Virus record (IMG/VR): IMGVR_UViG_3300024520_000311
Span: 1 to 32,573 of that record
Reading direction: 5' to 3' (one strand)
Origin: a virus
DNA: 32,573 nucleotides
Shown here: one piece after another, positions 1 to 32,573 of the stretch
Layout of the letters: every line of letters begins with the position of its first letter
Position numbering within the stretch: the stretch's first letter is position 1
The notes under the pieces: model-generated
What the model was told of the DNA's origin: nothing
Databases searched by the model: none
Seen by the model: the letters and a program-made list of their open reading frames with translations, nothing else
Translations under genes and position numbers: made by a program

Positions 1-188
1 AAAAAGTGAAAAGAAGCACTTTCAAAAAAGTGAAAAGAAGCACTTTCAAAAAAGTGAAAAGAAGCACTTTCAAATTTACGTTTCGGAGTACTTTCAAATT
101 TATGTTTCGGAGTACTTTCAAATTTATGATTTGGAGTGTTCCCAAATTTATGATTTGGAGTGTTCCCAAATTTATGATTTGGAGCAGT
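1..188. repeat. 24-bp tandem repeat array (left array, truncated by window edge)
   Basis: Units of exactly 24 bp begin at 13, 37, 61, 85, 109, 133, 157 and 181. The first three carry GAAGCACTTTC, the next two GGAGTACTTTC, and the following two GGAGTGTTCCC, mostly followed by an AAATTTATG-type tail, so sequence drifts along the array in steps. Because 24 is a multiple of three, open frames run through it with an 8-residue periodicity, but no ribosome site or family supports translation. The array continues past base 1. The reverse complement of its unit matches the array at 4152-4290. Role unknown; binding iterons or a recombinogenic repeat are possible. Confidence 0.9.
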
Positions 189-306
189 ATATTTTGGACC
201 ATCTTTCATTGTCTCATGATTCGGTGGGTCAAAGCAATGCCCCGTGTAAAGATTACATACTGGCCAATTGTAATGATTACCTACTCCCTTGCGGTGTGCT
301 CAAAAC

Positions 307-464
307 CCCTAATCGGTCCATATTTCGATTCTAAGGTATGTTTTAGGGTCAACCCATACCTAGGCATAGGTTGGACCAAAAAAAGCCCTAATCGGTCCAT
401 ATTTCGATTCTAAGGTATGTTTTAGGGTCAACCCATACCTAGGCATAGGTTGGACCAAAAAAAG
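307..464. repeat. 79-bp direct tandem duplication with internal hairpins
   Basis: Two copies (307-385 and 386-464) with a 79-bp period look identical. Each contains GGTATG...CATACC (335-340 with 355-360 in copy 1) with an inner GGT-CA-ACC, plus an outer GGTCC...GGACC pair, so a cruciform or structured RNA is possible. The second copy runs straight into the leftward terminator at 457-478; the first ends with the same A-run and AGCCC but lacks the second half of that stem. The stretch 189-306 between this repeat and the 24-bp array shows nothing I can assign. Confidence 0.9.
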
Positions 465-478
465 CCCTTAACGGGCTT
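457..478 (-). terminator. Rho-independent terminator of the leftward early operon
   Basis: On the minus strand the sequence reads AAGCCC-GTTAA-GGGCTT followed by a run of seven T (plus-strand A457-463). It lies 26 bp beyond the stop codon of the last leftward gene (504-842), where a terminator for that operon is expected. Confidence 0.8.
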
Positions 479-503
479 CTCCTGGCTTCAAAATGTATGC
501 GTT

Positions 504-842
504 TTAGTACTGATATTCTGGTTGTCTTTCTATGGCTTCGTCGATCAATCCGCCAAGCTGGTCAAAATGGACGCCGTCAAAACGATACTTAACCGATATT
601 TTGCCTTTTCGCAAATGGCCAATAGTGATTAGGTAGGTATCGTCAAAACTTAATGTTATTAAAACTTGGCCTTTAAACTTGTGGCCTCTAACATAAAATA
701 GTAACCCGCCCAAATGATTAGGCAAAATTTGCTCGGCCTTCACAAACCTATAAGCACTAGCGCCCCAACTCCAAATAACTGGAGCCGGTACTGACTGGTG
801 CAATTGGTTTAAAATTGTTCTTGCTACTTGTTTACTTTCCAT
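504..842 (-). CDS. Conserved phage-type hypothetical protein, 112 aa
   Basis: Last gene of the leftward early operon. The ATG follows AAGGAAAATAAA, the start-region motif shared with several genes of this block. From memory the layout resembles a widespread unnamed phage family: an N-terminal ILxQL segment (residues 10-14), a central block of beta strands, and a C-terminal pattern of basic strand, then FDGV, then DQL near residues 88-96 with an acidic helix. Members usually lie among small early phage genes, as here. There is no catalytic motif, signal peptide or membrane segment. The function is unknown and the family match is a recollection, not a search result. Confidence 0.75.
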   Translation of the reverse strand: MESKQVARTILNQLHQSVPAPVIWSWGASAYRFVKAEQILPNHLGGLLFYVRGHKFKGQVLITLSFDDTYLITIGHLRKGKISVKYRFDGVHFDQLGGLIDEAIERQPEYQY

Positions 843-871
843 TTTATTTTCCTTGTTAAAAGTTTATAAAA

Positions 872-912
872 GACCGTTTTCCGATTGGTTTTATCTGCGG
901 TATAAAACGGCC
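872..912 (-). terminator. Weak terminator or processing hairpin between early genes
   Basis: Plus-strand GACCGTTTT (872-880) and AAAACGGCC (904-912) can pair, giving a 9-bp stem with one G-U pair and a 23-nt loop. On the minus strand the stem is followed by TTTTAT. It fills the 84-bp gap between the GP88-like gene and the 112-aa gene. The large loop makes it a weak terminator; it could attenuate or protect the transcript. Confidence 0.35.
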
Positions 913-926
913 AAAACTGCCACAAT

Positions 927-1679
927 TTAAGATGCTATTAGTTCACTTTCATTTGCGCCTTTTATTCTAAGTACTCCGACCTGACCTGTTGGATCTTGAA
1001 ACCTATAATCAGTTTTATCCGCGTCAAAGGTTTTACGCCCAAAATACTCGGTGGGAAAATCATCGTCTTTGCTTATTACAATTATAATATTAACCCATGG
1101 GTAATGGTGCATTACATGCACAACATCGTCATAATTTGAACCATCAAAACTAAAGCTCATATGATAATTATTCCATTTGCCCCTTAATGCATAATCACGC
1201 TCGGCCCGCTTTGTGTAGTCGTAAAATTGTACGTTAGGGAATAACTCGAAAACATTTTTACCGGTCCCCGCCAATTTTACATTTTCAAATGGAATATCAC
1301 TATAGCAGTTCAATCTAAAGGCTAATGCTTTCCCGGTTTTCGCCGCTAGCTTTACACCGTTTGTTACTTCTCTTATCAGTAAAGCATCAAAGTTTTCCCT
1401 GTCCTTAAAAAACATCTCTGTCCGATTAAATTTGGCCTGTTGATTTTGTGTCATTACATTCCTACCCGCTGCCACACCTAAGCAAGTCGGCTTACAATTT
1501 TTGGTAGTACTCGGTTTACATACATTAAAGCCAGAATAATTTGCAGGTAGAAAAGACAGCGTATAAATCATTATACTACCACCGAGTAAAGTTTTGTGGT
1601 TTGCTTTACTTAATAATTTTTTTACCTTCTGTTTATACTTTGCTTTTTTTAATCCATTTACATTTATTTTTAATTTCAT
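927..1679 (-). CDS. GP88-like phage protein, 250 aa
   Basis: I recognise the pattern of the phage gene-product-88 family (GP88 domain, Pfam PF17338 from memory). It has a YTLSFLP start near residue 39, a cysteine cluster C-x8-C-x3-C near residues 53-66 followed by AAGR, an RT..FF block, then FRLNCYSDIPFE, a YDYTKR motif, a YHMSFSF strand, and a C-terminal DADKTDYRFQDP segment ending in LRIKG. Length fits the family. The biochemical role is not established to my knowledge; the cysteines suggest metal binding. The ATG overlaps the stop of the upstream 48-aa gene (ATGA), so translation is coupled. The first ~36 residues are lysine-rich and an internal start is possible. Confidence 0.75.
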   Translation of the reverse strand: MKLKINVNGLKKAKYKQKVKKLLSKANHKTLLGGSIMIYTLSFLPANYSGFNVCKPSTTKNCKPTCLGVAAGRNVMTQNQQAKFNRTEMFFKDRENFDALLIREVTNGVKLAAKTGKALAFRLNCYSDIPFENVKLAGTGKNVFELFPNVQFYDYTKRAERDYALRGKWNNYHMSFSFDGSNYDDVVHVMHHYPWVNIIIVISKDDDFPTEYFGRKTFDADKTDYRFQDPTGQVGVLRIKGANESELIAS

Positions 1680-1822
1680 TGTTCCTCCCCTAATTGCATT
1701 AATGCCTCTATAACGCTTCCTAGGTCATAAATATTTTCACCTATCTCAATATCTAGGGGCAAGGCCTTAAAGTGCTTGTGATGGTCTAACATATATACTA
1801 AAATATCTTCTATTCTATCCAT
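1676..1822 (-). CDS. Small acidic protein, 48 aa
   Basis: A short gene recovered by reading the minus strand between its neighbours. The ATG at 1822-1820 overlaps the upstream stop (TAATG), and its TGA at 1678-1676 overlaps the GP88-like start (ATGA), so it is stitched into the operon on both sides. The protein begins MDRIEDILVYMLDHHK and ends LMQLGEEQ; it is acidic, probably helical, with no membrane segment. AGGAGAATA upstream serves as ribosome site, and GGGGAGGA near its 3' end serves the next gene. Function unknown. The double coupling and tight fit make it very likely real despite its size. Confidence 0.7.
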   Translation of the reverse strand: MDRIEDILVYMLDHHKHFKALPLDIEIGENIYDLGSVIEALMQLGEEQ

Positions 1823-2004
1823 TATTCTCCTCCCGTATCGTCGTAGTATTCATTATACATCTCCTCAAAATCTATATCATGCATGGTGGACAGGTTTTCC
1901 TGTAGAGCATCGTAAATAAATTGCTCCATGCATTTGTAATCCATGTTTTTAATTATATCGTTGCAGTATTTTGTTTCTAAGTTGTCTCTAAGTTTTCTAT
2001 TCAT
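1822..2004 (-). CDS. Small hypothetical protein, 60 aa
   Basis: A highly charged 60-residue protein with a basic N-terminus and a very acidic, tyrosine-rich C-terminus (EEMYNEYYDDTGGE). Its ATG overlaps the stop of the upstream 85-aa gene (ATGA at 2004-2001) and its own TAA overlaps the start of the 48-aa gene. It has no recognisable domain. Acidic mini-proteins of this kind are common among phage early genes, where some inhibit host enzymes or mimic DNA, but nothing here specifies such a role. Confidence 0.65.
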   Translation of the reverse strand: MNRKLRDNLETKYCNDIIKNMDYKCMEQFIYDALQENLSTMHDIDFEEMYNEYYDDTGGE

Positions 2005-2258
2005 TTTGTCACCTTTACATAAGTTAAAATTATTTCTTTATTTTCCCAAAAAATATTCACTGTATTACTATTAAATTTATAGAGGCTGGCCTTGTCGAAG
2101 TAATGCCAGGATAAACCGTCGTCAGTTTTAAAAGCTACCGCATTAGATTGTATTTTACCTACTTCCCTAGTTCCCATATTAGTTTTAAATAAATGATTAT
2201 ATGCTTTCCATTTTGAGCCAACAGTTAACTCTCTTTTAAATTCTGCTAAATTTTTCAT
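2001..2258 (-). CDS. Conserved phage-type small protein, 85 aa
   Basis: Starts after the operon's characteristic AAGGGAAAATAAAATG leader. The pattern VGSKWKAYNH, then GTREVGKIQSNAVAFK, then SWHYFDKASLYKF recalls a recurrent unnamed family of early phage proteins with a conserved G-x-R-x-V ... QSN core and a W-x-x-F/W-x-KAS segment. It is probably a compact beta-rich domain. No catalytic residues are evident. Translationally coupled to the 60-aa gene downstream. Function unknown. Confidence 0.7.
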   Translation of the reverse strand: MKNLAEFKRELTVGSKWKAYNHLFKTNMGTREVGKIQSNAVAFKTDDGLSWHYFDKASLYKFNSNTVNIFWENKEIILTYVKVTK

Positions 2259-2300
2259 TTTATTTTCCCTTTTATAAATACCTTCCCTGGCGTTTGGTTA

Positions 2301-2546
2301 TTAAATTTTAGAAACTACTAGCTTCTCAATTGTACAGGCCTCAACAGTATAACCGGCCCGCTCAGTGCGTTTGATTATCGCCATAAAATTTTCAGTCAAA
2401 ACTTGATTTTCTTTTCCCATAGTTTCCAAAATGTTTTCCTTTACGCTTTTAAGCTCCTTCCTTAATTTTCGCGCTTCACTTTCCTGCTTGCTTATGATCG
2501 ACGCTTGCTTCTCATAGACTTTCAATAACTTTTCAAAGTTTTCCAT
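2301..2546 (-). CDS. Coiled-coil hypothetical protein, 81 aa
   Basis: Residues 1-50 are almost entirely heptad-like with alternating lysine and glutamate (KQESEARKLRKELKSVKENI), indicating a coiled coil. The C-terminal ~30 residues look like a short beta segment. The ATG follows AAGGAAAATAAA, part of which lies inside the 3' end of the 37-aa membrane-protein gene, only 1 nt after that stop. No known family was recognised. Confidence 0.65.
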   Translation of the reverse strand: MENFEKLLKVYEKQASIISKQESEARKLRKELKSVKENILETMGKENQVLTENFMAIIKRTERAGYTVEACTIEKLVVSKI

Positions 2547-2547
2547 T

Positions 2548-2661
2548 TTATTTTCCTTTATTTTCTGCCATTATTGGCATTGTGTTTAGGTATAAAAATG
2601 GTAGCAATCCGCTACCGATTAAAATTAGTACTATTAAATTTTCCAATATTAAATTTTCCAT
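2548..2661 (-). CDS. Small single-span membrane protein, 37 aa
   Basis: A short gene in the gap between the 87-aa and 81-aa genes. Its ATG (2661-2659) begins 1 nt after the TAG of the 87-aa gene; AAGGAAT within that gene's end is the ribosome site. Residues ~4-25 are hydrophobic (LILENLIVLILIGSGLLPFL) and form one membrane helix, with a short polar tail ending in ENKGK. The stop is 1 nt before the next ATG, so it fits the operon precisely. Small inner-membrane proteins of this sort occur in phage early regions; function unknown. Confidence 0.6.
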   Translation of the reverse strand: MENLILENLIVLILIGSGLLPFLYLNTMPIMAENKGK

Positions 2662-2662
2662 T

Positions 2663-2926
2663 CTATTCCTTTTCCATTGCTTCGATGTTTTGGTTTATAA
2701 TCTGTGTTTTAATCCATAAACGCTTTAATCTTTTCGATGTTGTTATTTTATCTAATTGTTTTTCAGTCAGGCCGCCCAAGTTAACATGATATTTTTGAAA
2801 GTTTTTATATTGTTTGAAAGTTATCAGTTCTAAAAACCTATCATGGCACGCATGAGTTAAGGCCCACAAATTACCATAGACGCGCCTGAACTCTGAGTTA
2901 TCTAGTTTTTCATCTAGTGTTAACAT
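2663..2926 (-). CDS. Hypothetical protein, 87 aa
   Basis: A helical, basic protein with no recognised domain. Its start overlaps the end of the upstream 79-aa gene by 7 nt, and GGAGCC lies 4 nt before the ATG. Its stop is 1 nt before the 37-aa membrane-protein gene. The LGGLTEKQLDKI segment in the middle looks like a turn followed by an amphipathic helix. Position suggests an early, host-directed or accessory role, which is inference only. Confidence 0.65.
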   Translation of the reverse strand: MLTLDEKLDNSEFRRVYGNLWALTHACHDRFLELITFKQYKNFQKYHVNLGGLTEKQLDKITTSKRLKRLWIKTQIINQNIEAMEKE

Positions 2927-3159
2927 GCTGGCTCCAATATTGAAGTGATCTGACCAAAATGAATCTTTTTACCTTCAGTACTTGTAAAAGTTTTTCTATT
3001 TATTTTTGCTACTGTGTGAATCTGTTTAGGTAGACAGATTGCAAAAAACCCTTCACCGTCAAGCGCTTCTACCCTAACGCCAACTTTTAAACTTTCTTTA
3101 TTAAGTGCTACTAACCTTGCTTGTTTTTCTAAGGCCGCAGCCTGTTGTGTAAAATTCAT
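2920..3159 (-). CDS. Hypothetical protein, 79 aa
   Basis: The first ~25 residues form an alanine/glutamine-rich helix, followed by a beta-rich region with a VGVRVEALDGEGFF turn and a C-terminal HFGQIT strand. No family was recognised. It is preceded by one of two near-identical hairpin-plus-ribosome-site elements (3160-3201), so its translation is probably set in the same way as that of the 86-aa gene upstream. Its end overlaps the next start. Confidence 0.65.
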   Translation of the reverse strand: MNFTQQAAALEKQARLVALNKESLKVGVRVEALDGEGFFAICLPKQIHTVAKINRKTFTSTEGKKIHFGQITSILEPAC

Positions 3160-3201
3160 TTTATTTTTCCCTTGGGGCCTTTCGGCCCCGGTTATATTAT
3201 T
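3160..3201 (-). promoter_or_regulatory. Hairpin-plus-ribosome-site leader, copy 1
   Basis: On the minus strand GGGGCC-GAAA-GGCCCC (plus 3174-3189) forms a perfect 6-bp GC stem with a GNRA tetraloop. It is followed directly by AAGGGAAAAATAAAATG, the ribosome site and start of the 79-aa gene. The element, including AATATAACC upstream, is repeated almost exactly at 3466-3507. It is probably an RNA-stability or translation-tuning hairpin; there is no T-run after the stem to make it a terminator. Confidence 0.65.
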
Positions 3202-3204
3202 GTT

Positions 3205-3465
3205 TTATTTAAAAATATCAATCATTGTGATGTCACAATAGAGGTCTTTACTTTCCGGGTATTCTACTTCTGACATAACTTCAAATTCAAAATAGTAGTG
3301 TTCTTCTTCTGGTTCCCCTTGTCCGCTTGAAAAATAGTTTTCGTGGTCTATGGTGGTAATATAAAAACAATCTCCTTCACCGACTTCCTTACCTTGTCTC
3401 ATATCGCTAAGAGCGTCTTTTACTGTTATTTTTACGGCCGCTGGTAAACTTTTAAATTTAATCAT
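3205..3465 (-). CDS. Acidic hypothetical protein, 86 aa
   Basis: The ATG at 3465-3463 is chosen because it directly follows the hairpin and AAGGGAAAAATAA element (copy 2). An upstream in-frame ATG would read through that hairpin and add 20 unlikely residues. The protein is strongly acidic, with a dense EPEEEHYYFEFEVMSEVEYPE stretch in its second half and a central GEGDCFYITT strand. It could be a negatively charged mimic or simply a small acidic regulator; no family was recognised. First half of a pair of genes that share the duplicated leader. Confidence 0.65.
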   Translation of the reverse strand: MIKFKSLPAAVKITVKDALSDMRQGKEVGEGDCFYITTIDHENYFSSGQGEPEEEHYYFEFEVMSEVEYPESKDLYCDITMIDIFK

Positions 3466-3507
3466 TTTATTTTTCCCTTGGGGCCTTTCAGCCCCGGTTA
3501 TATTGTT
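3466..3507 (-). promoter_or_regulatory. Hairpin-plus-ribosome-site leader, copy 2
   Basis: Second copy of the leader: minus strand GGGGCU-GAAA-GGCCCC (plus 3480-3495) followed by AAGGGAAAAATAAAATG. One stem base differs from copy 1, turning a G-C pair type into a U-G wobble and so preserving the pairing. The loop, ribosome site and upstream AATATAACC are kept. Confidence 0.65.
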
Positions 3508-3511
3508 TTGT

Positions 3512-3703
3512 TTATAGGCCTTCATTCTCGATGCTTTGGATTAATGTTTCACCATATAGGCCTAATTTATAGCTTCTAATGGTCTTTACAAAGTTAACTG
3601 AAGGGTAATCACTGAATACAATGTAGTGAATAGTGCGTGCTGATAACTCTAATTCAAGCGCTCTTTTAAGTACCTCTGTCCTGTATTCTCTTAAACTTTT
3701 CAT
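3512..3703 (-). CDS. Hypothetical protein, 63 aa; first gene of the leftward operon
   Basis: The start at 3703-3701 is supported by AAGGAAAAGAGA just upstream; the longer in-frame extension to 3748 would place 15 lysine-rich residues over that site. The protein begins MKSLREYRTEVLKRALELEL and then has a short predicted helix-turn region (SARTIHYIVFSDYPSVNFVK). This could be a small helical DNA-binding or adaptor protein, but no clear helix-turn-helix can be claimed. It is the promoter-proximal gene of the block. Confidence 0.6.
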   Translation of the reverse strand: MKSLREYRTEVLKRALELELSARTIHYIVFSDYPSVNFVKTIRSYKLGLYGETLIQSIENEGL

Positions 3704-3815
3704 TCTCTTTTCCTTTGTTATTTTGTTTTTCTTAATCCCCTTATACACCCATCACCCTCAGTTAATATTAAATATTGCATTTTATGAATATTTTATATCG
3801 GCACCGAGTCGTATC

Positions 3816-3844
3816 ATTATATAGGTCCATTTTTCCCAAACATA
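3816..3844 (-). promoter_or_regulatory. Candidate leftward early promoter
   Basis: The minus strand carries a perfect TATAAT (plus 3816-3821) within TATATAATG, about 110 bp upstream of the first leftward start. The -35 position at 17-bp spacing is poor (TATGTT), so the promoter would be activator-dependent or rely on the extended AT-rich -10. The palindrome at 3884-3903 lies about 40 bp upstream of this -35. Confidence 0.35.
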
Positions 3845-3859
3845 CGCGCCTGCTAATCT

Positions 3860-3874
3860 ACGCAAAACTTGCGT
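3860..3874. promoter_or_regulatory. Short inverted repeat ACGCAA-AAC-TTGCGT
   Basis: A perfect 6-bp inverted repeat with a 3-nt spacer in the intergenic control region, 10 bp from the larger palindrome. It is an operator-sized element between the candidate leftward promoter and the 20-bp palindrome; the binding factor is unknown. Confidence 0.35.
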
Positions 3875-3883
3875 CTCCTTAAT

Positions 3884-3903
3884 AACTGAACGATCGTTCA
3901 GTT
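3884..3903. promoter_or_regulatory. Perfect 20-bp palindrome, TetR-type operator candidate
   Basis: AACTGAACGATCGTTCAGTT reads identically on both strands. TGAACG/CGTTCA half-sites in this arrangement are typical of operators bound by TetR-family dimers. No TetR-like gene is in the window, so the regulator would be host-encoded or lie outside. Confidence 0.55.
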
Positions 3904-4134
3904 TCTCCAGCCTCTCGCCATTTATGTTAGTGACGGGTCTTTTTTGGCGGAAGGATTAACAGTCTTGGGAGCAAACCCTTCAGAGTATCACATCGCCCCT
4001 AGACCCCACAACCCACAGTGTAATAATCCACCCGCTCCCAATCTGACAGCACTCCACCCTATAAACATTACAATGCTATATCTTTGACACACCGAATTAT
4101 GATATGATAAAGACTCGCCCAGACTTGGGGTGTG

Positions 4135-4290
4135 CTCAGTGCGTTAAACTGCTCCGCCTCATAGACTTGGGAGCACTCCACCTCATATATTTTGGATCAC
4201 TCCGCTTCACATATTTTTGGAACGCTCCATCTCATAGATTTGGGAGCGCTCCGCCTCATAGATTTGGGAGTGCTTCTTTTTAAAAATTAG
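4135..4290. repeat. 24-bp tandem repeat array (right array, inverted relative to the left one)
   Basis: CTCC-type unit starts lie at 4152, 4176, 4200, 4225, 4249 and 4273: a 24-bp period with a single 1-bp insertion in the third unit. The best units read CTCCGCCTCATAGATTTGGG. Their reverse complement (CCCAAATCTATGAGGCGGAG) aligns with the left-array unit CCCAAATTTATGATTTGGAG. Degenerate pieces (CTTGGGAGC at 3964, CCACCCTAT-like stretches) are scattered through 3960-4150. The array sits just upstream of terS. Confidence 0.85.
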
Positions 4291-4326
4291 GGAGCAGGTG
4301 TCCCCGAATCCGGATTTTCTTAAAGG

Positions 4327-4350
4327 ATAGGGTGGTATCACCCTATTTTT
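4327..4350 (+). terminator. Terminator-like hairpin upstream of terS
   Basis: ATAGGGTG-GTAT-CACCCTAT is a perfect 8-bp stem with a 4-nt loop, followed by TTTTT (4346-4350). It could stop rightward transcription coming from the repeat region. Because half of the repeat (CCACCCTAT) recurs at about 4415-4423, just before the candidate terS promoter, an operator is an alternative. Confidence 0.5.
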
Positions 4351-4424
4351 AATTGCAGGTAAAAATTTCTCAAAACCCATCTGAAAATATCTGGCGAAAA
4401 AAATTTCTTGAAAAACCACCCTAT

Positions 4425-4452
4425 TTGCCTTTAAGGCCCGGTCCATTATAAA
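4425..4452 (+). promoter_or_regulatory. Candidate promoter for terS, giving a near-leaderless mRNA
   Basis: TTGCCT (4425-4430), a 16-bp spacer and TATAAA (4447-4452). The expected transcript start is near 4459, only a few bases before the GTG at 4462, and there is no Shine-Dalgarno sequence between them. Confidence 0.45.
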
Positions 4453-4461
4453 ATACCAAAC

Positions 4462-4869
4462 GTGGAATACAAGAAAGAATTATGCGAGGATCTGATCAAG
4501 TTCGCCGAACGTGGGCTGGGTCTTAATCACTGGTGTGCCAAGATGTTAATCACCCTCGACGAACTTGAGGACATGCGAGTCCTCGAGCCTGCCTTCGACA
4601 AAGCCTGCAAAGTCGCCAAACTCAAGCAAGAACTCTGGTGGTTCTGCAAACTCAAAGACGGACTAAACAAAAAGAAAGATTTCAATACTGCCGGCTGGAA
4701 CGCCGTGATGAACAACGAGTTTGGGTGGAGTCAAAAACAAGACCCCAAAGCCCAGGTGGTTGCCATAGTGAAAGGACTCGAGCAAATTGTAGAAGAAGAT
4801 GAAATGGCACGAATTGCCGAAGCGGCTAACGTAATCGAGTTAAAGACTGCAAAGAGCCAAGACCAATAA
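4462..4869 (+). CDS. terS: Putative terminase small subunit, 135 aa
   Basis: The candidate DNA-recognition subunit of the packaging motor. The helical N-terminal half is followed by a segment FNTAGWNAVMNNEFGW (about residues 73-88), a pattern I associate with phage small terminases (a conserved tryptophan, then a V/R-x-FGW turn). The acidic C-terminal helix could oligomerise or contact TerL. The only usable start after an in-frame stop at 4432 is GTG 4462, with no ribosome site; a promoter immediately upstream suggests leaderless translation. It is the sole plus-strand gene here. Its last 44 bp are overlapped by the opposite-strand Tat-signal gene, and TerL lies on the other strand. Alternatives: another helical DNA-binding protein. 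Confidence 0.6.
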   Translation: MEYKKELCEDLIKFAERGLGLNHWCAKMLITLDELEDMRVLEPAFDKACKVAKLKQELWWFCKLKDGLNKKKDFNTAGWNAVMNNEFGWSQKQDPKAQVVAIVKGLEQIVEEDEMARIAEAANVIELKTAKSQDQ

Positions 4870-5071
4870 AGGGCTTAGTGTCATAAGATTCCGTATAAAT
4901 ATTCTTTGCCAATTCCGATTCAAAATAAACCATCGCCTCCTCCACTGCTTCTTGTATATAATTCCTAACTTTCCTAGGCTTCTTTAACTCCCAAGTCTTG
5001 GGGGCTAAGAAAGCAATCTGTGCCGACAAAACTGCGGAACCAAAAAGCTGTATAAACGATCTACGCTTCAT
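4826..5071 (-). CDS. Tat-signal-bearing small protein, 81 aa
   Basis: The N-terminus MKRRSFIQLFGSAVLSAQIAFLA matches the twin-arginine signal: RRSFIQL, then a moderately hydrophobic segment and an S-A-Q / F-L-A cleavage-like region. The remaining ~55 residues are helical and charged (NYIQEAVEEAMVYFESELAK). Short proteins with an RR-x-F start occur near terminase genes in other phages in my memory, with no known role. It is the last gene of the long leftward operon, with a start overlapping the previous stop by 11 nt, and its 3' end is antisense to the end of terS. Alternatively the two arginines merely orient an ordinary membrane anchor. Confidence 0.6.
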   Translation of the reverse strand: MKRRSFIQLFGSAVLSAQIAFLAPKTWELKKPRKVRNYIQEAVEEAMVYFESELAKNIYTESYDTKPFIGLGSLQSLTRLR

Positions 5072-5309
5072 TCGGCCCCGTAGTCATCAAAACCAATAAC
5101 CTCTGAGTCTCGACAATCTTCCTTTCAATAAGAGTTTTCTTAACATGATCCCCAAACAAGACCTCACCATAAGTGCTATTTTTCTTTGCCTGTATAAGTA
5201 TTTTTTCGTACTGCCGCCGCAAATTACCCAAGCGGTTATTCAACCTTCTCTCATGTTTCATCACATCGGCACCTTGTACAAAACCGCAATCCAAATACAA
5301 ATCATCCAC
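5061..5309 (-). CDS. Hypothetical protein, 82 aa
   Basis: A basic helical protein with a RLNNRLGNLRRQYEKILIQAKK segment (residues 22-43) that looks like a coiled coil or nucleic-acid-binding helix. No family was recognised. It sits in the tail of the leftward TerL operon; 33 bp separate it from the previous gene, and no strong ribosome site precedes its ATG. Its stop overlaps the start of the Tat-signal gene. Confidence 0.55.
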   Translation of the reverse strand: MDDLYLDCGFVQGADVMKHERRLNNRLGNLRRQYEKILIQAKKNSTYGEVLFGDHVKKTLIERKIVETQRLLVLMTTGPNEA

Positions 5310-5342
5310 AGTGTAATCGACAGGGTCCAGAAACAGAAGTCT

Positions 5343-5558
5343 TTAATTTTCATTTATCTTACTCCAATCCTCAAGCTGCATCATCAGCCCCTCTATCTGT
5401 GCGTCCGTGGGCCTATCATCTAGGTGAGTTGATAGTTCATACTTATCCCTAGACACGGAGAGTGACCACTTCCGATCCTCGCTAAGTTTGTTGCTGGGGG
5501 GGACTTCCTTCCACTTAATCTTAAAACCATCTTTGGTATATGTTTGGCAGTTTATCAT
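5343..5558 (-). CDS. Hypothetical protein, 71 aa
   Basis: The ATG at 5558-5556 is chosen because it overlaps the preceding stop as ATGA and has GGGGGG about 7 nt upstream; a GTG two codons earlier is also possible. The protein begins MINCQTYTKDGFKIKWKEVP, with alternating charged and aromatic residues that suggest a small beta sheet, then a helix at the C-terminus (DAQIEGLMMQLEDWSK). No domain was recognised. Confidence 0.6.
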   Translation of the reverse strand: MINCQTYTKDGFKIKWKEVPPSNKLSEDRKWSLSVSRDKYELSTHLDDRPTDAQIEGLMMQLEDWSKINEN

Positions 5559-5782
5559 ATGCACCCCCCAGTCAACTGGCCTAATAGAACTAAGCCCATT
5601 GCCTCGAGGTCTATAACGCCATCACCGAGGTACACGGTATTCAGGCACCAATATTCCCCGTCTGCCCAGAACCACGTCCATCTATTACAGACGTCGTGCC
5701 CGTCAAACTCAAACAGTTGATCCCTGCCTTGGTGATACATAATCCAGGGGTCTGGGGGTCTGTCGTCAGTCATTAGTTTCAT
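5555..5782 (-). CDS. Tryptophan-rich hypothetical protein, 75 aa
   Basis: Residues 13-46 contain six tryptophans, and two cysteines flank the RWTWFWADGEYW stretch, suggesting a compact beta domain, possibly metal- or ligand-binding. The C-terminus has a DGVIDLEAMGLVLLGQL helix. The ATG follows AAGAGGTAACGA, which itself follows a hairpin (5795-5814), echoing the hairpin-plus-ribosome-site arrangement of the early block. Function unknown. Confidence 0.6.
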   Translation of the reverse strand: MKLMTDDRPPDPWIMYHQGRDQLFEFDGHDVCNRWTWFWADGEYWCLNTVYLGDGVIDLEAMGLVLLGQLTGGCI

Positions 5783-5794
5783 TCGTTACCTCTT

Positions 5795-5814
5795 AACCCG
5801 GATCTACCGGGGTT
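5795..5814 (-). promoter_or_regulatory. Hairpin next to the ribosome site of the 75-aa gene
   Basis: Minus strand AACCCCGGTAGATCCGGGTT pairs as AACCC..GG with CC..GGGTT (one bulged base) and is followed by AAGAGGTAACGAATG. The stop of the preceding gene lies in the stem. It has no T-run, so a stability or translation element is more likely than a terminator. Confidence 0.45.
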
Positions 5815-6199
5815 ATGGTTCGGGTTGTTCATCGTTTTCCTCTAGCCACTTACGGGCTCTCCGCCCACCCTCTAACTTATATTCCCAAGTTTCTCGCTCC
5901 CCATAGAACCGAATCACTTCCGTAGCGGTGGTGAGGTTTCTTCCAATTTTTCTTAGCTCGTTTTCTCTATTAAGAAGTTTATAATCCATCAACTTAATCT
6001 TTTCGACCAATTGCATATAAGCCTCTTGCCTGTATTCCATATACTCCGAGTTGGCGTGGAAAGCGGATCTTGTCTTAAAATAATCGGGTAACATCATGGC
6101 TGTATTAACCCATTGGTCAAATGTTACCCTATTCGGTGCAATTGCTTCCTGTTTGGTGTGATTGTCGTCGTTCTCTTCTTCAATTACTAACCTTTTCAT
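5813..6199 (-). CDS. Hypothetical protein, 128 aa; fused member of a split paralogue family
   Basis: The N-terminal part carries RVTFDQW (from about residue 24) and AFHANSEY (about 46-53). The C-terminal part carries TTATEVIRFYGE and ARKWLEENDE. The first pair recurs in the 74-aa gene at 6554-6778 and the second pair in the 110-aa gene at 6219-6551, so this protein equals the two neighbours joined with the middle shortened. The shared segments are nearly identical at DNA level too (for example 5898-5936 with 6391-6429, 38 of 39 bases). ATG follows AAGGAGAATAAA. No known domain; a helical protein of unknown role. Confidence 0.65.
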   Translation of the reverse strand: MKRLVIEEENDDNHTKQEAIAPNRVTFDQWVNTAMMLPDYFKTRSAFHANSEYMEYRQEAYMQLVEKIKLMDYKLLNRENELRKIGRNLTTATEVIRFYGERETWEYKLEGGRRARKWLEENDEQPEP

Positions 6200-6218
6200 T
6201 TTATTCTCCTTTTACGGG

Positions 6219-6551
6219 TTATTCATCATTCTCTTCTAGCCACTTGCGGGCTTTGTAGCCTAGCTGGGCATTTGTCTTTTGCCAAATCAAACCCGTTTGA
6301 AAATTCGTTACGTTCTGGGCATCCTTTAAGGTAAGCCCCATAGTCTCTGCTATATATTCTTCGTCTGGATGTTTGCTAAAGTTATCGTATTCCCCATAGA
6401 ACCGAATCACTTCCGTAGCGGCGGTGAGGCTGTCTTCAAGTGCGGCAATGCGGTCACCGCATCTAATCAGAATACTGCGAACATAAAAATGAGACTTCTC
6501 TTCAGTAGCTTGCTTTATTAGGTCAATTATTTGCTCTGATAGATCATTCAT
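6219..6551 (-). CDS. Hypothetical protein, 110 aa; paralogue of the C-terminal half of the 128-aa neighbour
   Basis: A helical N-terminus (LSEQIIDLIKQATEEK) is followed by TAATEVIRFYGE and, at the end, ARKWLEENDE. Both are shared with the downstream 128-aa protein, with an unrelated insert between them. A GAAGGA ribosome site lies inside the end of the upstream gene. The likely origin is a tandem duplication followed by divergence and gene splitting or fusion. Function unknown. Confidence 0.65.
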   Translation of the reverse strand: MNDLSEQIIDLIKQATEEKSHFYVRSILIRCGDRIAALEDSLTAATEVIRFYGEYDNFSKHPDEEYIAETMGLTLKDAQNVTNFQTGLIWQKTNAQLGYKARKWLEENDE

Positions 6552-6553
6552 CT

Positions 6554-6778
6554 TTAAGTCCTTCGATACACTTCGCCTGCTAGTTTGTTCTCTAGCATAT
6601 CCGTATACTCCGAGTTGGCGTGGAAGGCTTGTGTTATTGATAATCCACTTAAACCCTCTTCAAAGCTGGCTACCCTCATAACATGATCTATGTTGCCCAC
6701 CAATTCACCCATGAATGTATCGGAGGTATATCTTTCTTTCCATTCCTCAAAAGTCACCCGCTTAGGTGTATCACTCAT
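6554..6778 (-). CDS. Hypothetical protein, 74 aa; paralogue of the N-terminal half of the 128-aa neighbour
   Basis: Start ATG 6778-6776 overlaps the upstream stop (ATGA); a GTG two codons earlier is possible but lacks that coupling. The protein shows PKRVTFEEW near residue 6 and QAFHANSEYTDML near the end, matching NRVTFDQW and SAFHANSEYMEY of the 128-aa protein. The DNA around the second motif is identical over 22 bases (6604-6625 with 6040-6061). It is followed within 3 nt by the 110-aa gene. Function unknown. Confidence 0.65.
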   Translation of the reverse strand: MSDTPKRVTFEEWKERYTSDTFMGELVGNIDHVMRVASFEEGLSGLSITQAFHANSEYTDMLENKLAGEVYRRT

Positions 6779-6996
6779 CCCCACATATCCTCTTGCTCTA
6801 CCCGCTCCATCTGCTTCTTAATATCTTTGGAGGGGTGATAAGCCTTAAACTTTTTGAATGGCATCGGCGGAATGAAGCCGCCTTTCTTGTTGGAGAGTTT
6901 CATCCCCTGGCTTGCTATAATAAACCATGCCAAAGACATACCGGACATATTTCCCAGCACGAATAGTAATGTGTATATAATAATTTCTTTACTCAA
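6775..6996 (-). CDS. Small single-span membrane protein, 73 aa
   Basis: Residues 4-28 (EIIIYTLLFVLGNMSGMSLAWF) are a membrane helix; the remaining ~45 residues are basic and likely cytoplasmic, ending QMERVEQEDMWG. The start is a TTG at 6996 preceded by AGGGGGAG within the end of the TerL nuclease gene, and its stop overlaps the next start. No family recognised. Its place directly after the terminase could be coincidental. Confidence 0.6.
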   Translation of the reverse strand: MSKEIIIYTLLFVLGNMSGMSLAWFIIASQGMKLSNKKGGFIPPMPFKKFKAYHPSKDIKKQMERVEQEDMWG

Positions 6997-7681
6997 ATTG
7001 ACTCCCCCTAGCTCGTTTCGATTTCTTTTCTAGCAATTTGAGTTTCTCTCGTAAATTCGCAGGGCGTTTAATATCCTCGGCAGGCCAGATCGCCCCCCAG
7101 TCATTGGAGTGAGCCTGCTTAATTGCCTGCAGGGCGATACACGCTGCGACGACCCTATCTTTTCCGCCCATCAGTATGTCCCCGCCTGGCTCAATGACTA
7201 GTGTCATCATTTCACGCAAAAGCGCCTGGTCCCATAACTGCAGAGTGCCTTCTCTGACTGCGGCGACAAACTCATCCAGCATTAACATTTTAGATTTTTT
7301 ATTTGAGTGCCAACCAATCTTTTTGGTATAGGCTTCTGATCTTTCTTCTTTTATCTGACGGGTGTAAACATTTAAATAACCTTTTCTTTTTACTTGTGCC
7401 ATCGTGGCGTGACCGTGGTTATTTATTTCCACTGCAACTAGTGCTTGATTATAAAACGATCCAATTTTACAAACTAACTCGCCAAATAAGTCGGGGTCCA
7501 TCTTGCCGTGCCACGAAGCACAGTGCTCAAGTCGTTTGTTAATAACAAAGACGGAAGAAAAATCCCCCAGCTCTAAACCTTCCGCGACGTCTGCACCGAG
7601 TGCATAGATGTCTCCGGGGTTTGGCTCCTGGTAAACTTTTAAACGACCATCAGCTCTTGGTGTTAGTGTTATGCTCGACAA
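6989..7681 (-). CDS. terL: Large terminase, C-terminal nuclease half, 230 aa (split gene)
   Basis: The RNase H-like headful nuclease that cuts packaged DNA. It opens with GRLKVYQEPNPGDIYALGADVAEG, the junction usually found between ATPase and nuclease in intact TerL. Acidic residues fitting the three metal ligands are present: D31 (GADVAEG), E85 (VAVEINNHG) and D175 (GGKDRVVAA). It starts at a TTG with GGAG 6 nt upstream, in a different frame from both the ATPase gene and the 65-aa ORF between them. The nuclease alone would have no motor, so I infer that it works as a separate chain in complex with the ATPase half. Its end overlaps the next gene. Confidence 0.85.
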   Translation of the reverse strand: MSSITLTPRADGRLKVYQEPNPGDIYALGADVAEGLELGDFSSVFVINKRLEHCASWHGKMDPDLFGELVCKIGSFYNQALVAVEINNHGHATMAQVKRKGYLNVYTRQIKEERSEAYTKKIGWHSNKKSKMLMLDEFVAAVREGTLQLWDQALLREMMTLVIEPGGDILMGGKDRVVAACIALQAIKQAHSNDWGAIWPAEDIKRPANLREKLKLLEKKSKRARGSQFE

Positions 7682-7847
7682 GGTGACTCCATGTTTGAAT
7701 TTTGCGCTTCACTTTGCCGCAAATTTGGCATCGTGTGGTGATACTTTCGGTCTGCTTGTCGAAATCTACGTTTCGTTCTATCAATTCGTAGTGTCCGTGA
7801 CGAAATAAAGCACAAATTAACTGCTTTAATTGACGCTTAAAGTTCAT
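7650..7847 (-). CDS. Zinc-ribbon-like protein inserted between the two terL halves, 65 aa
   Basis: Start ATG 7847 has GAGGAAAA upstream inside the ATPase gene end. The protein has a lysine-rich N-terminus, C-A-L-F-R-H-G-H near residues 11-18, and a C-x2-C knuckle in TRCQICGKVK near residues 37-46, suggesting a small metal-binding domain of the kind seen in many tiny phage proteins. It overlaps the ATPase gene by 11 nt and the nuclease gene by 32 nt, in a frame different from each. It could bridge the two terminase halves, bind DNA, or be a passenger whose insertion split terL. Confidence 0.6.
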   Translation of the reverse strand: MNFKRQLKQLICALFRHGHYELIERNVDFDKQTESITTRCQICGKVKRKIQTWSHLVEHNTNTKS

Positions 7848-8865
7848 AACATTTTTCCTCGCCCTTAAGAGCCTTAGCTTTCGCCATATCAAGTAGATCA
7901 AGTATTAATTCGGAGTCAAACACCGTCCTGCCGGATGCAATGAATGCTTCTTCGGCGGAAGCGGGGTATTCTTGTTTAAATTGCGAGACAGGGTCCATTA
8001 AAGCGTTACCCATCTCGTTTCTAATCTTCCAACGTCGCCATGCGAGCTTTGTGTCGGTTATGAGAGGGAAACGTCGCTTAATATCTTCTTCTTCTTTGTT
8101 ACAGACAAAAGATTCGTCCCACATTTCGTATTCGGGGTTTTCCCACCATGGAAAAAACACTGGCGTGTAATCTGACTCACCTGCCTCTGCCATTTTCCAT
8201 CTAATGTAAAATTCTTCGCCTTCACCCGCCATACCATTGGCAGTTGACTCCATAATCACGGTCGTGCCGATTTGTCTCGGTACAGCTTGTAATAACCCCG
8301 TAATTACCTTGCCTCCTTTCTTCCAGAAGGCACATTCACTCATATGCAGCGTATTTATCGTTCCCGACCGACCGGCAGTCTCTTTATTGGCGGTTTCGAC
8401 GGAAATTGAAGATAATAAGCCTTTATAGGCAACATCATCGGCTTTTGCCTTATTATCGCCCAAAAGTGGGTTTTCAAAGACTAATTCCTTCTTATTTGAG
8501 TATCTTTTCATTGGCTGTACGAATTCCGGACTATAATTGTAATACCGGTTGCACATGCCAAATAAATTCGCAGTGGCGTCTTGATCGTGGGCAATGATAA
8601 CGGCACGCTTGTATTTGTTGGTCGCACAAATGTGATACGTTAAAGCGGTCGACCAAGTTGAGATACCAATCTGCCTAGCTTTCAAAACTATAATACGAAC
8701 TGGCTTTTTGTATCGTTGTGCTTTTACAATTTGCCACATCTTTTCCTGGTAAGAATTAAATCTTAGCGGAACTAAAGTTGATTCCTTAGTCAGGATGTTC
8801 AGGTACTTGGTGTAGTACGATAAATCCCTAATGGCTTCGGCGGTTGTCCTAGCAGGTTCGATCAT
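7837..8865 (-). CDS. terL: Large terminase, N-terminal ATPase half, 342 aa (split gene)
   Basis: The packaging ATPase that pumps DNA through the portal. A variant Walker A (KARQIGIST, residues 62-70) of the type used by many terminases, a Walker B region with catalytic glutamate (TLHMSECAFW, E177) and a coupling motif MESTANG (204-210) are all present. The C-terminus reaches the typical ATPase end PASAEEAFIASGRTVFD and then stops, just where an intact TerL would continue into the nuclease. The ATG overlaps the stop of the upstream methyltransferase-like gene (ATGA). No residue needed for ATP hydrolysis appears lost, so this is a genuine split rather than decay. Confidence 0.9.
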   Translation of the reverse strand: MIEPARTTAEAIRDLSYYTKYLNILTKESTLVPLRFNSYQEKMWQIVKAQRYKKPVRIIVLKARQIGISTWSTALTYHICATNKYKRAVIIAHDQDATANLFGMCNRYYNYSPEFVQPMKRYSNKKELVFENPLLGDNKAKADDVAYKGLLSSISVETANKETAGRSGTINTLHMSECAFWKKGGKVITGLLQAVPRQIGTTVIMESTANGMAGEGEEFYIRWKMAEAGESDYTPVFFPWWENPEYEMWDESFVCNKEEEDIKRRFPLITDTKLAWRRWKIRNEMGNALMDPVSQFKQEYPASAEEAFIASGRTVFDSELILDLLDMAKAKALKGEEKCYEL

Positions 8866-9284
8866 AGTACCTCATATATCCTAAACCAGCCGCCCACAAT
8901 TAACCGGCTGTAAATTTCGGCGAACTTGTTCTTCCGCAACAGCTTACCCCACTGAGCATCATAATAAACGATATACCCTTGCGCATCTTTTAGGTGGGCA
9001 TTTAGTCTTGCCGTATTCTGAGCAGCAAAAGGATTAAACATATAATAAATAGTAGGCTCACCGCTGGCGGGAGTGTCGAAGAAGTCCTCACCTTTGGTTA
9101 TTTCATAACCTGTAATAGAGGCGAAGCCACTTACTTTAGAGGTCACAAAGCCTTCACCCCCACCAATATCTACAAAGTGATACTCACTTCTAGTAACCAG
9201 TGCATCTACTCTTTCAAGCATGAACTTAATCACATCTGACTGAGTGTTGGCGTTGTAAATTCTAGGCCGGACATCTCTTCCCAT
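8862..9284 (-). CDS. Small SAM-dependent methyltransferase-like protein, 140 aa
   Basis: FVDIGGGEGFVTSKV near residues 37-51 is a good SAM-binding motif I (hydrophobic-x-D-x-G-x-G-x-G), followed by GYEITKGEDF, an acidic motif II at the expected distance, and YYMFNPFA near 80-87 in the place of motif IV. The protein is short for a class I methyltransferase (usually about 200 residues or more), and no target-recognition domain is visible. The order of motifs resembles small phage or ribosomal-type enzymes. Coupled by TAATG to the 56-aa gene and by ATGA to the terminase ATPase. Substrate unknown: DNA, RNA or protein. Confidence 0.55.
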   Translation of the reverse strand: MGRDVRPRIYNANTQSDVIKFMLERVDALVTRSEYHFVDIGGGEGFVTSKVSGFASITGYEITKGEDFFDTPASGEPTIYYMFNPFAAQNTARLNAHLKDAQGYIVYYDAQWGKLLRKNKFAEIYSRLIVGGWFRIYEVL

Positions 9285-9454
9285 TATGGCGCGTCTGTCT
9301 CTACTAATTCAATTACAATATAAGATTGATCGGAAGGGTCTAACTGAATAGACTCAACATCAACACTCTGTAACACTTCTGATGGCAGCAATAAGTCCAA
9401 TGCTTCCTGTTTACCAATTCTAAACTTTAGTTTCTGTTTCTTTTGTGCTGCCAT
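9284..9454 (-). CDS. Small hypothetical protein, 56 aa
   Basis: A short gene found by reading the minus strand in the gap before the methyltransferase gene. The ATG at 9454-9452 has a near-perfect ribosome site (AGGAGGATACA), and the TAA shares its last base with the next ATG (TAATG). The protein begins MAAQKKQKLKFRIGKQEALD, a basic leader followed by an acidic second half ending IVIELVETDAP. No domain recognised. The strong ribosome site and the exact coupling make it a confident gene call. Confidence 0.75.
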   Translation of the reverse strand: MAAQKKQKLKFRIGKQEALDLLLPSEVLQSVDVESIQLDPSDQSYIVIELVETDAP

Positions 9455-9463
9455 TGTATCCTC

Positions 9464-10204
9464 CTAATTGGCGTGCCCAACAATAAGTATCCCGTTGTGA
9501 TTGCAATGTAAATTCTCCTGGTCAAAGCCATGGGTTATATGCTCCGCAGTTAGTGGTACATAATAGGCATATTGAACAAAGGAATGAGGAGCAACAGCCC
9601 CACCGTTATCTATTTGTTGAAATAAATTGTTTAAATGATACACCTTTCCGGATGTAGTAACCGCAGTAATCCCCACACCATTATAAGCTATCCCTGACCA
9701 AATTATTCCACCGATAGCTGCACTTCTAATCTGTTTATTTCCTATGTGAATTATTACCCCCTTCTCTCCGGATCCATCATTATGATTTAAATAAAGGTTT
9801 TTCCCGTCCGTTGTTAAGTCTCTAATTATTGAAGAAGGGTTAGGACCAAAGTTTACGTTAAACATGTTAGCCAGGAGTTTTCCAGCCTTGTTCATTGCAG
9901 CCACTTTCTTAGTTTTAACAGATAGCATCCCAACAGTATTGTCATCATAATAAGCAACAAATAAGTTGATCCCATCAGTAACTATGCCTGTTAAATACTG
10001 AAGCCCTGGCAATGCTGGTCTTAGGTCAATTCTTGCTGTTACCCTGAAATTTCCATTAAGTATTTGAGCTATGTTTAAATAGTATTGTTCGGTAATATAA
10101 TGATTGTGACCATCACTACAGCCACCAGTAAAGATAAGAGGTGCAGCTATATCAGCAACATACCTGTCATGTTGTTCGTTGTAGAATCCCGAACCCTTTG
10201 CCAT
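9464..10204 (-). CDS. Beta-propeller-like protein, 246 aa, possible virion appendage
   Basis: Repeated blade-like segments are visible: TDGINLFVAYYDD, TDGKNLYLNHNDG, YNGVGITAVTTSGKVYHL and SDGHNHYITEQYY, each a strand-turn-strand around a small D/N-G turn, with spacing of about 40-60 residues. That suggests a propeller or a related all-beta fold. There is no signal peptide. It is coupled by TAATG to the 458-aa repeat-rich structural-type protein upstream, so the two may form one appendage. Possible histidine-rich ends (GHNHYI near the start, HCNHNG near the end) might bind metal. Receptor binding is inference; a catalytic propeller cannot be excluded. Confidence 0.5.
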   Translation of the reverse strand: MAKGSGFYNEQHDRYVADIAAPLIFTGGCSDGHNHYITEQYYLNIAQILNGNFRVTARIDLRPALPGLQYLTGIVTDGINLFVAYYDDNTVGMLSVKTKKVAAMNKAGKLLANMFNVNFGPNPSSIIRDLTTDGKNLYLNHNDGSGEKGVIIHIGNKQIRSAAIGGIIWSGIAYNGVGITAVTTSGKVYHLNNLFQQIDNGGAVAPHSFVQYAYYVPLTAEHITHGFDQENLHCNHNGILIVGHAN

Positions 10205-11580
10205 TAGTTTCTTAGACCAATTTCTGAGTTGGTTATAGTGTAAAATTTCCCACTTGGAGAGGCTGTTGCATCGGATGAAACTGTGCCGACTATTCTGATC
10301 GTATCTGCTCCACCTAATGGAAACATGACAGAAACATTTATTGCCGTACCAGTTCCTACATCTTCATATTTAAAGAAAGCCCAGAAGCCTGAGGTAACCT
10401 CAAAATAAGTGCCTCCAGAAGATTTCTCTTCTAATGTCCACTGGAAATCTGTTGGATTGGAGTTTGATTCTATTGTAAACATGAAACTGGCATACCTAAA
10501 CCCAGTAACATCAATGTCTCCCGAGTTATGGGATTCACTTGCTGTATCATAAATATCATCTAATCCACTCAGAGCTACTGACTTTCTGTGAGCTAGGTCA
10601 GCTACTAGGTGTTGCCCATTTTGCAATGCAATTGAATTTACCCTATCGGCTGCGGCTACATCAGCGGTATGACCAGAAGTATTGAAGTCAATCGCCTTGG
10701 CTCCTGTCTTAACCGGATTACCTGAATCAGCGGAGTCATTGGCTACATCGCCAGCAGCTACGACATCGTTGTTATCGCCAAGATTTACAAGCGTTCCATT
10801 TGTTGAATCGCCTCTTGCTCTGTCCCAGGTTGTCCCATCATAAACATGAGAGAAAGCACCGACTGAGGTAGTTGATGGGTTAGCGGTATCGTCTGCCAAT
10901 GAAGATGCAGCAACAAATCTGTCTCTTACCGCTTCGACTGCCGTTGTATTAGTAGTTTGTCTGGTTGATGTTGCTGCTCCTGGGACAGTCACAGACCATG
11001 CACCAGATTGAGTTGCGACTACTGTACCACTAACAGATAGAGTGTCGCCTGTTTGGTTAATGATTGGAATACCATCGGAGTCTAGATTGCTTACTTTCAC
11101 ATTATGACCATCACCTAGTAACCCGGCAACGGCTACACCAATATCTGACAGTCTTAGTTCTGCATTTGTTAATGGTCCAGTGACCGCTATAGATGTATTA
11201 CTAATGGTTACGTCGTGATCGTTTGATAATTGACCTGATGCGGTCGCAAGTGTTCCAGCGGTATCATTAGTTATTGGAACAGCATTAGTCCCTGATACAT
11301 CTGTGCCACCTACTTGAATTGTAGCATTGGCGTTTAAGTTTGCCCTGGTTGCCTGGCTTATGGGCACGGCGTTTAAATCTGAAACTGCCGTTCCCAATAC
11401 CTTGATTAAATCGACTTCTGTTTCTACTCCGCCTAAGGCAACTTGGGATGTTTGGATGTTTACATCCATCGCCCGCTTATCATTACCTACATCTTTTGTG
11501 GATGTTATGTCTAGATCATCATTGTCCGCTGGCTTTGGTGCCGCTGCTATAGTCTCTTTGGCAGAAATCCGTTCTCCCAT
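10204..11580 (-). CDS. Repeat-rich virion appendage/fibre protein, 458 aa
   Basis: Low-charge, Thr/Ser/Asn/Asp/Val-rich protein with recurring motifs such as GTNAVPITNDTAG, SVSGTVVATQSGAWSVTV and LxDxxDVxxxN. This composition typifies phage fibre or neck/tail appendage proteins built from short beta repeats. The last ~120 residues look like a globular jelly-roll-like end (FMFTIESNSN ... FKYEDVGTGTAINVSVMF). Good ribosome site (AAGGAGGATTAA). Encoded on the strand opposite to the main virion operon, in the TerL operon, so its timing may differ from the other virion genes. Confidence 0.6.
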   Translation of the reverse strand: MGERISAKETIAAAPKPADNDDLDITSTKDVGNDKRAMDVNIQTSQVALGGVETEVDLIKVLGTAVSDLNAVPISQATRANLNANATIQVGGTDVSGTNAVPITNDTAGTLATASGQLSNDHDVTISNTSIAVTGPLTNAELRLSDIGVAVAGLLGDGHNVKVSNLDSDGIPIINQTGDTLSVSGTVVATQSGAWSVTVPGAATSTRQTTNTTAVEAVRDRFVAASSLADDTANPSTTSVGAFSHVYDGTTWDRARGDSTNGTLVNLGDNNDVVAAGDVANDSADSGNPVKTGAKAIDFNTSGHTADVAAADRVNSIALQNGQHLVADLAHRKSVALSGLDDIYDTASESHNSGDIDVTGFRYASFMFTIESNSNPTDFQWTLEEKSSGGTYFEVTSGFWAFFKYEDVGTGTAINVSVMFPLGGADTIRIVGTVSSDATASPSGKFYTITNSEIGLRN

Positions 11581-11964
11581 TTAATCCTCCTTGAAAGTAT
11601 CTATGGCGCGATCGGAAACCCCATACGAGGCAAGTTCTTTGGCAAGGTCGCCCGTGAAGTATGAGGCTTCTTTCTCGCTGGCTCCCGAAGGAGTTTCTTT
11701 TCCTATTTCGATCATTCCCTTTTCTTTTAGAACGCGCTCATATTCTCTACGTCCACCGACGTTTTGTCCAAGTTGAGGCTGCCATCCGGATGAGAACCCA
11801 TCCTTTATGCGGTTTTTTGGGGATTCAATGTGTGATTGGTAGCCGTTGTCTAAAATACCCACGTTATTTTCTTTAACGTAAGCCAAGGCTTCCGGAGGTG
11901 ACAGATACCTAATATTATCAGGTTTATCCGTAAATTTGAATTTAAAGTATCGCGTCCTTGCCAT
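11581..11964 (-). CDS. Hypothetical phage protein, 127 aa; first gene of the TerL operon
   Basis: Starts MARTRYFKFKFTDKPDNIRYLSP. A glycine-rich segment follows, then GWQPQLGQNVGGRREYERVLKEKGMIEIG, a layout that reminds me of small phage proteins encoded near head genes (an apparent targeting loop followed by a basic helix). The C-terminal half is helical and charged. No domain can be named. It is the promoter-proximal gene of the leftward operon. Its start codon overlaps the -35 of the divergent rightward promoter, so the two operons compete at this point. Confidence 0.6.
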   Translation of the reverse strand: MARTRYFKFKFTDKPDNIRYLSPPEALAYVKENNVGILDNGYQSHIESPKNRIKDGFSSGWQPQLGQNVGGRREYERVLKEKGMIEIGKETPSGASEKEASYFTGDLAKELASYGVSDRAIDTFKED

Positions 11965-11986
11965 AATGCTTAAATCCTAACATAAT
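11958..11986 (+). promoter_or_regulatory. Sigma70-type promoter for the late (portal) operon
   Basis: TTGCCA (11958-11963), exactly 17 bp, then CATAAT (11981-11986): five of six matches in each box with the ideal spacer. The expected start is near 11993, 25 nt before the portal start. The -35 lies on the start codon of the divergent leftward gene. The gap between the two operons is only 53 bp. Confidence 0.6.
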
Positions 11987-12017
11987 TAAGTTTTAGAAGT
12001 CTAACGGAGTAGATTCT

Positions 12018-14021
12018 TTGATCGAAAAAAATACTCAGGAATCTGGGGACAAGGCTGTCCTTAAGAAATGTGACCAAATAAAAGAAACCGCCAAAGCATA
12101 TCGCGACCAGTTCGAGTCCGCTAAAGACGGCTGGGAACAATACGAAAAATTCTATTATGGCGATCAGTGGCAGTTCTCTGAAAAGCGCCCGGTCAAAAAC
12201 TGGTGTTTTACCATTATAGAAGGTGAGGTTCCCGTAATCACTGATATTGGCAAGAGTTTTGTCGACCTTGTGCCATTAGAGCAGCAGCACGAGGCGGAAG
12301 CCAAAGTCCTAGAAGCCTCGGTCCAATCAGTATTTGAAACCCAAAAGTTAATTTTAAAAGTATCTCAATCAATACGATCCGCACTTGTCACAGGGACGGC
12401 GTGGCAGTATGTGGATTATGATCCGGACCTTGACCAAGGCGATGGGAACGTAGTTATTAAATGTTTGCCATGGCGGCACGTTTGGATTGATCCCACTGCC
12501 ACGGAGATCGACGAAGCCGACTACGCCATTATAGAGATCCCCACCAGCGTGGATGAACTAAAAAGAAGATTTCCAAAATCAGCTAACGACATCAAGCCAA
12601 ATAAAGAACAAGAAACTTTTAACAAACGAGCAAGTGGAACGGATTCCGATAGATGGTCGCCAGGGATGGTGACGGAGCAATCAGTTGGTCGGTTTAAGGC
12701 TGACGACTTAGCTACTGTTGAAGAGTATTGGATTAAAGATTATACCATGGAGCCTATCCCAGAAGATGTAACAGCTCTGGAATTAGAAGAGGAAGCTAAG
12801 GCTTTCTTGTCTGGTAAAAACCCTGACGTTAATAAATACATGAATCATAAGGGTCACATGCTAGGTCATGCCAACCAGGTTAGAGAGCTGGCGGCGGAAC
12901 TATTACAACTACCAGTCGAGGTAATCACTGAGCAGGACATCGCGGAGCTAGAGACTAATCCAAAAGTTGGAGTCGGCTTAAAAATTGTTAAAGATCATCT
13001 TCGGATGCACAAAATATTAGACGAGCAAAACCCCAAAGGTACTCGACCAAAATATCCAGAGAACCTAAGGCTCATTATAAAGATAGATAAAACCATCCTA
13101 TACGATGGGCAATCACCAGAACGTGACGGGAAAATCCCTCTTGTGCCATTTTATGCCTACAAGACTGAAGATTCTATTTACGGACTAGGCGAGGTTAAAA
13201 ACCTTATCTCTGCACAGAAATCATTTAACGAAATGGATTGGGCGGAACTACAAGGTCTAAGACTAAACGGAAACTCAGGTTGGGTTATAGATAAAGAATC
13301 TGGTATCGACAGTGATACTTTAACCAACGAACCTGGTATCATTATAACTAAGAAGCAGGGGACGGAAGCACGGAGGCTGGAACCAGGCGTGGTTTCACCA
13401 CAACTTGCGACGAGGAAATTTGCAGACCAACAAGCTATGGAGCAAATTTCAGGTATCAATGAGGCCTCTCAGGGAAGAAAGCCCTCATCTGTTACCGCCG
13501 CTGCCGCAATCCAAGCACTGCAAGGTGCGACACGTTCAAGAATAAATCAAAAACAAAGATACCTCTCTGAATACTCACTCCCAAGACTGGCAAGCCTAGT
13601 GGCTTCCAGAATTGTTAACAGATGGTCAGTAGAGAAAAAACTCCGTGTCTACGATAAAGACGGCGAGTTACAATACATAGAATATAACCCTGATGAAATA
13701 TACAAGTTAAAGTATGATATTCGTCCGCTTGCCTCGACCAACTCTGGTTTGGCTAAGGAAGAAGTTTTCAGTGTTATGTCTCAACTCCTTCAAGGTAATG
13801 CAATTGATCCGCGTACGTTTGTTGAACTGACAGACTTACCTTATCGTTCCGCCGTTTTAAAACGTATGGATGAAAACGACGAGAAGAACGCGATGATAGA
13901 ACAGTTAGTAGCAGAGAACGCTCAACTAAAAGAGCAGGGTAACCCACAAAGTTTGCAGGACATTCCTGCCGACGGAGAGCCACCAACTGAAGCAGAACTT
14001 ATACAGTTACAAAACGGTTAA
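12018..14021 (+). CDS. Portal protein, P22 family, 667 aa
   Basis: The dodecameric portal at the capsid vertex through which DNA enters and leaves. The family pattern is clear: an acidic helical start, FYYGDQWQF near residues 46-54, KNWCFTIIEGEVPVITD near 61-77, a wing region with LVTGTAWQYVDYDPDLDQG, LPWRHVWIDPTA near 150-161, the stem/clip region with the PFYAYKTEDSIYGLGEVKNLISAQKSFNEMDW block, and a C-terminal Gln/Glu-rich helix. Length matches P22-type portals. The start is a TTG with ACGGAG upstream, soon after the late promoter, and the scaffold and coat genes follow in the usual order. Confidence 0.9.
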   Translation: MIEKNTQESGDKAVLKKCDQIKETAKAYRDQFESAKDGWEQYEKFYYGDQWQFSEKRPVKNWCFTIIEGEVPVITDIGKSFVDLVPLEQQHEAEAKVLEASVQSVFETQKLILKVSQSIRSALVTGTAWQYVDYDPDLDQGDGNVVIKCLPWRHVWIDPTATEIDEADYAIIEIPTSVDELKRRFPKSANDIKPNKEQETFNKRASGTDSDRWSPGMVTEQSVGRFKADDLATVEEYWIKDYTMEPIPEDVTALELEEEAKAFLSGKNPDVNKYMNHKGHMLGHANQVRELAAELLQLPVEVITEQDIAELETNPKVGVGLKIVKDHLRMHKILDEQNPKGTRPKYPENLRLIIKIDKTILYDGQSPERDGKIPLVPFYAYKTEDSIYGLGEVKNLISAQKSFNEMDWAELQGLRLNGNSGWVIDKESGIDSDTLTNEPGIIITKKQGTEARRLEPGVVSPQLATRKFADQQAMEQISGINEASQGRKPSSVTAAAAIQALQGATRSRINQKQRYLSEYSLPRLASLVASRIVNRWSVEKKLRVYDKDGELQYIEYNPDEIYKLKYDIRPLASTNSGLAKEEVFSVMSQLLQGNAIDPRTFVELTDLPYRSAVLKRMDENDEKNAMIEQLVAENAQLKEQGNPQSLQDIPADGEPPTEAELIQLQNG

Positions 14022-14075
14022 TATAATATAAAATATTTTCACGGAGCCTTAGGGCCAACCACGGAAGGAGTAAAA

Positions 14076-15074
14076 ATGTCAGAAGAAGAAACTGGCGGGA
14101 CAACTGTCGATACAGACCTCGCAGGATCAGAAGGCTTAAGTGCCGACTTTTTAAACAGTTTAGGAATTGAAACAAACGCGGATTACGGACAAGCCGATGC
14201 GGCCCCTACTGGAGATGCAGAAGTTTCAGAAGAAGAAGTAGAGGCTTCACCTAGTGAAGAACCTACAGTGGATGAATTGGTAGAGGAAGGACAAGCGGAA
14301 AGCGCCCCCGAAACTTTCGAGATAGTTCACGACGGAGTCAGTAGGAACCTAACATTAGAGGAACTGAAATCTCACGCTCAAAAAGGGTTTGATTACACGA
14401 CCAAGACAATGACCCTAGCTGAGCAAAGAAAGGAGTACGATGCGCAGGCACTTGCCCAAGCAAACGAACTCAAGGCTAGTCAGGAATTAATAGCCAAAGA
14501 AAAGCTAGAGATGACTGACCTTTATTCATTAAGAGATCAGTGGGATCTGTACATTAACCACGTAGAAAAAACTGACCCAACACTTTTTGAAGAACTTAAA
14601 GAAGGATTCCAAAGCGTTAACCTTCAATATAATAATCCAGTTGTATCGGCACACCAGGCAGCTACAAACAAGGAAATGGCGGAGCTAAGAAGCTTAGTTC
14701 AAAGCCAACAAGATACTTTGAATATGAAGGACTTTAACAGAGATTATGACTCAGTTATGGACAAGTATTCAGACGACCTTAAACACTTGGGATTAGACAT
14801 TGATAAGAAACTGATTGAGGATTCCTGGGCTTCCGGCGCAAAAACGGCAGAGGATGCACTTCGCGATGTTTACGGCAAACAAATGTTCCAATTGGCCATG
14901 TCAAAAGGAAAGCTTGCTAAGACAGAGAGAAAAGCAACCGCTGCTAAAAAAGTACCCACTGCCGGAACCGCTAAAGTTGGAAAAGGTGTTGATAAGACTC
15001 TGACCAGAACCACCGCAGGAAGATTGCGTGGCTGGAACGATTCGTTAGTTGCCGCTATGAAAGAGATGACATAG
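14076..15074 (+). CDS. Scaffolding protein, 332 aa
   Basis: Located between portal and coat, the usual place of the assembly scaffold. The first ~85 residues are extremely acidic and low-complexity (EVSEEEVEASPSEEPTVDEL). Then comes a FEIVHDGVSRNLTLEELKSHAQKGFDYTTKTM segment like those in many phage scaffolds, a long coiled coil (residues ~115-215), and a basic C-terminus (KTERKATAAKKVP ... TRTTAGRLRGWND) of the kind that binds coat protein. Strong ribosome site GGAAGGAGTAAAA. An AT-rich TATAATATAAAATA stretch at 14023-14036 upstream contains a perfect -10 but lacks a good -35. Confidence 0.8.
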   Translation: MSEEETGGTTVDTDLAGSEGLSADFLNSLGIETNADYGQADAAPTGDAEVSEEEVEASPSEEPTVDELVEEGQAESAPETFEIVHDGVSRNLTLEELKSHAQKGFDYTTKTMTLAEQRKEYDAQALAQANELKASQELIAKEKLEMTDLYSLRDQWDLYINHVEKTDPTLFEELKEGFQSVNLQYNNPVVSAHQAATNKEMAELRSLVQSQQDTLNMKDFNRDYDSVMDKYSDDLKHLGLDIDKKLIEDSWASGAKTAEDALRDVYGKQMFQLAMSKGKLAKTERKATAAKKVPTAGTAKVGKGVDKTLTRTTAGRLRGWNDSLVAAMKEMT

Positions 15075-15099
15075 ACCTGCTATAACCAAGGATTAGGAA

Positions 15100-16059
15100 A
15101 TGGCATTAGAATTTTCACAAATCACATCTTTGACTGAAAGACATTTCATCCCCCGTTTAGTGGATGGTGTTTACAACTCAAAGGCATTTACTGCACGTCT
15201 GGCTCGCCCGGACAAAATGCAGATGAAAGATGGAGGTCATGAAATTTTGGCTCCCGTCATTAACTCACAACCTGGCGTTGGCGGTTACTTCGACGATCTA
15301 GCTACACTAGATACTTCTCGTACCGACAACATCACAGCTTCTAAGCACCAATGGCGTCAACTTTATGAGCCAATTCGTGTCTCTAGAAAAGAGCTTTTAC
15401 AAAATAATGGCGATGCTGCAAAGCTTAGTCTTGTTAAGTCTAAAGTTCAGATTGCTGAAAAACAGTTCAAAGAAAATTTGGCCCTAGGTCTTTTTTCTGA
15501 TGGTACTGCAGGATCAGGCGCTGGTACGACCGATCAAATTGACGGCCTACAAAGTGTTGTTTCTACAAGTTCTACCTATGGTGGAATTGCTGTAGCTGAC
15601 TTCGCGGAATGGGTTGCTATTGATAAGTCTAACGGCGGGACAGATCGTGCCCTAACTTTGAATCTTATGCAAGCTGCCTTCGGTGCCGCTAGTGAAGATG
15701 ACGAGAAACCATCTGTTGCTGTTTGTCGGCAAAATGTTTACGATCAAGTTTGGTCTTTATACCAACCTCATCAACGATTGATGAGTGAGGAAATGCACAA
15801 ACTAGGTTTTCCCAACACTTTAGTTTTTAACGGGATTCCTTTGATTGTTGATAGTCACTGTAAAGCACAAACTATTTATTTTTTAAATGAAGAGTATTTA
15901 TTCTTAGCTGTTCACAAAGACGAGAACATGAGAAAAGAAACTCTTGAAAGATTAGAAACTTCAAACTCAATGTTAATGAGAATCTTCTGGATGGGTAATT
16001 TAATTTGCAACAACAGACGATTCCAAGCTCAGCTTGGTGACATTGAAGTAGCAGCTTAG
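15100..16059 (+). CDS. Major capsid protein, HK97-fold type, 319 aa
   Basis: The shell-forming coat protein. It follows the scaffold and shows the pattern of a common phage coat family: an N-terminal TERHFIPRLVDGVYNSKAF, then GHEILAPVIN, FDDLATLDTSRTDNITASKHQWRQLYEPIRVSRKELLQN (E-loop and spine helix), a IAEKQFKENLALGLFSDG helix, IDGLQSVV, and a C-terminal NLICNNRRFQAQLGDIEVA beta strand. The codons end largely in T or A, as often in very highly expressed genes. AAGGATTAGGA precedes the start; the decoration-like gene follows 9 nt later. Confidence 0.85.
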   Translation: MALEFSQITSLTERHFIPRLVDGVYNSKAFTARLARPDKMQMKDGGHEILAPVINSQPGVGGYFDDLATLDTSRTDNITASKHQWRQLYEPIRVSRKELLQNNGDAAKLSLVKSKVQIAEKQFKENLALGLFSDGTAGSGAGTTDQIDGLQSVVSTSSTYGGIAVADFAEWVAIDKSNGGTDRALTLNLMQAAFGAASEDDEKPSVAVCRQNVYDQVWSLYQPHQRLMSEEMHKLGFPNTLVFNGIPLIVDSHCKAQTIYFLNEEYLFLAVHKDENMRKETLERLETSNSMLMRIFWMGNLICNNRRFQAQLGDIEVAA

Positions 16060-16067
16060 GAGGCACT

Positions 16068-16589
16068 ATGAAAAAATTAATTGTTTTATTTGTTTTGTTG
16101 TCACTACCTGCACTTGGTGTAATTAGTAAGCCCTTTGGTGCTGACTTTGATAATACTGGGACTCTTAGAACACAAGATCCTATTGACATCAATGTTAAGT
16201 TTACCTCTGCGGTTGCTGCTAACGAACTACAAGTTTGGGATAGCACCGCTGCCGACGGAGCCACTGTCGACACTTCTGATTCAGAAAGTGCCGCTGTTGG
16301 TGACAAAGTAGCTTGTGTATCTGTAGCCACTAAGGCCGCAGGTAAAGTTGGTAAATGTCGTGTTTACGGAAAGATGACTTTGAGATTTGCTCACTCTGGG
16401 AACGGTGGTGACAATCTTGATGCCACTTTTAACGAGGAAGTTTATCTTGCTGGTCCCACTGCGGGCCGGGGAATGGTTGCTGGGATTATTTCCCCTTCAA
16501 CTTCCTCTCCTCTAGACCACCCAATTGGTGTGGCACTAGAAGCTAAGACAGCTACTGGAGACATTAAGGTTTTTATTAACCTACTTTAG
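16068..16589 (+). CDS. Decoration-like protein with an N-terminal Sec signal peptide, 173 aa
   Basis: Residues 1-20 form a textbook signal peptide: MKK, then LIVLFVLLSLPALGVIS, with a plausible small-residue cleavage region at ALG or VIS. The rest is a beta-rich domain with NVKFTSAVAANELQVW, AVGDKVACVSVAT, GKMTLRF, GRGMVAGII and HPIGVALEAKTATGDIKVFINL, resembling capsid decoration/head-fibre proteins of the DUF2190 type (memory). Two cysteines (KVACVSV, VGKCRVY) could form a disulfide after export. A strong site (TAGGAGGCACT) couples it to the coat gene. A secreted relative of a decoration protein or a membrane-anchored capsid partner are alternatives; a cytoplasmic decoration protein would not need a signal. 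Confidence 0.65.
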   Translation: MKKLIVLFVLLSLPALGVISKPFGADFDNTGTLRTQDPIDINVKFTSAVAANELQVWDSTAADGATVDTSDSESAAVGDKVACVSVATKAAGKVGKCRVYGKMTLRFAHSGNGGDNLDATFNEEVYLAGPTAGRGMVAGIISPSTSSPLDHPIGVALEAKTATGDIKVFINLL

Positions 16590-16590
16590 T

Positions 16591-17733
16591 ATGAAAAATT
16601 CTTACGAATTATTCTGGGGAGCGGTGGTAACACTTCTCCCCATTTTTTATCGACGGGAATGGGGCAGTCGATTATCAATGCAAGTGGGGTTGGTCGCTTG
16701 TATATGTGTGAGCATACTTTTGTTTGGTGGCGGTATATCCAAGTATATACCAAAGAAGTCTTTCGTCCTGATCTGCATCTTGGGATTATTTAATAGAGGT
16801 AATATCGCCTCTTTCACGTTTTTCATTCAATGGGTTTCAGTTTGTTCTGGACTTCTGTTGGTTTCGCAAATGAGCGAAAAAATTAAAAATATAAATTGTG
16901 TATACACTATGTTGGCGATAGCTTGTATCTTTCATAGCCTCTGGGTTGTAATAGAGTGGGTGGGGTTCAGTCCTTACCACTGGTTCTTTATGAAACTAGA
17001 GGGAACCAAAGTTTTAACTAACCACGGTTACGGATACACCTCGGGGGTGTACACAAAACCCCTAACTGTCGGGGCTTTCAGCCATTACAATCTGACCGGT
17101 GCCTACATAGCAATGTGCCTGCCGGTGTTTTTTAGACGCGCATTTTTACCGTACATTTTCCTGCCAATTGGCGCAATTTTACTCCTAGGTTCGGCACTGC
17201 CGATGCTAACTGCAGCAGTTGGGGCGACAATTTACATAGGGTGTAAACTTAGAGTTAACCTTCAAAAATGCATAGCCTCAATAATTTCAGCGATTTGTTC
17301 GCTAACTATCCTCTGCCATATACCGGCAACCCATAAGTATTTCTCCTGGTTTAAGAACAATGGGAGATTCCCAGTCTGGGAGGATACTATCACCTGGCTG
17401 ACCGGACTAGACGTGCTAATCGGGCGGGGTCTTGGGTACTTTTATGACGAGTTTCCTCGGACATTTACCCGCCATGGACAGGTATTTCAGCAAGCTCATA
17501 ACGAATACTTAGAAATATATATCGCTTTCGGTGCCATTGGAGTTATCCTATTCCTATGGTCCCTCCGACCTGTATTCAAGGCTAAAGATCCTGTACTAAT
17601 CGCAGGAATCCTGGCATCATTAATAAATATGGTTGGTCACTTCACCCTGCACATAGCGGGCACAGCACTAGTGGCCATAATTTACTATTCACAATTGTTC
17701 AAGGAGAAAGAACATGGCAACATCCGCATCTGA
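16591..17733 (+). CDS. O-antigen ligase/polymerase-like membrane protein, 380 aa
   Basis: About ten hydrophobic segments span the protein. The C-terminal half has the Wzy_C/WaaL (Pfam PF04932, memory) signature: NGRFPVWEDTI near residues 257-267, LIGRGLGYF near 278-286, then QAHNEYLEIYIAFGAIGVILFLW near 302-324, including the conserved H-N/D pair. Known relatives ligate or polymerise O-antigen or other surface glycans at the periplasmic face of the inner membrane. The start is 1 nt after the decoration gene's stop, with no strong ribosome site, and the next virion gene starts inside its 3' end, so it is locked into the late operon. Phage homologues known to me act in serotype conversion; the substrate here is unknown. 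Confidence 0.75.
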   Translation: MKNSYELFWGAVVTLLPIFYRREWGSRLSMQVGLVACICVSILLFGGGISKYIPKKSFVLICILGLFNRGNIASFTFFIQWVSVCSGLLLVSQMSEKIKNINCVYTMLAIACIFHSLWVVIEWVGFSPYHWFFMKLEGTKVLTNHGYGYTSGVYTKPLTVGAFSHYNLTGAYIAMCLPVFFRRAFLPYIFLPIGAILLLGSALPMLTAAVGATIYIGCKLRVNLQKCIASIISAICSLTILCHIPATHKYFSWFKNNGRFPVWEDTITWLTGLDVLIGRGLGYFYDEFPRTFTRHGQVFQQAHNEYLEIYIAFGAIGVILFLWSLRPVFKAKDPVLIAGILASLINMVGHFTLHIAGTALVAIIYYSQLFKEKEHGNIRI

Positions 17734-17989
17734 AGTCCGTAGTGAACCAATGGGCGCATCTAAAATTCAAGTTTTTGATGTAGAGTTATCTGGCACCGTC
17801 ACGTCTGGAACTTTCAGTACTGGTCTTGATTACATTTATTGGGCAGGTATTTCATCTAGCACAGCAACTTCTAAACCTACTATTGGTAAAAACTTTTCAA
17901 CTACGTCAGTAGTTACTAACGGGGACGTTTTTATTGAAGATGCCGCCACGGATGATACAGGTATCTCTGTTATAGTTTACGGTCGGTAA
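17714..17989 (+). CDS. Small virion-type protein, 91 aa
   Basis: Beta-rich, with the pattern KIQVFDVELSGTVTSGTFSTGLDYI, YWAGISSSTATSKP and a GISVIVYGR ending, like small head-associated proteins encoded just before adaptor genes in many phages. AAGGAGAAAGAAC inside the ligase gene end is its ribosome site, so it overlaps the ligase by 20 nt. Its TAA shares a base with the next ATG (TAATG). No cysteines and no signal peptide. A minor capsid or decoration role is inference. Confidence 0.6.
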   Translation: MATSASEVRSEPMGASKIQVFDVELSGTVTSGTFSTGLDYIYWAGISSSTATSKPTIGKNFSTTSVVTNGDVFIEDAATDDTGISVIVYGR

Positions 17990-18972
17990 TGTCCCGAGCA
18001 TGGAATGGGAGTAGCTTAGAGACAGAACTCTCAGCACTCCTGGGTGATACAAGCACCACCTTTAAAGCTAGAGTTTTAGGTTGGATGAATGATGTCCAAC
18101 AAGAAATATCTGACAGCCACGACTGGAACTTCCTAATCAGGAGAGGCGAAAAGATCCTCACTGCACTTAGCGAACAACAGTCAGTATTAACTGCCGCACC
18201 CACTGCCGCTTCAGTAGCTCAGTCTGCCGGCGGAACACTCACAGACGCTGGCGTCTATAATGTTTATGTAACTTTCGTCGAGTCCAATGGACTTGAGACT
18301 GCGGCGGGGACTGCCTCGGCAGACGTCACTATATCGGGAACTACTCAACAAATAGACGTCACGGCCGTGCCGGTTAGTCCTGAACCACTAGTGACACAAA
18401 GAAAAATTTACCTGCAGTTAGACGGTGGTAGCATCTTGTTCATTTCTACAATAAATGACAACACCACGACAATAGCCACAATATTAGCTGATGCCACATC
18501 AACTATTCAGGCACCTGACTATGATGGGATGAGGAAGTTTCGTGGGAATCCATTTTTTGAATCTTCCAATCAGTTAGAACAAAGATCACTCGATGATCTC
18601 AGGTTAAAGTTTGAGGGTGTAGTGCCTTCAGGCACGCCAGAGTTTTGGGCACCGCTTGCGGACAATGAGATATTTTTCTATCCATCTCCATCAAGTGCCC
18701 TAACACTTAAATATTATTTTCACATGCGACCACCGCAAATTGTTTCCTCTGTCGATAGCCAACCGCTTTTGCCGGTTGAGTTTAAGCCGGTTTTAAAAGC
18801 TGGTGTCATAGCACTTGGTTATGAATACCGTGACCGTGCCGGACAAGAGGGTAAACTTAATAATTATCACTTACTGCTATCTAAGGCTCAAAGAGATTAC
18901 TCTGAAAAAGCCAGGGGTAGAAATACTATAAGAGATGTTGTTGGAGATACTGACGGTTTCTCTTATAACTAG
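17989..18972 (+). CDS. Head-tail adaptor, gp4-like, with inserted beta domain, 327 aa
   Basis: N-terminal ~52 residues (LETELSALLGDTSTTFKARVLGWMNDVQQEISDSHDWNFL) match the helix-helix pattern of podovirus adaptor/head-completion proteins such as P22 gp4, as do the C-terminal parts YYFHMRPPQI, LLPVEFKPVLKAGVIALGYEYR and KLNNYHLLLSKAQ. Between them (about residues 70-175) lies an inserted immunoglobulin- or fibronectin-like domain (GVYNVYVTFVESNGLETA ... QRKIYLQLDGG). It would join portal to tail hub. An insert of this type often decorates the virion surface. The assignment is inference from position and pattern. Confidence 0.6.
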   Translation: MSRAWNGSSLETELSALLGDTSTTFKARVLGWMNDVQQEISDSHDWNFLIRRGEKILTALSEQQSVLTAAPTAASVAQSAGGTLTDAGVYNVYVTFVESNGLETAAGTASADVTISGTTQQIDVTAVPVSPEPLVTQRKIYLQLDGGSILFISTINDNTTTIATILADATSTIQAPDYDGMRKFRGNPFFESSNQLEQRSLDDLRLKFEGVVPSGTPEFWAPLADNEIFFYPSPSSALTLKYYFHMRPPQIVSSVDSQPLLPVEFKPVLKAGVIALGYEYRDRAGQEGKLNNYHLLLSKAQRDYSEKARGRNTIRDVVGDTDGFSYN

Positions 18973-18980
18973 GGAGAATA

Positions 18981-20894
18981 ATGCCACTCAATAGACGTGC
19001 CATTAACAAATATAAAGCGTTCGACCAACCGCTGAGTTTTAAAACTGATGAAGCAGAAACCAAACTTAAAGACATCAGGAACCTTTTCTTCAATAAGGGC
19101 AAGCTTGATACACGGAATGGTATGTCTCGTTTTAATGCTACTGCCCTTGGTGGCCCTGTGCTGTCTACTTCGTTTTTTAAAGATTCCAGTGGTACTACAA
19201 ACATTATCGCTAAAGTCGGTACGACTCTTGTAAAAGTAAACGCCACGGGCGGACATACTGTTATAAAATCAGGGCTAACTGCAACGAACGTACACACGGG
19301 TGTAACACTAAATAACAGACACATAATTACAGTAGAGGGGAATGGGATATTCGCGTGGGACGGAACTACGTTTTCTAACTTAGGATCTGACGTTCCCGCC
19401 ATTCCCTCCGTAGCTACCAGTGGTGCAGGTAATTCACTTGATGCTGATGACTACCGAGTGGCGTGTACCTTCTACTCAAGCCAGTATGGGTTTGAATCAA
19501 ACATCGGCGTACAAACTGCTGATGTAACTGTAGCTTCTGGCAAACAAATCGACGTAACATCAATTGATACTACCACCAGCAATGGGTTCATTGATAAGGT
19601 TAGAGTTTATGTTAACAACGTAACTGACAACACGGGGTTTTTATTCTTTGTAGAAATTGACCTAGGCACGACAACTGCAACGATAGATACTAACGCTACC
19701 TCGAGTAGGGTGCCTCCGTCAGACTGTGCCGCACCTATATCTGGTGGTGGTAAATACATGACCACCTTTAACAGGAAATTAGTCTATGCGGGAAACACTA
19801 CTTTTAAAAACGATGTCTTTTTTAGTGGGATTGATAAGCCAGATTGCTTTTCTGACGAAGATGATCGTGTTGTTATTCAGTGTCCCGGTGATGGCGCTGT
19901 TAGCGGTCTTAGTACTGGCCTGTTTAATGACAGCCAACTGGACCCTTACGTAGTTATATTCAAAAGAACATCGACACATATTTATTCTGAAATAGGCGGA
20001 CAAGCAAAGTTCGCCACTATAAATGATAAGGTCGGCTGTGTCTCACACGAGTCGATTATAGTTAGGAACGGACATGTGTTCTTCCTGTCTCAGTCGGGAT
20101 GGAGGGCAATAGTTAATGGTAGGCTCCTAACTAATAAGCAGGGTGAGGCCGTTACTCTAGGGGACGGGGATGTTGATGACATCTTCACCGTTGAGGATGC
20201 TTCGGATTTCTCATATGCACTTGATAAGTCACAGCTTGCAGGGTCGTTTGGAGTTTATTATGCCACCCTCGACCAATATATTACCTGGGTAATAGAGGCG
20301 GACGCAGTGTCTGCTAGCAAGCAATACGTCTGGGAGTTTGATAAGATCGGGTTTACCACGTACCGGTTCGCAGTCGACGCCACCTCTGCAATGATAGGTG
20401 AATCAAGCACGGGGGAGGAAGTAGTTTATTTCTCCGGTGCCAATGGGTACATTTACCAACACTCAATATCTGAGGCTAAGACCGACATAGATAAAGACAA
20501 CAACGCCGTGACCATTGATGCGTTTATGCTCATGCCTTGGTTTGGCGGAACTGAAGATTACGATTCTACCTATTCATTTAGGGAGCTGATACTTCGAGCA
20601 ACAACATCATTAGATGATATAACAGTCAGGGCGTTTGTTAATTTTTCCTTCCTGTCAGCAGACCTACACACCTACTCTTTCCCAACAACCAATACTGGCT
20701 TCGTCCTTGACGTGTCAAAATTAGATGAAGGTGTGTTCGGCGACTCGAGAGAAAGAGGTTCGGCGAGGGCAGATATAAATAGGACCGGCGAAAACATATT
20801 GATTGGTTTTTACCAGAACATAGCCGGTGCCAACATGGGCTTAATAAACGGCCAATTACATTTTAATAAAAACGGAAACAGGAACTTAAATTAG
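18981..20894 (+). CDS. Tail hub / DNA-stabilisation protein, gp10-like beta-propeller, 637 aa
   Basis: Placed after the adaptor, as P22 gp10 follows gp4. The N-terminus IRNLFFNKGKLDTRNGMSRFN and the following strands (TNIIAKVGTTLVKVNA, RHIITVEGNGIFAWDGTTFSNLG) have the repeating strand-turn-strand-G-x-x pattern of a propeller. A domain with DADDYRVACTFYSSQYGFESNIG looks like an Ig-type insert (residues ~150-240), similar to that in the adaptor. The C-terminal part resumes propeller-like repeats. It would close the tail end and keep packaged DNA in. The propeller call rests on pattern only. Confidence 0.65.
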   Translation: MPLNRRAINKYKAFDQPLSFKTDEAETKLKDIRNLFFNKGKLDTRNGMSRFNATALGGPVLSTSFFKDSSGTTNIIAKVGTTLVKVNATGGHTVIKSGLTATNVHTGVTLNNRHIITVEGNGIFAWDGTTFSNLGSDVPAIPSVATSGAGNSLDADDYRVACTFYSSQYGFESNIGVQTADVTVASGKQIDVTSIDTTTSNGFIDKVRVYVNNVTDNTGFLFFVEIDLGTTTATIDTNATSSRVPPSDCAAPISGGGKYMTTFNRKLVYAGNTTFKNDVFFSGIDKPDCFSDEDDRVVIQCPGDGAVSGLSTGLFNDSQLDPYVVIFKRTSTHIYSEIGGQAKFATINDKVGCVSHESIIVRNGHVFFLSQSGWRAIVNGRLLTNKQGEAVTLGDGDVDDIFTVEDASDFSYALDKSQLAGSFGVYYATLDQYITWVIEADAVSASKQYVWEFDKIGFTTYRFAVDATSAMIGESSTGEEVVYFSGANGYIYQHSISEAKTDIDKDNNAVTIDAFMLMPWFGGTEDYDSTYSFRELILRATTSLDDITVRAFVNFSFLSADLHTYSFPTTNTGFVLDVSKLDEGVFGDSRERGSARADINRTGENILIGFYQNIAGANMGLINGQLHFNKNGNRNLN

Positions 20895-20902
20895 GAGTTA
20901 TA

Positions 20903-21058
20903 ATGTATACATTTGTTTTAGGACAATCAAAACTAGATAAAGCTACTTTAGAAAAAGAGATTGTATTTGATTCTAGTATGGGAATACTGTTTGGAACAAT
21001 ATCTGCCTTCTTTTTACATAGAGCCTACAAAAAATACAAACAATGGAAGAGGTTATAA
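20903..21058 (+). CDS. Small single-span membrane protein, 51 aa
   Basis: A short gene in the gap between the tail hub and the fibre-like gene. AGGAGTTATA precedes ATG 20903 and its TAA shares a base with the next ATG (TAATG). Residues ~24-40 (SSMGILFGTISAFFLHR) are hydrophobic, followed by a basic tail (AYKKYKQWKRL), predicting one helix with the C-terminus inside the cell. Its place directly before a signal-peptide-bearing protein suggests, but does not show, a joint envelope function. Confidence 0.7.
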   Translation: MYTFVLGQSKLDKATLEKEIVFDSSMGILFGTISAFFLHRAYKKYKQWKRL

Positions 21059-22098
21059 TGTTTAGATTATTTTTATTACTAGGTTTTATAACACCTACGC
21101 TATACGCGGGAACCTGTTCATCAATTTCACGTACTAACAACAGTGCCAGCACGGTACTTACCTCGACCAAATATAATGCTGATCATAATGTTGCCTATGC
21201 ACAATTAAACGACCTGGACGGCGGGTGTATCACGGACGGTACACTTGAGTTTTCCAGCCTTGCCACGGCAGAGTTTGGAGTTATAACCAACGGGACTGAA
21301 CGTGGGTGTGAAGTGACCAGGTCAGACGGCAACACACTGTCGGTCGCTAGTTGCCTGTCGGCAGTAAACGGTAACCAGATAAACACTGCCACCGCAGCCA
21401 CCGTGACTTGGGGTTGTACAGGTTGTGCCGCTGAGGTCGCCTCAACTGAATACTTTATTTATATAAAAGACGGTAGTAACGGTTTCTCATTAGATGGTCA
21501 ACTGCTTATCTCTACAACTGGACCTAGCAGTAAGGGTTACGACGGATCAAGTAACAAGGCGCTTGCAAGATTTAGAAACGACGGAGCCTCTAGTATAGCA
21601 TCAGGTAATATCTCCCAGTTCACCGTCACCGGGTTTGGTGGTCGTGGCGTATCTGATGTTTGTTCATTTGAAGATTGGGCGACTGGAGAAGGTCAACGTG
21701 TTAACGGCACTGTTCCTGCTCTTAGGCCCCTTAACAGGCTGGCCAGTGATGTGAGGGGATCTTGTTCGTTTGCCTCTTTTGCAGCTCACCAAGTAACCAT
21801 AAACCAAGCCGGGTATTACAGGTTTGAAGGCAGTGGCGTATTTAGAGGGACGGGAGAAAGTATATTATATTTAGCTAATGTAACCACTGGGGATCTTCCA
21901 CTACTTAGTCACAACTTAGAAGCCGGTGCCGGAGAGTCTGGTAATCTTAGGTTTCAAGGTTATTTATATGTGCCAGCAGCAACAGTTTTTGAAATGAGAG
22001 CTAATTATTCTCTAGTTGGTAACGCCTGCGGATCACCACTTCCTCCATTTGGACTTGAGGTTCTTTGCTCTAAATTATTAATAAGTAGGTACGAATAG
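21058..22098 (+). CDS. Cysteine-rich, signal-peptide-bearing fibre-like protein, 346 aa
   Basis: The ATG at 21058 (TAATG, preceded by GGAAGAGG) gives MFRLFLLLGFITPTLYAG, a typical Sec signal with a T-L-Y-A-G cleavage site; an ATG five codons upstream lies inside the previous gene. The mature part begins with a fibre-like NNSASTVLTSTKYNADHNVAYAQLND, a repeat form common in phage tail proteins, and ends with a jelly-roll of the C1q/TNF type (QAGYYRFEGSGVF ... FEMRANYSL). About a dozen cysteines are spread along it, unusual for cytoplasmically assembled virion proteins but natural for a periplasmic disulfide-bonded one. Translation is coupled to the neighbours. Confidence 0.65.
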   Translation: MFRLFLLLGFITPTLYAGTCSSISRTNNSASTVLTSTKYNADHNVAYAQLNDLDGGCITDGTLEFSSLATAEFGVITNGTERGCEVTRSDGNTLSVASCLSAVNGNQINTATAATVTWGCTGCAAEVASTEYFIYIKDGSNGFSLDGQLLISTTGPSSKGYDGSSNKALARFRNDGASSIASGNISQFTVTGFGGRGVSDVCSFEDWATGEGQRVNGTVPALRPLNRLASDVRGSCSFASFAAHQVTINQAGYYRFEGSGVFRGTGESILYLANVTTGDLPLLSHNLEAGAGESGNLRFQGYLYVPAATVFEMRANYSLVGNACGSPLPPFGLEVLCSKLLISRYE

Positions 22099-22424
22099 TG
22101 AGTATCTTTAAAGAATATTACCACGAGAAATACGGGCTAAAAACTTTAGAGTCCACGTATGGTTTTATTTGCTACAATATAAAAGAAGAGACATGTTTCA
22201 TAGGCGAGATATTTGTTAAACCAGAACGCCGAGGGGACAATAGAGGATCTGTACTAGCAGACGAGATAGCCAACCGAGCTAAGGAAGCCGGCTGTAAATT
22301 TCTAACCTGCACAGTGCAGTTGGCCGGCAAAGAACCCGAACGGTCATTAGTAGCTATAATAAAATATGGGTTTAAGATTACAGATGTCGTGGGGACGGGA
22401 CTGTATTTAACTAAGGAATTATAA
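22098..22424 (+). CDS. GNAT-type N-acetyltransferase, 108 aa
   Basis: The central CFIGEIFVKPERRGDNRGSVLADEIANRAKEAGC is a recognisable GNAT motif A: beta strand, then R-R-G-D-N-R-G-S, an acetyl-CoA pyrophosphate loop, then an amphipathic helix. The C-terminus IKYGFKITDVVGTGLYLTKEL matches the motif B region. Short but complete for small phage GNATs, which are often encoded near tail genes. Starts at GTG 22098, whose G is the last base of the upstream TAG. Substrate unknown; it could modify a virion, host or surface amine. Confidence 0.7.
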   Translation: MSIFKEYYHEKYGLKTLESTYGFICYNIKEETCFIGEIFVKPERRGDNRGSVLADEIANRAKEAGCKFLTCTVQLAGKEPERSLVAIIKYGFKITDVVGTGLYLTKEL

Positions 22425-23053
22425 TGGGTGATTTGTTTGGAGATAAAGAAAGTCAGCTTTTTGAAAGAAGCCATTTGGCTAAGGGAGCTGAAGATTTTCA
22501 AGTAGAAGCTCAACGGTTACAACTGCAGGGGCTTAGGAATTTACAGCCTCAGAGTCGGACGGAACTAGAAGGTATTTTTGGCAGGGCAGACCAACAAGAG
22601 TTGGCCCAACGTCGTACCGGACTGGCAGACTTGCAGCAAGATATTCAAGGTGCCCAGGCGGCTAGGGGACTGGGGAGTACGTCAGTCGGACTAGGCCAAT
22701 TAACTTCTGGGAGAAAAGCCTTAACTGAAAGAGAAGCACAACTAAAATCAAGTATACAAGACAGGGTGAACGCGCTCAGACAGCAGCAAAGACAACAGTT
22801 TTTCCAAGCTGCCACGGGAGCTGCCAGTAGCCAGAACATACCCATTAGATTCCAAGACCAACGTATCAATGCTAGAGGACCAGGACTTATTGGACCACTA
22901 CTAGGTGCTGCCGGAACTGCAGTCGGAGCCTTTTACGGTGGGCCTGCAGGTGCTGCCGCTGGTGCTGGAATAGGAAACGCTGCCGGCAATGCCTTCGGCG
23001 GTAAGGCCAGTGCCACGGGTGCTGGGCAGGGACAAGTTCAATACACAGCTTAG
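22424..23053 (+). CDS. Ejection-type internal virion protein with glycine-zipper tail, 209 aa
   Basis: Residues ~25-140 form a long Gln/Arg-rich coiled coil (RLQLQGLRNLQPQSRTELEG ... VNALRQQQRQQFFQ). The C-terminus (LGAAGTAVGAFYGGPAGAAAGAGIG) is a glycine-zipper, membrane-active segment. This pair of features is typical of small podovirus ejection proteins (P22 gp7/gp20 or T7 gp14 type), which leave the capsid and enter the host envelope with the DNA. The next two genes are larger members of the same class. Confidence 0.65.
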   Translation: MGDLFGDKESQLFERSHLAKGAEDFQVEAQRLQLQGLRNLQPQSRTELEGIFGRADQQELAQRRTGLADLQQDIQGAQAARGLGSTSVGLGQLTSGRKALTEREAQLKSSIQDRVNALRQQQRQQFFQAATGAASSQNIPIRFQDQRINARGPGLIGPLLGAAGTAVGAFYGGPAGAAAGAGIGNAAGNAFGGKASATGAGQGQVQYTA

Positions 23054-23063
23054 GAGATAAGAC

Positions 23064-24662
23064 ATGGCTTTCGTACCAGAGTCAGAACAAAAACAAAGAC
23101 AGAGAGCCTTAGACTTACAGAGGAAGGTAGACTCCAGTCCCCTGTCCCAAATAATAACGGGGATCTCAACCGGGGTTACCTCTGGACTTAATCAAGCAAT
23201 AGATAGAAAAAAGCTAGCCGATAAAAATCAAGCGGCATTAGACTTGGCTGTGGGTAAAGAGAAAGCTAAAGCTGAAGGTGGGTTCGACCAATCTAAAGCA
23301 TCAAAAAGAATAGCAGCAAACTTAAAAATAGAAAGAGAAAACCCTGGCACTGATCCGGCAAGGAGAGCTAAAGCCAGAAGGCTAGTCGATGAGGACTTAA
23401 TAGCTAGACAACAGTCTAGGTTCGACTCCGGCGGAGACAGGAGATTAGAGAGAGATATTAATGCCACTAGAAGAGCGCAAGTAGATCCAGAAGTACTGGG
23501 GTCAGCACCGGGAGTACCAGAGGTTCAAATACCAGGTAGCTTTGCAACACAAGAAGAAGCCAACATAGCTTCTCAGGCTAGGGATGCTCGCTTGGCTAAA
23601 ACGCCAGCAGCCCAAGTACCAGCAGCCCAAGTACCAGCAGCCCAAGTACCAGCAGCCCAAGTACCAGGACAACCTGCGGTGGGTACGCCGACTATAGAGA
23701 GCCGGGCACTGGAAGACAGGGCTAGGAAAATAAAAGAGAAGCAACGCACCCTAGAACAATCAGATGTTAGAATTACTAATAAGTTTATCGAGGGGTTAAA
23801 CGAGGACACGCCAGAAATTAGGGATCGTATTAAAAACATGCCGGGGACTTACGGTAAGAACTTAGTGGCAGCACACGAGGCTGGCACCACCGATATGTTT
23901 GCCAATAGCCAGATAGGTAAGAGAAAAGCTGGTCGTCTAAGTAAGGCGAAAGAATCCAGAAACAAAATTGTACTTTCTGCCGACAATAATATAGCCGCCT
24001 TTGTAGGGATACAGGATTCTGTTGCGGCACTAAATGAAATACTTACTCTGACCACTGGTCAAAAAGTTAACTTCCTAAATTTGAAGTTTACTAAGTTAGC
24101 CGACTCTACTGGATTCGGGGATGACGTAGCACATTTCGGAGCGGAACTTTCTTCATTCTTTAATGGGAATAAATTCTCAGACGAAGATGTAGCAATAGCA
24201 CATAACGCCTTTAGAAGTTATATAGCTGGGACCAGGAAAGCCTTCCAAGCCTACGGTAAATCAATTTCAGGTGGGACAATAGCTGCCGAGGAAAGAGCAG
24301 AATTTCATAAGACCCTGCCCAACCCAGAAGTAGACACACCCGCCGCAGTCATCGCAAAGGTTAGAGGATTAGCGGTTGCAGAAAGAGCCGTCAAGGCCGG
24401 AGCAATAAAAGGATACAAATCTCTTGAAAAACTAGAGAACTTAAAACCAGGGGAGAAACCCTCACCGGAGTTAGAGAGAGAAGTTAAAGAATTTTATAAA
24501 TCTGTAGTATCTATAGTTAAAGCATACACGGCAGGGCGAGTAGTCCCAGTAAAGATGATGAAAAAAATTAGGAACTACGAAAAGGGCGTGGTTAAGGATA
24601 GAGAAAAAGAAAAAGTTAAGACACAGAAAAAAGGTAAAAGCCTACTAGATAAGGTGCGATAA
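23064..24662 (+). CDS. Ejection-type internal virion protein, 532 aa, with AAQVP repeats
   Basis: A highly charged, Ala/Lys/Arg/Glu-rich helical protein of the ejection class. The first 150 residues are basic helices. Residues ~181-200 carry a 5-residue repeat (A-A-Q-V-P, four copies) that marks a flexible hinge, followed by QPAVGTPTIE and another long helix. The C-terminal half contains DTPAAVIAKVRGLAVAERAV and a lysine-rich end (KVKTQKKGKSLLDKV). No enzyme motif is seen. It lies second in a set of three such genes, as in P22 (gp7, gp20, gp16) and T7 (gp14, gp15, gp16). Confidence 0.6.
   Translation: MAFVPESEQKQRQRALDLQRKVDSSPLSQIITGISTGVTSGLNQAIDRKKLADKNQAALDLAVGKEKAKAEGGFDQSKASKRIAANLKIERENPGTDPARRAKARRLVDEDLIARQQSRFDSGGDRRLERDINATRRAQVDPEVLGSAPGVPEVQIPGSFATQEEANIASQARDARLAKTPAAQVPAAQVPAAQVPAAQVPGQPAVGTPTIESRALEDRARKIKEKQRTLEQSDVRITNKFIEGLNEDTPEIRDRIKNMPGTYGKNLVAAHEAGTTDMFANSQIGKRKAGRLSKAKESRNKIVLSADNNIAAFVGIQDSVAALNEILTLTTGQKVNFLNLKFTKLADSTGFGDDVAHFGAELSSFFNGNKFSDEDVAIAHNAFRSYIAGTRKAFQAYGKSISGGTIAAEERAEFHKTLPNPEVDTPAAVIAKVRGLAVAERAVKAGAIKGYKSLEKLENLKPGEKPSPELEREVKEFYKSVVSIVKAYTAGRVVPVKMMKKIRNYEKGVVKDREKEKVKTQKKGKSLLDKVR
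23604..23663 (+). repeat. 15-bp tandem repeat (4 copies) coding AAQVP
   Basis: CCAGCAGCCCAAGTA occurs four times in direct, exact succession inside the 532-aa ejection-protein gene. Because 15 is a multiple of three it codes AAQVP repeats. Such perfect short repeats can vary in number by slippage, altering linker length. Confidence 0.85.
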
Positions 24663-24663
24663 A

Positions 24664-27324
24664 ATGCCTAAGAAAAAACTATCTGCTGCAGAAATTATAA
24701 AGCTCGCTGAAGAGAGTGGGGCTACAACCAAAGACGATTTTGAAAGCGACCTTGAAGAAGGCGGAGCTGACATACTTGAGTCAGAACTTGATCGCCATCT
24801 TAGAAGTATAGAAGAGCTACCCACCCCCAAGAGACAGGGACTTGTTGACCGGACAGTAGATTCAGCCGGAGACTTGATAGGAATTGAAAGACCTTCCGCT
24901 GAAAAGGGTGCTGATAAACTTCCTGCTCCTCTTGAAGGTGAGTCAGAACTTGACCGCCATCTTAGAAGCATAGAAGATTTACCTAAGCCCGGTGCCGCCA
25001 TAGCCTCTGACAGTGGTCGGTCCCCTGCCAGTGAACAACTTACTCCCGAAGAAAAAGCTAGGGGTAGGGAGTTGCTGGCAAAAGAAGAACTTACTGATCA
25101 AGACAACGAGTTCCTAGAGGGACTTAACTCCAGAGGGCTACTTAAAAAAGGTGCCTTTGATAAAGCAGAAGAAGAAGAAGAGGACGAAGAATTTAGAATG
25201 TTCCCCAAGTTTGAAGAAGGTGCTGAAGCAGAAGCCTTAGGAGAGTTAGTTGGTGGGGCCGTAGATGTATTGGACCGTGCCTCTCTTGGACGATTTGTTA
25301 GGAGTGGTATTGATGAGGCTGGTAAAAGTTTTACCCATAGTAGGGAAGTAGATAAACAAGGTGTAGTTAGTAGTTTAGCAGAAGCCGGAGTTAAAGGACT
25401 GTATACTGGATTTAAGGAAACACTACCAGGATTTTTAGGTGGAGCAGACATAGGATCTCCATCTGTATCAGGTAGAGAAGCTGCCGAGTCTGTTGGGTTT
25501 TCTACCGAGCCAATGGACATAGATATTACAGTTACTGGAGAAGGTGGGTCCGTGCCAGAAGAAGTACCTCTGTCGGCACTGCCACCCCAATTACAAGGTG
25601 ACCCATCTTTAGTAACCACTACCGAAACAGCTAAGGGACCATCTCCGGCAGGGGTTGTTGGAACTTTGCTGGAAGTCTTTGGCGATTTCTCTGGAGTCAG
25701 AAAGGCAGTTAAGCTTGGGGGCAGGGCGTACATAGAAACTATAAAGAATGTTAAAAAAGTAGTAGACAACGATGTTGTAAAAGAAATACTAGACGGAACT
25801 TCCGCTCTAAAAGATGTGGTTACGGGAACGCTAAAGGTTCCTGCTATACGTATACCAGAAATAGCCACCACGGCTAAAAAGTTTGTGGAGGGTGTCCCTG
25901 GGCAGGTGAGAAAATCATTTAGAACTAGGTTCAACCCCCGTGCAGATGTAGCCAATAAGATAGCAGATAAGCATGGCATCAAGGGAGTGGACAACCACGT
26001 TGAGTTTGTTGAGGGTGATCGCATCCCACTAAAAGAAAGAACCGACCTAGAAGCTAGTGGATCTGTAGATGATATAGAAACCTACAACACACCAATGGTA
26101 GAAACAGATAAAGTTATAAGAAAAGAACTAGATAACCTGGGGAAACCAAAAACTCCCGAGGAACTAGCAAAAGAGTTAGACGAAGCCATAGACACGGGGC
26201 TTGATAATAGACTTAAGCAAGTTGGGTCTACTATAGAAACTAAAATAAGAGAAGTTCCTGGCTATAAGTTTGACGAAAAAACAAAAAGAAATTTTGTACA
26301 GAAATTTAGAGCGGCCCGTAAAAAATCTAGGACACAAGCTGTAGCAGGGGCTACTAAAAAACAAATAAACGAGGCTGGCGGGTTTGATGCGGTTTTGGAA
26401 TTTAAAAGTGAGCGCGGAGATTTAAAAAAATTATTTAATCAACCTCTACAAATGTTAAAGTTCATAAGAAACCTGGGTAAGAAGGGTTGGGGCAAGGGGG
26501 GTCTAGATATAGACATACTGCCCGACCTAAGTGCGGAGCAAGCCAGAGATTTATATAAAGCCATGATGTCCATCATGAAATCCGATCTTAAACTTAAGTT
26601 CGGTGCTGCTACCATAAAAGATATAGAGGCCAGCAACAAGATATTCTTTGAAGTTTTAGGCAAGGGGGCTGAGGCCAAGAAAATATTATCCGGTAGAAGC
26701 GGGAAGGCTCTGCTCAATAATTTATTAAATATGGAGCCGGGTAAACTTACTAACCTCCTACAGTTTGTAGATGGTCCAAAACTTAAGAAGCTTAGGCGCG
26801 GTATACTAGAGCATGTACTAGGAAAAGAAGTTGTTGTTTCAGGAACCAAGTTATCTTTTGTTAATGCAGAGAAACTTAACCAAGCACTGAATAACAATCA
26901 GAACCTACGTCTTCTAATGGGCGACCCAAATGATTATACCTCGCTACTAGAATTGTCTGACTTACAGAAATCATTGCCCGCCCCTATCAGAGTTCCAACA
27001 AAAGCTGCCACAACCAAGAAAGCTTTCTTCGGTGCCATTGAAGCTGCCTTTGATAAATCAATACTTGACGCTGGGAAAGTTAGGGCCAGGATAAATAGGT
27101 CTGCCGCTAAACTAACCAAAGAGTTTCCCACCTTAACAAAAAGGGAAATAAAAGCTAGGTTAACAAAAGCCCGGAACCAGGGAAAGACTGCAGAAGAAAC
27201 TATGAAGTCACTAGAGTCCCTAGCAAAAGGAAAGGCAACGGGTAAGAAAATTAGAACCGGCGTTAAAAGAGCAGCCCCCGCAGCTAGGTTGATACAGCGT
27301 GGGTTAGAATCATTAGGTCAATAA
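24664..27324 (+). CDS. Large ejection-type internal virion protein, 886 aa
   Basis: The largest gene. The first ~330 residues are acidic and low-complexity and hold an internal duplication, ESELDRHLRSIE-E/D-LP, at residues ~39-52 and ~93-106; the DNA copies are nearly identical. The second half is basic and helical (PGQVRKSFRTRFNPR, then long Lys/Glu helices, then KKIRTGVKRAAPAARLIQRG at the end). I see no lysozyme, transglycosylase or protease motif. Size and order suggest the role of T7 gp16 or P22 gp16: forming the conduit or protecting DNA on entry. The ATG lies 1 nt after the previous stop. Confidence 0.6.
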   Translation: MPKKKLSAAEIIKLAEESGATTKDDFESDLEEGGADILESELDRHLRSIEELPTPKRQGLVDRTVDSAGDLIGIERPSAEKGADKLPAPLEGESELDRHLRSIEDLPKPGAAIASDSGRSPASEQLTPEEKARGRELLAKEELTDQDNEFLEGLNSRGLLKKGAFDKAEEEEEDEEFRMFPKFEEGAEAEALGELVGGAVDVLDRASLGRFVRSGIDEAGKSFTHSREVDKQGVVSSLAEAGVKGLYTGFKETLPGFLGGADIGSPSVSGREAAESVGFSTEPMDIDITVTGEGGSVPEEVPLSALPPQLQGDPSLVTTTETAKGPSPAGVVGTLLEVFGDFSGVRKAVKLGGRAYIETIKNVKKVVDNDVVKEILDGTSALKDVVTGTLKVPAIRIPEIATTAKKFVEGVPGQVRKSFRTRFNPRADVANKIADKHGIKGVDNHVEFVEGDRIPLKERTDLEASGSVDDIETYNTPMVETDKVIRKELDNLGKPKTPEELAKELDEAIDTGLDNRLKQVGSTIETKIREVPGYKFDEKTKRNFVQKFRAARKKSRTQAVAGATKKQINEAGGFDAVLEFKSERGDLKKLFNQPLQMLKFIRNLGKKGWGKGGLDIDILPDLSAEQARDLYKAMMSIMKSDLKLKFGAATIKDIEASNKIFFEVLGKGAEAKKILSGRSGKALLNNLLNMEPGKLTNLLQFVDGPKLKKLRRGILEHVLGKEVVVSGTKLSFVNAEKLNQALNNNQNLRLLMGDPNDYTSLLELSDLQKSLPAPIRVPTKAATTKKAFFGAIEAAFDKSILDAGKVRARINRSAAKLTKEFPTLTKREIKARLTKARNQGKTAEETMKSLESLAKGKATGKKIRTGVKRAAPAARLIQRGLESLGQ

Positions 27325-27339
27325 TTCCAAGGAGAGGAA

Positions 27340-27687
27340 ATGAAATATTATCAAGTGTACTTAGAGAGTGACGGAAAGAACAGACGTGGTGCTAACCAAG
27401 ACGCCCCTGCAAAACGGCACGAACGTGATGCGGTCTACTTTAGTCCAGCCTCGCCCTTTATGGTCTATGAATATAAGGACGGGCAGGATAAACTATGTAG
27501 ACAGCTATTTGAACTGGGGGAATACGGGGATGGGTCTTTTAAAATTTATTTTTTTAATGATGGTGCAGACGCTATCTCTGAAGAGGAACTATACAAAAGA
27601 AAGAGTGAAAGTAAGAGCGAAGTACCTAAGAAGAAACCATCCAAGAAAAAGATAGTCAGTAAAGTGGCCAGCAAGGAGAGTAAATAA
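27340..27687 (+). CDS. Hypothetical protein with lysine-rich tail, 115 aa
   Basis: A beta-rich N-terminal part (YYQVYLESDGKN, FMVYEYKDGQDKLCRQLF, GSFKIYFFNDGADAISEEEL) is followed by a positively charged low-complexity tail (KSEVPKKKPSKKKIVSK) from about residue 88. Good ribosome site AAGGAGAGGAA. The tail could bind DNA or phosphate groups. It follows the ejection proteins and is coupled by TAATG to the next gene, so a minor virion component is possible. No family recognised. Confidence 0.6.
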   Translation: MKYYQVYLESDGKNRRGANQDAPAKRHERDAVYFSPASPFMVYEYKDGQDKLCRQLFELGEYGDGSFKIYFFNDGADAISEEELYKRKSESKSEVPKKKPSKKKIVSKVASKESK

Positions 27688-28070
27688 TGAGCGCATTAAA
27701 TCCGGACTACTCAATTAGTTCAGTCAATTATAAAAACGGTGAGAGTGTCCAGGGGGCAGTGGAGCTAGGGAAGTCAGTGACTTACCACCTCAGTTTGTCT
27801 GCCGATACATCGACCGATCCATTTGCAGGTAAGACAAACAAGTATGCCGAGTCAGCACTGATAAGAGTTATAGTTGCCGAGGAAGCCACTACAATTGGGG
27901 GTCTACATATCAAAGCTGGCGGGTCAGGAATTTCCGCTGCCGACACGGATGATTATTTCTTGGCACCTAACGTAGAATATTATTTCCAGGTTAGCAGTAA
28001 CAACAATTACTTTAGAATCATTGGGGCTGCCTCGGCAACACCACAAGTATTTGTGACCGAAATAAAATAA
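27687..28070 (+). CDS. Small virion-type beta protein, 127 aa
   Basis: Thr/Ser/Ala-rich, with alternating hydrophobic strands: NGESVQGAVELGKSVTYHLSLSAD, YAESALIRVIVAEEATTIGGLHIKAGGSG, NVEYYFQVSSNNNYFRIIGA. It resembles other one-domain phage surface proteins. No cysteine, no signal peptide, no catalytic motif. Coupled on both sides by TAATG. Could be a decoration or tail accessory protein; function unknown. Confidence 0.6.
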   Translation: MSALNPDYSISSVNYKNGESVQGAVELGKSVTYHLSLSADTSTDPFAGKTNKYAESALIRVIVAEEATTIGGLHIKAGGSGISAADTDDYFLAPNVEYYFQVSSNNNYFRIIGAASATPQVFVTEIK

Positions 28071-28264
28071 TGAAACGCTTGGCCGCTACCGTCACATTGT
28101 TCATGACCTTTGGGTCAGTCTTGTGGGCGCTGGCGGCTGACATTAGTTCACTGAAAGAAGCAAAGAAAAATACTGCCACGCAGTACCAACAAATCGCAGC
28201 GGATATTAGAGAGATAAGATCGAACCAAAGTGAAATACTCAAGCTTTTAATCAACCGTGACTAG
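28070..28264 (+). CDS. Single-span membrane protein with coiled coil, i-spanin candidate, 64 aa
   Basis: Residues 4-22 (LAATVTLFMTFGSVLWALA) form one N-terminal membrane helix with a K-R start, so the C-terminus should be periplasmic. Residues 24-62 form a heptad coiled coil (ISSLKEAKKNT ... IREIRSNQSEILKLL). This is the layout of an inner-membrane spanin subunit, though short. It opens the lysis cassette and overlaps the peptidase start by 8 nt. A small holin or a signal peptide cleaved at A-L-A-A are alternatives. Confidence 0.5.
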   Translation: MKRLAATVTLFMTFGSVLWALAADISSLKEAKKNTATQYQQIAADIREIRSNQSEILKLLINRD

Positions 28265-28640
28265 TCGCTCCTATGAATTAAAAGAGCCTGATGTTAGCCT
28301 TGAGGATATGTTAATCTTAAAGCCTAGCCTTGTAATAGTCTGGGGGTTTCTTTTAAAGTTCTGTGCAACTAATAAGATACCCTGCCGGATTACAAATATA
28401 AAAACTAAATTTCCTCTGAGTGTTTCAGACACCCACCCACAGGGGAGAGCTATAGATGTTTCAGTCAGGGGGTGGTCAATCCTACACGTTAGAGACTGCC
28501 AGGATTACCTGGAGAGAAACGTCGGTCATCTAGGTGCCATAGTGGGACGAGGTGACAGACGAGTGTCGGTGTTCCATAATGTCTATGGGGATCATCTGCA
28601 TCTGCAGGTTGCGCCAGAAAAATTTAACGAAATTAACTAA
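28257..28640 (+). CDS. M15-type peptidase, endolysin candidate, 127 aa
   Basis: Zinc-ligand layout of the M15/D-Ala-D-Ala and L-Ala-D-Glu peptidase type: H60 and D67 in SDTHPQGRAIDVSVRGW, and an H-x-H pair (H113, H115) in VYGDHLHLQVAP near the end. Such enzymes cut peptidoglycan cross-links, as expected between a spanin candidate and a holin. Small for a complete endolysin (commonly about 130-160 residues), with no separate binding domain. Starts at GTG 28257 inside the preceding gene. No signal peptide, consistent with holin-dependent export. Confidence 0.75.
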   Translation: MTSRSYELKEPDVSLEDMLILKPSLVIVWGFLLKFCATNKIPCRITNIKTKFPLSVSDTHPQGRAIDVSVRGWSILHVRDCQDYLERNVGHLGAIVGRGDRRVSVFHNVYGDHLHLQVAPEKFNEIN

Positions 28641-28649
28641 GGAGAGGTT

Positions 28650-28820
28650 ATGAAATCACCATTTAAATCCAAGACATTACTTGCTAACTTTATCGTTGCA
28701 GCAGTGGCTTTTTTTCCAAATGTTGCGAGTCAGTTAGATGCATCACAAGTTATGTTAGGTCTTGGTGCTCTGAACATGGTCCTTCGTCTTATAACTAAAG
28801 ATAAAATCGGACTAGAGTAA
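28650..28820 (+). CDS. Holin, two-span, 56 aa
   Basis: A short gene directly after the peptidase, with a strong ribosome site (AAGGAGAGGTT). The protein has FKSKTLLANFIVAAVAFFPNV, then VMLGLGALNMVLRLITKDKIG: two membrane segments with the K-T-x-x-x-N-x-I and I-x-R-x-x-T/K endings common in a group of small phage holins that I recognise from memory. It would form the membrane lesion that releases or activates the endolysin. Its TAA shares a base with the next ATG. Confidence 0.75.
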   Translation: MKSPFKSKTLLANFIVAAVAFFPNVASQLDASQVMLGLGALNMVLRLITKDKIGLE

Positions 28821-29059
28821 TGGTTGAGCTGGTCCTAGAAGTTTTAGGCACAGGGCTTAGGCTCTGGGACCGTCACGGCCGACACAAATACACACGTAAA
28901 TTTTTAGAGCTTCAGGAGGTGATACGTGAACAAAGAAATACGCCCGCACTGGAGCGTGACAACATTATTTACAGCAATGCTGTTGATGAGCTGTACGAGC
29001 TTGGGAAAGCCTTTAGTTCCGCCGCTGCATCGGCAGATACTTCTAGTCCATCCGAATAA
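28820..29059 (+). CDS. Lysis-cassette hypothetical protein, 79 aa
   Basis: A short amphipathic N-terminus (MVELVLEVLGTGLRLW) is followed by a charged helix (YTRKFLELQEVIREQRN) and an Ala/Ser-rich acidic tail. Proteins of similar size and helical layout often follow phage holins. No clear membrane span, so it is not an obvious i-spanin even though the o-spanin gene starts inside it. Coupled to the holin by TAATG. Confidence 0.6.
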   Translation: MVELVLEVLGTGLRLWDRHGRHKYTRKFLELQEVIREQRNTPALERDNIIYSNAVDELYELGKAFSSAAASADTSSPSE

Positions 29060-29195
29060 ACCCGTGCTTATTTTTCCGTACAAGTACCGACCTAAATGGA
29101 AGTGGAAGAAGCGGTCCAAAGTACTCGAGTATGACCTAAATGATCCCAAAATTCGTGCAAGGTTGCAGGGTTTTGAGTGCCAGATCCCTCGTTAG
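28926..29195 (+). CDS. Outer-membrane lipoprotein, o-spanin candidate, 89 aa, out-of-frame within the 79-aa gene
   Basis: GTG 28926 is preceded by a near-perfect ribosome site (AGGAGGTGATAC). The N-terminus has a signal II sequence with lipobox L-M-S-C at C23 (TTLFTAMLLMSC), so the mature protein would be an outer-membrane lipoprotein. The mature part starts TSLGKPLVPPLHRQILLVHP, with prolines as in Rz1-like proteins, then a basic, aromatic segment. The first 134 bp overlap the 79-aa gene in another frame, the nested arrangement classic for Rz/Rz1. It would fuse the membranes in the last step of Gram-negative lysis. Confidence 0.75.
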   Translation: MNKEIRPHWSVTTLFTAMLLMSCTSLGKPLVPPLHRQILLVHPNKPVLIFPYKYRPKWKWKKRSKVLEYDLNDPKIRARLQGFECQIPR

Positions 29196-29219
29196 TAACA
29201 TATAATTTAAGGAGGGGGG

Positions 29220-29423
29220 GTGATCGAATATCTAAACAATGCAGATAAAGTCACGGTTATATTGTTCCTGCCTTTGTGTGTAGAAAATCAACGAGAGCTT
29301 TTAGAAGTCGCCCTGGAGTATTGCCAGGACGTCGAAGCTGATTACTTTTTGGCCGTGAAGGAAGATGCCTCACGGCCCATCTGGAAAGGTCGCCGGGGGG
29401 TTAACATTGGCAAGATCCGTTAG
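29220..29423 (+). CDS. Hypothetical protein, 67 aa, last gene of the rightward operon
   Basis: GTG start after a very strong AAGGAGGGGG. A compact protein (VTVILFLPLCVENQRELLEVALEYCQDVEADYFLAVKED) with a possible small alpha/beta fold. Its last 54 bp overlap the 3' end of the minus-strand nuclease gene tail-to-tail; an inverted repeat lies there. No family recognised. The two stop regions overlap so closely that the genes cannot be moved apart without loss. Confidence 0.6.
   Translation: MIEYLNNADKVTVILFLPLCVENQRELLEVALEYCQDVEADYFLAVKEDASRPIWKGRRGVNIGKIR
29351..29377. repeat. Inverted repeat at the convergent gene ends
   Basis: GGCCGTGA (29351-29358) and TCACGGCC (29370-29377) are perfect 8-bp arms with an 11-nt loop. 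The repeat spans the stop of the minus-strand nuclease gene and lies within the end of the plus-strand 67-aa gene. No T-run follows in either direction, so intrinsic termination is weak; it may stabilise the 3' ends of both transcripts. Confidence 0.55.
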
Positions 29424-29696
29424 TGCCTCGTAGACTTCGTCCCAATTCTCCGGATAAGCAACAAACACCAGGCCTCCGGCTCGCCTAATTTTTTCGTGAA
29501 CGTATTTTTGTAGAGGCGATACCCTCGCCTTAGCACTCGCTTTATATTCGATGCAGACGAACGCTCCATTAATTGCCAGTAACTTATCAGGAAATCCCCC
29601 TTGGCTCACCTGTTGTATCGACGTGCTGTATGTGTTCGGCAGTCGATCTATATATTTCTGTACTCTATTTCTGAACTTTTTTTCGGGGCCTGCCAT
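29370..29696 (-). CDS. VRR-NUC / PD-(D/E)XK nuclease, 108 aa
   Basis: An acidic E near residue 5, then QQVSQGGFPDKLL (G-x-PD, D near residue 37), then FVCIEYKASAKARVSPLQKYVHEKI, with E-x-K and a downstream Q, the catalytic pattern of VRR-NUC-type PD-(D/E)XK nucleases. Family members can act as Holliday-junction-type or flap endonucleases; many phages encode one in replication modules. Located directly downstream of the DNA polymerase gene on the same strand (35 bp gap), consistent with a shared transcript. Confidence 0.75.
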   Translation of the reverse strand: MAGPEKKFRNRVQKYIDRLPNTYSTSIQQVSQGGFPDKLLAINGAFVCIEYKASAKARVSPLQKYVHEKIRRAGGLVFVAYPENWDEVYEALTDLANVNPPATFPDGP

Positions 29697-29731
29697 GGCT
29701 TCTCCGGCTCGGGGAGGAAAATCTTATTCCT

Positions 29732-31438
29732 TTAATCTGCGCTCTTACTATATGGTTTTCGTTCCGCCCAATTTGTATCTGACCATTCTACCCCTACCGT
29801 CATTGGTAGTCGTAGATGCGGATACGCTTGTTCCATTATGGTTTGCAATTGTTCAACAATGTGTTCTTCGTCCTTATGGACCTCGAATAATATTTCATCG
29901 TGGATCTGCAGGACCATGTTGGATTTTTTATCCGCCAGGTAATCCGCCAGTTGTACCATTGCCTTTTTTACAATGTCGCCACAGCCACCCTGAATTAAAT
30001 AATTGGGGGCTTTATATTCTTTGTCTTCTTCCACGAAACACCTCCTGCCAAACCAATTTGTAATGTGACCTAGTAACTTTGCCGTACCAATAGTGTCGCA
30101 TATGAAACTACTGACCATCGGCAGCTTTTCAAAATATAAGTTCTTTAGTTTTTCTGCCTTCTCTAAATCTATCCCCAGGGCATCGGCAAGTTTCTGTGCG
30201 CCACCACCGTATAAAAGCATAAAGTTAATTGTCTTAGCGTACTTTCGCTCAACGCCCATAGCTTCTGCCGTTGCAGCGTGGACATCCATCCCGCCGATTA
30301 TTTTTTTAATGAGCTTAGTTTCGCCAGCAATGTCGAGCATAAGTCGATACTCCATCTGGTCGTAATCAAGCATAAAAAAATTATAACCATCACGAGGTAT
30401 AAAACAAGCTCGCGGGTTGAAATCTTCATCTGGGTTATTCTCCTTATGGACATTTTGCAGGTTTGGTTCCCGACAAGACATACGGCCAGTCGACGTGCCA
30501 CCCTGGACAAAATTACAATGGAGGAGTCCATCATCATCTTTTAAGTCCAGAAAGTTTCTATAGTAGGTATTGAGTTTTTTATAAACTTTTCTATGGTCCA
30601 AAATACACTTAGCTATTTTGTTGTCCATAGTTTCTAAAACACTGGCGGCGAAACTGGGGTTCCCTTTAGCGGTGGTACCGCCGGTGATACCATGTTCCTC
30701 GAAGGTTTCTTTGATAGCCTTGTTTGAATCTACAAACTCCTTATGTACCAGCTCGTGATATAAGTCCCCCTGAATTTTAACCTGCCTAGTGCAGTTATCA
30801 ATGGCGGCCTGGCAGTAGGCAACGTCAACTTTGATACCAAGTTTTTCCATTTCGAATAAAACATAGGTTAGTGCAAGCTCATTTTTTAATAAAGGAATAG
30901 CCGAGGGGTCTTCCTTTGGCTTATCACGCTCGCGTTTTAAAAGCTTATCTATTAAGTGAACACCTAACTCATAAGCAACTCTGGCGTCTCGTTTGGCGTA
31001 TTCACACATAATTTCGTGCGGCACTTGGTCGTAGTGGGGCTTCCTATCGACTTTCTTTTTACCCGACACTACCGTGGTGGTGTAGAGTTTATTCTTTGAA
31101 ATATATTTTTTTACGGTGTCGTCTTTTGGAAAGCCAATATGCTTACCGAGGTAGTCAAGACTATAACTAGGCTGAAGATTGCTCAACAGCCTAGATATAG
31201 CTTGTGTGCAAAATATTCGAGGGGGGATCGGAATATTTTTTACGCTCAACATATGCATATCAAACTTTGCGTTATGTATAAAAATGTAACCATCAGTCTC
31301 GGGGACTTCTTTCATCCCGCCTATTATATACTCTTCAGTACCCTCATCGGCAATACTAAAAGCGAATGGTCGGTCGCCAAGATAAGCATATAAGCCAGTG
31401 GTTTCGGAGTCAAAGGCGAGGTGGTTTGTCATAATCAT
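29732..31438 (-). CDS. polA-like: Family A DNA polymerase with 3'-5' exonuclease, 568 aa
   Basis: Replicative polymerase. Exonuclease motifs: Exo I DSETTG (D10, E12), Exo II HNAKFDMH (about residue 54), Exo III YAKRDARVAYE (about residue 148). Polymerase motifs: A with LDYDQMEYR (catalytic D near 357), B with KTINFMLLYGG (near 401), C with QIHDE (near 513). All key residues are present, so both activities should be intact. The size is typical of small podovirus polymerases. The start is at ATG 31438 or the next ATG two codons on; the upstream gene overlaps it by 29 nt. No helicase or primase lies in the window. Confidence 0.9.
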   Translation of the reverse strand: MIMTNHLAFDSETTGLYAYLGDRPFAFSIADEGTEEYIIGGMKEVPETDGYIFIHNAKFDMHMLSVKNIPIPPRIFCTQAISRLLSNLQPSYSLDYLGKHIGFPKDDTVKKYISKNKLYTTTVVSGKKKVDRKPHYDQVPHEIMCEYAKRDARVAYELGVHLIDKLLKRERDKPKEDPSAIPLLKNELALTYVLFEMEKLGIKVDVAYCQAAIDNCTRQVKIQGDLYHELVHKEFVDSNKAIKETFEEHGITGGTTAKGNPSFAASVLETMDNKIAKCILDHRKVYKKLNTYYRNFLDLKDDDGLLHCNFVQGGTSTGRMSCREPNLQNVHKENNPDEDFNPRACFIPRDGYNFFMLDYDQMEYRLMLDIAGETKLIKKIIGGMDVHAATAEAMGVERKYAKTINFMLLYGGGAQKLADALGIDLEKAEKLKNLYFEKLPMVSSFICDTIGTAKLLGHITNWFGRRCFVEEDKEYKAPNYLIQGGCGDIVKKAMVQLADYLADKKSNMVLQIHDEILFEVHKDEEHIVEQLQTIMEQAYPHLRLPMTVGVEWSDTNWAERKPYSKSAD

Positions 31439-31595
31439 CCCGAAACATGTCCATCTGAATTATTTTAGGATCATTTTCATCTAGGTGGTAGTCTGCCAGT
31501 TTCACCATGGTGCATGATATTGCTCTCATGTCTTTTGCTAGCTGCATATATTGTCTATTTAGTTGAGCCAACAAAGGCCCTAAGTCTGAAATCAT
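31410..31595 (-). CDS. Small helical protein ahead of the DNA polymerase, 61 aa
   Basis: ATG 31595 has GGAG 6 nt upstream; an in-frame TTG four codons earlier would overlap that site. A helical N-terminus (LGPLLAQLNRQYMQLAKDMRAI) is followed by an acidic tail (DENDPKIIQMDMFRDDYDKPP). Its 3' end overlaps the polymerase start by 29 nt, so the two are coupled. No family recognised; an accessory factor to replication is an inference from position. Confidence 0.6.
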   Translation of the reverse strand: MISDLGPLLAQLNRQYMQLAKDMRAISCTMVKLADYHLDENDPKIIQMDMFRDDYDKPPRL

Positions 31596-31609
31596 GTAAA
31601 ACTCCAATT

Positions 31610-31643
31610 AAAAAAGGAGCCAGGTAATAACGGACCTGACTCC
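31610..31643 (-). terminator. Rho-independent terminator/attenuator ahead of the polymerase genes
   Basis: On the minus strand GGAGTCAGGT and ACCTGGCTCC form a 10-bp stem (one G-U pair) with an 8-nt loop, followed by six T. It lies between the 225-aa gene and the 61-aa/polymerase pair, and its T-run reaches almost to the 61-aa gene's ribosome site. It probably limits readthrough, making the polymerase less abundant than the upstream product. Confidence 0.8.
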
Positions 31644-31718
31644 TCCGGAAAATTTATGAAAAAGAAAGAGAGTAACCACCTTTCTTAATCAGAAAATAAT
31701 AGGGCAGATTAGACCCTC

Positions 31719-31754
31719 TAAGCTGACTCTTATAAGGATGATGAAGTCAGCTTA
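31719..31754 (-). repeat. 10-bp inverted repeat at the 3' end of the 225-aa gene
   Basis: TAAGCTGACT (31719-31728) and AGTCAGCTTA (31745-31754) are perfectly complementary, with a 16-nt loop. The second arm includes the gene's stop codon. No T-run follows, so it is more likely a 3'-end stabilising hairpin that works with the terminator about 75 bp further on. Confidence 0.6.
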
Positions 31755-32429
31755 TAAATGTCCTCTATCAACAATTGCTTGTGGTTTTTTAGATTGCTCA
31801 AGCTGGGGGACTAATACTCCGTCCATCACTTCTTTAGCTAAAGCTCTCTCAGCGGCGGTGGAGTCCCTGGAGTTTTCCACTCGGTAACCTTGCCACTTAA
31901 ACGTGCCGTCGCGGTTTTCTTCCTGACGGACAGATAACGACAACACAACATTTTGTTGGGGCTTACCTTTTAATGCCTTACTAATGTCGGCAACGCCTTT
32001 GAAACTACCGGGCTTTAAAGTTAAATTATAAGCTTCCTTATCACCGTCCGCTAATTTGTCGGCAAGTAATATAACGTATTTGTTATGAAGATTATTTTTA
32101 ACCACGCCATCGGGTGATCTATTACTGTTAGGCAGGCCATCAGATGGAGAGTTAACCCAAGTCATACGGGTCTTACCGTCTTGGTTCTTCATTAGTTTGC
32201 CGCCTAATGTATGAGTGTAAAACTGTTTGGCACCCAGGATGATTATCTCTAGCTCTTTACCAAAATCTTCTCGTAGCTCTTGATCAGCTTCGGCAGTGAT
32301 GATGGTTCCTTCTACGGCACCGGGGTAATTTTGTGTTCCCGATTGCACAAGGTAAAGCGACTTCATCGAAGCAGTACTTGGTGCAACTTGGACGCCCATT
32401 AAATTTGAATACAATGTTTCTTCAGTCAT
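31752..32429 (-). CDS. Replication-module protein, possible ssDNA-binding protein, 225 aa
   Basis: The gene comes before the DNA polymerase on the same strand and has its own 3' hairpin and terminator, as expected for an abundant product. It has beta-type segments (SLYLVQSGTQNYPGAVEGTII, ELEIIILGAKQFYTHT, KYVILLADKLADGDKEAYNLTLK, QNVVLSLSVRQEENRDGTFKWQGYRVENS), consistent with an OB fold, but without recognisable motifs and without the acidic C-terminal tip of classical SSBs. An ssDNA-binding function is inferred from location and abundance only. Confidence 0.5.
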   Translation of the reverse strand: MTEETLYSNLMGVQVAPSTASMKSLYLVQSGTQNYPGAVEGTIITAEADQELREDFGKELEIIILGAKQFYTHTLGGKLMKNQDGKTRMTWVNSPSDGLPNSNRSPDGVVKNNLHNKYVILLADKLADGDKEAYNLTLKPGSFKGVADISKALKGKPQQNVVLSLSVRQEENRDGTFKWQGYRVENSRDSTAAERALAKEVMDGVLVPQLEQSKKPQAIVDRGHL

Positions 32430-32437
32430 GTTGTCTC

Positions 32438-32573
32438 CTATTTCTTTGACTTGGTGATACTAAGTTTTTTTACTGTAAATGGAACTACCTCATCCGGCAT
32501 GCCCCAATCTGCTCCGTCTTTTTCTTGTAGGTCATTACAAACTTTTGTAAATCTCATTCCGTTGATCGACTTC
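32438..32573 (-). CDS. Partial CDS, C-terminal 44 aa, running off the window
   Basis: An open minus-strand frame enters from the right edge and ends at a TAG at 32440-32438, 8 nt before the next ATG; GGAGACAAC in the gap is that gene's ribosome site. The visible end reads KSINGMRFTKVCNDLQEKDG ... VPFTVKKLSITKSKK. Too short to classify. Its position suggests another member of the replication operon. Confidence 0.6.
   Translation of the reverse strand, partial: KSINGMRFTKVCNDLQEKDGADWGMPDEVVPFTVKKLSITKSKK

Follow-up and report, generated by a model that had tools for sequence, protein, structure and literature searches.

Glycosylated virions occur in tailed phages such as mycobacteriophages, in which phage enzymes attach sugars to capsid or tail proteins, and virion glycosylation of this type is carried out by cytoplasmic glycosyltransferases that use nucleotide sugars. 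In bacteria, genes for O-oligosaccharyltransferases are commonly, but not always, found close to pilin genes: 21 of 31 pglL genes were located beside or near a pilin gene, the PilO gene adjoins its pilin gene, and the O-oligosaccharyltransferase activity of Acinetobacter baylyi PglL was shown on the adjacent ComP (PMC3643930). A Wzy_C gene is also present in the temperate phage VarioGold, where VG_p25 is located outside the virion operon and the neighbouring VG_p26 has an N-terminal signal peptide (PMC9658991).

The window, i.e., the whole stretch of DNA that was analysed, comprises the 32,573 nucleotides of IMG/VR virus record IMGVR_UViG_3300024520_000311, a 32.6-kb linear fragment. As listed in Table 1, it contains a Wzy_C gene in a late operon with the order portal, scaffold, SU10/Mx8-like major capsid protein (MCP), 173-aa protein, Wzy_C, 91-aa protein, SU10-type adaptor, head-closure-like protein, and fibre-like protein; homologues of the MCP in Mx8 and Mx9 were found by tblastn. 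The VarioGold pair VG_p25/VG_p26 is an interesting parallel to the pair in the window, formed by the 173-aa protein and the Wzy_C enzyme. The wzy reading frame starts with ATG, encodes 380 aa, is separated by 1 nt from the stop codon of the preceding gene (TAG-T-ATG), and shares 20 nt with the following gene, so that the placement given in the original prediction, within the virion operon and tightly packed between its neighbours, was confirmed. No clear ribosome site precedes wzy, which, together with the start one base past the upstream stop, fits translational coupling.

Table 1. Features of the Wzy_C locus in the window.
Feature	Position	Strand	Basis
Major capsid protein (MCP, SU10/Mx8-like), cassette anchor	15100..16059	+	phrog_9953 E 7e-53, PF17236 E 7e-7
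Capsid-decoration-fold protein, 173 aa, with predicted N-terminal Sec signal peptide	16068..16589	+	AF2 model, Foldseek, nine-sequence alignment
Predicted signal peptide, MKKLIVLFVLLSLPALG followed by VIS	16068..16118	+	Heuristic; kept in all nine homologues
wzy (Wzy_C, PF04932), polytopic membrane glycosyltransferase, candidate O-oligosaccharyltransferase	16591..17733	+	Profile, fold, alignment
Small virion-operon protein, 91 aa, overlapping the 3′ end of wzy by 20 nt	17714..17989	+	Homologues in relatives
Fibre-like protein with predicted signal peptide, probable start 21058	21043..22098	+	Position, N-terminal motif

Elsewhere in the window, the terminase large subunit is encoded in two separate ORFs on the minus strand (7837-8865 and 6989-7681, together 6989-8865), suggesting a frameshift, an insertion, or a split gene. 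Near the left end, at 1-158, 302-459, and 4151-4296, there are arrays of 24-nt repeats and one 79-nt direct duplication (99% identical), and the first and third of these regions are similar in inverted orientation. No integrase or repressor was seen among the genes scanned in this fragment.

The original prediction that wzy encodes an enzyme of the Wzy/WaaL family was borne out by profile search and by structure prediction. The product matched the Wzy_C profile PF04932 with an E-value of 1.8e-9 and a score of 38.0 bits, above the gathering score of 31.7 bits, and 31 of 32 phage relatives matched the same profile at E-values of up to 0.1. For the AlphaFold2 model (pLDDT 84, pTM 0.86), the sole confident match in the PDB was the O-antigen ligase WaaL (7tpg, Foldseek E 2.8e-4); a second structural alignment gave Z 21.1 over 334 residues for WaaL and Z 10.6 for the next row, the rows after WaaL being SEDS peptidoglycan polymerases (Z 9-11). 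The motifs NGRFPVW, GRGLGYF, and AHNEYLEIYIAFG are present, and in a profile of the 32 phage relatives the functional residues R265 and H313 of WaaL align with R259 (17365-17367) and H303 (17497-17499) of the phage enzyme, both of which are invariant in 32 of 32 homologues. The position of the first WaaL Arg, the diphosphate-binding R191, is non-basic in the window and in most relatives (mostly Gln or Ala), and among the relatives aligned only L053 has an Arg there. No match to the PglL-specific motif PglL_A (PF15864) was obtained for the 32 Wzy members at E-values of up to 0.1, a motif that PilO also lacks (PMC3643930). NCBIfam gave no name above cut-off, the sole match to the TfpM family reaching 31 bits versus a cut-off of 600 bits, and PHROGs gave no name for the enzyme. 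A ligase, a polymerase, and an O-oligosaccharyltransferase are inseparable by fold and sequence for this Wzy_C enzyme.

A separate origin of wzy had also been suggested on the basis of its codon usage. It was found that ATA codons are indeed more frequent than in the MCP gene (16 of 40 Ile codons versus 0 of 16), but their share is equally high in other late genes (20/41, 19/29, and 33/43), and the similarity of codon usage to neighbouring genes, although lowest for wzy in the late operon (0.655), differs only mildly. The evidence for a foreign origin from codon usage was judged to be weak.

The gene upstream of wzy, which encodes the 173-aa protein, has a good ribosome site (TAGGAGG) in front of its start, and the N terminus of the protein, MKKLIVLFVLLSLPALG followed by V, is a textbook Sec signal peptide in our heuristic prediction. 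This protein had no Pfam or PHROG match. A search with its AF2 model (pLDDT 69 overall, 80-90 in the core) using Foldseek returned phage decoration or head-fibre proteins for all of the top 20 matches (prob about 1.0), with HFTV1, the phi29 gp8.5 base, TW1, Pam3, and T1 at the top and SHP and lambda D lower, and the comparison with the HFTV1 decoration protein gave Z 13.2 for a model with a pLDDT of only 69. In an alignment of nine sequences, two cysteines are invariant, C83 (16314-16316) and C97 (16356-16358), and they are located on adjacent predicted strands, which would fit an oxidizing compartment.

The order MCP, signal-peptide decoration protein, and Wzy is kept in eight related contigs (L003, L004, L005, L007, L008, L047, L048, and L049), and the gene is thus fixed in the late operon. 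In two others, L009 and L011, both genes of the pair are absent and the small gene comes next after the MCP gene; among close relatives the pair is either located between the MCP and adaptor genes or missing as a pair, and the MCP tree is compatible with either loss or original absence in L009 and L011. A homologue of the 91-aa protein in L008 (8383-8709) has a signal peptide that is absent from the homologues in the window, L003-L005, and L009. When the window was compared with L003, L004, and L005, the identities were 60-79% for the MCP, 35-56% for the decoration protein, and a flat 25-34% for Wzy, which did not track the order of kinship, the window being closer to L005 than to L003. This flat identity, independent of that of the MCP, suggests that the enzyme was swapped or replaced, or that it adapted very fast to host glycans.

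Two alignments of Wzy and four of MCPs were used to search viral contigs, and signal peptides were called with a home-made heuristic (a hydrophobic 10-mer, a preceding K/R, and an AxA-like site) rather than with SignalP. The searches yielded 55 distinct viral Wzy_C genes of this kind (clusters at 90% identity), which form 31 clusters at 40%. In 51 of 53 testable cases, the immediate upstream gene on the same strand encodes a protein with a predicted signal peptide, at a median gap of 3 nt. When only genes of at least 80 aa were counted, a signal peptide was predicted for 51/52 upstream neighbours versus 81/516 of all remaining genes in these loci (Fisher p 3e-35), and for genes farther upstream of wzy the value was 27/325. 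One of the two exceptions, in L186, is the second of two tandem Wzy_C-type genes (7760-9969) that lie behind one exported protein, the first gene being directly behind it. The pair is found beside MCP genes of four or more unrelated families (phrog_9953/SU10-like, phrog_3437, phrog_371-like, and one with no PHROG match). No homology to the 173-aa protein was detected for the exported partners from other lineages (hhalign probability 18%), and a virion role for them is suggested by position and weak matches.

Among MCP-anchored loci in which 2.5 kb or more of downstream sequence was available, an exported protein was found nearby in 45 of 45 loci with Wzy and in 20 of 56 without it. Five loci scored as having Wzy in this comparison were left out of the count of 51 in 53. 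In these (L194:7428-8483, L197:7437-8495, L198:7361-8347, L200:7378-8361, and L222:7943-8980), a polytopic protein with R..VW and (N/S)D(Y/F) motifs is encoded directly behind a signal-peptide gene; the two that were scanned, L194 and L222, had no Pfam match, and we judged all five to be divergent Wzy proteins from their motifs and hydrophobicity, possibly an unnamed branch. The lone exported proteins reach 1222 aa, in L134; in this locus and in L136, proteins of about 1200 aa follow the capsid genes, about 500 and about 512 nt, respectively, past the MCP gene. Therefore, the exported protein can stand alone and the enzyme almost never occurs in the absence of an exported protein, an asymmetry as would be expected for a modifying enzyme and its substrate.

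With moderate confidence, we interpret the Wzy_C protein as a dedicated O-oligosaccharyltransferase-like enzyme that would modify its exported decoration-type neighbour in the periplasm. The near-obligate pairing with an upstream exported gene of capsid-decoration type points to a protein acceptor rather than to lipid A-core, and the O-oligosaccharyltransferase interpretation is favoured by the layout of a Wzy_C gene with an exported-acceptor gene, as in PilO-pilin and PglL-ComP. In the proposed mechanism, wzy would be the enzyme half of a two-gene cassette, and the decoration-fold protein would be sent to the periplasm by its Sec signal peptide. There the enzyme would take a host-made glycan linked to undecaprenyl diphosphate and transfer it to the exported protein, as PilO/TfpO and PglL do for the pilin of the neighbouring gene. 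At lysis, the contents of periplasm and cytoplasm would mingle through the holin holes, and the decoration protein, now glycosylated, could attach to finished capsids, so that the virion would gain a host-type sugar coat. Counting against O-glycosylation are the missing PF15864 motif, the non-conserved position of WaaL R191, and the TfpM match far below the cut-off, as well as the heuristic calling of the signal peptides and the undetected homology between the partners of different lineages; furthermore, a decoration protein that has already left the cytoplasm has no access to the capsids there until the cell lyses.

The original prediction had instead suggested a late change of the LPS or O-antigen, in which Wzy_C would ligate or polymerize the O-antigen of the host and thereby reduce re-adsorption to debris or superinfection; if so, we would regard the upstream exported protein as an accessory, such as a regulator, an inhibitor, or a receptor mask. 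We consider this less likely but a serious alternative: PF04932 membership and the WaaL fold are as expected for it, and phage precedents exist in D3 wzy-beta and VarioGold VG_p25 (PMC9658991). The presence of His rather than Asp/Glu at the motif had been considered as a discriminator between ligases and polymerases (PMC10920833) and was dropped, because the D3 polymerase has His-Asn at this motif too, and so a His is compatible with a polymerase. The D3 enzyme has no significant similarity to the Wzy family of the window, and its serotype-converting gene lies on the opposite strand, away from the late operon, and has no exported neighbour. The serotype-conversion genes known from phages are morons that are not part of the late operon, whereas wzy of the window lies inside the virion operon beside a gene for a decoration-fold protein, and genes of this kind are paired almost without exception with exported proteins of several kinds. 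Nothing was found in support of an O-antigen change that affects adsorption or superinfection, and the recurrence of the pair in unrelated uncultured phage groups suggests the sugar-coating of an exported particle protein rather than a mere change of the host surface.

A further explanation, which we regard as quite improbable, is that the partner is glycosylated or bound to a surface glycan and kept in the envelope as a receptor mask or decoy, its decoration fold reflecting evolutionary origin only. The predicted signal peptide of the partner, the difficulty of fitting export before lysis with capsid assembly, and the loci that retain the exported protein without the enzyme are consistent with such a host-surface role, whereas the decoration fold and the slot right after the MCP gene are typical of virion parts, and fibre-like proteins in the same operons have signal peptides as well. 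The signal peptide predicted heuristically for the fibre-like protein of the window is MFRLFLLLGFITPTLYA followed by G, and homologues in L004, L005, and L047 also have one, as does the homologue in L011, a contig without the Wzy pair. It is possible that this is a second exported virion-type protein, and the export of such proteins may extend beyond the decoration protein/Wzy pair. A GNAT acetyltransferase gene (22098-22424) is located directly after the fibre-like gene. Finally, it is very unlikely that the N-terminal hydrophobic segments are membrane or assembly anchors rather than cleaved export signals and that wzy is a selfish or hitch-hiking insert with no functional link to its neighbour, because, despite the heuristic calling of signal peptides and the codon usage of wzy as the least typical of the late operon, pairing in 51 of 53 cases across four MCP types, invariant catalytic residues, and presence or absence as a pair would not be expected of an unlinked insert.

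Dedicated O-glycosylation of the exported neighbour can be extended, as a tentative and rather doubtful generalization, to the proposal that several unrelated tailed-phage lineages finish a virion part outside the cytoplasm, with Sec exporting decoration or fibre proteins to the periplasm, a phage Wzy_C enzyme O-glycosylating them there with lipid-linked glycan of the host, and the products being added to capsids at lysis, such that virions carry host sugars. If true, Sec export of such proteins combined with a dedicated phage oligosaccharyltransferase would constitute a novel way of modifying virions, and it would newly link the surface-glycan type of the host to particle properties such as adsorption, diffusion, and recognition. 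The survey also provides dozens of diverse, probably substrate-specific candidate O-glycosylation enzymes for testing, each with a candidate acceptor next door. Among 50,697 named phage records there was no relative of the enzyme, the partner, or the fibre, and in one scan of a genome collection all Wzy genes obtained were of host type (Brevundimonas, Acidobacteriota, and others), with no prophage among them. A published description of the exported-partner/Wzy_C module was not found in a literature search, with most subscription journals outside its coverage. The enzyme family is an established one; the new elements, as far as could be tested, are an exported partner of capsid-decoration type and the recurrence among tailed phages that are unrelated.

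The phage pair resembles PilO/TfpO-pilin of Pseudomonas aeruginosa and PglL-ComP of Acinetobacter (PMC3643930) in that a Wzy_C-family enzyme of the periplasmic face is encoded beside an exported protein, often in the same orientation, and it differs in its location in late operons, in a partner with a decoration rather than a pilin fold, in lacking the PglL_A motif, and in an activity that is predicted. With WaaL (CAZy GT121), the phage enzyme shares the fold over 334 residues and the aligned R265 and H313; unlike WaaL, it has no conserved R191, is encoded outside an LPS locus, and is nearly always behind the gene of an exported protein. D3 wzy-beta and VG_p25 also encode Wzy-type membrane enzymes of phages, and, unlike wzy of the window, they are morons of temperate phages and are not located within the virion operon. 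The mature partner has the fold of the capsid decoration proteins of HFTV1, Pam3, and TW1, the phi29 gp8.5 base, and lambda D (closest Z 9-13), none of which, to our knowledge, has a Sec signal peptide. In contrast to the enzymes of mycobacteriophage-type virion glycosylation, the enzyme of the window is of the periplasmic type that uses a lipid-linked donor.
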